The translations under genes and the position numbers were made by a program. A DNA stretch of 64,000 nucleotides from Pseudomonas sp. CFBP13508 (GTDB lineage: Bacteria; Pseudomonadota; Gammaproteobacteria; Pseudomonadales; Pseudomonadaceae): the NCBI RefSeq assembly GCF_005233515.1, contig NZ_QFZZ01000002.1, positions 124,001 to 188,000 on the forward strand, given 5' to 3'. Numbering within the stretch: the stretch's first letter is position 1; the number at the start of each line of letters is the position of its first letter. Positions 1 to 64,000 of the stretch are shown here, one piece after another. A model generated the notes under the pieces. That model had not been told where the DNA came from. It did not search any database and saw only the letters and a list, made by a program, of their open reading frames with translations.

Positions 1-546
1 CTCTTCGCTGACGAAGCTCGAAGTACCGGCGTCGTGGGCAGCGCCAACGGTTTCAACGGCAGCCGACCCACCTTCAGCAGCAACCGGATCGAAACCGGTG
101 GCACGCACGGTGATCACTTTGATCGCGGCGGTCGATTGCACGGTAGCGATGGCGTTACCGGCGTAGATCGGGCGCTTGAAGGTGTCAGCGCTTTCAACCG
201 AGATGATCTCGGAGATCTGGTCAACGTCCAGCGCAGCAGCAACGCGCGGCAGGATGTTTTTGCCGTTGGAAGTGGCGGCAGCCAGAATGTGGCTGTAACC
301 CTTGCCCAACTCTGCAACCAGAGGAGCAACGTTTTCCGGCAGCTGATGCGCGTAAGCGGCGTTGTCAGCATTCAGGGCTTTGCTCACCCCAGCGATCTTC
401 GCAGCGGCTTCGGCCACCGGGCCTGCGCCCTGACCTGCTACCAGAACGTGGATGTCGCCGCCGATTTTGGCAGCCGCAGCCACGGTGTTCAGCGTGGCCG
501 GGGCCAGCACTTTGTTGTCGTGTTCAGCAATAACCAAGATAGTCAT
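1..546 (-). CDS. etfA: Electron transfer flavoprotein alpha subunit, N-terminal part (cut by window edge)
   Basis: Only the first 182 codons are in the window. The protein begins MTILVIAEHDNKVLAPATLN, the typical EtfA N-terminus. EtfA with EtfB forms the soluble FAD/AMP heterodimer that takes electrons from acyl-CoA dehydrogenases and similar enzymes and passes them to ETF-ubiquinone oxidoreductase. The FAD-binding C-terminal half lies outside the window. The start ATG at 544-546 directly abuts the etfB stop codon (547-549), so the two are translated as one operon, etfB first. Identity is firm; only the truncation limits what can be said. Confidence 0.95.
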   Translation of the reverse strand, partial: MTILVIAEHDNKVLAPATLNTVAAAAKIGGDIHVLVAGQGAGPVAEAAAKIAGVSKALNADNAAYAHQLPENVAPLVAELGKGYSHILAAATSNGKNILPRVAAALDVDQISEIISVESADTFKRPIYAGNAIATVQSTAAIKVITVRATGFDPVAAEGGSAAVETVGAAHDAGTSSFVSEE

Positions 547-1296
547 TTAGATTACCTTCGCTTCGTTTTTCAGTTTCTCGACCAGTTCAGCCACCGACTT
601 GACCTTGATACCCGCGCTGCGTGCAGCCGGCGCTTCGACTTTCAGGGTCTTGTTGGTGGAGGCGGTGGAAACGCCCAAAGCGTCCGGAGTCAGCACTTCG
701 AGAGGCTTCTTCTTGGCTTTCATGATGTTTGGCAGGGACGCATAGCGCGGCTCGTTCAAACGCAGGTCGGTGGTGACGATGGCCGGCAGTTTCAGCGAAA
801 CGGTCTGTGCGCCGCCGTCGATTTCGCGAGTCACGGCAACGCTGTCGCCGGAGACTTCGACTTTCGACGCGAACGTGCCCTGACCGTAGCCGCTCAATGC
901 CGCGAGCATCTGGCCGGTCTGGTTGTTGTCGCTGTCGATCGCCTGTTTGCCAAGGATCACCAGCTGCGGCTGTTCCTTGTCGACGACAGCCTTGAGCAGC
1001 TTGGCCACGGCCAGCGAGGTCAGGTCTTCAGCGGATTCGACGAGGATGGCGCGATCGGCACCCAGAGCCAGTGCGGTACGCAGCTGTTCCTGAGCGGTGG
1101 TCGGGCCGATGGAGACGACGACGATTTCAGTCGCAACGCCCTTCTCTTTCAGGCGTACGGCTTCTTCCACGGCGATTTCGCAGAATGGGTTCATCGACAT
1201 CTTGACGTTGGCGAGGTCGACGCCGGAATTGTCCGCCTTGACGCGGACCTTGACGTTGTAATCCACAACGCGTTTGACAGCTACAAGAACCTTCAT
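547..1296 (-). CDS. etfB: Electron transfer flavoprotein beta subunit
   Basis: 249 aa, full family length, starting [20 protein letters not shown]. It forms the AMP-binding subunit of cytosolic ETF. The segment around residues 35-55 ([20 protein letters not shown]) is the conserved EtfB nucleotide-binding region. A clear ribosome site (GAGGA) lies 3 nt before the ATG. It is the first gene of etfBA and is transcribed away from the ETF-ubiquinone oxidoreductase gene; the 550-bp divergent spacer carries candidate fatty-acid and branched-chain-amino-acid regulator sites. Confidence 0.97.
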
Positions 1297-1674
1297 GGAT
1301 TCCTCGTTACTCTCCGGTGAAAAGAAAGTCGCCTAGGCGAACCTGGCGGATGATGCTCATCGGGCGACAAGGGCACCTCTAAAAACGCCGGCTTGAATGT
1401 GAGGTGATTCACTTCGCGAAGGGAGGTGACCGTTCGTCAGGGGTGACTGTCGGGTCATTCATTCTCACGCTGTGTAAACTGCGCGCCGGACTTGCGCTGC
1501 GCATCACCGTCTACTGCCTGTGCCCTGTCTTTAGAGGTGCTCTTGAAACCGCCAGTCTGCCTACGGCGAGCGCAAAACCGCCCGTATCTTGACCGGAACG
1601 CCCATTCTGGTCAATACGCCAAAATGCCCTGTCATAAGCCGCGCTTCTTTGATTTATCAGGGCTGGAGGCGATT

Positions 1675-1688
1675 CAAACAAACGTTTG
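1675..1688 (+). promoter_or_regulatory. Candidate PsrA operator upstream of etf-QO
   Basis: CAAAC-AAAC-GTTTG matches the published Pseudomonas PsrA pattern (C/G)AAAC-N2-4-GTTT(G/C). PsrA is a TetR-family, fatty-acid-responsive repressor/activator. The site ends 2 bp before the -35 box of the etf-QO promoter. The match is seen; binding is inferred. Confidence 0.6.
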
Positions 1689-1690
1689 TA

Positions 1691-1719
1691 TTGGACGCTG
1701 AGAGTGGTGTAGATATAAT
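1691..1719 (+). promoter_or_regulatory. Sigma-70 promoter of etf-QO
   Basis: TTGGAC (1691-1696), 17-bp spacer, perfect TATAAT (1714-1719). This places the transcript start near 1726 and gives a leader of about 120 nt before the GTG start of etf-QO. Confidence 0.7.
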
Positions 1720-1759
1720 GCGCCGCCTAGAGAGAAAGGTGGATTCGCCAATATTCCCT

Positions 1760-1775
1760 TTGACGTTAACGTAAA
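1760..1775 (+). promoter_or_regulatory. Candidate LiuR-type operator in etf-QO leader
   Basis: TTGACGTTAACGTAAA is a near-perfect palindrome around ACGTTAACGT and resembles the motif reported for LiuR, the MerR-family regulator of branched-chain amino acid catabolism. It lies about 35 bp downstream of the predicted start, where a bound protein could block elongation. Assignment is from memory of the motif. Confidence 0.45.
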
Positions 1776-1846
1776 GGCAATATGGATGCGAGATCAAACC
1801 TCCATATTAGAAAAAAAACTGTTGAGCCTTGAGTAGGAGATAGCCT

Positions 1847-3511
1847 GTGGAACGCGAATACATGGAATTCGACGTCGTCATCGTCGGTGCCGGCCCCGCT
1901 GGTCTGTCCGCCGCCTGCCGCTTGAAGCAGAAGGCCGCTGACGCCGGTAAGGAAATCAGCGTCTGCGTGGTCGAAAAAGGCTCCGAAGTCGGCGCGCATA
2001 TCCTCTCCGGTGCGGTGTTCGAACCCCGCGCCCTGAACGAATTGTTCCCGGACTGGAAAGAACTCGGCGCGCCGCTGAACACGCCCGTCACACGCGATGA
2101 CATTTTCGTGCTGAAAAACGCCGACAGTGCGCAGAAGATTCCTGACTTCTTTGTGCCCAAGACCATGCACAACGAAGGCAATTACATTATCTCCCTCGGC
2201 AACCTGTGCCGCTGGCTGGCTCAGCAGGCTGAAAATCTGGGTGTAGAAATCTACCCGGGCTTCGCCGCTCAGGAAGCGTTGATCGATGAAAACGGCGTAG
2301 TGCGCGGGATCATCACCGGTGATCTGGGCGTCGACCGCGAAGGCAACCCGAAAGAAGGCCTGTACACCCCGGGCATGGAACTGCGTGGCAAATACACGCT
2401 GTTCGCCGAAGGCTGCCGTGGCCACATCGGCAAGCAACTGATCAAGCGCTACAACCTCGACAGCGATGCCGACGTCCAGCATTACGGCATCGGCCTGAAA
2501 GAAATCTGGGAAATCGACCCGGCCAAGCATCAGCCAGGCCTGGTGGTGCACACCGCCGGCTGGCCGCTGGACATCATGGGCACCGAGAACACCGGCGGCT
2601 CGTTCCTCTATCACCTGGAAAACAATCAGGTGGTGGTCGGTCTGATCGTCGACCTGTCCTACAGCAACACTTACCTGTCGCCGTTCGATGAGTTCCAGCG
2701 CCTCAAGCATCACCCGGTGCTCAAGCAATATCTGGAAGGCGGCAAGCGCGTCAGCTACGGCGCCCGCGCCATCGCCAAGGGCGGCCTGAACTCGCTGCCG
2801 AAAATGGTCTTCAAGGGCGGAGCGCTGATCGGTTGCGACCTCGGCACCCTGAACTTCGCCAAGATCAAAGGCAGCCACACGGCGATGAAATCCGGCATGC
2901 TCGCGGCAGAATCGGTAGCCGATGCGCTGTTCGCCGAGCAGGATTGCACCGTCGAACTGACCACTTACGTCGACGCATTCAAGAACAGCTGGCTGCACGA
3001 AGAACTGTTCGCCAGCCGCAATTTCGGCCCGGCGATTCACAAATACGGCGCGATCATCGGCGGTGGTTTCAACTGGCTGGACCAGAACATCTTCGGCGGC
3101 AAACTGCCGTTCACCCTGCGCGACACCAAGCCGGATTACGCCTGCCTGAAGCTCGCGGCCGACTGCAAGAAGATCGACTACCCGAAACCTGACGGCAAAC
3201 TGAGTTTCGACAAACTCAGCTCGGTGTTCATCTCCGGTACCAACCACGAAGAAGAGCAGCCGTGCCACTTGAAGCTGACCGATCCGAGCATCCCGATCAG
3301 CAAGAACCTGCCGCTGTACGACGAACCGGCGCAGCGTTACTGCCCGGCCGGCGTATACGAAGTGATCACCAAGGAAGACGGCGAGAAGCGCTTCCAGATC
3401 AACGCCCAGAACTGCGTGCACTGCAAGACCTGTGACATCAAGGACCCTGCGCAGAACATCACCTGGGTGGCACCGGAAGGTGCCGGCGGCCCGACTTACC
3501 CGAACATGTAA
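1847..3511 (+). CDS. etf-QO: Electron transfer flavoprotein-ubiquinone oxidoreductase
   Basis: 554 aa, full length. A membrane-associated FAD/4Fe-4S enzyme that moves electrons from reduced ETF to ubiquinone. The dinucleotide fold GAGPAG is at residues 14-19; the 4Fe-4S ligands are in the C-terminal RYCPAGVYEV and NCVHCKTCDIKDP segments, and the protein ends GGPTYPNM as in the family. The start is GTG with TAGGAGA 6 nt upstream; the next ATG is at codon 6. It is monocistronic, followed by a terminator and a REPIN. It completes the ETF pathway with etfBA on the opposite strand. Confidence 0.96.
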   Translation: MEREYMEFDVVIVGAGPAGLSAACRLKQKAADAGKEISVCVVEKGSEVGAHILSGAVFEPRALNELFPDWKELGAPLNTPVTRDDIFVLKNADSAQKIPDFFVPKTMHNEGNYIISLGNLCRWLAQQAENLGVEIYPGFAAQEALIDENGVVRGIITGDLGVDREGNPKEGLYTPGMELRGKYTLFAEGCRGHIGKQLIKRYNLDSDADVQHYGIGLKEIWEIDPAKHQPGLVVHTAGWPLDIMGTENTGGSFLYHLENNQVVVGLIVDLSYSNTYLSPFDEFQRLKHHPVLKQYLEGGKRVSYGARAIAKGGLNSLPKMVFKGGALIGCDLGTLNFAKIKGSHTAMKSGMLAAESVADALFAEQDCTVELTTYVDAFKNSWLHEELFASRNFGPAIHKYGAIIGGGFNWLDQNIFGGKLPFTLRDTKPDYACLKLAADCKKIDYPKPDGKLSFDKLSSVFISGTNHEEEQPCHLKLTDPSIPISKNLPLYDEPAQRYCPAGVYEVITKEDGEKRFQINAQNCVHCKTCDIKDPAQNITWVAPEGAGGPTYPNM

Positions 3512-3531
3512 GTCGAAACGCTGAACAACAA

Positions 3532-3556
3532 GGCTCCCGAAATGGGGGCCTTTTTG
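3532..3556 (+). terminator. Terminator of etf-QO
   Basis: Stem GGCTCCC / GGGGGCC with a short loop (3532-3550), followed by TTTTTG, 20 bp after the stop codon. Confidence 0.8.
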
Positions 3557-3589
3557 TTGCCCAAAATTCCTCTGCCACCACAAAACAAC

Positions 3590-3679
3590 TGTGGGAGCGA
3601 GCCTGCTCGCGAAAGCGGTGTGTCATATAAAGATGATGTCGACTGATCCAGCGCCTTCGCGAGCAGGCTCGCTCCCACA
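3590..3679. repeat. REPIN (inverted pair of REP sequences, C variant)
   Basis: Left arm TGTGGGAGCGAGCCTGCTCG and its reverse complement enclose about 45 bp. This is the head-to-head REP doublet typical of fluorescent pseudomonads. It lies between the etf-QO terminator and the end of the AraC gene. Confidence 0.9.
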
Positions 3680-3695
3680 GGGGATTATCGGCGGA

Positions 3696-4586
3696 TCAGG
3701 CAGCGCGCTCTTCCCCCGGACTGCGTTCGAAGTAACGCTTGTATTCGCGACTGAATTGCGACGTGCTCTGATACCCCACCCGATGCGCCACCTGCGCCAC
3801 GCCCAGCCCCTCCGCCACCAGCAGCGTCTGCGCCTTCAACAAACGTAAACGCTTCAGATACTGCACCGGCGACAACAGCGTGCTGCGCTTGAAATGCTCA
3901 TGAAAGGTCGACACGCTCATGTTCGCGCAACCGGCCAGGGTTTCGACATTCAGCGGCTCGGTGTAATGCGCATGCAGATGGCTGATCGACGCCGCCACCC
4001 GGGCGAATTGCCCTTGTTGCTCGACCAACGCCCGCAACACATCCGCTTGCGGCCCGCGCAGCGCGACGAACAATAATTCGCGAACCCGCGCCGGGCCGAG
4101 AATCTGGCATTCCAGCGGATCGTGCAGACAGCTGAGCAGCCGCTCGACACAACCGCGCATGCCATCGTCGAGCACCACCGAGGTCATCGACTCCGGCGTC
4201 TGCGCCGGAATATGCCGACCCGGCGCCAGCCCCATGGCCAGCACCAGTTCGCCGAGCAGGACGCGATCGATCGCCACCGACACACCGAGCAATGGCGCAT
4301 CGGGCAAGGCAAAGGTTTCGCATTCGAACGGCACCGGCAGCGCCTGGATCAGATAATGCCCGGCGCCGTACTCCATGGTTCGTGGGCCGAGGAACGCCAG
4401 TTTACTGCCCTGGGCGATGATCATCAGGCTCGGCTCGTAGATATGCGGGCCACGGGCGACGTCGCAACTGGCGCGCAAAATCTGCACACCGGGCAGACCG
4501 GTCTGGCTGTAGCCATCGCGCAGCGCCAGCGGTTCGATCAGCGAAACCAGCCGGGCATTGGCATCAAGATGACGGGTCAACTGCAT
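3696..4586 (-). CDS. AraC-family transcriptional regulator
   Basis: 296 aa from the ATG giving MQLTRHLDANARLVSLIEPL; a GTG 24 bp upstream is the alternative start. The N-terminal half (about residues 15-185) is an AraC_N-type ligand domain (LMIIAQGSKLAFLG, YLIQALPVPFECE); the C-terminal 100 residues hold the two helix-turn-helix units (TLAGCANMSVSTFHEHFK and VAHRVGYQSTSQFSREYKR). It is divergent from a zinc alcohol dehydrogenase gene across 190 bp, so it most likely controls that gene. Effector unknown. Confidence 0.88.
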   Translation of the reverse strand: MQLTRHLDANARLVSLIEPLALRDGYSQTGLPGVQILRASCDVARGPHIYEPSLMIIAQGSKLAFLGPRTMEYGAGHYLIQALPVPFECETFALPDAPLLGVSVAIDRVLLGELVLAMGLAPGRHIPAQTPESMTSVVLDDGMRGCVERLLSCLHDPLECQILGPARVRELLFVALRGPQADVLRALVEQQGQFARVAASISHLHAHYTEPLNVETLAGCANMSVSTFHEHFKRSTLLSPVQYLKRLRLLKAQTLLVAEGLGVAQVAHRVGYQSTSQFSREYKRYFERSPGEERAA

Positions 4587-4776
4587 CGAATAGGTCTTCG
4601 TAAAATTCACGGAAAAGGGGATGAAAACATCATCGCAGATCCGCTGGCCAATGCGATCGCCGAAACCCGCATGCCGGAGGATTAGGCATGAGACCCGGAG
4701 AAATCGTCATGGCCGCCTCCGCCTCTGGCGCCCAGAATTCACCGTCTCACTTGTCACTGTTTTTGCGAGGTCACCC

Positions 4777-5829
4777 ATGTACACCGCCATCGGCTATGCC
4801 GCCCAATCGGCCACCACGCCCCTCGCCCCGATGAAATTCGAACGCCGTAGCCCGCGCGCCGACGACGTAGCGATCGAAATTCTCTACTGCGGCGTCTGCC
4901 ATTCCGACATCCATCAGGCACGCAACGAATGGGGCATCGCCGTTTATCCGCTGATGCCCGGCCATGAGATCGTCGGAAAAGTCACCGCTGTCGGTGCGAA
5001 TGTCACCCGTCACAAGGTAGGCGATCTGGTTGGCGTCGGCTGCATGGTCGATTCCTGCCGCAGCTGCGAAGCCTGCCAGGCGAACCTCGAGCAATATTGC
5101 CTCGAAGGCCCGACCATGACTTACGCCACCCCGGACCGGGTCGATGGCAGCAACACCATGGGCGGTTATTCCGACAGCATCGTGGTCAGTGAGCACTTCG
5201 TTGTGCGCATTCCCGAGAAACTGGCTCTGGCCAGCGCCGCACCGATTCTCTGTGCCGGTATCACCACCTACTCGCCGCTCAAGCACTACGGCGTCAAGGC
5301 CGGTGACAAGGTCGGGATTCTCGGCATGGGCGGCCTCGGCCATATGGGGATCAAGTTCGCCAAGGCCATGGGCGCGGAAGTCACGCTGTTCACCCGCTCG
5401 GCGAGCAAGGCTGAAGAAGGCCGCCGTCAGGGCGCCGATCACGTCATCGTCTCCACCGATGCCGAGCAGATGAAGGCCGCGGCCGGCTACTTCGACTTCC
5501 TGCTCGACACCATTCCGGTGCAGCACGATTTGAACCCGTACCTCGACACCCTGCGTTTCGACGGCGTGCACATTCTGGTCGGGCTGATCGAGCCGGTGAA
5601 CCCGCCCGTGCACGCCGGCAAACTGGTGATGAGCCGCCGCGTACTGGCCGGCTCCTTGATCGGAGGTATCGCCGAGACCCAGGAAGTGCTGGATTTCTGC
5701 GCCGAGCACAACATCACCTGCGACATCGAAATGCTCGACATCCGCCAGATCAACGAAGCCTACGCTCGGATGATTGCCGGTGACGTCAAGTACCGCTTCG
5801 TCATCGACATGGCGACGCTGAAGGCTTAA
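4777..5829 (+). CDS. Zinc-dependent NAD(P) alcohol dehydrogenase (YahK/CAD-like)
   Basis: 350 aa. A medium-chain dehydrogenase that reduces aldehydes or oxidises alcohols. The catalytic zinc ligand segment is GVCHSDIHQ, followed by GHEIVG; the structural zinc cysteines follow the C-x2-C-x2-C-x7-C pattern (CRSCEACQANLEQYC), and the Rossmann motif is GILGMGGLGHMG. The start is the ATG preceded by GCGAGG; an upstream in-frame extension to 4621 lacks family similarity. Single gene, probably regulated by the divergent AraC protein. The exact substrate cannot be told from sequence. Confidence 0.9.
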   Translation: MYTAIGYAAQSATTPLAPMKFERRSPRADDVAIEILYCGVCHSDIHQARNEWGIAVYPLMPGHEIVGKVTAVGANVTRHKVGDLVGVGCMVDSCRSCEACQANLEQYCLEGPTMTYATPDRVDGSNTMGGYSDSIVVSEHFVVRIPEKLALASAAPILCAGITTYSPLKHYGVKAGDKVGILGMGGLGHMGIKFAKAMGAEVTLFTRSASKAEEGRRQGADHVIVSTDAEQMKAAAGYFDFLLDTIPVQHDLNPYLDTLRFDGVHILVGLIEPVNPPVHAGKLVMSRRVLAGSLIGGIAETQEVLDFCAEHNITCDIEMLDIRQINEAYARMIAGDVKYRFVIDMATLKA

Positions 5830-5840
5830 ACCTTCACGGC

Positions 5841-6644
5841 TTACACCTTCAAGCCCAGCTCCGCCGACAGCCGGGTTGTGACCCCTTTGAGCAGGGGGAT
5901 CAACTCGGCCATTTTTTCCAGCGGCATGTACGGCACGGTGCTGGCGATACTGATCGCCGCGACAATGCCCTTGCTCGCGTCACGAATCGGCGCCGCCACG
6001 CAGCGGATCGACGGTTCGTTGTCTTCCAGATCGAACGCGTAGCCACCGGCGACGTATTCGCCCATGCGCTGCTCAAGCTGTTCCCACGACTGCTGGGGAT
6101 GCTGCGGCCAGAACTGACTTTTGCCACCCGCCGGCAGGCTGATGTCGTACAGCCGCCGCCAATCCTGCGGCGAATCATCGAGCATCAAGGCCTTGCCGAT
6201 ACCGGTGCGCACCAGCGGCATGCGATGGCCAACCCGCGAGCGCATTTCCGGGCCGTTGCGTCCGGGATTCTTCAATAGATACAGCACTTCGTCGCCTTCG
6301 CGAATGCCCAAGTGCACGGTATCGCCGGTCAGGGCCGAGAGCTCGTCCAGATACGGCCCGGCCAACGTCACCAGCGGCAACTCTTCGCGGGCCTGAAAGC
6401 CCAGTTCGATCAGTTTCGGCCCAAGTAGATAACCGATCTGCGGCACCACGCGCAGATAACGCTCGTCGACCAGACAGCTGGCCAGACGATGGGTGGTGCT
6501 GCGCGTGGTGCCGATCAGCCGGGCGATCTCCTTGAGATCACGCGCGCCACTGGCCACTGCCTGCACCACACCGAGGCCGCGCAGCAGCGTCTGGGTGCCG
6601 GTGGGCGCGGCGTCCTTGGTTTTTTCCGGGGCGTCTTCCTGCAT
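5841..6644 (-). CDS. IclR-family regulator of the galactonate operon
   Basis: 267 aa from the ATG giving MQEDAPEKTKDAAP; an in-frame ATG 39 bp upstream is possible. Residues about 20-80 form the winged helix (LKEIARLIGTTRSTTHRLAS), and the rest is the IclR effector domain ending SIASTVPYMPLEKMAELIPL. It is the last gene of the dgo cluster, 62 bp after the transporter. IclR proteins bind palindromes of about 15 bp, often upstream of -35 when acting as activators, so this protein is the prime candidate for the palindromes at 11111-11125 and 26349-26365 (inference). Confidence 0.88.
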   Translation of the reverse strand: MQEDAPEKTKDAAPTGTQTLLRGLGVVQAVASGARDLKEIARLIGTTRSTTHRLASCLVDERYLRVVPQIGYLLGPKLIELGFQAREELPLVTLAGPYLDELSALTGDTVHLGIREGDEVLYLLKNPGRNGPEMRSRVGHRMPLVRTGIGKALMLDDSPQDWRRLYDISLPAGGKSQFWPQHPQQSWEQLEQRMGEYVAGGYAFDLEDNEPSIRCVAAPIRDASKGIVAAISIASTVPYMPLEKMAELIPLLKGVTTRLSAELGLKV

Positions 6645-6705
6645 ATCCAGCCTTTTACCGTTGAGCGAAGGAACGGGCGGCATTATGGTCGCCCGACGCA
6701 GAGCA

Positions 6706-8016
6706 CTACAACTCGATACGCTCGACCTTGCCGACCAGCAGCACGTAGGACAAGGCGCCAACCAGCGCGAGCACGGCGATGTAGGTGATCGCCGGGGCGA
6801 ACGAATCGCCGCTGGCGAGGAAGCCGATCACAATCGGCGTAGCAATAGCCGAGAGGTTGCCGATGAAGTTGAACACGCCACCGGTCAGGCCGAGCAAACG
6901 CGCCGGTGCCAGCGTCGACACCAGCGACCAGGTGATCGACGCCAGACCGTTGCCGAAAAATGCCAGGGCGAGGAAGGCAATCACCAGCGGCGTCGACTCG
7001 ACAAAGTTGGCGCCGATGATCGAAGTCGAAATCAGCAGCCCGCCAATGATCGGCAATTTGCGCGCGAAGCCCACGGTGTAGCCACGCCGGATCAGGAAGT
7101 CGGAAAAGAATCCCGAGCACAACACACCGACGAACGCGGCAAGAAATGGCAGCGATGCGAGCAGGCCGGACTTGATGAAGTCCATGCCGCGATATTTCAC
7201 CAGATAGGTCGGAAACCAGGTGAGGAAGAACCACAGCGTCGAGTTCAGGCAGAACTGGCCAAGGTAAATGCCCCACAACTTGCGCTTGCTGAGGACGATA
7301 CTGAGATCGGTCCAGCTGAACTTGGCTTTGACCTTGGCCGTCTCGGCCTGGATATCCACCAGCCCGCCACCTTCGCGGATCAGGTCGATTTCCGCCTGGT
7401 TGGTGCCTTTGAAATCGCGCGGCTCGCGATACACCGCGTACCAGATCAGCGCCCAGAGAATGCCCACCGCGCCGGTGGCGACGAACACCATGTGCCAGCC
7501 GAATGCATGTTGCAGCCACGCCAGCACCGGGGTCAGGAAAGCCAGACCGACAAACTGTCCGGAGGTGTAGAAACCGATCGCCGTGGCGCGCTCGCGCTCA
7601 GGGAACCAGGTGGTGACCACGCGGCTGTTGATCGGATAGGCGGGCGCTTCCAGCGCACCGACGGCCATGCGCAGCACGAACAGGGCGATGAAGCTGCTGA
7701 CGAAACCGAGCATTACCGTGGCCACCGACCACAGCAGCAGCGCGACGCTGTAAAGGATGCGCGGCGGCACCCGATCGACCAGCCAGCCGCCGGGGATCTG
7801 CATGGCAGCGTAGGTCCAGCCGAACGCGGAGAAGATCAGACCGACATGAACCGGATCGATGCCCAGCTCACTGGTCAGCGCCGGCGCGGCAATCGACAGA
7901 TTGCTGCGGTCGAGGTAGTTGATGACCACGGTGATGAACAGCAACACCATGATGAAAAATCGCTTGCGGCTAGGCGTGACTAAAGACGCCTGCCCGGAGA
8001 GGGTGTGCGTTTGCAT
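6706..8016 (-). CDS. dgoT: MFS D-galactonate transporter (anion:cation symporter family)
   Basis: 436 aa, about 12 membrane spans. The hexuronate/galactonate subfamily signature is visible near the N-terminus (VVINYLDRSNLSIAAPAL) and in the loop after helix 2 (GGWLVDRVPPR). It imports galactonate or a close aldonate with protons. It follows dgoD after a 173-bp gap that contains a REPIN, and precedes the IclR gene. Family assignment is firm; galactonate as substrate follows from the neighbours. Confidence 0.88.
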   Translation of the reverse strand: MQTHTLSGQASLVTPSRKRFFIMVLLFITVVINYLDRSNLSIAAPALTSELGIDPVHVGLIFSAFGWTYAAMQIPGGWLVDRVPPRILYSVALLLWSVATVMLGFVSSFIALFVLRMAVGALEAPAYPINSRVVTTWFPERERATAIGFYTSGQFVGLAFLTPVLAWLQHAFGWHMVFVATGAVGILWALIWYAVYREPRDFKGTNQAEIDLIREGGGLVDIQAETAKVKAKFSWTDLSIVLSKRKLWGIYLGQFCLNSTLWFFLTWFPTYLVKYRGMDFIKSGLLASLPFLAAFVGVLCSGFFSDFLIRRGYTVGFARKLPIIGGLLISTSIIGANFVESTPLVIAFLALAFFGNGLASITWSLVSTLAPARLLGLTGGVFNFIGNLSAIATPIVIGFLASGDSFAPAITYIAVLALVGALSYVLLVGKVERIEL

Positions 8017-8073
8017 GAGAGATGCCTCTTTTTATGTTTGTTTGAGGACAGTCTTGAGACTTGAACAGAATCC

Positions 8074-8162
8074 TGTGGGAGCGAGCTTGCTCGCGAAGAC
8101 GGCGGCACATCCGGCATCGATGTGACTGACCTGCCGCATTCGCGAGCAAGCTCGCTCCCACA
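8074..8162. repeat. REPIN (T variant) inside the dgo operon
   Basis: Arms TGTGGGAGCGAGCTTGCTCG and reverse complement, both carrying T where most copies here carry C. It sits between dgoD and dgoT and may lower downstream expression or stabilise the upstream mRNA. Confidence 0.9.
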
Positions 8163-8189
8163 AGGGATTGGTGGTGTGTCAGGCAGTAC

Positions 8190-9338
8190 TCACCACTCGG
8201 CAAAGCTGCCATCGGCATGACGCCAGATCGGGTTGCGCCAGCGGTGGCCGACTGCCGCACGCTCGATCACGTACTCCTCGTTGATCTCGATGCCCAGCCC
8301 CGGGCCGTTCGGGATCTTGACGAAGCCTTGGTCGTAGTCGAAGACGCGCGGATCCTTCACATAGTCGAGCAAGTCGTTGCTCTCGTTGTAATGGATGCCG
8401 AGGCTCTGCTCCTGGATAAACGCGTTGTAACAAGCCGCGTCGAGTTGCAAACACGCCGCCAGGGCGATCGGGCCTAGCGGGCAATGCAGCGCCAGCGCGA
8501 CGTCGTAGGCTTCGGCCATGTTGGCGATCTTGCGGGTTTCGGTGATGCCGCCGGCGTGGGAGGCATCCGGCTGGATAATGTCGACGTAGCCTTCGCTCAA
8601 CACCCGTTTAAAGTCCCAGCGCGAGAACAGCCGCTCGCCGAGGGCAATCGGCGTGCTGGTCAGCGGCGCCAGTTCTTTCAATGCTTCGTAGTTTTCGCTG
8701 AGCACCGGTTCTTCGATGAACATCAGTTTGTACGGGTCGAGCTCCTTCATCAGCACCTTGGCCATCGGCTTGTGCACGCGGCCGTGGAAGTCGACGCCGA
8801 TACCGACGTTCGGCCCGACCGCATCACGCACGGCGGCAACGTTGGCCAGGGCAAGGTCGACTTTCTCGAAAGTGTCGAGGAACTGCAGTTCTTCGGTGCC
8901 GTTCATTTTCACCGCCGTGAAACCACGGCTCACTGCTTCTTTCGCCGCACGCGCGGTGTCGGCCGGCCGGTCGCCGCCGATCCACGAATAGACACGAATC
9001 TTGTCGCGCACCTGGCCACCGAGCAGATCGCTGACCGAGACGCCGAGGGCCTTGCCCTTGATGTCCCACAGTGCCTGGTCGATACCGGCCAGTGCGCTCA
9101 TGTGGATCGCGCCGCCACGGTAGAAGCCGCCGCGATAGAGCACGGTCCAGATGTCTTCGATATTGCGTGGGTCTTTGCCGATCAGGTAGTCGGACAACTC
9201 TTCCACCGCAGCAGCTACGGTATGCGCGCGTCCTTCAACCACAGGCTCGCCCCAACCGGTCACGCCCTCGTCGGTTTCGACCTTGAGGAAGCACCAGCGC
9301 GGCGGAACGATGAAGGTCGTGAGTTTGGTGATTTTCAT
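8190..9338 (-). CDS. dgoD: D-galactonate dehydratase
   Basis: 382 aa, the same length as E. coli DgoD. An enolase-superfamily enzyme that converts D-galactonate to 2-dehydro-3-deoxygalactonate. The Mg ligands D183, E209 and E235 and the catalytic H185 and H285 are all present at the E. coli positions ([27 protein letters not shown]). Third gene of dgoK-dgoA-dgoD-dgoT, 61 bp after dgoA. Nothing is missing or truncated. Confidence 0.96.
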
Positions 9339-9399
9339 CTCTGCTCTCTTTTGTAAATGCAGCTTTTATTAGATGCAGCGCGCACAGCGCCAAAAAGTC

Positions 9400-10020
9400 T
9401 TAACGCAGGGCTTTCCAGGCAGCCACATAGGCCTTGGCATTGACCGCCACCTGCTCGGGCGTCATGCCCGGTTTGAACAGGCCGGAACCGAGACCGAAAC
9501 CTTTCACACCGGCATCGATAAAGGCCTGCATGTTGTCCGGTGTGATCCCGCCGACCGGCGCCAGCACCGTGCCGGCTGGCAACACCGCTAGCCAGGCCTT
9601 GACGACCGCCGGGTTCATTTGTTCGGCCGGAAACAGCTTGAGAATGTCCGCGCCCTCGGCCAATGCGGCGAAGGCTTCGGTCGGCGTGGCCACGCCCGGC
9701 GACAGGTACAGCCCCGCCGCTTTCGCCGCGCGCAACACTTTGGCATCGCTGTGCGGCATGACGATCACTTGGCCGCCAGCCGCTTTGACCTGCTCGACCT
9801 GCTCGGGGCTGAGCACCGTGCCGGCACCGATCAGGCAATCGGCGGGCAGCGCATCACGCAGGATGCGGATACTTTCGTACGGCGATGGAGAATTGAGCGG
9901 TACTTCGATGACGCGAAATCCGGCGGAATACAGGACTTCTCCGACAGCCGCCGCTTCCTGCGGTTGCAGGCCACGCAGAATCGCGATCAGACCGTTTTGT
10001 GCCAGTGCTTGCTTGAGCAT
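9400..10020 (-). CDS. dgoA: 2-dehydro-3-deoxy-6-phosphogalactonate aldolase
   Basis: 206 aa, class I KDPG/KDPGal aldolase fold. It cleaves KDPGal to pyruvate and glyceraldehyde 3-phosphate. E39 (VIEVPLNSPSPYES) and the Schiff-base lysine K128 (ILKLFPAEQ) are in place; the PLNSPSP segment is typical of galactonate-type rather than Entner-Doudoroff KDPG enzymes. It follows dgoK by 18 bp, so the two are co-translated from one transcript. Confidence 0.93.
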   Translation of the reverse strand: MLKQALAQNGLIAILRGLQPQEAAAVGEVLYSAGFRVIEVPLNSPSPYESIRILRDALPADCLIGAGTVLSPEQVEQVKAAGGQVIVMPHSDAKVLRAAKAAGLYLSPGVATPTEAFAALAEGADILKLFPAEQMNPAVVKAWLAVLPAGTVLAPVGGITPDNMQAFIDAGVKGFGLGSGLFKPGMTPEQVAVNAKAYVAAWKALR

Positions 10021-10038
10021 GTCAGGCCTCCAGTCAGG

Positions 10039-11028
10039 TTAACGGGATGAGGAATCGATCAGTCCGGCGGCGCGCGCCAGTTGCCACAAGCCACGCTCGG
10101 TGGCCTGCTCGGCCAACGTCACCTGAGCAAAGCCGCAGGCGTCGAGGGCACGGCGATATCGCGTGCACAGTTGCGCATTGCCGATGAGCACGATCGATGG
10201 AAGATTTGCTTGATTGCGCCGGCGCCGCTGCACATTGGCGAGCGCGGCCAGCTCATGGCCGATCATCAGGCCGGACAGATAATCCGCCTGAGCAGTCGGG
10301 CTCAGTTCACCGGTGAGGCCGAGGGTGCGGGCGCTGAACAAGGTCGACAGCACGCCGAGCTCAGCATCTGTCGACAGCGCAATTTGCACGCCGCGATCGA
10401 ACGCCTGCGCATCGAAGGTCGGGCTCGGCTGCTGAGTACGGCCGAGAATGCTGTGCTCGCTGAGCACGGCGAAGACTTCGCCAGTCATGAACGTGTCGAA
10501 ATGAGTGATGCGGCCATCGACCACTTCCACCCATTTCGAGTGGCTGCCGGGCAGGCCGATCAGCAGATCGCTACCCGCCTCGGCCGGCAGACTCTGCAGC
10601 ACGCCGAGGACTTGGGTTTCTTCGCCACGCATTACATTCGGCAGACGCGAACGCTGGATCACGCCCGGGACGATATGCACCGGCGTACCGCGCAAGCTGA
10701 CAACGGTTTGTAGGGAATTTCCGAGATGGGCGACGTCGGCCGGCGTCTCGCAGTAAGCCGCTTCGCGCCAGCCCTGCGCACTGCCGAGCATGCCGCAAGC
10801 GATTACCGGCAGATCCGGCTGCGCATCGAGCCAGTCACCACAGGCCTCGTCGAAGGCCAGTTCAAACCCATCGGCGCATTCACGGCCGTGGATGATTCGC
10901 GGGGTCTTGGGCAACTGCATGATCCCGGACGACAGCGCACGCTGCTCCAGCACCACACCGTCCGCCGCGAGTTTGTAAGCACGTAATGAGGTCGTCCCCC
11001 AATCGAGCGCGATCAATTGCGCCTGCAT
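10039..11028 (-). CDS. dgoK: 2-dehydro-3-deoxygalactonokinase
   Basis: 329 aa. It phosphorylates KDGal with ATP. The N-terminal phosphate-1 loop of the actin-like kinase fold is LIALDWGTTSLRAYKL. First gene of the dgo operon. The start ATG follows AGGTGAAGCG; this leader and the first two codons (ATG CAG) recur upstream of the sugar dehydrogenase at 26 kb. The protein is somewhat longer than E. coli DgoK, as I recall. Confidence 0.94.
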   Translation of the reverse strand: MQAQLIALDWGTTSLRAYKLAADGVVLEQRALSSGIMQLPKTPRIIHGRECADGFELAFDEACGDWLDAQPDLPVIACGMLGSAQGWREAAYCETPADVAHLGNSLQTVVSLRGTPVHIVPGVIQRSRLPNVMRGEETQVLGVLQSLPAEAGSDLLIGLPGSHSKWVEVVDGRITHFDTFMTGEVFAVLSEHSILGRTQQPSPTFDAQAFDRGVQIALSTDAELGVLSTLFSARTLGLTGELSPTAQADYLSGLMIGHELAALANVQRRRRNQANLPSIVLIGNAQLCTRYRRALDACGFAQVTLAEQATERGLWQLARAAGLIDSSSR

Positions 11029-11066
11029 CGCTTCACCTGTTTTGTTTTTGGCAGTGAGTGCGATGG

Positions 11067-11096
11067 ACTATAAACCCGAAGGATGTGAAATCTCAA
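11067..11096 (-). promoter_or_regulatory. dgo operon promoter
   Basis: On the minus strand TTGAGA (11096-11091), 18-bp spacer, TATAGT (11072-11067). Predicted start near 11060, about 32 nt before dgoK. Sequence and spacing are repeated at 26306-26335. Confidence 0.7.
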
Positions 11097-11110
11097 TATA
11101 TAAATATCAA

Positions 11111-11125
11111 TCCCATATTATGGGA
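11111..11125. promoter_or_regulatory. Operator palindrome of the dgo operon
   Basis: TCCCATATTATGGGA is a perfect 15-bp palindrome (7-bp arms, single central T). Its centre is 46 bp from the upstream edge of the -10 box, i.e. upstream of -35, which fits an activator or looping regulator of the IclR type. The same site at the same distance occurs at 26349-26365. Confidence 0.7.
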
Positions 11126-11310
11126 CGCGTCGACAGTAACGGTATCACCTCGCTCAAAACGCCCCCCCGGCTGCAAGGATGGCGATCGAATGCCGCGAAA
11201 GGCCAAGTCAGGCTTGCACGGACAAAATGCAAGGTTCGCCATGCCACTGCGGTCGGGAAATATTCAGGTAGAGCGGCCCTCGAAAGAGGCAAGGCCGGAC
11301 GGGATATCTT

Positions 11311-11805
11311 TCATTTTGCATGGCCAGTTGTCAGCAAATCCGCGCTAGGTACCTGCATAATCTTGGAAAAATACGTCTTGTATGTAGTGGAATGGACTCT
11401 ATACACACAGGAAAAGGAATCTCTGGCTTTTAAAAGGGGATCAAGTGTTTCCCCTTTCAGGCGCCTTTCTCCCCCCTCATCGTCTACCGACTCGTCAAAA
11501 ATGACATCTGCCCTATAAATTAACGAGTCAGGTGAAACCCTCTCGATAAACCCGAAGCCGGACTGTTTAATTCGGTGTGCCTGAGAAAAATCAAGATCAC
11601 TTGTCAACGAGCAGACCAGCCCACGCCCTATAGACGACTTGAACAGGCCGAGAAGTTCCACGTCGGACTTGAAATAAACTTGATAAATTCCGGTAGTACG
11701 AAGCCGCTCTGTCTTTTCGTATTTAAGGTTAGCAATGGGCCGGCCATGATTCAAAGAACAAGCCGAGAGCACCGATATACATATTGCCAAGATCAAAACC
11801 TTCAT
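11311..11805 (-). CDS. Lipoprotein, probable immunity protein to the adjacent lipase-like effector
   Basis: 164 aa. It has a lipoprotein signal with lipobox LSAC (lipidated C16), so the mature part is anchored in the envelope. No family recognised. The gene lies 6 bp after the lipase-like gene. Lipoproteins encoded next to type VI lipase effectors are commonly their periplasmic immunity proteins, so that role is inferred from position. Codon and base use are visibly AT-richer than in neighbours, a sign of recent acquisition. Confidence 0.7.
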   Translation of the reverse strand: MKVLILAICISVLSACSLNHGRPIANLKYEKTERLRTTGIYQVYFKSDVELLGLFKSSIGRGLVCSLTSDLDFSQAHRIKQSGFGFIERVSPDSLIYRADVIFDESVDDEGGERRLKGETLDPLLKARDSFSCVYRVHSTTYKTYFSKIMQVPSADLLTTGHAK

Positions 11806-11811
11806 AGGCGG

Positions 11812-12552
11812 TTACCCCTTGATCCATTTGAATATTGACTCCGCTACAATCTGTCGCGCTGACTTTCCACCGGGCAAGGCATGAGCATACATAAAGTTGG
11901 CATCTGCGTGATTGATATCGAGCCGCCCCATGACATTCGGCCCTTCGGAGATCTCCCATTGCTCACCGAGGTCTGCAACCAGATCTGACAGGTTCCAATC
12001 GACCGCAGCGGCCCTGATATTTACCCAATACTGCGCTTTAGGCTTGGGAACCTGACGATATATTTTCGAAATACCATATACGATTTTGCCGTGTCCTACG
12101 GGATCCAGGGTCACCAAAATTTTTATTTTGAAACCGCGCTCGGTTAAAACGGCAGACAAATGAGCATCGTTCCAGCCACCCAAACTGTGGCCGATGATAT
12201 AAATCGCAGTATTGCAACTTGGAATTTTTCGAATAACGTTACGCTCCAGATCCTCCTCACTCATAAATGAGTTATAACCAAGGGGCAACGTCGTACAAGA
12301 TTTCTGTATCTCCAGCGCTTCGATGTCCGCGTCGACCATGTCTCGCACATAGTCGACATTGTGATTGGGACCATCAACGTAATACCGTTCCTGATCGCCA
12401 GCTCCACCAACAAGAAAAACCATTGCATCGCGGATGCTTACTGTTACTTGCTTGACCGATTGATCTGTCTTGCAAGTAAGTGTATGACTCACGGGATCCC
12501 TTTTCGCCATTGCCGGTGGTGGAGCCTCCGCTGTTGCACTTCCATTTGCCAT
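11812..12552 (-). CDS. Lipase-like alpha/beta hydrolase, candidate type VI effector (Tle-like)
   Basis: 246 aa. A GxSxG nucleophile elbow at IIGHSLGGW (S123) and plausible partners D150 (LVTLDPVGHG) and H215 (DINHADANF) make a complete catalytic triad. No signal peptide; the N-terminus is Ala/Pro-rich as in T6SS cargo. It is encoded directly after a PAAR gene and before a lipoprotein gene, the usual order of carrier, effector and immunity. It would act on membrane lipids of target cells. Which Tle family it belongs to is unclear; other ester substrates are possible. Confidence 0.72.
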   Translation of the reverse strand: MANGSATAEAPPPAMAKRDPVSHTLTCKTDQSVKQVTVSIRDAMVFLVGGAGDQERYYVDGPNHNVDYVRDMVDADIEALEIQKSCTTLPLGYNSFMSEEDLERNVIRKIPSCNTAIYIIGHSLGGWNDAHLSAVLTERGFKIKILVTLDPVGHGKIVYGISKIYRQVPKPKAQYWVNIRAAAVDWNLSDLVADLGEQWEISEGPNVMGRLDINHADANFMYAHALPGGKSARQIVAESIFKWIKG

Positions 12553-12558
12553 CTCTAA

Positions 12559-13053
12559 TTACTCCACAAATAATTTAATCGTCTCAGCCAGGTGCGAACT
12601 GACGGTATGGGTAAATCCCGCCGCATCCGTCACGCCAGACTCTTCACTGCCGTCACCCCGCTGAATGATGTAAGGGTGATAAGAGACCGGCTCTCCGGTG
12701 TCCTGATTGACTACTTGCAACCTGTCAGTGAAATGCACCGGCATCGGCAGCAACCCGCTAAACGCGGCCCCTCCCCCGCTCTGGCCGATAATCACCGTGC
12801 CTGAGCCACCGATCACGACATTGCCATGCCCACCAGTGCTGTCGAGCATCGCGGCATTCAGGCCGTTAATGAAAACGGTGCCGGAGACCGCTCCGGTGAT
12901 AGGGCTGCCACACGCTCATTTATCGGTCATGCGTGCAGCAGCGAGGCAATCGAAAAACACGTCCGGCGAGCCGGAGACAATCGCGTTGGTGCCGTGACCT
13001 GGCAGTGGGCAGGCGGTTGGGTCGGTGACGCGAGCTGCGGGTTTACCACTCAA
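12559..13053 (-). pseudogene. PAAR-domain spike protein with an in-frame TGA at codon 46
   Basis: 165 codons when read through. It starts with TTG (AAGGAGC 6 nt upstream) in a TTGA overlap with the stop of the gene before. The frame begins MSGKPAARVTDPTACPLPGH, typical PAAR, and after codon 46 continues ACGSPITGAVSGTVFINGLN with the PAAR pattern intact, then a 60-residue C-terminal extension after the PAAR core. The TGA (12918-12916) falls in MTDK-stop-ACG, where relatives carry an ordinary residue. Most likely a nonsense mutation; sequencing error, or much less likely selenocysteine, are alternatives. Reinitiation at the ATG at 12849 could make only the C-terminal part. Confidence 0.8.
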
Positions 13054-13712
13054 TTCAAAGCTCCTTGCTTAAGGGATGCCGGGGATGGCTGATAGATGTC
13101 GATGTCGGTCGCGGCAAAGCGCCAGCGATTGTCGACCGGGTCGAACAGAGCATGACAATGCTCACGGCTTACAGGTGATGTGGCGGTTTGTATGGCACGC
13201 CAGGCTTCGTTGGCTTGCCACCTCAACTCGGCAGGCGTTGCATCATCAAGTTCGTTGAGCCAGGCGTTGTAGTTGCGCAGGTGATTGCGCTCGAAAGTCG
13301 ATTGCAGCAAGTCGCCCATTTCCACGCCAAGGTCCAGATGATGTCTGGAGGTCCAGCGCCCCACTTCGGAGTAGACGTGCCAGCCCATCGGGATCAACGC
13401 ACCGTTTTTCAACAGAGAATGGCCGGCGAGAGCGACGAAGCCGCAACAGATGTGCAGCATCAGCCAGCCTTGATGAGCGTCGATAATCGCTGTGGGATCA
13501 AAGGTTCTCAGCGCTTCCACACGGTATTCGCCGAGGCCGGCGCTGCGCGACATCAACTCAGCGTCGAGCCGCGACACGAAAGCCCGTATAGCCACGCCGC
13601 CAGTGCGCTGGGCCATGCAGAGAATTTCGACAACCTGTCGATTCGGGTCGTCAGAAGAGCCGGTAGTTTTCACCAGACCATACAGACGCATGGACGCCTG
13701 CAGTCCGCTCAT
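13050..13712 (-). CDS. Hypothetical protein encoded ahead of the PAAR gene
   Basis: 220 aa, family not recognised. Visible features are a Gly/Ala/Leu-rich central hydrophobic patch (GWLMLHICCGFVALAGHSLL) that is too polar and short to be a sure membrane span, and many Trp/Arg/His residues in the C-terminal half. The stop overlaps the TTG start of the PAAR gene, implying coupled translation, and the gene order suggests a chaperone or adaptor that loads the PAAR/effector. It does not resemble the DUF4123 or Eag (DUF1795) adaptors I know. A 21-codon frame at 13709-13774 overlaps its start but lacks a good ribosome site. Confidence 0.65.
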   Translation of the reverse strand: MSGLQASMRLYGLVKTTGSSDDPNRQVVEILCMAQRTGGVAIRAFVSRLDAELMSRSAGLGEYRVEALRTFDPTAIIDAHQGWLMLHICCGFVALAGHSLLKNGALIPMGWHVYSEVGRWTSRHHLDLGVEMGDLLQSTFERNHLRNYNAWLNELDDATPAELRWQANEAWRAIQTATSPVSREHCHALFDPVDNRWRFAATDIDIYQPSPASLKQGALN

Positions 13713-13871
13713 AGCTGGTCACTCATTGACGCAGCGAGGGCTCCACAGGCGCGGAGAAATTTTGCCAGATACATTGCAGGTGTCGTCCGTGAGCGCGCAA
13801 AAATGGCGCACAGAATGCCGGACTAGAGCAGTGGCGACAACCGAATCAGCAGTAGATTGCCATCATTGTGC

Positions 13872-14351
13872 TCAGCCCTCGGCAAATTCGCGCAACACCT
13901 TGCCATCCATGCGATACCGCACCCATTCCTCCTGCGGTTGCGCACCGAGCGACTTGTAGAATTCGATGGCCGGGGTGTTCCATTCCAGCACGCTCCATTC
14001 GAAGCGGCCGCAGTCGTTGGCGCAGGCGATTTTTGCCAGGTGGCGCAGCAGGGTTTTGCCGGCGCCGCCGCCGCGTTGTTCGGGGGTGATGTAGAGGTCT
14101 TCGAGGTACAGGCAATTGCTGCCCAGCCACGTTGAATAACTGAAGAAGAACACCGCGAAGCCGATCGGCAAGCCGTCGCGCAGGCAGATCAGGCCATGGG
14201 CGGTGGCGCCTTCGCCGAACAGGCTGCGTTCGATGTCAGCGACGCTGGCGATGACTTCGTGACGGGCCTTCTCGAAATCTGCCAGTTCGGTGATGAAGGT
14301 GAGGATTTGCGGCGAATCGCTGGGGGTCGCCGGGCGGATTTCGATCGTCAT
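13872..14351 (-). CDS. GNAT-family N-acetyltransferase
   Basis: 159 aa, complete GNAT fold. The acetyl-CoA loop is YITPEQRGGGAGKTLLRHLA (Q/R-x-x-G-x-G/A pattern), preceded by the beta-4 strand LYLEDLYI and followed by WNTPAIEFYKSLGA. The layout resembles the spermidine/thialysine (SAT-like) acetyltransferases, so a small amine substrate is plausible but unproven. Stand-alone gene. Confidence 0.88.
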   Translation of the reverse strand: MTIEIRPATPSDSPQILTFITELADFEKARHEVIASVADIERSLFGEGATAHGLICLRDGLPIGFAVFFFSYSTWLGSNCLYLEDLYITPEQRGGGAGKTLLRHLAKIACANDCGRFEWSVLEWNTPAIEFYKSLGAQPQEEWVRYRMDGKVLREFAEG

Positions 14352-14456
14352 GGACGGGCCTTGTGTGCAAATTAAAGCGCCATACTAAGGCGCGCAGCGG
14401 CGCTCGTCACATGGCAAACATACTGACCTGCCCAATTTGCTGAACACTGTTGCCCT

Positions 14457-14546
14457 TGTGGGAGCGAGCCTGCTCGCGGAAGCATTCTGTCAGTTGAATC
14501 AACGTCTGACTGAAATGACGCTTTCGCGAGCAGGCTCGCTCCCACA
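14457..14546. repeat. REPIN (C variant)
   Basis: Arms TGTGGGAGCGAGCCTGCTCG and its reverse complement around a spacer of about 45 bp, in the divergent gap between the GNAT and HD-domain genes, ending 30 bp before the HD gene start. Confidence 0.9.
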
Positions 14547-14576
14547 GTTGATACCGCACATTCTGAAAGGATGCTT

Positions 14577-15230
14577 ATGACCGTTAACTGTTTTGCGCCG
14601 ATGGAAGCACTGGCGTCAGCGCTACTCTCACATGCACTGGAACCCTCGGATGACGGCGCCCACGACCTCGCCCACCTGCAACGGGTCTGGCATAACGCCC
14701 GCACCCTGCATGCAACCGAAGGCGGCGATCTCGAAGTCTTGCTGGCAGCCGTGCTGCTGCACGACTGCGTAGCGGTCGAAAAAAACTCACCATTGCGCGC
14801 GCAGGCTTCGCGTCTGGCAGCGGACAAAGCCTCATCCGTGCTGAAGGAAATGAATTGGCCCAACGAGAAAATCAGCAACGTCGCCCACGCCATCGAAGCC
14901 CACAGTTTCTCTGCCAACATCACCCCAATCACGCTCGAAGCGAAAATCGTCCAGGACGCCGATCGCCTCGACTCGCTGGGCATGCTCGGTGTTGCCCGAA
15001 CCTTCTATGTGGCCGGGCGCATGGGCTCGGCGCTGTACGACCCAGAGGATCCCGAAGCGCTTGAGCGCGAGTACGACGACACGCGTTTTTGCCTCGATCA
15101 TTTCCAGACCAAACTGCTACATCTGGCCGACGGTTTTCAAACGGTGACCGGTCAGCGCCTGGCGCACATTCGTCATCAACGACTGAAGGGTTTCATGGAG
15201 CAGTTCAAGGAAGAGATCGGCATCGTCTGA
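14577..15230 (+). CDS. HD-domain phosphohydrolase (YedJ-like)
   Basis: 217 aa from the ATG 6 nt after GAAAGG (an ATG two codons earlier overlaps the ribosome site). Metal-binding HD motifs are visible: HDLAHLQRVW near residue 30 and VLLHDCVAVEKNS near residue 60, with a third at VQDADRLDSLG. Such proteins hydrolyse phosphate esters, often nucleotides; the substrate here is unknown. Single gene preceded by a REPIN. Confidence 0.87.
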   Translation: MTVNCFAPMEALASALLSHALEPSDDGAHDLAHLQRVWHNARTLHATEGGDLEVLLAAVLLHDCVAVEKNSPLRAQASRLAADKASSVLKEMNWPNEKISNVAHAIEAHSFSANITPITLEAKIVQDADRLDSLGMLGVARTFYVAGRMGSALYDPEDPEALEREYDDTRFCLDHFQTKLLHLADGFQTVTGQRLAHIRHQRLKGFMEQFKEEIGIV

Positions 15231-15338
15231 ACAGCAGAGACGTGACCCCGGCGAAGACCGTTCGTCGATCATCGGGCACCAATCCGTCACCAGGGCTGAC
15301 CAACCCAGTGTAAGGATTCCAATCACTGGAGAAGCCCT

Positions 15339-15683
15339 ATGATCCCGTCAAGGTTGACCGCTTTCGTCTTCAGCGCCCTGCTCTGCCCTGCGGTGTTCGC
15401 CGCCTCGTCCACGGCAGCGGGCACTGGCCCTACCGATCCGACCCCGCCACGCGCGCCTGCTATCAACAGTGCCCCCGGAATGAATACCGATGGCTCCGGT
15501 GTGCCGCTGATCAATCAGCCACCCGCCACCGGGACCGACCCGCGCACCCAGGGCAGCGATCCGGGGCGTCAGGGCGGCATGAACACGCCTGACTCTCCTG
15601 CCACGGCGCCTGACAATGCAGGCCCCGGTGTCGGCTCGAAAACCACCACCGGTGGCTCCGGTTCCGAAGGTGCCGGTCAGTAG
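15339..15683 (+). CDS. Small exported Pro/Gly/Thr-rich protein
   Basis: 114 aa, no known family. Residues 1-21 are a Sec signal peptide (MIPSRLTAFVFSALLCPAVF, cleavage after AFA). The mature part is low complexity (Pro, Gly, Thr, Asp, Asn) without predicted secondary structure and ends in a Gly-rich tail. A ribosome site (GGAGAAG) precedes the ATG. It heads three small same-strand genes (15.3-16.4 kb). Confidence 0.65.
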   Translation: MIPSRLTAFVFSALLCPAVFAASSTAAGTGPTDPTPPRAPAINSAPGMNTDGSGVPLINQPPATGTDPRTQGSDPGRQGGMNTPDSPATAPDNAGPGVGSKTTTGGSGSEGAGQ

Positions 15684-15727
15684 TTCGCCGACGCGAGCGC
15701 CCTATTCACTCCCATGAAGAGGTAACC

Positions 15728-15985
15728 ATGAACGTCGACAAAGACCTGGAAAAAGAAGTTCTCACCCGCCTGCTGCACGCCCATCCCAACGGCCTGGGCA
15801 AGGAGGTGCTGGACAATTACCGGGGCGAGAAAGTCGTGGCCAGCGCCCTCGCCTCGCTGCAGGATCGCGGGCTGATTCACCATGGTCATGTGACCTTGAG
15901 CGAAGCGGGCGAACACTCGCTGAACCTGCCGATCAAGCTCAGCGCGGCTGGCGTAGAAGCCGCACAGAAACTCGATCAGCAATAG
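15728..15985 (+). CDS. Small protein with winged-helix-like C-terminal part
   Basis: 85 aa, cytosolic. The pattern of helices followed by SALASLQDRGLIHHGHVTLS and EAGEHSL resembles the recognition helix and wing of MarR/ArsR-type folds, but it is too short and diverged to assign. Preceded by AAGAGGTAACC. Middle gene of a trio with the exported protein and the Rho_N-like protein. Confidence 0.65.
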   Translation: MNVDKDLEKEVLTRLLHAHPNGLGKEVLDNYRGEKVVASALASLQDRGLIHHGHVTLSEAGEHSLNLPIKLSAAGVEAAQKLDQQ

Positions 15986-16048
15986 TTCCGAAGCCGCTCG
16001 CTGCAGGCGTAGCGAGCGGTTGAATCTGCACACAGGAGGAGAAATCCC

Positions 16049-16429
16049 ATGCCTCGTGGAAGCAAAGACAAATACACCAGCGAACAGAAGCGCAAAGCCG
16101 AGCACATCGAAGACAGCTACGAGAAAAAGGGCGTGTCGAAAGATGAGGCTGAGGCTCGCGCCTGGGCGACGGTCAACAAACAATCCGGCGGCGGCGAGAA
16201 GTCCGGTGGCTCGGGGCGCAAGAAGCCCGCCAGTGCCAAGTCGGAAGATCGCAAAGAGTCATCGCGCCGCGCGGTGGCCAGCCGCAAGGGCCATTCACGC
16301 AACAGCGAGACTTCGAAGGATACGCAGACTGTCGATAGCCTGATGAAGGAAGCCCGAGCGAAGAATATTCCGGGGCGCTCGTCGATGCGCAAGCAGGAGT
16401 TGATTGAGGCGTTGCGCAAGGCGGGCTAG
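16049..16429 (+). CDS. Basic Rho_N-like protein (often annotated plasmid stabilisation protein)
   Basis: 126 aa, rich in Lys, Arg, Ser and Gly. The N-terminus (MPRGSKDKYTSEQKRKAEHI) with the helical segment EEDSY..KGVSKDEAEARAWATVNK matches the small family usually labelled plasmid stabilisation protein. The C-terminal 30 residues (SLMKEARAKNIPGRSSMRKQ and following LIEALRKAG) look like the Rho N-terminal nucleic-acid-binding fold. The disordered linker between is Ser/Lys-rich. Likely nucleic-acid associated; role unknown. AGGAGGAG lies 6 nt before the ATG. Confidence 0.75.
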   Translation: MPRGSKDKYTSEQKRKAEHIEDSYEKKGVSKDEAEARAWATVNKQSGGGEKSGGSGRKKPASAKSEDRKESSRRAVASRKGHSRNSETSKDTQTVDSLMKEARAKNIPGRSSMRKQELIEALRKAG

Positions 16430-16441
16430 AACGACGCCCAC

Positions 16442-16514
16442 TGTAGGAGCTGCCGAAGGCTGCGATCTTTTGCTTTTCAAGATCAAAAGATCGCAGCCTT
16501 CGGCAGCTCCGACA
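16442..16514. repeat. Palindromic repeat, GAGCTGCCGAAGGCTGCGATC family
   Basis: Long, near-perfect inverted repeat: TGTAGGAGCTGCCGAAGGCT at the left and its reverse complement at the right around a short TTTTGCTTTTC-type loop. A second Pseudomonas interspersed palindrome family, distinct from the REP of GTGGGAGC type; another copy is at 42546-42616. It could terminate transcription of both converging genes. Confidence 0.8.
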
Positions 16515-16541
16515 GGAGATTTGTGTAAGACACAGATTCAA

Positions 16542-16565
16542 TGTGGGAGTGAGCCTGCTCGCGAT
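16542..16565 (+). repeat. Single REP sequence
   Basis: TGTGGGAGTGAGCCTGCTCG, one arm only, with one substitution; no partner before the kinase stop codon at 16575. A decayed or half REPIN. Confidence 0.8.
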
Positions 16566-16574
16566 AGCCATTTA

Positions 16575-17504
16575 TCAGCCGCCGCAGGACTCGCGGATAA
16601 ACGCATCCACCTCCGCCGTACCCGGCGATGTCGCCGGTCCCCAGCGAGTCACCGCCAGTGCCGCTGCCGCATTGGCCCGCCGCGCCGCTTCCGGTGCCTC
16701 CAACACCTGCGCCAATCCAGCAACAAACACCCCGGCATGCGCATCACCGGCGCCATTGCTGTCCACTGCTTTGACAGCAAACCCCGGCACTTGTCGACGC
16801 TCGCCACGCTGCTGAATCCAGCAACCCTGCGGCCCGTCGCGCACCACCATCAGCACATTTTCCGGCAGCAATTTCGCAAGACGATCCATCGCCGCGCCAA
16901 TCTCATCAGCCCCGGTAAACCGCAGCGCCTCGACGCTGTTGCTGGTCCACACATCAATGCGCGGCAGCAACGTCTGCATCATTGGCGCATCGGGCGACTC
17001 CACCAACGGCCCCGGGTCGAACACCACATTGACCGACGCCGGCAGCGCCAGCGTCCAGTCGAGCAACGCCTGCGCCTTGCCCTCATGCAGCAGACTGTAA
17101 CCGCTGAGATAAACGTAATCGCCGGGCTCGACAGCCACGCTGTTCAAATCGTCCTCGGTCACCTCACCTTCAGCGCCGATATAGGAAATGAAACTGCGCT
17201 CAGCCGAGGCATCGGTCAGCGCCACGCACAGACCGGTATCGCGCTCGGCCGGTTCGCGGATGCCGATGCCGATACCTTCCGCCTGCATCGCTTGGCGCGC
17301 CAGGTCACCGAAACGTCCTGTGCCATGGCGACCGAGATAGACCACCGGCAGGCCGTTGCGCACCGCAGCGGCCATCACGTTGAAACCGCCGCCGGCTTCG
17401 AAACCCGCCGACTGCGCCAGCACATCGCCGCCAACCTGCGGCAGTTTATCCACGGCCATGACCAGGTCGATGATGACCTGGCCGGTGTGCAACATCTTAG
17501 GCAT
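16575..17504 (-). CDS. PfkB-family sugar kinase (YegV-like)
   Basis: 309 aa from the ATG giving MPKMLHTGQVIIDLVMAVDK; ATGs at 17510 and 17495 are alternatives. The ribokinase-family anion hole and catalytic Asp are in VKAVDSNGAGDAHAGVF, and the N-terminal GG pair is in AGGGFNVMAAA. It phosphorylates a sugar or nucleoside. It overlaps the end of the permease gene by 8 bp. GntR, ADP-ribosylglycohydrolase, permease and PfkB kinase together parallel E. coli yegW-U-T-V. Confidence 0.85.
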   Translation of the reverse strand: MPKMLHTGQVIIDLVMAVDKLPQVGGDVLAQSAGFEAGGGFNVMAAAVRNGLPVVYLGRHGTGRFGDLARQAMQAEGIGIGIREPAERDTGLCVALTDASAERSFISYIGAEGEVTEDDLNSVAVEPGDYVYLSGYSLLHEGKAQALLDWTLALPASVNVVFDPGPLVESPDAPMMQTLLPRIDVWTSNSVEALRFTGADEIGAAMDRLAKLLPENVLMVVRDGPQGCWIQQRGERRQVPGFAVKAVDSNGAGDAHAGVFVAGLAQVLEAPEAARRANAAAALAVTRWGPATSPGTAEVDAFIRESCGG

Positions 17505-18963
17505 GAGCATTCTCGGGTTGCGCGGCGCGGCGATCTTTCGCACCGCCAAGTACCAGGTAAATGCCACCGGCGACGACGAACGTCACGATCCAGCCGAGGC
17601 CGTTGTGGCCCAGCCAAGAGTCGGACAGAAAGCCCTTGAACCAGACATTTTCTGCCGTGGTGCCGATGGTGGTGAAACTGAAACCAAGGACAATGGCGAT
17701 CGCCCAGGCGCCAAACGCGCGCCACTCGATGCCGCCGCGATACCAATAGGCGCTGCTCGGGCTGACGTCGAGCAGGTCTTTGGGGCTGTAGTAGTGACGG
17801 TGAATCAGATCGACCACGAAGATCCCGACCCAGGCAGTGATCGGCACTGCCAGCAGGGAAATGAAGGTAATGAACGGGCCGTAGAAACTGTCGGCGATCA
17901 GCATGAAGTAGATCGAGCCGGCGAAGATCGCGACGATATCCACCACTACCGCGTAGACGCGTTTGACCTTCAGGCCCAGGGTCAGCGTGGTCAGGCCGGC
18001 GGAGTACACCGACAGGTTGTTCGACAGCAGCAGGCCACCGAACGCGGTGATCAGGTACGGCACGGCCATCCACGTCGGCAACATGTCGCGGATCGCCACG
18101 ATCGGGTCAGTCGCCGACGCCAGGTCATTGTTGCCCACCGACAACAAGCCGCCGAGGGTGATCAGCAGTACCAGCGGAATCCCTGCGCCGAACGCCGCCG
18201 ACGCCACCAGGCGCACAGCCTTGACGCTGCGATGCTGATAGCGCGACATATCCGCACCGGCGTTGGCCCAACCGATACCAGTGCCGGCGGCCATGGTGCC
18301 GATGCCGATGATCATTGCGCTCAGCGGTGCTGGCGTGGCGTTGAACACCGCACTCCAGTCGATGGTCGCGCAGAGGAAACCACCGACGAGAATGTTCAGC
18401 GCACCGAACACGTACGTCGCCCACTTCTGGATCACCAGCAAAGTCGCGTGGCCGAGGCCGGACACTGACAAGGTCAGCAGGACGAAGATGGCGATAAAGA
18501 TCAGCGTCAGTACCGGCGCACTTTTCGCCTCGACCGGCGAGCCGAACAGGATCGAACACAGCGACAGCAGCACGAACGCCGCGGTGGTGGTGTTGACGGT
18601 TTCCCAACCCAGACGCGACATCAGCGAGACCAGCGTCGGGCCGATGTTGCCGCGCACGCCGAAAATTGCCCGGGAGAGCGTCAGGCTCGGCGCGCGGCCA
18701 CGACGCCCGGCAATCGAAATGATCCCGACCACGGCAAACGAACCGGCGGCACCAAGAATCGCGACGATGATCGCCTGCCAGATCGCCAGCCCGCGAAACG
18801 CCACCAGCGTGGCGCCCAGCGGCAGGCCGAGGATGGAAATATTCGCCGCAAACCAGACCCAGAACAGTTGCAGCGGATGACCGTTGCACTCCGCCTCCGG
18901 CACCGGCTCGATGCCCCGGGTTTCCAATTGCCCGACGCTTTGCCCGGCGGTTGATGAACTCAT
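17497..18963 (-). CDS. NCS1-family cytosine/purine permease
   Basis: 488 aa, about 12 membrane spans. The start is the ATG giving MSSSTAGQSVGQLETRGIEP, 7 nt after AGGAG; an upstream extension to 19203 runs through a REP pair and is not coding. NCS1 features include NISILGLPLGATLVAFRGLA in helix 1 and WANAGADMSRY in the middle. It is a cation-coupled importer of a nucleobase or related compound. In E. coli the matching operon has an MFS nucleoside transporter instead, so the transporter class differs while the enzymes stay the same. Confidence 0.86.
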   Translation of the reverse strand: MSSSTAGQSVGQLETRGIEPVPEAECNGHPLQLFWVWFAANISILGLPLGATLVAFRGLAIWQAIIVAILGAAGSFAVVGIISIAGRRGRAPSLTLSRAIFGVRGNIGPTLVSLMSRLGWETVNTTTAAFVLLSLCSILFGSPVEAKSAPVLTLIFIAIFVLLTLSVSGLGHATLLVIQKWATYVFGALNILVGGFLCATIDWSAVFNATPAPLSAMIIGIGTMAAGTGIGWANAGADMSRYQHRSVKAVRLVASAAFGAGIPLVLLITLGGLLSVGNNDLASATDPIVAIRDMLPTWMAVPYLITAFGGLLLSNNLSVYSAGLTTLTLGLKVKRVYAVVVDIVAIFAGSIYFMLIADSFYGPFITFISLLAVPITAWVGIFVVDLIHRHYYSPKDLLDVSPSSAYWYRGGIEWRAFGAWAIAIVLGFSFTTIGTTAENVWFKGFLSDSWLGHNGLGWIVTFVVAGGIYLVLGGAKDRRAAQPENAHA

Positions 18964-19088
18964 GAAGATGCTCCTGTTTGCCTTTTTTGTGGTTGTGGCA
19001 ATGATGCAAAACGACAAGACAACCGGCCTTCCGAGGCCTGTCTGTGCGATCCATTGCTGTGTGAATTCTTTAGAAATGCGCCGCCCCT

Positions 19089-19153
19089 TTCGCGAGCAGG
19101 CTCGCTCCCACAAGGAAATGCATTCCAATTGTGGGAGCGAGCCTGCTCGCGAA
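19089..19153. repeat. REP pair in tail-to-tail orientation
   Basis: TTCGCGAGCAGGCTCGCTCC followed after about 20 bp by its reverse complement. The arm order is opposite to that of the REPINs elsewhere. Located in the 200-bp gap between the ADP-ribosylglycohydrolase and permease genes, inside the operon. Confidence 0.85.
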
Positions 19154-19165
19154 GAGGCCAGCCAG

Positions 19166-20164
19166 TCAACGCAAGGCCAACAGCCCCTGCACCAAAGGTT
19201 CAAGCTCCAGCTGATTAACAGTTTTCACCGTCTCGATCATCTGCTCCGGCCAGCATTCAAGCCCCAGGCAAGCCCCGAGCATGGCGCCGAGAATCGCCGC
19301 GATGGTATCCGTGTCGCCGCCTAGGCTGGCAGCCATGCATAACGCTTCGAATGCCGTCATTTCACCGATGGCCACTTGCTGGGCCAGGGCGAATGAAACC
19401 ACCACCGACTCCTGCGAAGCCACCGATGTGCCGATTACGTCGTAGAGCAGATCCGCCAGCAGCGCCTTGTCGCTGTCGACACTGATGCTGCGCGCCCAGC
19501 TGATGCGCGAGGCGATGCGCCCGCCGGCCACCCAATGCCCGTGCGCTTCGGCTTGCTGAGCGATCTGCTGGCCAAGGTTCAGCGCCTCGCCGAGATCGAC
19601 GTCATTGATGCCAGCGGAGACCACCGCCGCCACCGCCGCCGCACTGGAAATCCCCAGCGTGGTGTTATGCGTCACTTGGCAAGCCTGCACGACCGCCGCG
19701 ATGAAGCGCTGCGGATCGGCCACGTTCGCGGCAATGCCCACCGGGGTGATGCGCATCGCTGCGCCGTTGGTGGTGCCGTAGCGCCCGGCTTCTTCCGGGG
19801 AATGCCCGGCGAGGATCATTTCAATGGCGCGTTTGGTCGACGGGCCAAGCAAGTCCTGCGAGCCTTTGGCCTGCATCTCGGCTTCCCATTCGATCAAGCG
19901 TTGGGCGAGGACCGCCGGCTCGATGCGGCCGTGACCTTCGACCAACAACTCGCCGACCAGAATCGCCTGTTCGGTGTCATCAGTGATCGAGCCTTTGGGC
20001 ATGTTCGCGGCGATCGGTTGCAGTGGGCCAGCGTCTTGCAGATCAGTGATCTGGCCGAAGCGCGCCTTGATCGTTTCACGATCAAGCGACTGCGTCGGCA
20101 TGCCCAGCGCGTCACCCAGGGCCAGACCATAGAAAGCGCCAAGCGCACGGTTGAGCGCGGTCAT
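19166..20164 (-). CDS. ADP-ribosylglycohydrolase-family protein (YegU-like)
   Basis: 332 aa, starting MTALNRALGAFYGLALGDAL. The di-metal ligands of the family are visible in ALGDALG, GSITDDTEQAI near the N-terminus and LGGDTDTIAAILGAMLGA near the C-terminus. It cleaves N-glycosidic bonds of ADP-ribosylated compounds or related ribosides. The ATG overlaps the GntR stop codon (ATGA), so the two are translationally coupled. With the kinase it suggests salvage or breakdown of an N-riboside. Confidence 0.9.
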   Translation of the reverse strand: MTALNRALGAFYGLALGDALGMPTQSLDRETIKARFGQITDLQDAGPLQPIAANMPKGSITDDTEQAILVGELLVEGHGRIEPAVLAQRLIEWEAEMQAKGSQDLLGPSTKRAIEMILAGHSPEEAGRYGTTNGAAMRITPVGIAANVADPQRFIAAVVQACQVTHNTTLGISSAAAVAAVVSAGINDVDLGEALNLGQQIAQQAEAHGHWVAGGRIASRISWARSISVDSDKALLADLLYDVIGTSVASQESVVVSFALAQQVAIGEMTAFEALCMAASLGGDTDTIAAILGAMLGACLGLECWPEQMIETVKTVNQLELEPLVQGLLALR

Positions 20165-20874
20165 TTCGATTCTCCGAATTGCAGGTGCAGACGAAAGTGC
20201 ACCGGGTCGAGCAGGCTTTCGACCTGCTCCATGAAACGGTTCTGCCGGTCGTAGGTGGTGCGCAGGGCTTTGAGAAACACCGTGCCGACCGGACGGCCGA
20301 GCAGCTCGGCGTCTTCGGCATTCAGCGGCTCGGCGCCGATCCACTGATCGCCGCGCTCGCCGATATAGCCGTAGGCGGCCAGGGTGATGGTCAGGGAATT
20401 GTCGATCAAACCGACGCGAGGCAGGCTTTCCAGGCCGCCGTTGGCCGGCATCAAGGATCGTTCGAGAGACACCAGCGTACCGTCGGTGGCGCGCCGGCGA
20501 CGGTCGAGGGTGATGAATTGATCGGTGCCGAAACGCACCAGCAGATCCGGGCGAGTCACCGCCTCGAGACGCAACACTTCGGTATTGATCAGCGCCCCGC
20601 TGTCGGCCAACGCCTGCGCCCAGCCGCTGCGCTGATCCAGCGCGACGCCGTCGAAAGTGACGATGGAACCGACACCGCTCTGCGTGGCGATGTAATTACG
20701 CCGCTTCAGTTCGGCCAGCGCCTCACGCAAGGTGCCACGGCTGACCTGGAATTCCTGAGCCAACTGATGTTCGCCGGGCAACAGAAAGCCGTCCTCCATG
20801 AGGCCGCTTTCGATGCGTCGGACGAGCTCGTCGACCACCCTTTGTTTCTTGTCGAATCGTACCTGTCTAATCAT
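20161..20874 (-). CDS. GntR-family (HutC/UTRA) regulator, YegW-like
   Basis: 237 aa starting MIRQVRFDKKQRVVDELVRR (a Met two codons upstream is possible). The N-terminal winged helix is LAQEFQVSRGTLREALAELK (residues about 35-70), and the rest is a UTRA ligand domain. First gene of the four-gene operon, so it probably controls its own transcription. Confidence 0.87.
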   Translation of the reverse strand: MIRQVRFDKKQRVVDELVRRIESGLMEDGFLLPGEHQLAQEFQVSRGTLREALAELKRRNYIATQSGVGSIVTFDGVALDQRSGWAQALADSGALINTEVLRLEAVTRPDLLVRFGTDQFITLDRRRRATDGTLVSLERSLMPANGGLESLPRVGLIDNSLTITLAAYGYIGERGDQWIGAEPLNAEDAELLGRPVGTVFLKALRTTYDRQNRFMEQVESLLDPVHFRLHLQFGESK

Positions 20875-20956
20875 GTACAAATTGATAACCGAAACGGTGC
20901 GTGGCGGGCAACAAAAATTTGAGGGAGGTGACCGATGGGAAGAGCAAAATCAAAAG

Positions 20957-21541
20957 CCCCTCACCCTAGCCCTCTCCCGGAGGGAGAGGGAACTGATTGG
21001 GGAGTGCTCAGGAAATGCGCCGAACTGATGTTGCTTTAGCGAATCCACAATCGACCCGATATTTCAGGTCGATGTAGAACGCAGACACCTCGGTCGGCCC
21101 CCTCTCCCTCCGGGGAGAGAGAGGGAACTGATTGGGGAGTGCTCAGGAAATGCGCCGAACTGATGTTGCTTTAGAGAATCCACAATCGACCCGATATTTC
21201 AGGTCGATGTAGAACGCAAGACACTTCGGTCGGCCCCCTCTCCCTCCGGGGAGAGAGAGGGAACTGATTGGGGAGTGCTCAGGAAATGCGCAGAACTGGT
21301 GTTGCTTTAGCGAACCCACAATCGACCCGATCTTTCAGGTCGATGTAGAACGCAAGACACCTCGGTCGGCCCCCTCTCCCTCCGGGGAGAGAGAGGGAAC
21401 TGATTGGGGAGTGCTCAGGAAATGCGCCGAACTGATGTTGCTTTAGCGAACCCACAATCGACCCGATCTTTCAGGTCGATGTAGAACGCAAGACACCTCG
21501 GTCGGCCCCCTCTCCCTTTGGGAGAGGGCTGGGGTGAGGGG
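20957..21541. repeat. Tandem-repeat element: about four 136-bp units between inverted terminal repeats
   Basis: The landmark GGAGTGCTCAGGAAATGCGC starts at 21001, 21136, 21272 and 21408 (the third copy has one change), giving units of 135, 136 and 136 bp that are almost identical. Each unit has a hairpin CCTCTCCCTCCGGGGAGAG and an inverted repeat ATCGACC...GGTCGAT. The ends are inverted copies: CCCCTCACCCTAGCCCTCTC at 20957 and GAGAGGGCTGGGGTGAGGGG ending at 21541. It fills the gap between araH and the GntR gene. No coding capacity. Confidence 0.85.
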
Positions 21542-21553
21542 TAGCTTTTGACG

Positions 21554-22531
21554 TTAGCGCTGTTTCAAGCGGTCGATGACCACGGCCAGCAACAGAATCG
21601 AACCACGAATCACATACTGATAAAACGTATCGATGTTCTTCAGGTTCATCGCGTTTTCGATGATCGCCAGAATCAACACCCCGGCAATTACATGACGAAT
21701 CATGCCGATGCCGCCACTCAACGAAACCCCGCCCAGCACGCAAGCCGAGATCACCGTCAGTTCAAAACCCTGACCAATCATCGGCTGCCCGGAAGTCATC
21801 CGCGAGGCCAGAATCACACCCGCCAGCGCACCGATCAAACCATGCACGGCGAAGATGATGATCTTGGTCCGGTCAACGTTGACACCCGCCAGCAGCGCCG
21901 CTTCCTGGTTGCCACCGATGGCCATGGTGTTGCGCCCGTAGGTGGTGTAGTTCAGCAGCCAGCCGAAGAACAGGAAGCAGACAATGGTGATCAGGATCGG
22001 CACCGGCACACCGAAAAGCTGGCCGTTACCGAAGACGAAGAACGATTCCTGCGAAACACCGACCGCTTTGCCGTTGGCAAAGATATAGGCCAGACCGCGC
22101 ACGATCTGCATGGTCGCCAGCGTCGTGATCAAGGCATTGACGCGCAACTTGGCAATCACGATGCCGTTGATCAGACCAACGATCAGGCCCATCACCAGTG
22201 CTGCGCTGACCCCGAGAAACACGCTGTTGGTGTCACGCATCACCACCGCCGCGACCACGCCGGCACAGGCGATCACTGAGCCGACCGAGAGGTCGAAGTG
22301 CCCGGACGCCAGGCAATAAAGCATGGTGCACGCAGCGATGCCGGTGGTGGAAATCGCCAGACCCAGACCGCGCATGTTCAGCGGCGAGAGGAAGTTGTCG
22401 ATCAGCAAGGTGCAGGCGACAAAGATGCCGATCGCCGCCAGCAGCATGACCCAGTCATCGAGGAAGCGCCGCAGGTCCAGCGGTTTGCGCTCGGTCGGCA
22501 GGGTTTCGTTTTGCGTAGTCATCATAGTCAC
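21554..22531 (-). CDS. araH: Sugar ABC transporter permease (AraH-like)
   Basis: 325 aa, inner-membrane permease of the ribose/arabinose class with 8-10 spans. Typical segments are LASGHFDLSVGSVIACAGV and SACVLGGVSLSGGIGMIRHV. Last gene of the araF-araG-araH set, 3 bp after araG. The stop codon is followed 12 bp later by the tandem-repeat element, which may act as terminator. Confidence 0.92.
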   Translation of the reverse strand: MTMMTTQNETLPTERKPLDLRRFLDDWVMLLAAIGIFVACTLLIDNFLSPLNMRGLGLAISTTGIAACTMLYCLASGHFDLSVGSVIACAGVVAAVVMRDTNSVFLGVSAALVMGLIVGLINGIVIAKLRVNALITTLATMQIVRGLAYIFANGKAVGVSQESFFVFGNGQLFGVPVPILITIVCFLFFGWLLNYTTYGRNTMAIGGNQEAALLAGVNVDRTKIIIFAVHGLIGALAGVILASRMTSGQPMIGQGFELTVISACVLGGVSLSGGIGMIRHVIAGVLILAIIENAMNLKNIDTFYQYVIRGSILLLAVVIDRLKQR

Positions 22532-22534
22532 CTC

Positions 22535-24082
22535 TCAGTTCGCCACGCCGTCAGCGCGGTGGCGTGGCAAAGCCAGTTGCAGCAGGTTGGATTCATTGGC
22601 CTGGTCGCGGCTGACTTCGCCGCGCAGGGCGCCTTCGCACAGCACCAGGATGCGGTCGGAAATGCCCATCACTTCCATCAGATCGCTGGACACCACGATC
22701 ACCGAAATACCGTCGGCGGCGAGGTTATGAATGATCTGGTAGATCTCGGCCTTGGCGCCGATATCGATGCCACGGGTCGGTTCGTCGAGCAGCAGGACTT
22801 TCATCGGCATCGACAGCCAGCGACCGAGAATGGCCTTTTGCTGATTGCCGCCGGAAAGGAACTTGATCTGCTGGCCGGCGTGCGGGGTTTTTACTTTCAG
22901 GGCCTTGATCTGCTTGTCGGCGTTGCCCTTTTCCCACAGACCGCGGATCAGGCAGCCGAGCCCGGAATGCGCACCACGGGCACTGATGTTGATGTTCTCG
23001 GCGACACTGGCCAGGGGGATGATGCCTTCCTTCTTGCGGTCTTCAGGACAGAGCAGAATGCCGGCGGCAATCGCGTCACGCGGCGAGCGCAGCTTCAGCT
23101 CATGGCCGCGCAATTCGAGACGGCCGGCGGTGTTGCGTTCCAGGCCGCTGAGCAGGCGAAACAGCTCGGTGCGCCCTGCTCCGACCAGGCCGAACAGGCC
23201 AAGGATTTCGCCCTTGTGCGCTTCGAAACTGATCGGCTCGCGCAGACCCGGGCCGAGCAGGCCGTCGACTTTCAACGCCACGGCGCCACGCGGGCGATGG
23301 CGGTAATCGTAGATGTCCTGAATATCGCGGCCGACCATGCAGGTCACCAGTTGATCGTGAGTCAACTGGCTCATGTCGTCGAAGGTACGCACGTAGCGGC
23401 CGTCCTTGAACACGGTGACGGCGTCGCAAATGCGGAAGACTTCTTCCATGCGATGGGAAACGTAGAGCACCACTTTGCCCTCGTCGCGCAGACGACCGAT
23501 GATCGCCATCAAGCGATCGATCTCGCGTGCCGATAGGCTGCTGGTCGGTTCGTCGAAAGCGATAACGTGAGCGCCGCGCGACAGCGCCTTGGCGATCTCC
23601 ACCAACTGCCGCTGACCCAGCGACAAGCGTCCGACCTTGGTTTGCGGATCGATTTCGTCGGCCAGGCCTTTCAGGCAATTCAAGGCTTTCTGCCGCAGTT
23701 CACTGCGATTGATCAGGCCGAAACTGGCCGGCAGATGGCCAAGAAACAGGTTCTCGGCCACGGTCATTTCCGGGACCAGATGCAGTTCCTGGTGAATCAC
23801 CGCCACGCCGCTGCCAATGCTGTCAGCGGTGGACTTGAACGCCATCGCCTGCTCGCCGATCTGCAGCTCGCCGCTGCTCGGAATGTAAGCGCCACCGAGG
23901 ATCTTCAGCAGGGTCGATTTGCCCGCGCCGTTCTCGCCCATCAAGGCATGAACCTGGCCGGGGTGGGCGACGAAGCTGATGCCGTCGAGCGCTTTCACGC
24001 CGGGAAAGGTCTTGCCGATCCCGTTGAAGCGCAGGCTGCCGCTGGCGCCGTGTTGTTCTTGTGTCTGTACTTGCGCGTGCAT
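22535..24082 (-). CDS. araG: Sugar ABC transporter ATP-binding protein (AraG-like, duplicated ATPase)
   Basis: 515 aa with two fused ABC domains. The first has Walker [10 protein letters not shown], signature [15 protein letters not shown] and Walker [12 protein letters not shown]; the second has a degenerate Walker A ([10 protein letters not shown]), signature [15 protein letters not shown] and Walker [15 protein letters not shown]. This is the standard layout for pentose/galactose importers. It energises uptake with AraH and AraF. Confidence 0.95.
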
Positions 24083-24135
24083 AAAGCCACCTCTTCACAC
24101 CGAAAAACGGCCCGGCTGCCCGGGCCGTCGCTGCC

Positions 24136-25140
24136 TCAGTTCCACAAGCCGATTTTTTCCAGCTCTTGCTTGAAGTTTTCGCGGGTGATCAGGGTGACGT
24201 CATCCATGGCGGTGTACTTCGGCGGCTCTTTGCCGGCGGTGATCCACTCGTACATCATCTCGGCGGTTTTGTAGCCTTCGATGTGCGGGCTTGGCAGCAT
24301 CGAACCGAAGAAGCCGCTGTTAGGCTTTTTCAATTCGCCGATGGCGTCGGTGCCGTTGATGCCGATGCCGATCACGTTGCTCGCGGCAAACCCGGCCGCT
24401 TCGGTGGCGCGCACGCCGCCGAGCACGGTGTTGTCGTTCATGCCGCCGATGATCAGGTTTTTCGCCGCCCTCGGCAGTTTCACCAGCGCCGAGTTAGTGG
24501 CGTCCATGCTGCCCGGTACGTCGAGGGTTTTCAGCGCGGCGAAGAGGATGTGGTCCTCCGGCATGCCGGCCTTCTTCAGGGCATCGACCGAACCGTCGGT
24601 GCGCTTCTTGCCGGTGTCGAGTTCGTTGTAGGTGTTGACCACCGCGTAGGTGTCTTTCCAGTCCCAGTTGCGCTTCTTCGCTTCGGCGGCCATGGCGGCG
24701 CCCTGCTTCTGGCCGACTTCAAACGCGGCCATGCCCAGGTACGGCACGTCTTCCATGAACTTGCCGTTGGCATCGACAAAACGGTCGTCGACGGCAATCA
24801 CTTTCAGATCGTTGATCTTGGCTTTGGCCATGATCGCCGGGCCGAGGGACACGTCCGGCGGGCAGATCACAAAACCCTTGGCGCCGTTGGCGGCCAGACT
24901 ATCGATGGCCGAGAGGGTCTTCTCGCCATCCGGTACGGCAATCTTGATCAGTTCAAAGCCTTTGTCCTTGGCGGCTTTTTCGGCAAAAGCCCATTCGGTC
25001 TGGAACCACGGTTCTTCGGCCTGCTTGACCAGAAAACCGATCTTCACCGCGTCGGCGGCGAGCAGCGCACTGCTCAGGCTGAACGCAGTGACCGCCAGGG
25101 CAGTGCTGCACAGGGTACGAATCCCGAAACGACGTTTCAT
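24136..25140 (-). CDS. araF: Periplasmic L-arabinose/D-galactose-binding protein
   Basis: 334 aa with a Sec signal peptide (about residues 1-29, ending SSALLA). The mature protein is close to E. coli AraF along its length: IGFLVKQAEEPWFQTEWAF, IAVPDGEKTLSAIDSLAANG, GMNDNTVLGGVRATE and SGFFGSMLPSPHIEGYKT. E. coli AraF binds L-arabinose and D-galactose, and either could be the substrate. Here galactose is favoured because the only dehydratase nearby is DgoD. It has its own promoter with an operator at 25220-25247. Confidence 0.93.
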   Translation of the reverse strand: MKRRFGIRTLCSTALAVTAFSLSSALLAADAVKIGFLVKQAEEPWFQTEWAFAEKAAKDKGFELIKIAVPDGEKTLSAIDSLAANGAKGFVICPPDVSLGPAIMAKAKINDLKVIAVDDRFVDANGKFMEDVPYLGMAAFEVGQKQGAAMAAEAKKRNWDWKDTYAVVNTYNELDTGKKRTDGSVDALKKAGMPEDHILFAALKTLDVPGSMDATNSALVKLPRAAKNLIIGGMNDNTVLGGVRATEAAGFAASNVIGIGINGTDAIGELKKPNSGFFGSMLPSPHIEGYKTAEMMYEWITAGKEPPKYTAMDDVTLITRENFKQELEKIGLWN

Positions 25141-25219
25141 CAGATGACTCCTTGTTATTTTTTTTGAGCAAGGTTTGAAAAGCGTTGAAGCGTGTTCTCA
25201 GTGAAGCTGTTTGAAAATA

Positions 25220-25247
25220 GTCATATCGTATGATGATTGGATTTCAA
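25220..25247 (-). promoter_or_regulatory. araF promoter with FadR-type operator over the -10 box
   Basis: Minus-strand TTGAAA (25247-25242), 16-bp spacer, TATGAC (25225-25220). The palindrome TCATA-TCG-TATGA (25221-25233) covers the -10 region, and the 14-mer ATCGTATGATGATT (25225-25238) recurs inverted upstream of the GntR/FadR gene (28129-28142). Confidence 0.55.
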
Positions 25248-25277
25248 GCGTAGTTCAGCGCTGGAAATCCGTTTTAT

Positions 25278-26096
25278 TCAGTCGTGGTACATCACCGAGC
25301 GACCACCATCGATGGTGATGCACGAAGCATTGATAAACGGTGCCTCATCGCTGGCCAGAAACACTGCGGTCATTGCCACTTCGATCGGCTGGCCGATGCG
25401 CTTGGGCGGATGCAGGTCGAAGGCGCGCTGCCGTTCGGCGTGTGGGTCGGCAAAGCCGTTCCAGTAATCGACGTTCAGCTGCGTTTCGATGTAGCCCGGC
25501 GCGATGGCGTTGACGCGAATGCCCTTGGCCGCGTATTCGATGCCGAGTGCACGGGTCAGGCCGAGCAAGCCGTGCTTGGCTACCGGGTACGGAAAGCAGC
25601 CGGGAATGATGTGGCTGGAATGAGTCGAGGCGATGTTGATGATGCTGCCCACGCCCTGCTCGATCATCTGCGGCAGCACCGCTTTGCAGCCGTACCAGGC
25701 GCCGTCCAGATCAATGGCGAAGCAGCGGCGCCAGTCCTCTTCGGTCATCTGCAAAGGATCGCGGAACACATTGACCCCGGCACAGTTGACCAACACATCG
25801 ATGCGGCCATGCAATTCCACGGCGCGTCGGGCCAGGGCATGCAGATCCTGCTGATTCGATACGTCGACCTTGAGCGCCTGTACGTCATGGCCCTGATCGC
25901 GCCAGTGAGCGGCGACCTGCTCGACCTTGTCGGCCTGGATATCGCTGATGAGTAATCTAGCTTGCTGCGAGGCGAACGCGGCAACGATGGCTTCGCCGAT
26001 GCCCTGAGCGGCCCCGGTCAGCAGCACGACCTTGTTTTTCAGGCGCTCGCCTTTCGGCGGCGCCGGCATTTGCGGCAATGTCAGCGCTTCAGCCAT
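25278..26096 (-). CDS. Short-chain sugar 1-dehydrogenase (D-galactose or L-arabinose)
   Basis: 272 aa. Classical SDR: cofactor motif TGAAQGIG (27-34), NCAG (104-107), catalytic S157, Y170 and K174 (YPVAK). An extra 20 residues precede the Rossmann fold. It probably oxidises the imported aldose at C1 to the lactone, with the SMP-30 lactonase upstream and DgoD/K/A completing the route. Preceded by AGGAGG 9 nt before the ATG and by a leader of about 200 nt. The sugar specificity is inferred from AraF and dgo, not from the sequence. Confidence 0.83.
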   Translation of the reverse strand: MAEALTLPQMPAPPKGERLKNKVVLLTGAAQGIGEAIVAAFASQQARLLISDIQADKVEQVAAHWRDQGHDVQALKVDVSNQQDLHALARRAVELHGRIDVLVNCAGVNVFRDPLQMTEEDWRRCFAIDLDGAWYGCKAVLPQMIEQGVGSIINIASTHSSHIIPGCFPYPVAKHGLLGLTRALGIEYAAKGIRVNAIAPGYIETQLNVDYWNGFADPHAERQRAFDLHPPKRIGQPIEVAMTAVFLASDEAPFINASCITIDGGRSVMYHD

Positions 26097-26251
26097 GGCT
26101 CAGGCCTCCTGCACGCAGGCGCAAAAAACCGGGCATCGGTCGATGTCCGGTTCTGACGGCTGGGGAAAACAAACAGGCAAGCGTCGCCGCCGGCATCAAG
26201 CCGTGACGAAAGGCGGATCCCGCTTGCGCGGGCGACAAGAATTCGCTGCAT
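26081..26251 (-). CDS. Possible 56-codon leader ORF ahead of the sugar dehydrogenase
   Basis: ATG at 26251 preceded by AGGTGAAGTG, a leader and start (ATG CAG) nearly identical to that of dgoK. The frame stays open for 56 codons (MQRILVARASGIRLSSRLDA...) and stops 12 nt inside the dehydrogenase gene. A terminator-like hairpin lies within it. It may be a regulatory leader peptide, or simply the remnant of a copied dgoK start. No homologue recognised. Confidence 0.35.
   Translation of the reverse strand: MQRILVARASGIRLSSRLDAGGDACLFVFPSRQNRTSTDARFFAPACRRPEPWLKR
26123..26150 (-). terminator. Terminator-like hairpin in the dehydrogenase leader
   Basis: On the minus strand CCGGACATCG-AC-CGATGCCCGG (26150-26129), one mismatch, followed by TTTTTT (26128-26123). 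It sits between the promoter at 26.3 kb and the start codon at 26096, so it would attenuate the dehydrogenase-araFGH transcript or mark the end of a lost gene. Confidence 0.55.
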
Positions 26252-26305
26252 CACTTCACCTGTTTTGTTCTTTTTAAGTGTGAGTGCGTGTTACTGCTGG
26301 AGCCG

Positions 26306-26335
26306 ACTATAAACCCGACCGCCAAATAATCTCAA
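26306..26335 (-). promoter_or_regulatory. Promoter of the dehydrogenase-araFGH operon
   Basis: Minus-strand TTGAGA (26335-26330), 18-bp spacer, TATAGT (26311-26306): identical boxes and spacing to the dgo promoter at 11067-11096. Predicted start near 26299. Confidence 0.7.
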
Positions 26336-26348
26336 TATATAATTTTGC

Positions 26349-26365
26349 ATCCCATATTTTGGGAT
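26349..26365. promoter_or_regulatory. Operator palindrome of the dehydrogenase-araFGH operon
   Basis: ATCCCATATTTTGGGAT, 17 bp with one internal mismatch. Its centre is 46 bp from the -10 edge, exactly as in the dgo promoter. It directly abuts the stop codon of the lactonase gene (26366-26368). Confidence 0.7.
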
Positions 26366-27241
26366 TTAACCAGCAAAACGCGTACAGAGTTTTCCTGCAA
26401 CATCAACGCGCATGCTCAGCACCGCACCGTCCAGAGGATGATTCAGCGGGCTCTTGGCACTGGTGATGAACAGGGTTTTCAGGTCTTCACCACCGAACAC
26501 ACAACTGGTCGGGCGACTGACAGGCAAATCGATTTTACGATCGACCTGCCCGTCCGGCGTCAGGCGCAACAGACAACTGCCGTCCCAACGCGCGTTCCAC
26601 ACGTAGCCTTCGGTGTCCATCGCGGAGCCATCGGGACCGCCGTATTGATCGGACGAGTAAAACACCTGCGGCGCATCAAGACTGCCGTCGGTGCGGATGA
26701 AATATCGATTGAGCGTGCTGTCGAGGCTTTCACCAAACAACAGCGTGGTGCCGTCGTCACTCCACAGCAGGGTGTTGGGAATGCCCAGACCGAGCAGCAG
26801 CGGTGTCACGCGCTGATCGGGATCGATACGGAACAGGCCTCCGGAACGGCGTACGAGCGGCAGATCCTCGCCGTACTCACCAATGTTGTTCTGCATGGTG
26901 CCCAACCACAACCGGCCCAAGGCATCGCAACGGGCTTCGTTGGGGCGGTTGCCCGGTTGCGGGTCGGCGACGCAGAACAACGTCAAGCGTGGCTCGAGGC
27001 CGGGCGAATCGAGATCCAGCCGATAGACACCGCTGCTGAGCGTGACCAACGCATCGCCGCTGGCGCAAGGAATGAAGGCGGAGATGTGCTCGGGCATCTG
27101 CCAGATCTGCACGTTCTGACCGATCAGGCGCAACGCTTGTTTACCGGCGATATCGACCCAGTACAACGCTTGGGTCGGCGCATCCCAGAACGGGCCTTCG
27201 CCGAGTTGCGCGCGGTGTTGGGTCAGGGCGGTGAACGGCAT
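26366..27241 (-). CDS. SMP-30/gluconolactonase-family sugar lactonase
   Basis: 291 aa six-bladed propeller. Metal-site segments are LGEGPFWDAPTQALYWVDI (E15), RPNEARCDALGRLWLGTM, GLGIPNTLLWSDDGTTLLF and GGPDGSAMDTEGYVWNARW (Asp of the PDG motif). It hydrolyses aldonolactones such as galactono- or arabinonolactone. It lies upstream of the dehydrogenase operon on the same strand but is separated from it by the promoter at 26.3 kb; it probably shares a transcript with the FadR-type regulator. Confidence 0.9.
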   Translation of the reverse strand: MPFTALTQHRAQLGEGPFWDAPTQALYWVDIAGKQALRLIGQNVQIWQMPEHISAFIPCASGDALVTLSSGVYRLDLDSPGLEPRLTLFCVADPQPGNRPNEARCDALGRLWLGTMQNNIGEYGEDLPLVRRSGGLFRIDPDQRVTPLLLGLGIPNTLLWSDDGTTLLFGESLDSTLNRYFIRTDGSLDAPQVFYSSDQYGGPDGSAMDTEGYVWNARWDGSCLLRLTPDGQVDRKIDLPVSRPTSCVFGGEDLKTLFITSAKSPLNHPLDGAVLSMRVDVAGKLCTRFAG

Positions 27242-27269
27242 ATCAAGTCCTTCTGAGTTGTTGTTTTAC

Positions 27270-27358
27270 TGTGGGAGCGAGCTTGCTCGCGAAGGCGGAG
27301 TGTCAGTCAATGATGATTTATCTGACCTGACGCATTCGCGAGCAAGCTCGCTCCCACA
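27270..27358. repeat. REPIN (T variant)
   Basis: TGTGGGAGCGAGCTTGCTCG and reverse complement. It fills the gap between the FadR-type regulator and the lactonase gene. It shares the T-variant arms with the REPIN in the dgo operon (8074-8162). Confidence 0.9.
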
Positions 27359-27374
27359 GGATGTCTCGACATTT

Positions 27375-28091
27375 TCAGCTAGCTTTTTTACTGGCCATGA
27401 CTTTCGGGTAAAAGCGTTTTATCGCCAGGTCGGCGTTGTCGATCAAGGTCATGCACGCCCACACGCCACGGGTCGAATCGCGCGCGGCGATGGCATCGGC
27501 CATGTCTTTATGGATCGGCAAGGTGCGGCGCAGTTCATCGGGGTCGGCGGCGGAGACTTCGAATGACACCGCCAGCAACGCGCCGAGGGCCGGGACCATT
27601 TGTTCGATGAACTGATTATGGCTGGCGGCCAGGATGCATTCGTGGAAAGCCTGGTCGGCACGGTTGTAATCGATGCCACTGTCAACGGCACGTTCCAGTG
27701 CGTTGAAAGCCAATTGCACCGCTTCGATCTGCTCCGGCGTTGCGCGCTCACAGGCCCAGCGCACCGCCATCGGCTCGATGGTGCGGCGCAAATCCAGCAG
27801 GTCATCGACGAAGTTTTCCGGCAAGCCGTTGCGCGATAGCCAACCGACCACTTGCGGATCGAACAGATTCCAGCGCCGGACCGGCAACACTCGCGTGCCG
27901 ACTTTCGGCCCGACTTCGAGCATGCCTTTGGCGACGAGGGTTTTGATGGCTTCGCGAATCACCGTGCGGCTGACACCAAGCTGCTCGCCCAGATCCGCCT
28001 CGACCTTGATGGTCTGCCCCGGCTTGACCTGACCGGCAGCAATCCAGCTGCCCAGCCAGTCAACGGTCGACGCATGAAAGCTGCTGGACAT
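27375..28091 (-). CDS. GntR/FadR-family regulator of the sugar operon
   Basis: 238 aa from the ATG preceded by GAGG (a GTG two codons upstream is the alternative). Winged helix LGEQLGVSRTVIREAIKTLV (about residues 30-70), then an FCD-type helical domain with metal-ligand pattern (DLLDLRRTIEP, ADQAFHECILAASHN, LPIHKDMADAI). E. coli DgoR, the galactonate repressor, is of this family. The operator-like 14-mer upstream of its own gene and of araF suggests autoregulation and control of uptake. Confidence 0.87.
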   Translation of the reverse strand: MSSSFHASTVDWLGSWIAAGQVKPGQTIKVEADLGEQLGVSRTVIREAIKTLVAKGMLEVGPKVGTRVLPVRRWNLFDPQVVGWLSRNGLPENFVDDLLDLRRTIEPMAVRWACERATPEQIEAVQLAFNALERAVDSGIDYNRADQAFHECILAASHNQFIEQMVPALGALLAVSFEVSAADPDELRRTLPIHKDMADAIAARDSTRGVWACMTLIDNADLAIKRFYPKVMASKKAS

Positions 28092-28128
28092 GAACACCTC
28101 AAGGCGAATCGCGATGGGTGCCTACGCT

Positions 28129-28142
28129 AATCATCATACGAT
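28129..28142 (-). promoter_or_regulatory. Candidate autoregulatory operator of the FadR-type regulator
   Basis: AATCATCATACGAT, the exact reverse complement of 25225-25238 upstream of araF. It lies just downstream of a TTGACT -35-like hexamer (28152-28147, minus strand). Confidence 0.5.
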
Positions 28143-28180
28143 TAACAGTCAATCGGATTTTTTCAGCTTGCACAAACCAT

Positions 28181-28270
28181 TGTGGGAGCGAGCCTGCTCG
28201 CGAAAGCGCCGTGTCAGTCAACATTGCTGGCGACTGATACAGCGCGTTCGCGAGCAGGCTCGCTCCCACA
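28181..28270. repeat. REPIN (C variant)
   Basis: TGTGGGAGCGAGCCTGCTCG and reverse complement, between the DUF1285 gene end (28284) and the FadR-type regulator promoter. Confidence 0.9.
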
Positions 28271-28283
28271 TTTTGATGTTGAG

Positions 28284-28844
28284 TCAGGGCTCCAGGCCGA
28301 TGCGAAAGAATTCGCCGCCACTCCACACGCCCAACCAGCGCTGACCATCGATCTCGCGGCTCACCGCCAGTTCCACCAACTGGTAAAACACATTGCGGTG
28401 AATCAGCGCTTCAAGGTTGCTGCGCACATGCACATAGGGCGCAGGCTCCTGGGTCTCAGGATCGATCTCCACGCGGATGGGATGTTCAGCCCCCGCCTCG
28501 ATGGTCTCCTCGACGTTGCTGGTAAAGCGCAAAACCTGCGCCTCGCCCTCGCCTTGCACTTCCACGGCAACCGCCACGAACGGCGCGTCATCGACCTTGA
28601 TGCCGACCTTCTCGACCGGAGTGATCAGGAAATAATCATCGCCGTCGCGGCGGATGATGGTGGAGAACAGTTTGACCATTGGCTTGCGCCCGATCGGCGT
28701 GCCCAGGTAGTACCAGGTGCCGTCGCGGGCGATGCGCATGTCGATGTCGCCGCAGAAATCCGGGTTCCACAAATGCACCGGTGGCAGGCCTTTGGTCTTG
28801 GGGATCTGCCCCAGCAGGTCATTGGCTGTTTGCGGGTCACTCAT
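28284..28844 (-). CDS. DUF1285-family protein
   Basis: 186 aa, cytosolic, no signal. The conserved segments of DUF1285 are visible: [20 protein letters not shown] near the N-terminus, [19 protein letters not shown] and [20 protein letters not shown]. The fold resembles flavoprotein-like beta barrels but function is unknown. Two-gene unit with the DUF4823 lipoprotein, which ends 14 bp upstream. Confidence 0.85.
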
Positions 28845-28858
28845 GGCGTACTCCTTGA

Positions 28859-29464
28859 TTACTGGTCGCCGATCCCCAGCAGGCTGCGTGCGTATTGCGC
28901 CAGTGGCGGACCGATGAGGTCTTCGGGTTTGGAGTCATGGAACGTCAGTAAACCGCCACGACTCTTGATCCGTGCAGTATCAATCAAATACTGGGTGCTG
29001 GTCTCGATCAACATGATCTGAATCACGCCGCCATCGATACCGAGGCGATCCACGGCTTCTTGATCCAGCCACTCGTCAGAGTTGCCGATGCGGTCGTCAG
29101 CCTTGGCGAAACGTGTGTACAGCAGATAATGCGCGCCGGCATCACGGGCTTCGCCCATGGCCTGGTCGAGGCCTTCCGGCGCACGGGCGCGGCGGACCAT
29201 CGGGAAATATTCGACAAAGCCCTTGAAGGCTTCTTCGGCGACCACGTTTGGCCGTGGATAAGAACCACCTGGCGGTGCGAACGCGCCCTGGGCGATGAAG
29301 ATGAACGAGTCCGGCTGGATGCGGAGGTTGTTCACCCGGCGGCTGTCGCTGTGGTCCAGAAGCCCCGCATCGCTCATGTGATAGCGAGTGCCTTCGGCCA
29401 TATCGCTGACATTCATGCAGCCGCCAAGCGCCAAAACGGCCAGCAGCAAAACCAGGCTACGCAT
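28859..29464 (-). CDS. DUF4823-family lipoprotein
   Basis: 201 aa. Signal peptide with lipobox LGGC (lipidated C16), so an envelope lipoprotein. The body ([40 protein letters not shown]) matches the DUF4823 type. Function unknown. It precedes the DUF1285 gene and probably shares its transcript. Confidence 0.83.
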
Positions 29465-29559
29465 CCTATTCCTCCAGAAGCCGGTGTCGGAAAACCGGCG
29501 AATGGCCGTTGGATGCAGCTTTTGCGCCAGCTCGGCAAATTCAGTAAAAGGCTTTCCCC

Positions 29560-29590
29560 TGTGGGAGCGAGCCTGCTCGCGAAAGCGGCC
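29560..29590 (+). repeat. Single REP sequence
   Basis: TGTGGGAGCGAGCCTGCTCG plus CGAAAGCGGCC, one arm only, running up to the moaA stop codon (29593). No partner seen. Confidence 0.85.
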
Positions 29591-29592
29591 GA

Positions 29593-30561
29593 TCAGCCGC
29601 CAATAATCTTCATGACAGTAGCGCCGCCAGAGAACGCCACCTCCTGCTTGTCACCCAACGCCTTGACCAGCAAACGTTGCAGCGCTGGCAATGCCTGATG
29701 GCGCGGCTTGTCGAGCAGATCGCCGACATAGTGGCGGTTGCTCGACGACAGGCAGCCATGCAGCCAACCGGTCGATGACAGGCGCAAACGCGAGCAGGTG
29801 CGGCAGAACGGCACGCTTTCGTTGGCGATCACCCCGAAATTGCCGCGACCGGGAATCGCATAGCGCACGGCAGTGGCGTCCACCGGTGCGTCGGTCTGGG
29901 CGTATTCATAACGTTCGCCGATCAGGCCGAGCAACTGCTCAAGGCTGACGAACTGCTGCAGGAAGGCATTGGAATCCTTAGCCAGGTGGCCCATGCGCAT
30001 CAGCTCGATGAAACGCAGTTCGAAGCCGCGCTCCAGACAGTAATCAAGCAGCGGCATGACCTGATCGAGGTTCTGCCCGCGCAACGGCACCATGTTGACC
30101 TTGATCTTCATCCCGGCGGCGGCAGCCTGATCCATGCCATCGAGCACGCTGGCCAGATCACCTCCACGGGCGATGCTGCGAAACGCAGCGGCATCAAGAG
30201 TATCAAGGGAAACGTTGATTCGACGCAGACCGGCGTCGACCAGCAGCGGCAGTTTTTTCGCGAGGAGTTGACCGTTGGTGGTCAGGCTGATGTCGTCGAG
30301 GCCCATCTGGCCGACGGCAGTCATGAACGATTCGAGTTTGGGGGTGACCAGTGGCTCGCCGCCGGTGATGCGCAGGCGCTCGATGCCGGCGGCTTCGATC
30401 AGGTATTCGACGCCGCGTGCCATGGCTTCGGCCGACAGTTCATCCTGCGCAGCGACCAACCGCTTGCCGTTGGGCACGCAGTAGGTACAGGCGTAATTGC
30501 AGGCAGAGGTCAGGCTGATGCGCAGATTGCGAAAACGCCTGCCTTGACGGTCAACGATCAT
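29593..30561 (-). CDS. moaA: GTP 3',8-cyclase (molybdenum cofactor biosynthesis)
   Basis: 322 aa from the ATG with GGAG 7 nt upstream. A radical-SAM enzyme for the first step of molybdopterin synthesis. The N-terminal 4Fe-4S cysteines C21, C25 and C28 (SACNYACTYCVP) bind SAM; the C-terminal cluster is CRTCSRLRLSSTGWLHGC. GGEP (SAM motif) follows at RITGGEPLVTPK. The C-terminus lacks the usual GG end in the exact family form but closes KIIGG. Stand-alone here; it supplies cofactor for molybdoenzymes such as that at 51-53 kb. Confidence 0.94.
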   Translation of the reverse strand: MIVDRQGRRFRNLRISLTSACNYACTYCVPNGKRLVAAQDELSAEAMARGVEYLIEAAGIERLRITGGEPLVTPKLESFMTAVGQMGLDDISLTTNGQLLAKKLPLLVDAGLRRINVSLDTLDAAAFRSIARGGDLASVLDGMDQAAAAGMKIKVNMVPLRGQNLDQVMPLLDYCLERGFELRFIELMRMGHLAKDSNAFLQQFVSLEQLLGLIGERYEYAQTDAPVDATAVRYAIPGRGNFGVIANESVPFCRTCSRLRLSSTGWLHGCLSSSNRHYVGDLLDKPRHQALPALQRLLVKALGDKQEVAFSGGATVMKIIGG

Positions 30562-30699
30562 GAAACACTCCGGCGAAAGAAAATCGAGCGAGCAAAACTT
30601 GACTGAGAAATCAGGTTTTAGCAAGCCCTATGCCTGAGTATATTCCTGCGCTATTGCGCCATGTTGTGAAAACACGGCGCAATCAGCCCGCTGAATGAC

Positions 30700-31338
30700 T
30701 TATGTGCTCGGGGTTTCCGGGTCGCGCTTGCGCTTGTTGCCCATGCGCACGCCGATGTCCATCAGGAACTGGAAGAAGCCTTCCTGATCTTCCAGCACAT
30801 TGCTCCAGAACGGCGAGTGATACAGCGCCACCGCGCCGTGCACCAACGCCCAGGATGCGCAGTAGTGGAAGTACGGCGGCACGTCTTCGAGCTTGCCTTC
30901 GCTGATGCGACCCTTGATCAGCAGCGTCAGGCGTTCGAAGTTCGAGGCACGGATCTTGTGCAGCTCCTCGACCATCTCCGGCACCTGATTGCCCTTGACC
31001 ACTTTCTCTTCGAGGCGGTCGAACAGGCGATAGCGCTGCGGGTCGCGCATGCGGAATTCGAAGTAGGCGCGCGACAGAGCTTCCTTGTCCTTGTCGACAT
31101 CCGCCGAATGCAGCAGCTCGTTCAGATCGCGCTCGTAGTCGAGCATCAGGCGCAAGTAGATCTCCGCCTTGGATTTGAAGTGCTTGTAGATCGTGCCTTT
31201 GCCGATACCCACGGCATCAGCAATCATCTCGACGGTGACACTGTCTTCACCCTGGTCGAGGAACAGCTTGAGCGCGGTATCGAGAATTTCCTGCTCGCGG
31301 CGACGAAATTCACGGACCTTACGAGGTTCTTTATGCAT
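30700..31338 (-). CDS. TetR-family regulator
   Basis: 212 aa. Helix-turn-helix VEMIADAVGIGKGTIYKHFK at about residues 37-56, preceded by a basic start (MHKEPRKVREFRRREQEILD); the rest is a helical ligand domain. It neighbours the sRNA gene rgsA, as PA2957 does in P. aeruginosa by my recollection. Target genes not evident; no clear palindrome seen in its upstream region. Confidence 0.9.
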   Translation of the reverse strand: MHKEPRKVREFRRREQEILDTALKLFLDQGEDSVTVEMIADAVGIGKGTIYKHFKSKAEIYLRLMLDYERDLNELLHSADVDKDKEALSRAYFEFRMRDPQRYRLFDRLEEKVVKGNQVPEMVEELHKIRASNFERLTLLIKGRISEGKLEDVPPYFHYCASWALVHGAVALYHSPFWSNVLEDQEGFFQFLMDIGVRMGNKRKRDPETPST

Positions 31339-31551
31339 AAGAAAAAGGTCTGAAGGGTCAAAATTCGAAGCCGCGTATTATGCCTAACTTGCGCAAAAAA
31401 GCACGGTTCATCGACCAAATCTGTGTTTCTTGTTCATTTCGAGAACGATTCAGGTGCAATGAGAACTCAACTGAAGCAAACGTATTCCAAATTTGTTTAA
31501 AAACCCCGACCGGCTCACTGGACTGCACGCCAGACTGATCAATACTTGAAC

Positions 31552-31669
31552 TGTCGGGCGACATCTCCCCCAAGTGTCGCGCCGGTAAAGGTACCAACGG
31601 ACCGCGTGCCTTTGTTTTACTCCTAATGGTCTTAACCCGGATTCACCCCCCAGAACCCGGGTTTTTTTT
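31552..31669 (+). ncRNA. rgsA: Small RNA RgsA (P16)
   Basis: An independent transcription unit between TetR and tatD, both on the minus strand. Terminator stem AACCCGG / CCGGGTT (31634-31663) followed by eight T. A -10 like that of RpoS promoters (CAATACT, 31540-31546) would start a transcript near 31552, about 118 nt long, close to the size I recall for RgsA (about 120 nt). It has an internal hairpin GGCGACA...TGTCGC with a C-rich loop (CTCCCCC). The location between the TetR and tatD genes matches PA2958.1. Known as an RpoS/Gac-dependent, Hfq-binding stress sRNA. Confidence 0.75.
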
Positions 31670-31689
31670 GCCTGCGATTTGGCCTGCCG

Positions 31690-32481
31690 TCACAGCGCAG
31701 ATTTAACACTCGCCAGCGGGAACAGACGCTTGAAGTTCTCTGTGGTCTGCTCGGCAAAGCGCTCGTAGTTCTCACCACGCAGCATCGCCAGAAACTCCGC
31801 GACTTCGCGCACGTACTGGGGCAGGTTCGGCTTGCCGCGATACGGGATCGGCGCCAGGTACGGCGAGTCGGTTTCCACCAGCAGGCGATCGGCCGGCACT
31901 TTGCTCGCCACGTCACGCAAGGCATCGGCGTTGCGGAACGTGACGATTCCCGACAGGGAAATGTAATAGCCCATGTCCAGTGCCGCCTTGGCCATGTCCC
32001 AGTCTTCGGTGAAGCAATGCAACACGCCCGCCTGGGGCAGCGCCGCTTCGCGCAGCAGTTCGAGGGTGTCGGCACGGGCGCCACGGGTGTGGATGATCAC
32101 CGGTTTGCCGGTCTGCTGCGCCGCTTGCAGGTGCAGGCGAAACGACTCTTGCTGCAACTCGGCGGCTTCCGGCTCGTAGTGATAGTCGAGACCGGTTTCG
32201 CCGATCGCCACCACTTTCGGATGATTGAGTTCGTGCAGCAGCCAGTCCAGTGCTGGCGCCGCGCCCGGTTGTACATCGAGCGGATGCACGCCGACCGAAC
32301 AATCGACATCGGCATACCGCTCGGCGAGAGCTTTGACGTCGGCGGCGTTGTCGGCGCTGACGCCGATGCACAGAAAGTGTCCGACCCCACGCTCGCGGGC
32401 CGCAGCGAGTGCGGCATCCAGTGAGCCGTCATGGGCGGCGAGGTCGAGACGATCAAGGTGACAATGGGAATCTACGAGCAT
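31690..32481 (-). CDS. tatD: TatD-family metal-dependent DNase
   Basis: 263 aa, starting MLVDSHCHLDRLDL with the metal ligands HCH. Further family motifs are IGETGLDYHYE, PVIIHTRGA and LVETDSPYLAP. A cytosolic 3'-5' exonuclease/deoxyribonuclease. Last gene of the mltG-tmk-holB-pilZ-tatD run, 15 bp after pilZ. Confidence 0.95.
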   Translation of the reverse strand: MLVDSHCHLDRLDLAAHDGSLDAALAAARERGVGHFLCIGVSADNAADVKALAERYADVDCSVGVHPLDVQPGAAPALDWLLHELNHPKVVAIGETGLDYHYEPEAAELQQESFRLHLQAAQQTGKPVIIHTRGARADTLELLREAALPQAGVLHCFTEDWDMAKAALDMGYYISLSGIVTFRNADALRDVASKVPADRLLVETDSPYLAPIPYRGKPNLPQYVREVAEFLAMLRGENYERFAEQTTENFKRLFPLASVKSAL

Positions 32482-32496
32482 AAAAAGGACTGCAAC

Positions 32497-32853
32497 TTAC
32501 ATCGTATGAGTGGGACGGTCGGATTTCAGCGCTCCGGCCAGATGAGTTTCGATGCGACTGCGCGCAGTGTCGTCGCCGTCATTGAACTGCACGCCGACAC
32601 CGGCGGCGCGATTGCCTTGTGCACCTTTGGGGGTGATCCAGGCGACTTTGCCGGCGACGGGAATTTTTTCCGCTTCATCCATCAGGTGCAACAGCATGAA
32701 CACCTCGTCGCCCAACCGGTAGCTTTTGTTGGTCGGGATGAACAGGCCACCATTCTTGATGAACGGCATGTAGGCGGCGTAAAGGACCGACTTGTCCTTG
32801 ATGGTCAGGGACAAGATGCCGTTACGCGGCCCCGGGCTGACAGGTTCAATCAT
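32497..32853 (-). CDS. pilZ: Type IV pilus assembly protein PilZ
   Basis: 118 aa from the ATG with GGAGGTGAAC directly upstream; a start four codons earlier would bury this site. A single PilZ domain. The founding PilZ lacks the RxxxR c-di-GMP motif, and here too the N-terminus has only PGPRNGILSLTIKDKSVLYA without it, so it probably does not bind c-di-GMP and works by protein contacts in pilus assembly. It lies between holB and tatD as in P. aeruginosa. Confidence 0.94.
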   Translation of the reverse strand: MIEPVSPGPRNGILSLTIKDKSVLYAAYMPFIKNGGLFIPTNKSYRLGDEVFMLLHLMDEAEKIPVAGKVAWITPKGAQGNRAAGVGVQFNDGDDTARSRIETHLAGALKSDRPTHTM

Positions 32854-32895
32854 GTTCACCTCCACTGCTGATCTTCAGAGTCTAGGTACACATTC

Positions 32896-35693
<2,798 letters not shown>

Positions 35694-35696
35694 GAA

Positions 35697-36512
35697 TCAA
35701 GCATCCAGTAGCGCGCGGGCAATGGTTTGCAGTTTACGGGTGAGCGGGCCAACCGGCCAGCTCAGTGCAGCACAGGCGCGTACCGGCCAGACGCCATAAA
35801 CGCTGTTGCAGACAAACACTTCATCAGCCCATTGCAGCTGTTCGAGGCTGATATCGGCGATTTGCGTGGGGATGGCCAGTGACTCGGCCTGAAACAATAT
35901 TTCCGCGCGCATCACCCCAGCGACGCCGCAGCGCTTCAAGTCGGGCGTGATCAAGCCACCGTCGCGCACCAGGAAAATATTGCTGAACACGCCCTCAACG
36001 ACGCGCCCGGCCTGATCAAGCATCAAGCCTTCGGCATGCTCGCTGTCCTGCCATTCGGCGCGGGCGAGTACCTGCTCCAGTCGATTCAGATGTTTGAGCC
36101 CGGCCAACAACGGCTGCGTAGATAAACGCGTGTTGCAGGGAAACAGGCGGATGCCGTGCTCGGCATGGGCAGCAGGATAAGCCGCCGGCGGATTGCCTTG
36201 CAGAATGCGTCGGCCCTGCGCCGCAGGATCGGGCGCATAACCGCGCAAGCCGTCGCCACGCGTGAGGATGAGCTTGAGCACGCCCTCGCCCATCGCAGCG
36301 GCATAGCTGAGCAGCTCATGGCGAACCAGCTCGAGATCGGTCGCAATGGCCAGACGCGCGCAGCCATCAGCCAGACGCGTCAGGTGTCGATCCAGCAGGA
36401 CCGGCTGTCCACTGCGCACGGCAATGGTCTCGAACAGACCATCGCCGTAAGCCAGGCCGCGATCTTTCAGCGACAGCGCGTCAGCCGGTTGACCGTCGAC
36501 CCAGCTGTCCAT
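35697..36512 (-). CDS. pabC: 4-amino-4-deoxychorismate lyase
   Basis: 271 aa, PLP fold type IV. It releases 4-aminobenzoate and pyruvate in folate synthesis. The PLP lysine is in AGLKHLNRLEQVLARAE; the phosphate-binding segment is GVMRAEIL. Start ATG shares a base with the fabF stop region (36512), so it is coupled to fabF. Confidence 0.94.
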   Translation of the reverse strand: MDSWVDGQPADALSLKDRGLAYGDGLFETIAVRSGQPVLLDRHLTRLADGCARLAIATDLELVRHELLSYAAAMGEGVLKLILTRGDGLRGYAPDPAAQGRRILQGNPPAAYPAAHAEHGIRLFPCNTRLSTQPLLAGLKHLNRLEQVLARAEWQDSEHAEGLMLDQAGRVVEGVFSNIFLVRDGGLITPDLKRCGVAGVMRAEILFQAESLAIPTQIADISLEQLQWADEVFVCNSVYGVWPVRACAALSWPVGPLTRKLQTIARALLDA

Positions 36513-37756
36513 CAGCCTGCGAACCGGCGGAACGCCAGCGTGCCGTTGGTGCCGCCAAAACCGAAGGAGTTGGACAGCACGACATCGATGTCCATGTTAC
36601 GCGCGGTGTGCGCGACGAAATCGAGATCGCAGCCGTCGTCCGGCTCATCAAGGTTGATGGTCGGCGGCGCCACTTGGCTGTTGATCGCCAGCACACTGAA
36701 GATCGCTTCGACCGCGCCCGCCGCACCCAAGAGGTGGCCAGTCATCGACTTGGTCGAGCTGACGGCCAGTTTGTAGGCGTGATCGCCGAACACCGACTTG
36801 ATCGCATTGGCTTCGGCAAGGTCGCCGGCCGGGGTCGAGGTGCCGTGGGCGTTGATGTACTGCACCTGGTCGACGTTGATTTTCGCATCGCGCAGGGCAT
36901 TGGTGATGCAGCGCGCGGCACCGGCACCATCGGCGGGTGGCGAGGTCATGTGGAACGCATCGCCACTGGTGCCGAAACCGATCAGCTCGGCGTAGATCGT
37001 CGCGCCACGGGCCTTGGCGTGTTCGAGCTCTTCGAGGACCAGCGCACCGGCGCCGTCGGACAGGACAAATCCGTCACGCCCCTTGTCCCACGGACGGCTG
37101 GCGCGGGTCGGCTCGTCGTTGCGGGTCGACAGCGCACGGGACGCGCCGAAGCCGCCCATGCCCAGACCGCAGGCAGCCATTTCCGCACCGCCGGCAATCA
37201 TCACGTCGGCTTCGTCGTACATGATGTTGCGCGCCGCCATGCCGATGCAGTGCGTACCGGTGGTGCACGCGGTGGCGATGGCGTAGTTGGGTCCCTGTGC
37301 GCCCAGATGGATCGACAGGAAACCGGAAATCATATTGATGATCGAGCCAGGCACAAAGAACGGCGAGATCCGCCGTGGGCCGGTCTCGTGCAGGGTGCGG
37401 CTGGTCTCTTCGATGTTGGTCAGACCGCCGATACCCGAACCCATGGCCACGCCAATGCGTTCACGGTTGGCATCAGTGACTTCCAGACCGGCGTTGCGCA
37501 CGGCTTGAAAGCCTGCGGCGAGGCCGTACTGAATGAACAGGTCGAGCTTGCGCGCTTCCTTGACCGACAGGTATTCCTCGACATTGAAGCCTTTGACCGA
37601 ACCGCCAAAGCGGGTCGAATAGGCAGAAAGGTCGGTGTGTTCGATCAGACCAATGCCACTGCGGCCAGCCAGAATGCCCTGCCAACTGCTCGGCACATCC
37701 GTGCCCAGTGGCGACAACATACCCATACCGGTGACTACGACGCGTCTACGCGACAC
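36512..37756 (-). CDS. fabF: Beta-ketoacyl-ACP synthase II
   Basis: 414 aa from the GTG (then [17 protein letters not shown]), AGGAGA upstream. Catalytic triad C164 (TACTTGTHC), H304 (NAHGTST) and H341 (TGHLLGA). It extends acyl-ACP with malonyl-ACP. A terminator lies between acpP and this gene, so its level is probably set lower than that of acpP. Confidence 0.96.
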
Positions 37757-37800
37757 AGCACTCTCCTTTTTCAAATGACGACTTTGCATCAGGCCTAAAG

Positions 37801-37835
37801 AAAAAACCGCACGCCATGATGGCAGTGCGGTTTTT
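37801..37835 (-). terminator. Terminator/attenuator between acpP and fabF
   Basis: Stem AACCGCAC (37805-37812) / GTGCGGTT (37825-37832) flanked by A- and T-runs on both sides, so it can stop transcription on the minus strand after acpP. fabF starts 45 bp further. Confidence 0.7.
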
Positions 37836-37864
37836 CCATGACAGCAAGCAACGATTACAAACTG

Positions 37865-38101
37865 TTACGCCTGGTGGCTGGTAACGTAGTCGATTGCAGC
37901 TTGTACAGTAGTGATCTTTTCAGCTTCTTCGTCAGGGATTTCGGTCTCGAATTCCTCTTCCAGAGCCATCACCAGCTCAACGGTGTCAAGGGAGTCGGCA
38001 CCCAGGTCTTCTACGAAGGAAGCGGTGTTGACCACTTCTTCTTCCTTAACACCCAGTTGCTCGGCAACGATTTTCTTGACGCGCTCTTCGATGGTGCTCA
38101 T
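37865..38101 (-). CDS. acpP: Acyl carrier protein
   Basis: 78 aa, highly acidic. The phosphopantetheine serine is S37 in [14 protein letters not shown]. It carries growing acyl chains in fatty-acid synthesis. Flanked by fabG (196 bp upstream, room for its own promoter) and a terminator, as expected for a highly expressed small gene. Confidence 0.98.
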
Positions 38102-38297
38102 ACCTTGTTTTCACTCCTAATGGACAAATTCAGGCAGCTGGCCAGTGGGTAAGTGTATAGAAAGCCTTTTCAGTTTTTCAACTGAAAGCTTCACTCCTCA
38201 AACCCTGCGACCCTCTGCCTATAAATAGATTGCAGCTTTATAACGGATTTTAGACAGCTCGTATGACATTTTTTTGAAACGATCCGTCACATTTTAC

Positions 38298-39041
38298 TTA
38301 CATGTACATCCCACCGTTCACCGGGATTGTAGCCCCGGTAACGTATGCCGCACCGTCGGATGCAAGAAAAGCGACCACGGACGCGATCTCTTGAGCTTGC
38401 CCCAGACGACCCAGCGGAATCTGCGTCTGCAAGGCTTCACGCTGTGCTTCAGGCAGCTCGCGGGTCATATCGGTGTCGATGAACCCAGGGGTTACCGAGT
38501 TGACCGTAATCGAACGCGAACCGACTTCACGCGCCATCGCCCGACTGAAACCTTCCAGACCGGCCTTGGCGGCTGCATAGTTTACTTGGCCGGCGTTGCC
38601 CATGGCACCCACCACCGAGCCAATACTGATAATTCGACCCCAGCGCGCCTTGGTCATGCCACGCAAAACGCCCTTGGACAGGCGATACAGACTGTTCAGA
38701 TTGGTATCGATCACGTCGTACCATTCGTCGTCTTTCATGCGCATCATCAGGTTATCGCGGGTGATACCGGCATTATTGACCAGAATCGCCACCGGCGCAC
38801 CGAACTGCTCCTGAATGCCTGCCAGCACGGCACTGACCGATTCGTCGCTGGTGACATTGAGCTCGAAACCGGCGCCCTGGATACCGTTTTCCTTCAGGGT
38901 CGCGGCAATGCGCTCGGCGCCCGACGCGGAGGTCGCGGTGCCAATCACGATGGCGCCCTGACGACCCAGTTCCAGCGCGATGGCCTGGCCGATGCCGCGG
39001 CTTGCACCGGTAACCAGTGCAACTTTACCTTGCAGACTCAT
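38298..39041 (-). CDS. fabG: 3-oxoacyl-ACP reductase
   Basis: 247 aa from the ATG giving MSLQGKVALVTGASRGIGQA. SDR with TGASRGIG, NNAG at 89-92 and catalytic S142, Y155 and K159 (YAAAK). NADPH-dependent reduction of 3-oxoacyl-ACP. Follows fabD by 16 bp. Confidence 0.97.
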   Translation of the reverse strand: MSLQGKVALVTGASRGIGQAIALELGRQGAIVIGTATSASGAERIAATLKENGIQGAGFELNVTSDESVSAVLAGIQEQFGAPVAILVNNAGITRDNLMMRMKDDEWYDVIDTNLNSLYRLSKGVLRGMTKARWGRIISIGSVVGAMGNAGQVNYAAAKAGLEGFSRAMAREVGSRSITVNSVTPGFIDTDMTRELPEAQREALQTQIPLGRLGQAQEIASVVAFLASDGAAYVTGATIPVNGGMYM

Positions 39042-39057
39042 GCAAGTTTCTCCTGAT

Positions 39058-39996
39058 TCAGGCCTGCGCTGCGCGAGCGGCAGCGAAGGCATCTGGGGTA
39101 TTGAGGTTGGAAGTCGAAACGCCTTCGGCGCAACGCTTGTTCAGGCCGGCAAGGACCTTGCCCGGGCCACATTCGACCAGATTGGTGGCGCCCTTAGCGG
39201 CGAGGGTCTGCACCGATTCAACCCAGCGCACCGGCTTGTAGAGTTGTTCGAGCAGATCACGCTTGAGGGTTTCCAGATCGGCCGGCACTTGCGCGCTGAC
39301 GTTCTGCACCACCGGGATCTGCGGCGCCTGCCAGTCGATGGCGGCGATGGATTCGGCGAAGCGCTCGGCAGCCGGACGCATCAGTTCGCAGTGCGACGGC
39401 ACGCTCACCGGCAACGGCATGGCGCGTTTGGCGCCACGGGCCTTGCAGCCTTCTATGGCGCGCTCGACGGCGGCCTTGGCACCGGCGATCACCACTTGGC
39501 CCGGCGAGTTGAAATTCACCGCGCTGACGACTTCGCCTTGCGCCGCTTCGGCGCAGGCAGCCAGCACGTCGGCATCTTCCAGGCCGAGGATCGCGGCCAT
39601 GCCGCCCTGCCCGGCCGGCACCGCTTCCTGCATCAACTGACCACGGCGCTCGACGAGCTTGACCGCGTCAGCCAGGCTCAGGCTGCCGGCAGCAACCAGC
39701 GCGCTGTATTCACCCAGGCTGTGGCCGGCGACAAACGCCGGACGCGCGCCGCCTTCTGCCAGCCACAGACGCCACAGGGCGATCGAAGCGGTCAGAATGG
39801 CCGGTTGGGTTTTGTCGGTTTGATTGAGCAGCTCTTCCGGGCCCTGCTGGGTCAGTGCCCACAGGTCGTAGCCCAGCGCAGCAGAGGCTTCTTGAAAGGT
39901 TTCGAGGATCAGCGGATGTTGCGCGCCCAGCTCGGCCAGCATGCCGAGGGACTGCGAACCCTGTCCTGGAAAGACGAATGCGAGGGAAGCAGACAT
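39058..39996 (-). CDS. fabD: Malonyl-CoA:ACP transacylase
   Basis: 312 aa. Catalytic S93 in GHSLGEYSAL and H202 in SVPSHCELM; N-terminal FVFPGQGSQ. It loads malonate onto ACP. First of fabD-fabG-acpP-fabF, 123 bp after plsX. Confidence 0.97.
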   Translation of the reverse strand: MSASLAFVFPGQGSQSLGMLAELGAQHPLILETFQEASAALGYDLWALTQQGPEELLNQTDKTQPAILTASIALWRLWLAEGGARPAFVAGHSLGEYSALVAAGSLSLADAVKLVERRGQLMQEAVPAGQGGMAAILGLEDADVLAACAEAAQGEVVSAVNFNSPGQVVIAGAKAAVERAIEGCKARGAKRAMPLPVSVPSHCELMRPAAERFAESIAAIDWQAPQIPVVQNVSAQVPADLETLKRDLLEQLYKPVRWVESVQTLAAKGATNLVECGPGKVLAGLNKRCAEGVSTSNLNTPDAFAAARAAQA

Positions 39997-40119
39997 GTAA
40001 CAAGCCCCTAATGATCTTGTCGTCGGAAAATAACGCCCCGTCGGGGACGCCAGAAACTGACAGTTTGGATGGCCCTTTGAACCGGGCGGTCACATTTAAG
40101 CATTGTCCGACGAAAACGC

Positions 40120-41130
40120 CTAAGACAACAGCTCCTCCAGACGACCGTGGAGACGCTCGGGCAGGTTCTCCTGAATCTCGATCAACGCCCGTTGAATGGC
40201 ACTCTGAAAGCCCTGCACCCCGGCCGATCCGTGGCTTTTCACGACGATGCCCTGCAGTCCGAGAAAGCTTGCGCCATTATGTCGCGCCGGGGCCAGATCA
40301 GCCTGCAGACGTTTCATCAACGGCAACGCAAGAGCGCCGACAGCGCGCGAAGCGAAGTTTTTCTTGAACAACGCCTCGATGCGCGCCGCAATCATCGTCG
40401 CCAGGCCTTCGCTGGATTTGAGCAGGATGTTGCCGACGAAGCCGTCACACACCACCACGTCGGCCTCACCGCGATACAAGCCGTCGCCTTCGATAAACCC
40501 GATGTAGTTGATCCCACGCGCAGCCTGCAACAGCGTGGCGGCCAGTTTGACCTGCTGATTGCCCTTGATGTCTTCGGTGCCGATGTTCAGCAGTGCCACA
40601 CGCGGACGGGCGATACCCAGGGTCTGCGCGGCCACCGAACCCATCACCGCGAACTGCAACAGGTGCTCGGCACTGCAATCGACGTTGGCGCCCAGATCGA
40701 GCAACTGGCAATAACCGGTCTGCGTCGGAATCGCCGCGACCATGGCCGGACGATCAATGCCGGGCAATGTCTTCAGGACGAATCGCGACAAGGCCATCAA
40801 CGCGCCGGTATTGCCAGCACTGACACAGGCCTGCACCTTGCCATCGCGCAGCAGTTCGAGGGCCACACGCATCGACGAATCCGGCTTGCCACGCAGAGCC
40901 TGGGCAGGTTTTTCGTCCATGGTGATGACTTCGCTGGCCGCAACAATCGTCAGGCGCGCGCGATCGGCAGCCGACTGGCCGTGGATCAGTTCTTCAAGAA
41001 GGGAGGGTTGACCGACGAGGGTCAGGTGCAGCGAGGGGGTAGCAGACAGGCAAGCGAGACTGGCCTGAACAATGCTGCGGGGACCGAAGTCCCCGCCCAT
41101 TGCGTCAATCGCGATGACTTGAGCAGACAA
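40120..41130 (-). CDS. plsX: Phosphate acyltransferase PlsX
   Basis: 336 aa. Converts acyl-ACP to acyl-phosphate, the donor for glycerol-3-phosphate acylation. Family segments [12 protein letters not shown] at the N-terminus, [12 protein letters not shown], and [14 protein letters not shown]. It follows rpmF by 4 bp, the usual yceD-rpmF-plsX linkage of ribosome and lipid genes. Confidence 0.96.
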
Positions 41131-41134
41131 GTGA

Positions 41135-41317
41135 TTACTCGTCAGCGCCCTTGTCGATCACTTTACGGCCACGGTATACGCCTTCTGGCGATACGTGGTG
41201 ACGCAGGTGAACTTCACCAGTGGTTTTTTCTACAGACAGGGTGCTAGCCTCGAGAGCGTCGTGCGAACGGCGCATGTCACGGGCAGAGCGGGATTTTTTG
41301 TTCTGCTGAACAGCCAT
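41135..41317 (-). CDS. rpmF: 50S ribosomal protein L32
   Basis: 60 aa, basic: [20 protein letters not shown] start, and [15 protein letters not shown] near the end. It lacks the four-cysteine zinc motif of some L32 versions, as in other gamma-proteobacteria. Between yceD and plsX. Confidence 0.97.
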
Positions 41318-41330
41318 AATTGATTAACTC

Positions 41331-41858
41331 CTAAACGTTTGGGTCACGCTTTAACTGCGCCAATACACTGAACGGGTTGGACCGCGTTACCTCGTCCTCG
41401 CTCGGTTCGGGCTCATCTGCTCCCGCCGGCTGCTGGCATTCTTCCGGATGATGAGCAGGCACAATGGGCAAGGCGAGCAGAAGCTCCTCCTCGATCAGTG
41501 ACTGCAGATCCAATGGATCTTCGCCCAGTTCCAGCACGTCATAACCTTTCGGCAACGACTGGGTATTCGCACCCTCCTTCACCACCGCGTAACTGCATTC
41601 GCTGTGGATCGGCAGGGTGACCAGCTCAAGACAACGCTGGCAAACCATTTTGACTTCGGTGTCGATAAAGCTGTGGATGACCACAGACTTACGTTCATCT
41701 CGTTCAAAAACGAATTTGGCCTGCACCGTACCGACATCGTCGGAAAGCGGGTCGCAGAGTCTCTTCAAATCGGCCAGCAGCAGTTCACCTTGAAGGGTGG
41801 TGCCACGGTCAGCCAATTTGCGCGGGTCAACGTGAGGTGGAATCGGGTCATTCAACAT
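41331..41858 (-). CDS. yceD: YceD/DUF177 protein (23S rRNA accumulation protein)
   Basis: 175 aa from the ATG giving MLNDPIPPHVDPRKLADRGT; the ATG eight codons upstream (41882) is less likely. Paired cysteines in VKMVCQRCLELVTLP and acidic C-terminal half are typical. Genetically linked to rpmF and needed for normal 23S rRNA levels in E. coli. First gene of yceD-rpmF-plsX, divergent from maf. Confidence 0.93.
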   Translation of the reverse strand: MLNDPIPPHVDPRKLADRGTTLQGELLLADLKRLCDPLSDDVGTVQAKFVFERDERKSVVIHSFIDTEVKMVCQRCLELVTLPIHSECSYAVVKEGANTQSLPKGYDVLELGEDPLDLQSLIEEELLLALPIVPAHHPEECQQPAGADEPEPSEDEVTRSNPFSVLAQLKRDPNV

Positions 41859-41963
41859 AGGCGCAGCATTATAGGGATGCACCCACCCATGTCAAAGGAA
41901 ATTGTGCCCTGTCCGTCACTTGCGCGCCTCCGCTAGAATCCGCACCTGCCTCAGGAGACGTCC

Positions 41964-42542
41964 ATGCTGCCTTTATTACTCGCTTCAAGCTCGACTTATC
42001 GCCGCGAATTGCTCGCCCGCCTGCACCTGCCGTTCGTCTGCAGCTCGCCGGACATCGACGAAAGCCACCGCCCGGGCGAATCCGCGATCGATCTGGTCAA
42101 ACGCCTCGCCGAAGAAAAAACCCGTGCCCTGGCGGACAGCCACCCTGCTCATCTGATCATTGGCTCGGATCAGGTCGCCGTCCTGGGCGAACAGATCATC
42201 GGCAAGCCGCACACCTTCGAAAAGGCTCGCGAGCAATTGGTGGCGGCCAGCGGCGCGAGCGTGACCTTCCTCACCGGCCTGGCACTGCTCAACAGCCAGA
42301 CCGGGCAATGCCAGGTCGACTGCGTGCCGTTTACCGTGCACATGCGTCAGCTGGATCAGGCGCGTATCGAACGCTACCTGCGCATCGAGCAGCCGTACGA
42401 CTGCGCCGGCAGCTTCAAGGCCGAAGGACTGGGCGTGAGCCTGTTTCAATCGACCGAAGGTCCGGACGCCACCAGCTTGGTCGGCCTGCCGCTCATTCGC
42501 CTGATCGATATGTTGCTGACCGAAGGTGTGCAAATCCCTTAA
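41964..42542 (+). CDS. maf: Maf-family nucleoside-triphosphate pyrophosphatase (YceF-like)
   Basis: 192 aa. N-terminal LLLASSSTYRRELLARLHLP, then the DES-type acidic motif (SPDIDESHRPGE) and IIGSDQVAVL. House-cleaning enzyme that hydrolyses modified NTPs such as m7GTP. Divergent from yceD with about 105 bp between. Followed by a palindromic repeat. Confidence 0.93.
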   Translation: MLPLLLASSSTYRRELLARLHLPFVCSSPDIDESHRPGESAIDLVKRLAEEKTRALADSHPAHLIIGSDQVAVLGEQIIGKPHTFEKAREQLVAASGASVTFLTGLALLNSQTGQCQVDCVPFTVHMRQLDQARIERYLRIEQPYDCAGSFKAEGLGVSLFQSTEGPDATSLVGLPLIRLIDMLLTEGVQIP

Positions 42543-42545
42543 AAG

Positions 42546-42616
42546 CAAAAGATCGCAGCCTTCGGCAGCTCCTACACCGATTGTGCAAGAGCTGCCGTTG
42601 ACCTGCGATCTTTTGA
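42546..42616. repeat. Palindromic repeat, GAGCTGCCGAAGGCTGCGATC family
   Basis: AAAAGATCGCAGCCTTCGGC at the left and the imperfect partner GAGCTGCCGTTGACCTGCGA plus TCTTTT at the right. Same family as 16442-16514, in the opposite arm order. Located in the convergent gap between maf and sppA. Confidence 0.75.
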
Positions 42617-42628
42617 CCTTGAAACAAT

Positions 42629-43618
42629 TTACCGCAACGAAGGCCCGTGGAAACCCATCCACATCGCCAACTGCTCGGCCACGCTGGCGCCTAGCTTTTT
42701 CGAGAAGCGATCGAACGGCGATTCCTGCACGGTGAAGTCCACCAGCTCCTTCTCGCCAATCACATCACGCGCCACCAAACTGGCACTGCCCAAGCCGTCG
42801 ATCAGGCCCAGCGGCAGCGCCTGCTCACCCGACCAGACCAGCCCGGAAAACAGCTCCGGATGCTCTTTGTCCTTCAGGCGATCACCACGCCCCTGCTTGA
42901 CGCTGTTGATGAACTGCTTGTGCGTGGTGTCGAGCACGCTTTGCCAGAATGCGGTTTCTTCGGGCTTTTGCGGCTGGAACGGATCCAGGAATGCCTTGTG
43001 CTCGCCCGAGGTGTAGGTGCGACGCTCAACCCCGAGCTTTTCCATGGTGCCGACGAAACCGTAACCCGCCGCCGTCACGCCGATCGAGCCGACCAGACTG
43101 GCCTTGTCGGCGTAGATCTGATCCGCCGCGCTGGCGATGTAATAGGCACCTGAAGCACCAAGATCAGAAATTACTGCGTAGAGCTTGATCTCCGGGTGCA
43201 AAGCACGCAGACGCTTGATCTCGTCATAGACATAACCGGACTGCACCGGACTGCCGCCCGGGCTGTTGATGCGCAGGACTACGCCCTTGACCTTTTTGTC
43301 TTCGAACGCCGCACGCAGGCTGCCAACGATATTGTCGGCGCTGGCCGGTTCCTTGTCGGCGATCACGCCGTCGATCTCGATCAACGCCGTGTAGTTCGGA
43401 CCGCGGGTGGCGCTTTTTTCCATGTCCATCAGCGGCGTGAACAGCAGCAGCGCAACGAAAAGATAAACAAACGTCAGCAGCTTGAAGAAAATCCCCCAGC
43501 GCCGCGAACGGCGTTGTTCCTGCACGCCGGCCAGCAAAGTCTTTTCCAACAGCTTCCAGCTTTTCGCGTCACCGTCGTCGGCACTTGCCTTGGCCGGTGC
43601 TTTCCATTCGTCGGTCAT
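42629..43618 (-). CDS. sppA: Signal peptide peptidase SppA (S49), short form
   Basis: 329 aa single-domain type. One membrane span at about residues 42-62, then periplasmic protease domain with nucleophile serine in VISDLGASGAYYIASAAD and lysine in TYTSGEHKAFLDPF. It degrades cleaved signal peptides in the inner membrane. It follows the HAD gene by 24 bp. Confidence 0.93.
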   Translation of the reverse strand: MTDEWKAPAKASADDGDAKSWKLLEKTLLAGVQEQRRSRRWGIFFKLLTFVYLFVALLLFTPLMDMEKSATRGPNYTALIEIDGVIADKEPASADNIVGSLRAAFEDKKVKGVVLRINSPGGSPVQSGYVYDEIKRLRALHPEIKLYAVISDLGASGAYYIASAADQIYADKASLVGSIGVTAAGYGFVGTMEKLGVERRTYTSGEHKAFLDPFQPQKPEETAFWQSVLDTTHKQFINSVKQGRGDRLKDKEHPELFSGLVWSGEQALPLGLIDGLGSASLVARDVIGEKELVDFTVQESPFDRFSKKLGASVAEQLAMWMGFHGPSLR

Positions 43619-43642
43619 GCCATCTACCCCAGCAAAAACGTA

Positions 43643-44305
43643 TTAAGCCCGCTGACCCAGCCAGGCGTGCAATTCAGAAAAACGGTCGATCGACAGGCGC
43701 GGCTCGAACTGTTGCAGGGACTCGATCGATTGCGCGCCATAACTGACCGCCACCGAATCCATCCCCGCGTTGCGCGCCATCAGCAGATCGAACGACGAAT
43801 CACCGACCATCAACGCCTGCTCCGGGCGTACGCCACAGTGGCTGACGATCTGCTCAAGCATCAGAGGGTGCGGCTTGCTGGCAGTTTCATCGGCGGCGCG
43901 GGTGATATCGAAATAATCTTCCCAGCCATTGGCCTTGAGCACCCGATCCAGTCCGCGACGATTCTTGCCCGTCGCTACCGCCAGGTGATAACCCTGCTCA
44001 CGAAACGATGCCATCGACTCGACCACGCCCTCGAACAGCGGCGAAGGCACGGCTTCGGCAGCGATGTAGTGATCGGCGTAGTACTCGCGAAACGCGAGCA
44101 TTTCTGCATCGCTGATTTCCGGATACAGCGTACGAATCGCTTCCGGCAAGCCGAGACCGATAATGCCTTTGACGGCGAAGTCATCGCGCAGCTCGAAACC
44201 GGAACGCCCGGACGCCGAGTGCATGGCCTCGACGATCCGATGGATGGAATCGGCGAGAGTGCCGTCCCAGTCGAAAATCAGCAGTTTGTAATCAGATGGG
44301 CGCAC
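43643..44305 (-). CDS. HAD-superfamily phosphatase (Gph-like)
   Basis: 220 aa. Motif [15 protein letters not shown], motif [12 protein letters not shown], and motif III/IV in [17 protein letters not shown]. Helical cap of the phosphoglycolate phosphatase class; substrate uncertain. Its start overlaps the end of rluC by 14 bp, so the genes are coupled. Confidence 0.9.
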
Positions 44306-45251
44306 TCAATCGCTCCACGGTCTTGGCCCACATTTCATCGACGGGCGCTTGCAGATTCAGCTTGCCGCCGTCGGGTAGCGGCACGGTCAGCATGTAGGCG
44401 TGCAGGAACAAGCGCTTGCCACCCAGATCGCGGATTTCCTTGGTGAAATCCTCGTCGCCATATTTGCTGTCACCGGCAATGCAATGGCCAGCATGCAAGG
44501 TGTGCACGCGAATCTGGTGGGTACGACCGGTAACCGGTTTCGCCTCGACCATGGTGGCAAAATCACCGAAGCGGCGCAGCACCTTGAACAGCGTCAGGGC
44601 TTCTTTGCCCTCGTCATTGACTTCGACCATCCGCTCGCCGGAGCGCAGGTTGCTCTTGAGCAACGGTGCGCGAACCTGCTTGATCGAGGTTGCCCAGTTG
44701 CCACGGACCAGCGCCATGTAGCGCTTGTCGACGCCATCGCCGCGCAGTTGCTCGTGCAGGTGGCGCAACATGCTGCGTTTTTTGGCGATCATCAGCAGGC
44801 CGGAGGTGTCACGGTCGAGACGGTGAACCAGCTCCAGCTCCTTGGCGTCGGGACGCAACTGACGAAAGGCTTCGATCACGCCGAAATTCAGCCCGCTGCC
44901 GCCATGAACCGCAATGCCGGCGGGCTTGTTGATCACGATCAGGGCCTTGTCTTCGAAGACGATCGAAGCTTCCAGGCGTTGCAACAACCCCTGGGCCAGC
45001 GGCACCGGTTCGTCGCGCTCAGGCACACGAACCGGCGGCACGCGCACGATATCGCCGGCCTGCAGCTTGTATTCGGGCTTGATCCGACCCTTGTTCACAC
45101 GCACTTCGCCTTTGCGCAAAATGCGGTAAATCAAGGTCTTGGGCACGCCTTTGAGCCGGGCGAGGAGAAAGTTGTCGATTCGTTGGCCGGCATACTCCGG
45201 CGAGACTTCAAGCAGTTGAACGCCTGGAGTCGAAGGGGCAGTAGTTGTCAT
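44292..45251 (-). CDS. rluC: 23S rRNA pseudouridine synthase RluC
   Basis: 319 aa from the ATG giving [20 protein letters not shown]; the frame is open upstream but only across the promoter region of rne. N-terminal S4 domain ([20 protein letters not shown]), catalytic Asp in [16 protein letters not shown], and RTHQIRVH. It modifies three uridines in 23S rRNA (955, 2504 and 2580 in E. coli). Divergent from rne. Confidence 0.94.
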
Positions 45252-45279
45252 GCCGCGGATGATAACAATTTTTATGGAA

Positions 45280-45308
45280 TTGAAGCACTTAATCATTGCT
45301 GCTATAGT
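45280..45308 (+). promoter_or_regulatory. Promoter of rne
   Basis: TTGAAG (45280-45285), 17-bp spacer, TATAGT (45303-45308). Start predicted near 45315. Confidence 0.65.
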
Positions 45309-45314
45309 CGCGAA

Positions 45315-45950
45315 CGCCGCCAAAAGCGGCCTGGACAGCGGAACCACGGTCAAAGACCGGCCCTGACCAACGCAATTCACCAGGGCGCGAGGCCGTCCTA
45401 CGGGGCTTTCGCTACGTAACGGTGGAGTTTGCGGTTGTAACGAGCGCAGGTGACATGAGGCCTGAATTACACCGCCGTGCAGAGTTCTGACTCGCCCGGC
45501 AGGCAACATTCAAGGCCAGTTCACAAAGTGCAGTCGACTGCGAATGACCCCGAGCGATTGCTTCGGAAACATCGCCTGAATTAGCCATGATGCGTGACCT
45601 CCCCTTTCGGAGCTCACGGTAAATGCCAACCCGCTGCGGATTCTGCGCGCGGCAGCACCCGAATTATCAGGGATACGTGTAGGGTGGAGATGCACAACCG
45701 CCGGACTGTGTAGCAACAAGCTTTGATCAAGACGCTTCATCTCGTCCACAGCCGCTGGTTGATTCCTCCTCCTGACTGAGTGCTTAAGTAGCCACAGCAA
45801 GCAGGACGCGTACGTCGCGGTATCGGCCCAATTGGCCGCACATCGCTGGACACGGGAATGGCCAACCACTCCCGACGCACCTGACACCGACCGTGAGAAG
45901 TCGTGTGTGCCGAACGCCGTTTCCGGCAGCCCGGAAACCGACGGTACTAC
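45315..45950 (+). promoter_or_regulatory. Long 5' leader of rne mRNA
   Basis: About 636 nt between the predicted start and the ATG at 45951, with no supported gene. The sequence is rich in local inverted repeats (for example ACGGTCAAAGACCG at 45348 and following). In enterobacteria the rne leader lets RNase E cleave its own mRNA and set its own level; a similar role is inferred. Short reading frames here have no family support. Confidence 0.6.
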
Positions 45951-48900
45951 ATGAAAAGAATGCTGATTAACGCAACTCAACCCGAAGAGTTGCGTGTTGC
46001 ACTGGTAGATGGCCAGCGCCTCTACGACCTGGACATCGAATCCGGTGCACGCGAGCAGAAGAAGGCCAACATCTATAAAGGCCGCATCACTCGCATCGAA
46101 CCAAGCCTTGAGGCTGCCTTTGTCGATTTCGGCTCCGAGCGCCACGGCTTCCTGCCCCTCAAAGAAATCTCCCGCGAATACTTCAAGAAAGCCCCCGAAG
46201 GCCGCGTCAACATCAAGGACGTCCTGAGCGAAGGCCAGGAAGTCATCGTTCAGGTCGAGAAAGAAGAACGTGGCAACAAGGGCGCCGCCCTGACCACCTT
46301 CATCAGCCTGGCCGGTCGTTACCTCGTACTGATGCCGAACAACCCGCGTGCCGGCGGCATCTCCCGTCGCATCGAAGGCGAAGAGCGCAACGAACTGCGT
46401 GAAGCGCTGAACGGTCTGGTCGCTCCGGCCGACATGGGCCTGATCGTGCGCACTGCCGGCCTGGGCCGCAGCAGCGAAGAAATGCAGTGGGACCTCGACT
46501 ACCTGCTGCAACTGTGGACCGCCATCAAAGAAGCCTCGCTGGATCGCTCCGCGCCATTCCTGATCTACCAGGAAAGCAACGTGATCATCCGCGCCATCCG
46601 CGATTACCTGCGCCAGGACATCGGCGAAGTGCTGATCGACAGCGTTGAAGCCCAGGACGAAGCCCTGACCTTCATCCGCCAGGTGATGCCGCAGTACGCC
46701 AGCAAGATCAAGCTGTACGAAGACAGCGTGCCGCTGTTCAACCGTTTCCAGATCGAAAGCCAGATCGAGACCGCGTTCCAGCGCGTCGTCGAACTGCCTT
46801 CCGGCGGCTCCATCGTCATCGATCCGACCGAGGCCCTGGTGTCCATCGACATCAACTCGGCGCGCGCCACCAAAGGCAGCGACATCGAAGAAACCGCTCT
46901 GCAGACCAACCTTGAAGCCGCCGAAGAAATCGCCCGTCAGTTGCGCCTGCGCGACATCGGCGGCCTGATCGTCATCGACTTCATCGACATGACCCCGGCC
47001 AAGAACCAGCGCGCCGTGGAAGAGAAAGTCCGCGAATGCCTGGAAGCTGACCGCGCCCGAGTGCAGATCGGTCGCATCTCGCGTTTCGGCCTGCTGGAAA
47101 TGTCCCGTCAGCGCCTGCGTCCATCGCTGGGCGAAAGCAGCGGCATCGTCTGCCCGCGTTGCAACGGCACCGGCATCATCCGTGACGTTGAATCGCTGTC
47201 GCTGGCCATCCTGCGCCTGATCGAAGAAGAAGCCCTGAAAGACCGTACTGCCGAAGTTCGCGCGCAAGTGCCGATCCCGGTCGCTGCGTTCCTGCTCAAC
47301 GAAAAACGCAACTCGATCACCAAGATCGAACTGCGCACCCGTGCCCGCATCGTCATTCTGCCGAACGATCACCTCGAGACGCCGCACTTTGAAGTTCAGC
47401 GCCTGCGTGACGACAGCCCGGAAGCCGCGACCAACCAGTCCAGCTACGAAATCGCTGCGGCCGCTGCCGAAGTCGAAGAAGTCCAGCCAGCCGCTGCGAC
47501 CCGTACTCTGGTTCGCCAGGAAGCTGCAGTGAAGACTGCGCCGGCCCGTGCCAACGCACCGGTGCCGACTGAAGTTGCCCCTGCCGCACCTGCTCCTGCA
47601 CCGGTTGCCGCACCTGAGCCAAGCCTGTTCAAGGGCCTGGTGAAGTCGCTGGTCAGCCTGTTCGCCACCAAGGAAGAGCCAGCCGCACCGGTCGCGGTTG
47701 CGAAACCGGCTGCCACCGAGCGTCCTGCCCGCAACGAAGAGCGCCGCAACGGTCGTCAGCAGAGCCGCAACCGTAACGGTCGCCGCGATGAAGAACGCAA
47801 GCCGCGCGAAGAACGTGCTCCACGTGAAGAGCGTGCACCACGCGAGCCGCGCGAAGAGCGCCAGCCACGTGAAGCCCGCGAGCCGCGTGAAACCCGCAGC
47901 GAAGCGCCGGTAGCCCGCGAAGAGCGCGCACCACGTGCCCCGCGTGAAGAACGTGCACCGCGTGCACCACGTGAAGATCGCAAGCCGCGTGGCGAGCGTG
48001 AAGAACGCGTGCGTGAACTGCGCGAGCCGCTGGACGCCGCGCCAGCCGCAGCCGCAGCTGTTGCTGCCGTGACCGCTGAAGAGCGTCCGGCGCGTCAGCC
48101 ACGCGAAGAACGCGCTCCGCGTCCACCGCGTGAAGAGCGTCAACCGCGTGCCGAGCAGGCCGCTGCTGCCGTCGCTGAAGAAGAAGTGAACAGCAGCAAC
48201 GAAGAGCAACTGCCGGAAGACGGTCAGGACAACGCCGAAGGCGATCGTCCACGTCGTCGCTCCCGTGGCCAGCGTCGTCGCAGCAACCGTCGCGAGCGTC
48301 AACGTGATGCCAACGGCAACGTGATCGAAGGTTCGGAAGAATCAGAGTCCGCTGAAAACGCTGGCGAGCCAAGCACTGCCGATCTGGCCGCTGGCCTGGC
48401 CGTCACCGCCGCCGTTGCCAGCAGCACCATCAGCGCTCCGGCAGAAGCCCAAGCCCACGAGCAGGCTGAACGCGCCACCGCCGCCACACTGGAAACTGCT
48501 CCAGTCGAAGCGCCGGTTGTCGAAGCCACCACTCCAGTGGAAGTGACTGCTGCACCGGAAATCGAAGTCGCTTCGGTCCGCGAAGCTCAGCCTCAGGTTG
48601 AAGCAACTGCCGAACCGGAAGCTGTCGTCGAAGCACCAGCGGCCATCACTGAGCCAGCGGTAGAAACCGTCAGCGAAAACGTGACCAAAACCGTGCGTGA
48701 AGTTCGCGAAGAGCAGACTGCGTTCAACTGGGTTGCCGAGCCAGCCGTCACCGAAGCACCAGCACCAGTCGCTGAAGCCGAAGTGCCGCAAGCCATGGTT
48801 TCCGAGCCAGTAGTTGCAGCAGCAGAGCCAGCGCCGACACCAGTGGTTGAAGCTCCGGTTGCCGAAGCTCAGGTTGAAGAAGCGCCAGCCGCAGTCGAAG

Positions 48901-49223
48901 CGCCAGCCCCTGTGGTTGAAGCTCCGGCTCCGGTCAGCGCCCTGACGCCAAACGGCCGCGCGCCAAACGATCCGCGTGAAGTGCGTCGTCGCAAGCGTGA
49001 AGCCGAGCGTCTGCAGAAGGAAGCCGAACTGGCTGCTGCTGCGGCTCCAGTCGCAGCCGAACCAGCCCCTGCAGCTGAAGTGACCGAGGCAGCCCCTACC
49101 CCGGTCGCGGAAGAAGCATCGGTAGAAGCGGTGATCGCTGAAGCACCACGCTCCGTTCAGGACGCGGTTGAACAGCGCGAAGAGGCCCAGGAAAAAGAGC
49201 ACGAGCCTAAACCACTCGTGTAA
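45951..49223 (+). CDS. rne: Ribonuclease E
   Basis: 1090 aa, starting [20 protein letters not shown]. Catalytic half: S1 domain (about 35-120), DNase I-like core with the two Mg aspartates in [10 protein letters not shown] and IVIDFIDM, and Zn-link CPRCNGTG. The C-terminal half is a disordered scaffold: a long run of Arg-Glu-rich repeats (REERAPR units, about 47.78-48.16 kb), then Ala/Val/Pro/Glu-rich stretches. It starts RNA decay and rRNA/tRNA processing and scaffolds the degradosome. The ATG follows GGTACTAC rather than a strong ribosome site, which fits tight control. A 930-codon antisense frame overlaps it and is not a gene. Confidence 0.96.
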
Positions 49224-49237
49224 TTCCTGAAGTCAAT

Positions 49238-49276
49238 AAAAAGCCCCGCCTGGTGAAAGCCTGGCGGGGCTTTTTT
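49238..49276 (+). terminator. Terminator of rne
   Basis: Stem AAGCCCCGCC...GGCGGGGCTT (49241-49272) followed by TTTTTT, 15 bp after the stop. Confidence 0.9.
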
Positions 49277-49308
49277 ATGCCTGAAATTCCAGCATCATCC
49301 GGAATCTT

Positions 49309-49397
49309 TGTGGGAGCGAGCCTGCTCGCGAAAACGCTGGGGCAGACACTATTCATGTAACTGAACCAGCGCATTCGCGAGCAGGCTCGCTCCCACA
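49309..49397. repeat. REPIN (C variant)
   Basis: TGTGGGAGCGAGCCTGCTCG and reverse complement, in the convergent gap between rne and the cytidylyltransferase gene. Confidence 0.9.
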
Positions 49398-49414
49398 AGG
49401 AATTTCAACACGGC

Positions 49415-50011
49415 TCAGGGCTGAGGAAATACCAAAGATTCAGGCACATCGATATCCCACAACACCCCTGGATCATCCACCGCCACTTCCACCACCCTAC
49501 CCTGCGCAAACAACGGCCGTGCGCCACGATCGCCGGTCAGCGCCTGCAATTGCGCGCCAAACGAACGACCAAACCCCACGGGATGGCCAAATTCGCCATC
49601 CAGCACCGGCACGCTCACCGCGTCATCAGCCATCGCCGCAACCACTCGCTCGATACTCGAAGGCAAGATAAACGGCATATCGCCGAGCACAATCAACCAG
49701 CCATCCGCCTCCGGGCAAGCGGCAACACCTGCGGCAATGCTGTCGCCCATGCCGGCCGATTCGATCGACGCCACGTCGCAGCCATAAGCCTGGGCCATGC
49801 GCATCGCCTGCGGTCGAGCCTCGGTGGTGACCAGCACGCGCTTGGCGAGACTGGCCGGCAGGTTCACCAGCACCTGCTCGATGACCGAGCGCACGGCGCC
49901 ATCACGCCCAGTGCAGTCAGCGAGCAATTTGTCTTTGTCGGGGCCGGCGATCTGGCGAAAGCGTTTGCCCTCGCCCGCCGCCAGCACAATCACTGCGATG
50001 GATTGGCTCAT
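49415..50011 (-). CDS. MobA/MocA-like molybdenum cofactor nucleotidyltransferase
   Basis: 198 aa, NTP-transferase fold. N-terminal VLAAGEGKRF with the G-rich nucleotide loop, LGDMPFILPSS as the metal-binding motif and GHPVGFGRSF. MocA-type enzymes transfer CMP onto Mo-molybdopterin for xanthine-oxidase-family enzymes, which matches the molybdenum hydroxylase upstream. Its start overlaps the XdhC-like gene stop by 4 bp. Confidence 0.87.
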   Translation of the reverse strand: MSQSIAVIVLAAGEGKRFRQIAGPDKDKLLADCTGRDGAVRSVIEQVLVNLPASLAKRVLVTTEARPQAMRMAQAYGCDVASIESAGMGDSIAAGVAACPEADGWLIVLGDMPFILPSSIERVVAAMADDAVSVPVLDGEFGHPVGFGRSFGAQLQALTGDRGARPLFAQGRVVEVAVDDPGVLWDIDVPESLVFPQP

Positions 50012-50988
50012 GCACCCTCCAGCGGTTTTTTCTGTTTCAGCTCCACACCGTTCTTGATCGCGACAATTTCCGCCAGCAACGACAAGGCGATCTCTGCCGG
50101 CGAATGACTGCCGATGTGCAGGCCGATCGGCCCGTGCAAGCGATCAATCGATGCTTGCGACAAGCCTAGCTGAGCCAGATTTTCCCGGCGCTTCTGGCTG
50201 TTGACTCGCGAACCGAGCGCGCCGACGTAGAACGCCGGCGAATCGAGCGCAGTGAGCAAGGCCATGTCGTCCAGGCGTGGATCGTGGGTCAAGGCGACGA
50301 TCGCCGTGCGCTCGTCGGTGTGGATGTTCAACACCGCCTCGTCCGGCATGCCGGGGACGAAACGGCCATGCTGCTCTTCCCAGCCGTAAACGAACTCGGT
50401 GCGCGGATCGCAGATCAGCACTTCGAAATCCAGCAGCCGCGCCATGTCGGCGACGTAGCGCGACAACTGCCCGGCACCGATCAGCAACAAGCGCCAGCGC
50501 GGGCCGTAAATCGCCCGCAAAACCTTGCCGTCGAACACCAGCGAATCGGTTTTATTCGCCGGAGCCAGTCGCACCTCGCCGGTTTCGATGTTCAGTTCTC
50601 GGGCAACGATTTCATGGTTTTCGCAACGCTGCAGCAGCTCGGCGACCCACGCCGGGTCACCGATGCGCTCTTCGGTCAGGCGCAAAGTACCGCCGCAAGG
50701 CAGGCCGAAACGCGCGGCCTCCTCGCGGGTCACGCCGTAGGTAATCATCTGCACTGGCGGACCATCGGTGGCGATGCGGCCGTCGTGCAGCCGCGCGATC
50801 AGGTCATCTTCGACACAGCCGCCCGACACCGAGCCGATCACCACGCCGTCCTCGCGCAAGGCGAGCATGGCGCCGGGCGAGCGCGGCGCGGTGCCCCAGG
50901 TCTGCACCACGCTGAACAGCACCACCCGCTGCCCTGCGCGGCGCCACTCGAGGACGCTGCGCAGGACGTTGAGATCGACGCTATCCAT
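50008..50988 (-). CDS. XdhC/CoxI-family molybdoenzyme maturation protein
   Basis: 326 aa from the ATG giving [21 protein letters not shown]-terminal XdhC_CoxI domain (SPGAMLALREDG, GSVSGGCVEDDLI) and C-terminal Rossmann domain (LLLIGAGQLSRYVADMA, FYVGALGSR). It inserts sulfurated cofactor into xanthine-dehydrogenase-type enzymes. The start overlaps the stop of the large subunit gene (TAATG). Confidence 0.9.
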   Translation of the reverse strand: MDSVDLNVLRSVLEWRRAGQRVVLFSVVQTWGTAPRSPGAMLALREDGVVIGSVSGGCVEDDLIARLHDGRIATDGPPVQMITYGVTREEAARFGLPCGGTLRLTEERIGDPAWVAELLQRCENHEIVARELNIETGEVRLAPANKTDSLVFDGKVLRAIYGPRWRLLLIGAGQLSRYVADMARLLDFEVLICDPRTEFVYGWEEQHGRFVPGMPDEAVLNIHTDERTAIVALTHDPRLDDMALLTALDSPAFYVGALGSRVNSQKRRENLAQLGLSQASIDRLHGPIGLHIGSHSPAEIALSLLAEIVAIKNGVELKQKKPLEGA

Positions 50989-53309
50989 TACGCTTGCGCC
51001 TTCTGCCAGCCTTGCAACTGATACCGCACCGGCAGATTGCGGATGCGCTTGCCGGTCGCGGCGAAGATCGCATTGCACAGCGCCGGGGCAATCGGCGGCA
51101 CACCCGGCTCACCGACGCCACCCAACGGCACCTCACCCGGCGGCGTGACCAGATGCACAGCGACTTCCTTGGGCGCCAGCGACATGCGCGCGACCTCGTA
51201 CATATGGAAGTTGTCCTGCTGGACCTTGCCGTCCTTGAAGCTGATTTCACCGAGCACGGCGTTGCCCAGGCCCATGACGCACGCGCCTTCGAACTGCGAA
51301 CGGATGCGCTCAGGGTTGATCTGCGGCCCGCAGTCCACGGCGATGTCGGCCTTGTGCACGATCAGCGAACCATCGTCCTTGACCTCGACTTCAATCACCG
51401 CCGCGACATAGGTGACGAAGCTGTAATGCACCGCCAGACCGAGGCCGCGGCCCTTGGGCAGTTTGCGCCCCCAACCGGCGGCCTTGGCGGCAGTTTCCAG
51501 CACCGTGCGCATGCGCCCGGTGTCGATCGGATAACGCTCGGGCGATTCGCCGTAGTTCCACTCTTCGCTCAAGGTACGTGGATCGATCTGCCGGTCCGGG
51601 CCGAGCAATTTGATCTGGTACTTGAGCGGATCTTCCCCGGCCTTGTGCGCCAGTTCATCGACGAAACTCTGAATCGCGAAGCCGTGGGGAATGTTCGACA
51701 CTGAGCGATACCAGCCGACCCGCGTGTGTACCTTGGCTTCGGGGTTTTCCAGGCGCACGTTGGGAATCACGTAGGCCATGTTGGTAAAGCCCATGCCCAG
51801 CTCGAACGCCGCCTCATGGTTCATGTCCGGCGCAAACAGCGCGGTGATGCTTGGCGCCACGGTGCGATGCAGCCACCCGGACGGCATACCGTTTTTGTCG
51901 ATACCCGCCTTGAGATATTCCGCCGACACAGTGTGGAAATACGAATTGTGGATGTCGTCTTCGCGGGTCCACTGCACCCGTACAGCCTTGCCCGGAAATT
52001 CCTTGGCGAGAATCGCCGCTTCGACGACGAAGTCCGGTTTCGACTTGCGCCCGAAACCACCGCCCAGCAGCGTTACGTTGAAGGTGACCTTTTCGAACGG
52101 CACACCCAGGCGCTCGGCGATGCGCTCGCGGGTGACCTGCGGTGCCTGACTCGGCGCCCAGGCTTCGCAGACGCCGTCCTTGTAACGGGCGATAGCAACC
52201 ATCGGTTCCATCGGTGCCTGCGCCAGGTGCGGCAGGTAATACGAGGCTTCGAGAGTGCTGGCGGCGCCGCTCAAGGCCTTGTCGATGTCACCGGTGTTGC
52301 GCACCACTTTGCCGGCCTTCAGCGACGCGGCTTCAAGTTCTTTGCGATAGGCAATCGAGTCATAACTGGCATTCGGTCCGTCATCCCACTCGATCTTCAG
52401 CGCCTCGCGGCCCTTGATCGCCGCCCAGGTGTTGCTGGCCACAACCGCGACGCCGCCCAATGGCTGGAACTCTGACGGCAACGGCCGACCTTCGATCTGC
52501 ATGACTTTTAGCACGCCAGGGACTTTCAGCGCGGCGCTGTCATCGAGGCTTTTGACCTTGCCGCCGTACACTGCCGGGCGAGCGATAGTGGCGTAGAGCA
52601 TGCCGTCGAAATGCACGTCGGCGCCGTACACTGCGCGGCCATTGACGATGTCGGCACCGTCGATGGCCTTGGTGCCTTCCTTACCGATGTAGCGAAACTC
52701 CGACGGCTGCTTGAGACGCAGGCTGTCACGCGCCGGTACTGCCAGCGCACTGGCGGCAGCGGCGAGTTCGCCGTAGCCCAGTTCGCGGCCGGACGGTTTG
52801 TGAATGACCTTGTGCAGTTGCGCATGGCATTCGCCAACCGGCACTTTCCACTGCGCAGCGGCCGCCTGTTCGAGCATGGTCCGCGCGGCGGCGCCGCAAC
52901 GACGCATCGGTTCGTACCAGTGACGCATGCTGCGCGAACCATCGGTGTCCTGGTTGCCGAAGCGCACTTCGTCACCCGGCGCCTGCTGCACTTTGACCTG
53001 AGCCCAATCGGCCTCGAGTTCATCGGCCACTACCATGCTCAGACTGGTGCGCACGCCCTGGCCCATTTCCGAACGGTTGCACACCACGGTGACACTGCCA
53101 TCGGCAGCAATGCTCACGTAGACCTTGGGATCGTCGATCCAGCCATTGGGCATGCCATCGGCGCCAAACTTCTTCGCAGCGTCATCGGCCAGCGCATCCT
53201 GCCAGCCCCAGCTCGCGGCGAGGACCAGCGCACCAGTGGCACCGACGCCTTTGAGAAAACCACGGCGGCTGAGGTTGCTCAGGGCGAAATCATTCGGGAC
53301 ACGGCTCAT
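50988..53309 (-). CDS. Molybdopterin-binding subunit of an aldehyde/isoquinoline-type oxidoreductase, Tat-exported
   Basis: 773 aa from the ATG giving [20 protein letters not shown]. Twin-arginine signal [10 protein letters not shown], so the enzyme folds in the cytosol and acts in the periplasm. Cofactor-binding segments include [14 protein letters not shown] and the C-terminal [20 protein letters not shown] with the base Glu. Two-component type: this subunit plus the 2Fe-2S subunit, without a FAD subunit, so electrons probably go to a cytochrome. Substrate (aldehyde or N-heterocycle) cannot be told. Confidence 0.88.
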
Positions 53310-53776
53310 GCCTTCACCTCCTTCAGGTGGGTGGAGGCCTGGCGGATCGCGGTTTTGATCCGGTTGTAGGTGCCGCAGCGGCAGATGTTGCCGACCATGG
53401 CTTCTTCGATCTGCTCGTCGCTCGGGTTCGGGTTGGTTTTCAGCAGAGCGGTGGCCGACATGATCTGCCCGCCCTGGCAATAACCACATTGAGCCACGGC
53501 GCTGTCGAGCCAGGCTTGCTGCACGACCTTGCCTACCGGGTCGGCGTGGAGATTGTCGATGGTGGTGACGTTCTGGCCGATTACCGAGCCGATCGGCGTG
53601 ATGCAACTGCGTGCCGGCAAGCCGTCGATATGGATGGTGCAGGCGCCGCACAGGCCCATGCCGCAACCGAATTTGGTGCCGTTGTAACCGGCGACGTCAC
53701 GAATCGCCCACAACAGCGGCATGTCTTCGGTGACATCGAGGGAGTGGTCTTGACCGTTGAGTTTCAGGGTAATCAT
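53306..53776 (-). CDS. 2Fe-2S subunit of the molybdenum hydroxylase
   Basis: 156 aa from the ATG giving MITLKLNGQDHSLDVTEDMP. Plant-type 2Fe-2S site GCGMGLCGACTIHIDG and the second site CGYCQGGQ...CRCGTYNRI. It relays electrons from the molybdenum centre. It ends with an ATGA overlap with the large subunit. It lacks a signal peptide and is likely carried out by its Tat-exported partner. Confidence 0.92.
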   Translation of the reverse strand: MITLKLNGQDHSLDVTEDMPLLWAIRDVAGYNGTKFGCGMGLCGACTIHIDGLPARSCITPIGSVIGQNVTTIDNLHADPVGKVVQQAWLDSAVAQCGYCQGGQIMSATALLKTNPNPSDEQIEEAMVGNICRCGTYNRIKTAIRQASTHLKEVKA

Positions 53777-53819
53777 GGGCACGCCCGCATATTTTTTAGT
53801 GGTTATGGGTAACATCTTA

Positions 53820-53890
53820 GCGGCAAGCTTCGAGCTGCAAGCTACAAGTGAAGGCGTGTCTGATTCGCTTGCAGCTTGCAGCTCGCAACC
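53820..53890. repeat. Palindromic repeat, AGCTTGCAGCT family
   Basis: AGCGGCAAGCTTCGAGCTGC...and...GCTTGCAGCTTGCAGCTCGC arranged as an imperfect inverted repeat. A third interspersed family. It lies just upstream of the 2Fe-2S subunit gene, so it may affect its transcription. Confidence 0.65.
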
Positions 53891-53951
53891 GCGTCTTGGG
53901 TAGAGCAAATGATCGGTATCGTTAGGTGGCTAAGTTAACCCAGCATTAACA

Positions 53952-53979
53952 AAAAAGCCCTGCTTATACAGGGCTTTTT
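53952..53979. terminator. Bidirectional terminator
   Basis: AAAAAGCCCTG (53952-53962), loop CTTATA, CAGGGCTTTTT (53969-53979): an 11-bp stem with A- and T-runs on both sides. It separates murB from the molybdenum hydroxylase operon. Confidence 0.85.
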
Positions 53980-53980
53980 A

Positions 53981-54074
53981 GCTGCAAGTTTCTAGCTACA
54001 AGCTGCAAGCAAGAGCGGCAGATAGCTCATGACGCAGTGCAGCTTGCCGCTCGAAGCTTGAAACTTGCAGCTGC
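53981..54074. repeat. Palindromic repeat, AGCTTGCAGCT family
   Basis: GCTGCAAGTTTCTAGCTACA at the left and GCTCGAAGCTTGAAACTTGC at the right form an inverted repeat ending at the murB stop codon. Related to 53820-53890; together with the terminator they fill the 300-bp gap between murB and the hydroxylase operon. Confidence 0.65.
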
Positions 54075-54075
54075 T

Positions 54076-55095
54076 TCAATACCGATTGGGCTCCATTTCC
54101 AGTTCGACATGAAACCGTTCGGCGATGTCTTTCTGGATACGTTGCGCCAGGTCGAGCAGTTGCAGGCCGGTGGCCGTGCCGTAGTTGACCAGCACCAGCG
54201 CCTGCAACTTGTGCACGCCGGCATCGCCATCGCGAAAACCCTTCCAGCCGGCGCGTTCGATCAGCCAGCCAGCGGCCAGTTTCATCTGCCCATCGGCTTG
54301 CGGGTAAGCCACCAGATCCGGGTGCTGCGCTTGGATCTGCGTGACCACAGCGGCAGGCACCAGCGGATTCTTGAAAAAGCTGCCGGCATTGCCGAGCACC
54401 GCCGGGTCCGGCAGTTTTTCGCTGCGGATGCTGCAGATGGCGCGGCTGACGTCGCTGGGCGTCGGCTGCTCGATGCCCTGCTCGCTCAGGCGCTGACGCA
54501 CCGGACCGTATTCCAGATGCAGGTGCGCGGCGCGATCAAGCTTGAAGCGCACCCGCAGGATCAGCCAACGTCCCGGCTGCTGCTTGAACACACTGTCGCG
54601 GTAGCCGAAGTTGCACTGTTCCAGGCTGAAATCCCGCAGCTCGCCGCTCTCGCGATCCAGCGCAGTCAGGCCGGCAAACACGTCCTTGATCTCGACACCA
54701 TAGGCGCCGATGTTCTGCATCGGCGCGGCGCCGACGGTGCCGGGAATCAGGCTGAGGTTTTCCAGCCCGGCAAAACCCTGGGCCAGCGTGTGCTGCACGA
54801 ACGGATGCCACGGTTCGCCCGCTTCGGCTTCGATCACCACGCGATTGCCATCATCGCTGAGCACGCGGATGCCGCGCGTGGCCATGCGCAATACCAACGC
54901 CGGAATATCCGCCGTCAGCAGCAAGTTGCTGCCGCCGCCGATCACCAGCAACGGCACGTCATGGGACGCGGCATAGGCCAGCGCTTCGCGGACATCGTCA
55001 TCACTGTGGGCTTCGGCAAACAGCTGCGCGCGCACATCGACGCCAAACGTATTGAAGGCCTGCAAAGATACTTGCGGTTGCACCTGCAAACTCAT
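54076..55095 (-). CDS. murB: UDP-N-acetylenolpyruvoylglucosamine reductase
   Basis: 339 aa, type I (E. coli-like). FAD-binding LLVIGGGSNLLLT and IPGTVGAAPMQNIGAYGVEI; catalytic Ser in NAGSFFKNP and the terminal Glu in VELEMEPNRY. It makes UDP-MurNAc for peptidoglycan. Its start overlaps the phosphatase stop by 4 bp. Confidence 0.95.
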   Translation of the reverse strand: MSLQVQPQVSLQAFNTFGVDVRAQLFAEAHSDDDVREALAYAASHDVPLLVIGGGSNLLLTADIPALVLRMATRGIRVLSDDGNRVVIEAEAGEPWHPFVQHTLAQGFAGLENLSLIPGTVGAAPMQNIGAYGVEIKDVFAGLTALDRESGELRDFSLEQCNFGYRDSVFKQQPGRWLILRVRFKLDRAAHLHLEYGPVRQRLSEQGIEQPTPSDVSRAICSIRSEKLPDPAVLGNAGSFFKNPLVPAAVVTQIQAQHPDLVAYPQADGQMKLAAGWLIERAGWKGFRDGDAGVHKLQALVLVNYGTATGLQLLDLAQRIQKDIAERFHVELEMEPNRY

Positions 55096-55556
55096 AAACG
55101 GCCCTTCACTTCGATCAGCAACTGGTCGCAGGCCGCTTCGATCAGATCCAGCACCTGCTCGAAACCCTGATCACCGTCGTAATACGGGTCCGGCACTTCA
55201 TCGAGCAGCCCGGCATAACGACGCAAAAACAGATCCAGCTCGGCCCTGCCGGTGGACGGCTGCAAGGCCTTGAGGTTGCGCAGGTTGCTGTTGTCCATGG
55301 CGAGAATCAGGTCGTAGCTGGCGAAATCGGCCCGGCTGACCTGCTGCGCGCGTTGCGTCGACAAGTCATAACCGCGCAGTTTCGCCGCCGCTTGGCTGCG
55401 CTTGTCCGGCGGGTTGCCGACGTGCCAGTCACCGGTGCCCGCGGAGGCCACTTCGACCACATCCGCCAGCCCGGCTTCACGCAACTTGTGGCGCAACACG
55501 CCTTCAGCGGTGGGAGAACGGCAAATGTTGCCCAGGCACACAAACAGAACGCGCAT
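55092..55556 (-). CDS. Low-molecular-weight protein tyrosine phosphatase
   Basis: 154 aa. P-loop C7-LGNIC-R13-S in VCLGNICRSPTAEG, and the general-acid Asp in EVPDPYYDGDQGF. It sits between kdsB and murB in an operon with 1-4-bp overlaps. Its protein substrate is unknown. Confidence 0.94.
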   Translation of the reverse strand: MRVLFVCLGNICRSPTAEGVLRHKLREAGLADVVEVASAGTGDWHVGNPPDKRSQAAAKLRGYDLSTQRAQQVSRADFASYDLILAMDNSNLRNLKALQPSTGRAELDLFLRRYAGLLDEVPDPYYDGDQGFEQVLDLIEAACDQLLIEVKGRL

Positions 55557-56320
55557 CAGGCCCCCAGCAGGCGACGAACCCGCTCAAGGTCTTCAACGGT
55601 GTCGACACCGGTCGGCGGCGCGATCAGCGCGTCGGCAACATGGATGCGCACGCCATGCCACAAGGCACGCAGTTGTTCGAGGGATTCGGTGTTTTCCAGC
55701 CAGCACGGCCCCCAGCTCACGAAGTCGTGGAGGAACCCGGCGCGATAGGCATAAATACCGATGTGGCGACGATAGGGCACACCTTGCGGCAGCTGCTCGC
55801 GGCTCTTGGCAAATGCATCGCGTGCCCATGGCAAGGTTGCACGACTGAACGTCAGGGCCAGACCGTTGATATCGCTGGAAACCTTCACAACGTTGGGGTT
55901 GAACAGGGTCTCCACGTCTTCGATCGGCTCAGCCAGCGTGGCCATGCGCGCTTCGGTGTGGGCAGCAAGGTTGGCGGCGACCTGGTCGATCACGCTTGGC
56001 GGAATCAGCGGCTCATCGCCCTGGACGTTGACCACGATCGCGTCAGGCGCAAGGCCCAGTTTAGCCGCGACCTCGGCCAGACGATCGGTGCCGGAGTTGT
56101 GATCTTCACGGGTCAGCACCACTTCGGCACCAAAGCTTTTGCACGCCTCGACGATGCGCGCGTCATCGGTGGCAACCACGACGCGGGTCGCGCTGCTTTT
56201 GCTCGCCTGTTCCCAGACATGCTGGATCATCGGCTTGCCGGCAATATCCAGCAACGGCTTGCCCGGCAGACGGGTCGAGGCGAATCGCGACGGGATGACA
56301 ACGGTGAAGGCTGTGGTCAT
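55556..56320 (-). CDS. kdsB: 3-deoxy-manno-octulosonate cytidylyltransferase
   Basis: 254 aa. Activates Kdo with CTP for lipopolysaccharide core synthesis. [19 protein letters not shown] at the N-terminus and [12 protein letters not shown] in the middle are family motifs. It overlaps the ycaR-like gene by 4 bp. Confidence 0.96.
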
Positions 56321-56502
56321 TTATCCAGACGCTCGTCGGTGGTCAGGGTGCGCGCTTCGCTTTCCAGCATCACCGGGATGCCGTCGCGGATCGGGTACGC
56401 CAGGCCGGCGCCCTTGCTGATCAGTTCGGTCTTGTCGGCGCTGAGCTTGAGCGGGCCTTTGCACACGGGGCAAGCGAGGATGTCGAGCAGTTTGGTGTCC
56501 AT
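56317..56502 (-). CDS. ycaR: Trm112/YcaR-family small protein
   Basis: 61 aa, starting [20 protein letters not shown] with the CPVC metal-type motif and [15 protein letters not shown]. Conserved between lpxK and kdsB in gamma-proteobacteria; role unclear. The upstream open frame to 56649 is not coding. Confidence 0.92.
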
Positions 56503-56525
56503 GAACATTCCCAGAAATAAAAGAG

Positions 56526-57536
56526 TTAAGGCAGCAGACGATCCGGCAACAGGCGCATCAGTTGAGTGTCGAACCAGGCCACAAAGGCTGGCGACGGCAC
56601 GGCATCGACCGCCAGATACCACCAGTCGGCAGCAGCAAAGGCACGGCACTTCACCGCGTCCTTTTCGGTCATCACCAACGGCAATGACGGGGTGAAATTC
56701 AACGCCTGCACGCTGTACTCGGCGTGGTCGGCAAATGCATGGGCGATCGGCCGCCAGTCTAGCGCTTCGAGGGTATTGAAGAAACGTTGCGGATTGCCGA
56801 TCCCGGCCACCGCGTGCAGCGCTTGCCCGGCCGGGAAATGCTCAAGCGACTGACGCTCGCCGCTGCGCAGATTGACCAGCGCCGTAGGTTGCAGGCGAAA
56901 AGCGAAACCATCGTCGCGATCATCAAGGGCACCGTTGAACAGCACGCCATCGACACTTTGCAGGCGCTCGACCGGCTCACGCAAAGGCCCGGCCGGCAGA
57001 CAGCGCTGGTTGCCCAGGCCACGTGCAGCGTCGATCAGCACCAGTTCCAGATCCCGCGCCAGACGATAATGCTGCATGCCGTCGTCAGACAGAATCAGAT
57101 CCAGTGGCTCACTGGCAATCAAGGCTTTGACCGCGGCGCTGCGATCAGGGTCGATCATCAGCGGCACGCCAGTGCGCTGGACGATCAGCAGCGGCTCGTC
57201 ACCGGCAATCTCGGCGCTGTGCTCGGCCTCGACGCGCCACGGCAGTTGCGGCGGTTTGGCGCCGTAACCGCGACTGACCACGCCGACGCGCAGTCCACGG
57301 CGTCGGCAATGTTCGATCAGCCAGAGAATCATCGGCGTCTTGCCCGTGCCGCCAACGGTGATATTGCCGACCACGATCAGCGGCACGGGCGATTGGTAGA
57401 TCTCTCCGTCACCGTCGAGAAAGCGCTGACGCTTGTTGATCACCACGCGGCGATACAGCATTTCCAGCGGTCGCAGCAGCGTCAGGGCCGGATGCCCCTG
57501 ATACCACGCGGCGAGCAGGCGATCGGACAGGCTCAT
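56526..57536 (-). CDS. lpxK: Tetraacyldisaccharide 4'-kinase
   Basis: 336 aa. P-loop [13 protein letters not shown] at about 56-68, followed by VVSRGYGAK and [10 protein letters not shown]. It adds the 4'-phosphate to lipid A precursor at the inner membrane. Its start overlaps the exbD stop by 1 bp. Confidence 0.95.
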
Positions 57537-57964
57537 CAGGATTTCGGCGCCGCCTCGACCGTGGTCATGCGCAGATGGCTGAAACCGAGCTTGCCGGCCG
57601 CATCCATGGCGGTGATCACCGATTGATGCTGGGCCTTGCCATCGGCACTGATCGACAGCGGCATGTTGGTGTCGCCGTTGGATTCTTTCTGCATGGCTTC
57701 CATCAGCGTCGGCAGGTCATTCTTCGGCAGAATCTTGTTGTTCACTGAGAACACGCCTTCGGCACTGATCGCGACGTCCAACTGTTTGACCTGCTGATCT
57801 TCGGCAGGCGAGCCGCTGACCGCTTCCGGCAGATCCACGCGCAACTGGGTTTCCCGAGTGAAAGTGGTAGTGACCACGAAAAACAGCAGCAGGATAAACA
57901 CCACGTCGATCAGCGACGCGAGGTTGATGTCTACGGTTTCCCGGGGCTTGCGACGGAATTTCAC
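57536..57964 (-). CDS. exbD: ExbD/TolR-family transport protein
   Basis: 142 aa. One N-terminal membrane span (about 15-37) with the proton-path Asp in [18 protein letters not shown], then a periplasmic domain. With ExbB it forms a proton-driven motor for TonB-type transport. Overlaps exbB by 4 bp. Confidence 0.93.
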
Positions 57965-58596
57965 GCTTTGCCCTCGGCCAGATCGACATCACGGTCGCCC
58001 TGCACCACTTCCACCAGTTTGATCGCTTCCTGCTCCATACCGACCACCAGCTCGTCGATGCGGCGCTGCAAAAACCGGTGGAAGAACACCGCTGGAATCC
58101 CGACCATCAGGCCCGCTGCGGTCGTGATCAGCGCTTTGGAAATACCGCCGGCCAGTACCGAAGCATTTGTGGTCATGCCGGAACCGGTGAAGGCACTGAA
58201 AATATCGATCATGCCCAACACAGTACCGAGCAGGCCGAGCAACGGCGCCATCGCGGCGATGGTGCCTAGAGCGTTGATGTAGCGTTCGAGTTCATGAATG
58301 ACCCGCGCGGCGGCCTCTTCGATGCACTCTTTCATGATCTCGCGACCATGCTTGGAATTGGCCAGGCCTGCGGCGAGGATTTCCCCCAGCGGCGAGTTGG
58401 CGCGCAATTCCTTGAGTTTTTCCTTGTTGAGCTGCTTGTCCTTGATCCAGACCCAGACCTGACCCAGCAGATGCTCGGGGGTGACGCGACTGGCGCGCAG
58501 CGTCCACAGGCGCTCGGCGACGATCGCCATGGCCGCGATGGAACTCAGAATGATCGGCAACATCATCCAGCCGCCGGATTTGACCAATTCCCACAC
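57961..58596 (-). CDS. exbB: ExbB/TolQ-family transport protein
   Basis: 211 aa from a GTG (then WELVKSGGWMMLPIILSS), with AGGGGA upstream; the open frame to 58974 runs into comEC and is not coding. Three membrane spans; MotA/ExbB core IAAMAPLLGLLGTVLGMIDI. Pairs with ExbD. No tonB gene adjoins it. Confidence 0.92.
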   Translation of the reverse strand: MWELVKSGGWMMLPIILSSIAAMAIVAERLWTLRASRVTPEHLLGQVWVWIKDKQLNKEKLKELRANSPLGEILAAGLANSKHGREIMKECIEEAAARVIHELERYINALGTIAAMAPLLGLLGTVLGMIDIFSAFTGSGMTTNASVLAGGISKALITTAAGLMVGIPAVFFHRFLQRRIDELVVGMEQEAIKLVEVVQGDRDVDLAEGKA

Positions 58597-58697
58597 AGTG
58601 ACAGTCCCCTCGAAAAAGTGCGCCACTTTACCATACCGATCCACGATTAAGAGCCGCCGCCCCGACGACCGTGAGGTGGCACTCATGCTGGCACCGA

Positions 58698-60932
58698 TCA
58701 ACGGCCAGCCACCGGTGGATCGCGCCAGAAACGCCGCTGTTGATGCATCGTCCACGGCGGTTTGAAGCTGCCCAGTTGCAGATGAATGGCACCGTGCTCG
58801 GCGCTGTCGTAGATGCGCAGGCCCTGTTTGCGATAGCGCGCCAGCACGGTCGGATGCGGATGACCGAAGGAGTTGCCGTGGCCACGGGAGATCAGCACCG
58901 CTTCGGGCTGCAAGGCTTTGAGCAGGACCATCGATGATGAACTGCGGCTGCCGTGATGTGGCGATTGCAGCCACTGCGTCGGCACGGCCAGCGGGCTGTC
59001 GAGCAGAACACGCTCGGCGCGAATGTCGATGTCGCCGGTGAGCAGCAGGCGTTCGCCGTTGGCCTCGATCTGCAAGACACAGGAGCGCTGGTTGCTGTCA
59101 TCGGCTGCCGACCATTGCCAGAGCTGGAACTGCACGCCGTCCCACTGCCACTGTTCGCCACTCGCGCAGGCTTCGGCGCTCAACTCGGGCGGCAGGTTTG
59201 GCGGATCGCCGCTGACAACGCGCTGCACCCTCAATCCCCGCATCACCGCCAGAGCACCGCCAGCGTGATCGGCGTCAGCGTGGCTGAGCAGCATCAGGTC
59301 TAGCGCTTGCACATTGAATTTACGTAACGCTGGCAATACCACTCGCTCGCCGAGATCGAACTCGCCGAAACGTGGGCCGGCGTCATAGAGAAGCGCGTGA
59401 TGGCGGGTGCGGATGAGGATGGCCAGGCCTTGGCCGACATCGAGTTGCCAGACATCGGCCCGCCCTTCTTCCATGCGCTCTCGGGGCGGCAACACCAAGA
59501 GCAAGAGCAGCGGCCAGCCCAACGGACGCAGCGGCACACCACGGGGCAACAACAATAAAATCACGCCAAGGCTGCCCAGTATCAACGCCCAAAATGGAAT
59601 GGCGGCAGGTATCCATGCTGGCCATTGCCCGGCAATCAGCGCCAGCCCGTTAAACAGCCAGTCGATCAAACCACCGGCCAGCCACAACAGCCCTTCGCCG
59701 ACATAAGGCACGGGCAGCAATAGCGTGCCGAGCAATGCCGGCGGCAGCACCACGAGGCTGACCCACGGCACCGCCAACAGATTTGCGACGGGGCCGCTGA
59801 CGCTGATCGGCAAGCTCAGCGCCAGCAACACCGGACACAAGCCGATTGCGATCAGCCACTGCGCGCGGGTCCATGTCTGCCACCAGCGCCAGGCCCCCAG
59901 CCGCCCGCCGAAAGTGAAGATCAACACTGCCACCGCCGCGAAGGACAGCCAGAAGCCGGGACGCAAACTGGCCAGTGGATCAAACAGCAGCACGCCATTG
60001 AACGCCAGCAATAACGGCCACCACGCACCAAGATGGCGAAAACGCAGGCGCCACAGCAGCACCAGCGCCACCATCACGCAGGCGCGCTGCACTGGCACAT
60101 CGAAGCCTGCGAGCAAGCCGTAACCCAGCGCCGCCGCGAAGGCCAGACCACAGGCCCACGGCAACCATGGCCAGCGCAATGGCCAGATTCCGAAACGCGC
60201 CAGCCCGGCGACCAGCATATACATCACCGCCGCCAGCAAACCGATGTGCTGGCCGGAGATCACCAGCAAATGCACGGTGCCGGTGTCTTGCAGCACCTGC
60301 CAATCCTCGCGACTGAGGCCTGAACCGTCACCAAGCACCAGCGCCGCCAGCGCGCCCTCACGTCCTTGCGCATCCACCGCCAGCAGGCGTTGGCGAACAC
60401 CGTCGCGCCATGCATACCGGGCCTCAGCCAGGCGCTGGCCATCCTTGATCGTGCCGGTCGCACCGATCCGTTGCGCCAACAGCCAGGCCTCGTAATCGAA
60501 GGCGTCCGGGTTGAGCAAGCCACTCGGGCGCTTCAATTTCACCGCCAGACGCCAACGCTCACCACTATTGACCGGCGGCCCGGCGTACCAGGCCAGGCGC
60601 AGCAGCGATGGCAGTTTTTCATGGCGTGAACAGGCATCAGCCAGCTCGAAACGCACCACGCCATCGCTGTGCTGCGGCAAGCCGACCACACGCCCTTCGA
60701 GCCAACGGGTTTCTCCGTCCAGACTCGGTGGCAAGCGGTCATTCAGCGCCCACTGCGCGCCAACGCAGGCCCAGGTAAAGCCAAACAGCAAACATGCCAA
60801 TGGATAGCTGCGAAACGGCAGCAGCATCAGCGCCACCACTGGCAGCACTACCAACAAGCCGACCGGCGGCAAGGCCGGCAAAAAAACCGGGGCCAGCAGA
60901 CCGACTGCCAGCGCCATCATCCCTGTGCGCAT
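58698..60932 (-). CDS. comEC: DNA internalisation protein ComEC/Rec2
   Basis: 744 aa from the ATG after AAGGA. N-terminal soluble domain, central competence domain with about 8-10 membrane spans (HLLVISGQHIGLLAAVMYML) and C-terminal metallo-beta-lactamase domain (MLLSHADADHAGGALAVM). It is the inner-membrane channel for single-stranded DNA uptake. It is complete, so natural transformation is conceivable. Confidence 0.93.
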   Translation of the reverse strand: MRTGMMALAVGLLAPVFLPALPPVGLLVVLPVVALMLLPFRSYPLACLLFGFTWACVGAQWALNDRLPPSLDGETRWLEGRVVGLPQHSDGVVRFELADACSRHEKLPSLLRLAWYAGPPVNSGERWRLAVKLKRPSGLLNPDAFDYEAWLLAQRIGATGTIKDGQRLAEARYAWRDGVRQRLLAVDAQGREGALAALVLGDGSGLSREDWQVLQDTGTVHLLVISGQHIGLLAAVMYMLVAGLARFGIWPLRWPWLPWACGLAFAAALGYGLLAGFDVPVQRACVMVALVLLWRLRFRHLGAWWPLLLAFNGVLLFDPLASLRPGFWLSFAAVAVLIFTFGGRLGAWRWWQTWTRAQWLIAIGLCPVLLALSLPISVSGPVANLLAVPWVSLVVLPPALLGTLLLPVPYVGEGLLWLAGGLIDWLFNGLALIAGQWPAWIPAAIPFWALILGSLGVILLLLPRGVPLRPLGWPLLLLLVLPPRERMEEGRADVWQLDVGQGLAILIRTRHHALLYDAGPRFGEFDLGERVVLPALRKFNVQALDLMLLSHADADHAGGALAVMRGLRVQRVVSGDPPNLPPELSAEACASGEQWQWDGVQFQLWQWSAADDSNQRSCVLQIEANGERLLLTGDIDIRAERVLLDSPLAVPTQWLQSPHHGSRSSSSMVLLKALQPEAVLISRGHGNSFGHPHPTVLARYRKQGLRIYDSAEHGAIHLQLGSFKPPWTMHQQRRFWRDPPVAGR

Positions 60933-61068
60933 ATGCCCGTCCTTGAGAGTCCCCTCCTTAGGCATAGCGGGTCTGCGGCACCACTGTCGTCAACAATTGT
61001 CACAAAGTCTGAATGGGCGGTTCGTAGAATCCAGACATACTTGCCGCCTTAACCGACCGAGAAGCCTT

Positions 61069-61587
61069 ATGCCCCGGCGCTTATTCAAACGTTACATGCC
61101 CGACCCGACGAGCATCAGGGAACACAAATCCTTACGCTTTCTCGGCACGTTGCTGCATGACCCGAACCTCTGGCATCTCAACCGCCACTCGGTCGCCCGG
61201 GCGATGGCGGTCGGCCTGTTTGCGGCGTTCCTGCCGATACCTGCGCAGATGCTGGTCGCGGCGGCATTGGCGGTGATGGTGCGCGGCAATATGCCGATCG
61301 CGGTGAGTCTGGTCTGGCTGACCAATCCGATCACCATGCCGGCGGTGTTTTTCTGCACCTACCAGGCCGGGGCGTTCCTGATGGATGTGCCGGCGCGGCA
61401 TCTGCCGGACGAGCTGACCTGGGAATGGATCAGCGGTGAGCTGTCGACGTTGTGGCAGCCGTTTTTATTGGGCTCGGTGGTCGTCGGCCTGGTGCTGGGC
61501 GTCCTCGCCTACTTTCTGGTGATGCTGTACTGGCGCTGGTGGGTGGCGCGGCAATGGCGGAGGCGCAAGAAAAGCCGGCAGAAATGA
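61069..61587 (+). CDS. DUF2062-family membrane protein
   Basis: 172 aa from the ATG giving MPRRLFKRYMPDPTSIREHK. Three or four membrane spans with ARAMAVGLFAAFLPIPAQML and LVWLTNPITMPAVFFCTYQA, the DUF2062 core. A basic C-terminal tail. Function unknown. Divergent from comEC. Confidence 0.88.
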   Translation: MPRRLFKRYMPDPTSIREHKSLRFLGTLLHDPNLWHLNRHSVARAMAVGLFAAFLPIPAQMLVAAALAVMVRGNMPIAVSLVWLTNPITMPAVFFCTYQAGAFLMDVPARHLPDELTWEWISGELSTLWQPFLLGSVVVGLVLGVLAYFLVMLYWRWWVARQWRRRKKSRQK

Positions 61588-61592
61588 ATGCA

Positions 61593-61624
61593 AAACGGCC
61601 TCCGCGATGGGAGGCCGTTTTTTG
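61593..61624 (+). terminator. Terminator after the DUF2062 gene
   Basis: Stem AACGGCCTCC / GGAGGCCGTT with short loop, then TTTTTTG. Confidence 0.85.
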
Positions 61625-61643
61625 TTGTGTCTGCGCTGGCCCC

Positions 61644-61708
61644 TTCGCGAGCAGGCTCGCTCCCACAGAGAACATCATTCCAGTGTGGGAGCGAGCCTGC
61701 TCGCGAAG
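61644..61708. repeat. REP pair in tail-to-tail orientation
   Basis: TTCGCGAGCAGGCTCGCTCC followed by its reverse complement after about 20 bp, the same arrangement as at 19089-19153. It lies in the convergent gap before the ABC permease stop codon (61726). Confidence 0.85.
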
Positions 61709-61725
61709 AAAGCGACGCGGTCGGA

Positions 61726-62505
61726 TCAGGTACGCATCCCGCGCCCGCTCACCAGCAACCGCGCACAGCCGAGATACAGCACCACGGTCGCCACCAGCAT
61801 GAAGGTGATGGCGATGCCGATACGGATATCCGAGACACCAAGGATGCCGTAGCGGAAGGCGTTGACCATGTGCAGCACCGGGTTGGCCAGCGACACGGTC
61901 TGCCAGAACGGTGGCAGCAAAGTGATCGAGTAGAACACGCCGCCCAGGTAAGTCAGCGGGGTCAGCACAAAGGTCGGAATGATCGAAATATCATCGAAGT
62001 TGCGCGCAAACACCGCGTTGATGAAGCCCAGCAGCGAGAAGATTGTCGCGGTCAGCACTACCACCAGAATGGTCACGCCGAGGTGATGCACCTGCAGATG
62101 GGTGAAGAACAGCGACAGGATCGTCACGATCAGCCCCACCGCCAGACCGCGCAATACCCCACCAATGGTGAAGCCGATCAGGATCGTGTGCGGTGACACC
62201 GGCGAGACCATCAGCTCTTCGATCGAGCGCTGGAACTTGCTGCCGAAGAAGCTCGAGACCACGTTGCCGTAGGAGTTGGTGATCACCGACATCATGATCA
62301 GCCCCGGCACGATGTACTCCATGTAAGTGAAGCCACCCATGTCGCCGATCTGCCGGCCGATCAGGTTGCCGAAGATCACGAAGTACAGAACCATGGTGAT
62401 CGCCGGCGGCAGCAGCGTCTGCGGCCAGATCCGCATGAAGCGTTTGACCTCGCGGTAGACGATGGTTTGCAGGGCGACGAGGTTGGGCCCGAACTCGGAA
62501 CTCAT
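61726..62505 (-). CDS. ABC-2 type export permease (YadH-like)
   Basis: 259 aa, six membrane spans. Family segments LIGRQIGDMGGFTYMEYIVP and FQRSIEELMVSPVSPHTILI. Its start overlaps the ATPase stop by 4 bp. With the ATPase it forms an exporter of unknown substrate. Confidence 0.92.
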   Translation of the reverse strand: MSSEFGPNLVALQTIVYREVKRFMRIWPQTLLPPAITMVLYFVIFGNLIGRQIGDMGGFTYMEYIVPGLIMMSVITNSYGNVVSSFFGSKFQRSIEELMVSPVSPHTILIGFTIGGVLRGLAVGLIVTILSLFFTHLQVHHLGVTILVVVLTATIFSLLGFINAVFARNFDDISIIPTFVLTPLTYLGGVFYSITLLPPFWQTVSLANPVLHMVNAFRYGILGVSDIRIGIAITFMLVATVVLYLGCARLLVSGRGMRT

Positions 62506-63434
62506 ACCGCCACCTTCGACAGATTTTTCTCCACCAGGGACACGAACAACTCCTCGAGGCGATTGGTTTTGTTACGCAGGCTCAGCACTTCGATGTTCTG
62601 CTGCGCCAACTGGGTGAACAACGCCGTGATGCCCATGGATTTGTCGACCTGCACCTCCAGCGTGTGGCCGTCGAGCAATCGGGCCGGGTAGCCGAGCAAT
62701 TGCGGCGCCGCGCTCAAGTCGTTCTTCAGGTCAAGCAAAAAGGTCTCCACATGCAACTGGCCCAGCAACTGTTTCATGCTGGTGTTTTCGACGATGGTGC
62801 CGTGGTCGATGATGCCGATGTTGCGGCACAGCTGCTCGGCCTCTTCCAGGTAATGCGTGGTCAGGATGATGGTGATGCCCTTCTGATTCAGCTCGGTGAG
62901 GAAGGTCCACATCGAACGGCGCAGTTCGATATCGACGCCCGCAGTCGGCTCATCGAGGATCAGCAGACGCGGTTCATGCACCAGCGCACGGGCAATCATC
63001 AAACGCCGTTTCATGCCGCCGGACAGCGAACGCGACGGCACATCACGCTTGTCCCACAGGCCGAGCTGGGTCAGGTACTGCTCGGCGCGTTCCTTGGCGA
63101 CTTTCGCCGGAATGCCGTAGTAACCGGCCTGGGTTACGACGATGTCGAAGGTCTTTTCGAACTGGTTGAAGTTGAATTCCTGCGGCACCACGCCGATCGA
63201 GCGTTTGAGCGCCGCCGGGCTCTTGTCCAGGTCATTGCCGAAAATATTCACGGTGCCGCTGGTCTTGTTGACCAGGGTCGAGAGAATGCCGATGGTGGTG
63301 GATTTGCCGGCGCCGTTGGGGCCGAGCAAGGCGAAAAAGTCACCTTCGGCGACGTCCAGATCGATACCACTCAAGGCCTGGAACCCGTTGCCGTAGGTTT
63401 TGGTTAGCTGCCGGATGGACAGAGCGGAACTCAT
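62502..63434 (-). CDS. ABC transporter ATP-binding protein (YadG-like)
   Basis: 310 aa from the ATG giving MSSALSIRQLTKTYGNGFQA; the open frame to 63539 is not needed. Walker A GPNGAGKSTT, signature RSLSGGMKRRLMIARAL, Walker B LLILDEPTAGVD and H-loop TTHYLEEAEQLC. Energises the ABC-2 permease encoded next to it. Confidence 0.93.
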   Translation of the reverse strand: MSSALSIRQLTKTYGNGFQALSGIDLDVAEGDFFALLGPNGAGKSTTIGILSTLVNKTSGTVNIFGNDLDKSPAALKRSIGVVPQEFNFNQFEKTFDIVVTQAGYYGIPAKVAKERAEQYLTQLGLWDKRDVPSRSLSGGMKRRLMIARALVHEPRLLILDEPTAGVDIELRRSMWTFLTELNQKGITIILTTHYLEEAEQLCRNIGIIDHGTIVENTSMKQLLGQLHVETFLLDLKNDLSAAPQLLGYPARLLDGHTLEVQVDKSMGITALFTQLAQQNIEVLSLRNKTNRLEELFVSLVEKNLSKVAV

Positions 63435-63567
63435 ATCGGATTTACGCACCAAGAAGGAAGGAAAGAAGTAAATAAGGGCGGGCGGCGAGGGAAACAACCG
63501 CGGCGCAAGTTCGCAATGGTGCTTGCCCCCGCCGCACAAGTACAGTCAAGTGTGTCGATAGTAATTA

Positions 63568-64000
63568 TCAAGTCAACGCGGTCATGACCGCCTTCTGATA
63601 GGCCGCACGCTGCTTCAAACGTTCATACCAGGCCTGCAGATGCGGTTGCGGAGCGCGCTCGATGGGCATTTCGAACCAGGCGTAAATGAAGCTGCCCAGC
63701 GGAATGTCGCCCATGCCGATGTCATTGCCGGAAAGATAGGGCTGGCTGATCAAGGCGTGGTCGGCCATGTTCAGCAATTCATCGCATTCCTTGATCGCGG
63801 CGTTGATCGCCTTCCAGTCCTGCTTCTCCGCAGGCGTGCGCAGCACACCCCAGAACACCGTGCGAAACGGCCCGGCGAAACTCGACGTGGTCCAGTCCAT
63901 CCATTTGTCCGCCGTGGCGCGGGCTTGCGCATCCGCCGGATACCAGGCGCTGTCCGGGGCGTGTTTGGCCAGCAGATAGCGAACGATGGCGTTGGATTCC
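63568..64000 (-). CDS. Glutathione S-transferase, C-terminal part (cut by window edge)
   Basis: The last 144 codons are present. The visible part begins with the glutathione-site motif ESNAIVRYLL (end of the thioredoxin fold), then an all-helical GST_C domain (WMDWTTSSFAGPFRTVFWGV, SGNDIGMGDIPLGSFIYAWF). The start lies beyond 64000. Substrate unknown. Confidence 0.88.
   Translation of the reverse strand, partial: ESNAIVRYLLAKHAPDSAWYPADAQARATADKWMDWTTSSFAGPFRTVFWGVLRTPAEKQDWKAINAAIKECDELLNMADHALISQPYLSGNDIGMGDIPLGSFIYAWFEMPIERAPQPHLQAWYERLKQRAAYQKAVMTALT

Follow-up and report, generated by a model that had tools for sequence, protein, structure and literature searches.

Between araH and the regulator gene that follows it, the genome of Pseudomonas sp. 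CFBP13508 carries four almost identical repeat units in tandem, and the locus raises the question of how such an array came about and whether it does anything for its neighbors. We analyzed the array within the window (the whole stretch of 64,000 nucleotides from which it was read), and compared it with further copies in the same genome, with orthologous spacers in relatives, and with repeat families described in the literature.

Anatomy and folding of the array

At 20957–21541, four units lie head-to-tail between inverted ends. TRF placed the array at 20979–21517 with a period of 136, 4.0 copies, 97% matches, and a score of 1008, the remaining seven TRF rows of the window scoring 84 or less. 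The sequence GGAGTGCTCAGG starts, once per unit, at 21001, 21136, 21272, and 21408, with spacings of 135, 136, and 136, and the initial annotation of four near-identical tandem units of ~136 bp at these starts is borne out by both the sequence and TRF. The cores are 94.5–98.2% identical among themselves, differing by substitutions and a 1-base indel; the copy number of four is provisional, as it is read from a draft assembly in 25 contigs. The array and its neighbors comprise the following features:

20161..20880, minus strand: gene for a GntR-type regulator, next downstream of araH on the same strand (NCBIfam GntR-type models, all below their cut-offs)
20957..20990, plus strand: left terminal arm, 34 bp, outer segment CCCCTCACCCTAG and palindrome CCCTCTCCC-GGA-GGGAGAGGG (sequence, inverted repeat, genome-wide terminus pattern)
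20991..21099, plus strand: core of unit 1, 109 bp (sequence, TRF, core comparison)
21045..21078, minus strand: predicted core hairpin of unit 1, with counterparts in units 2–4 (fold −20.7 kcal/mol, z −5.8)
21100..21125, no strand: junction palindrome 1, 26 bp, without outer arms (sequence; fold −24.6 kcal/mol, z −2.4)
21126..21235, plus strand: core of unit 2, 110 bp (sequence, core comparison)
21236..21261, no strand: junction palindrome 2 (sequence)
21262..21371, plus strand: core of unit 3, 110 bp (sequence, core comparison)
21372..21397, no strand: junction palindrome 3 (sequence)
21398..21507, plus strand: core of unit 4, 110 bp (sequence, core comparison)
21508..21541, minus strand: right terminal arm, 34 bp, palindrome CCCTCTCCC-TTT-GGGAGAGGG and outer segment CTGGGGTGAGGGG (sequence, inverted repeat)
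21554..22531, minus strand: araH, L-arabinose ABC transporter permease (NCBIfam PRK11285, 511 bits, cut-off 378), its stop codon 12 bp from the array

The inverted-repeat arms (20957–21005 and 21493–21541) span 49 nt and are 80% complementary. Compared by eye, they match at 21 of the outer 22 bases and at 31 of the outer 34 (20957–20990 against 21508–21541); the inverted terminal repeats proposed on first reading are thus real, with a length of 34 bp in place of the 20 bp given there. Each end combines a palindrome of the form CCCTCTCCC-N3-GGGAGAGGG with an outer segment, CCCCTCACCCTAG on the left and CTGGGGTGAGGGG on the right. The outer arms are confined to the two ends of the array, the three unit junctions consisting of the palindrome only, which measures 26 bp at the junctions versus 21 bp at the ends. 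As the junctions lack outer arms, tandem duplication fits the anatomy better than the "nested palindrome element" that had been suggested. Without three of the repeats (585 − 3 × 136), the window element measures 177 bp with 34-bp ends.

Each unit had also been described as having two hairpin-forming segments, and folding recovered both of them: the junction palindrome (−24.6 kcal/mol, z −2.4, with 4 of 200 shuffles equally good) and the core hairpin (−20.7 kcal/mol, z −5.8, with 0 of 200). Folded singly, the two end arms did no better than shuffles (z −1.2 and −0.95). The entire 585-nt strand gave a z of −12.5, and none of 100 shuffles folded equally well. Other repeats are present in the window: a REPIN-type repeat (GTGGGAGYGAGC...) recurs at nine places within 3588–61726, and two repeat pairs ~15.2 kb apart (11023–11125 and 26246–26364) follow the same order, one being AT-rich.

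A dispersed family and its other arrays

A genome search for single units and terminal repeats had been proposed as a check, and both were found in numbers. With one mismatch allowed, the terminus pattern occurs 140 + 143 = 283 times in the own genome, and its reversed control 0 + 0 times. At least 66 unit matches were obtained, four of them forming the window array; of the others, the best reached 84% across 128 bases, and partial ones went up to 89% across ~80 bases (40 of the 137 first-look candidates scored). Among 84 own-genome loci, the best-scoring other core copy reached 81.5% over 108 bases. The copies are short, dispersed, bounded by terminal inverted repeats, and devoid of a transposase gene, in agreement with the earlier suggestion of a MITE-like family.

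The terminus is carried by 14 of 57 genomes (own included), all of them among the 36 of the same genus and none among the 21 others. Its counts across the 14 genomes vary between 1 and 358 without simply tracking relatedness, the closest relative compared (G033) having 32 and the more distant G019 358. A 40-base pattern of the left end was found in at least 118 stretches of named genome records, and all 80 listed titles were Pseudomonas, Pf0-1 not being one of them. Among the 80 listed of these at least 118 loci, the commonest class of terminus-to-terminus distances, the outermost C and G excluded, was 170–179 bp (27 pairs). When aligned, 46 element spans of 173–177 bp had a mean column identity of 87%; these spans, 10 from the own genome and 36 from named Pseudomonas records, were chosen by length (172–180), and some are array units. 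No phage matched the element. Seven plasmid records matched an end arm over 35–46 bases (five Klebsiella, one Escherichia, and one Variovorax), and in the four neighborhoods inspected no transposase element lay at the match, one having no listed feature; in one plasmid record, an ISKpn1 gene was seen ~0.5 kb from the end-arm match. The matches in Klebsiella and Variovorax records, among which L145, L146, and L148 extend over 35–37 bases at ~97%, mean that the arm sequence extends beyond Pseudomonas.

R6 of P. fluorescens Pf0-1 is listed with 177 bp, 34-bp inverted repeats, and 50 copies (Silby et al. 2009, PMC2718517, Table 3), and with no copies in SBW25 or Pf-5. As a single unit, the window element has the same 177 bp and 34-bp ends, and both are dispersed and intergenic; unlike R6 with its 50 copies in Pf0-1, the present family has 283 termini in this genome. 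By size and ends, rather than by comparison with a consensus, the window family is probably of the R6 kind, which is a strong lead and not proof. If it is R6, its spread would need no RAYT, as Pf0-1 is reported to have no RAYT gene (PMC3390384).

The genome-wide search for a helper covered the tyrosine (Y1_Tnp) transposases only, and we therefore term the element no more than "MITE-like": all four Y1_Tnp (RAYT-type) loci of the own genome are free of these termini within ~1.5 kb. A facing pair of termini 0.5–4 kb apart was found only once among the 80 listed of at least 118 loci, in an array with an IS3-like insertion. The ends read CCCCTCACCCTAGCCCTCTCCC and lack the GTAG/GTGG foot of the REP palindrome, they match none of the 22 PF classes in Table 1 of PMC3686654, and no title on bacterial intergenic repeats was among the literature matches listed for the end sequence.

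Tandem arrays recur in the family. TRF arrays with a period of at least 90 were present at 10 of the 50 own-genome loci sampled, window included (the window and L065–L113, from a grouping of the first 100 of the 283 listed termini). In one anatomy (plan A), the core and the short palindrome are repeated and the outer arms stand at the ends only (the window, L077, L081, L090, and L107, as well as L114–L119, chosen for neighboring unit matches outside the 50-locus sample); in the other (plan B), the full terminus is kept in every unit (L078, L079, L084, L095, and L121, and L122 and L123 of G019). G019, assembled as a single contig, has an R6-like array of 4.1 copies with a period of 132 bp and 98% matches in TRF, and a four-unit array was also read in its sequence; in Pseudomonas sp. 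DTU12.3, whose record bears the title complete genome, there are five units, the fourth interrupted by an IS3-like insertion. Assembly artefacts alone therefore do not account for such arrays. Elements that are IS3-like by ORF reading lie within R6-like elements of G035 (L037, ~2440–3717) and DTU12.3 (L214, ~1232–2460), and REP-targeting IS elements are known (PMC1525189). REP-type repeats are also arrayed, with two TRF arrays in 400 kb of the own genome (G000); at C2 ~209912–210499 (192912–193499 of the joined 400 kb; L274–L278), such a REP-type array has a period of 141, 4.2 copies, and 95% matches.

Orthologous spacers in related genomes

Sixteen relatives, one genome per species, had a GntR match of at least 61% (L031, L033–L047), the best matches of this gene being 61–100% identical and nearly full length. 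We used the seven with araH adjoining and G035, and left out the remaining eight, whose loci had no araH match. A single element, with no array, occupies the same place in G019, G011, G029, and G016, and unit number thus differs between related species, with four here and one in four relatives. G035 has the left part of one element, broken by an IS3-like insertion within which the locus ends, leaving the left flank only. Other palindromic repeats are found at the site in G033, G005, and G002; by eye, the one in G033 appears to fit REP class PF11 and that of G005 seems to resemble PF17 (classes as in PMC3686654, Table 1). None of the nine araH spacers, own included, is empty. Relative to the window, G016, and G029, the core is inverted in G019, G011, and G035 (L034, L035, and L037), where it shows 70–74 identities to the window core versus 80–84 in G016 and G029; with an inverted core and lower similarity, a separate insertion is as possible as an inversion of the core. 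A variant of the end, its terminal arm containing an additional block, ATCGGAACGCCGCCCG, was seen in L036 and L039 and also in the G019 spacer starting at C2 378999.

Target sites were checked against 400 kb of G033. From 59 loci of the own genome, we used the 13 whose flanks were collinear there (the one-sided hits of L069, L071, L073, and L106 were taken as paralogues and left out): three share the element (one partly), ten have another repeat (one degenerate), and no clean empty site was seen. For a wider comparison, we took spacers between orthologous neighboring genes, at least 40 bp long in at least one genome, from one 400-kb region each of G000 (C2:17001–417000; L267–L286), G033 (C1:5110001–5510000; L125–L144), and G019 (C1:4700001–5100000; L287–L306), using our own gene calls and five repeat classes assigned by consensus. 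In G000–G033 (186 spacers), the two genomes had the same class in 44 spacers, different classes in 19, a one-sided repeat in 14, and neither in 109; the corresponding numbers were 49, 14, 11, and 108 for G000–G019 (182 spacers) and 37, 22, 9, and 103 for G033–G019 (171 spacers). With same-class spacers removed, Fisher tests gave P values of 1.5e-12, 1.2e-10, and 1.1e-16, in which spacers are treated as independent, the classes are coarse, and a few repeats are missed by the consensus scoring; a looser first scoring of G000–G033 gave 48, 24, 11, and 103. In most cases, an orthologous spacer either holds a repeat in both genomes or lacks one in both, and the two repeats are often of different families in similar positions.

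Among 12 G000 spacers with an R6-like element, G033 has the same element in 2, a repeat of another class in 8, and no repeat in 2 (2, 10, and 0 with the looser scoring). In G019, the element is shared at 8 of 10 such spacers; of the other two, one has a different class and one no repeat. As G019 is the more distant of the two (mean nucleotide identity to G000 88.9%, versus 94.9% for G033), the simplest reading is an exchange on the G033 branch. Where the families differ, the distances from the left gene end differ by medians of 11, 16, and 20.5 bp in the three comparisons (17, 12, and 18 spacers), closer than with random placement (0 of 5000, 0 of 5000, and P = 0.0016). A correlation of left distances is present in each comparison, and that of right distances is only weak (P = 0.05, 0.27, and 0.20). 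In the spacer starting at 312657, PF20 in G000 and two REPIN variants in G033 and G019 are positioned within one base of each other.

The repeat GATCGTTCCCACGCTC, which we label REP3, is most numerous in G033. Its 10 G033 spacers are all occupied in G000 or G019, compared with 66 of 176 other spacers (P = 9e-5), and REP3 stands alone in 8 of the 10 and beside a REPIN in 2. In the spacer at G000 C2 243163–243251, REP3 is joined on the left to half a REPIN in G033 or half a PF20-type repeat in G019 with an identical right junction, and one half-repeat seems to have been swapped. Spacers without a repeat are not clearly the shorter ones when set against the residual length of occupied spacers (convergent 229 versus 59, tandem 101 versus 125, divergent 142 versus 115.5), and length alone does not mark the slots. 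Long import by recombination was considered and set aside: identity of the flanking genes is equal for different- and same-family spacers, with medians of 94.97 and 95.03 in G000–G033 (P = 0.65) and 89.62 and 89.09 in G000–G019 (P = 0.54). The data thus give no sign of long imports from distant strains; very close strains are a possible source.

These patterns could tentatively be taken to mean that repeat slots are fixed and almost always filled by a palindromic repeat, and that the resident is swapped in place for one of another family by a local, palindrome-driven process, expanding families entering mainly palindrome-bearing sites and the araH array being one occupant. Such exchange might proceed by hairpin-triggered breakage, template switching, or transposase-directed re-use of sites, as opposed to neutral re-insertion into permissive spacers. 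Permissive spacers that are quickly filled and emptied would also yield paired occupancy, although the scarcity of one-sided spacers and the matching positions make a simple form of such turnover less likely. The REP class next to orthologous RAYT genes has been described to undergo an "orthoswitch", with the suggestion that new variants might partly replace the originals (PMC3686654), and REPINs are reported to be excised and to insert into or next to others (PMC3116915); the consulted parts of PMC2817692, PMC8049555, and PMC3390384 hold no statement of REP-family exchange at one site. Among the open-access papers listed, no title or abstract start states family exchange at orthologous spacers. 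Older enterobacterial BIME work (Gilson, Bachellier) may describe similar cases. The comparison amounts to a testable claim on the turnover of intergenic repeats, in which occupancy is kept while family identity changes at similar positions, and it bears on whether REP-type repeats are parasites tolerated in safe spots or interchangeable 3′ hairpins.

Origin of the array and related systems

The window units are closer to each other than to the other copies examined and therefore arose locally, and the array is likely one non-autonomous, MITE-like intergenic element, probably of the R6 kind, multiplied in place from one unit to four. The end palindrome is its own reverse complement, and the inverted ends therefore double as direct repeats flanking the core. 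Slippage at the hairpin, or unequal crossing-over between two palindromes, could then duplicate the core together with one palindrome, and such a duplication would leave the outer arms once each at the array ends, which is the anatomy of plan A. We infer both this slippage or exchange step and the direction from one unit to four. Local multiplication draws support from the anatomy, the likeness of the units, the further arrays in the same genome, and the single orthologous elements in four relatives; against it, a genome with two or three units at the araH locus was not seen among those compared. The 26-bp junction is a misfit with the 21-bp end palindrome, and a small extra change presumably accompanied the duplication. 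The existence of plan B arrays implies that exchange between palindromes is not the sole route, and, because a different repeat occupies the site in G033, the nearest of the relatives compared, the single-unit ancestor is deduced from more distant species.

An array could also be built up by separate copies that insert, time after time and in a targeted way, into a resident copy or next to it. Some arrays do keep a full terminus in each unit, and one spacer of G033 and G019 holds chimeric repeats, but the window units are closer to one another than to any other copy examined and their three junctions lack outer arms, which makes this origin improbable here. We give as little weight to the copy number being an artefact of assembly: near-identical units are difficult for short-read assembly and the draft is in 25 contigs, yet the units are distinguished by substitutions and a 1-base indel, and a comparable array is present in the single-contig G019. 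The array is real, and in kind an ordinary local duplication.

A different proposal concerns function, namely that the array has been selected as a regulatory device at the 3′ end of araH (a terminator, an attenuator, or a 3′ stabilizer) whose unit number tunes expression. The neighbor had been named as araH, and the AraH model agrees with 511 bits over a cut-off of 378; as araH and the GntR-type gene both run leftward, transcription of araH would run into the array 12 bp past the stop codon. Hairpins are present on the transcribed strand, palindromic repeats of more than one family fill the araH spacer in all nine genomes, own included (in G035 visible only up to the insertion), and a Tail-repeat-Tail bias has been published for such repeats (PMC2718517). 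Termination of araH transcription, as put forward in the initial annotation, is nevertheless not supported by the search of 20850–21650, where no terminator- or promoter-like site was found, the terminator scan giving 0 sites on both strands; the array hairpins have no T tract, and a GC-rich stem followed by a T run does not occur. Rfam gave five matches of 15.7–19.7 bits against gathering scores of 40 and 68, which we take as chance. Covariation contributes −0.7 of −71.5 kcal/mol across the 46 sequences, with 4 of 46 predicted pairs changed on both sides; this counts against the device only weakly, as most pairs are near-invariant and the result tells little on RNA structure. The core at the orthologous site is moreover in the opposite orientation in G019, G011, and G035. 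A selected device thus seems unlikely, and the default reading is that the array does no more than contribute strong hairpins to the 3′ untranslated region of araH.

The array offers a clean case from nature of how an element bounded by palindromic inverted repeats could multiply in tandem without a transposase. Its features recur in several described systems. R0 and R2 of SBW25 likewise consist of a core within inverted repeats at high copy number, but insertion sequences with the same ends are reported for them and none was seen for the window family in the places examined (PMC2718517). The TIR families and TIRtrons (PMC3733652) share terminal repeats, some of them self-complementary, and occur as dimers or clusters, while none of the own genome's four tyrosine-transposase loci carries the present ends. 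Unlike REPINs, the window element has no GTAG/GTGG foot, no link to any of the four RAYT-type loci of its genome, and longer palindromes; like REPINs and tandem REPIN clusters (Bertels and Rainey 2011, PMC3116915), it has two inverted palindromes bounding a spacer, is non-autonomous, and forms tandem arrays, such arrays of REPINs having been published for SBW25 in the same work.
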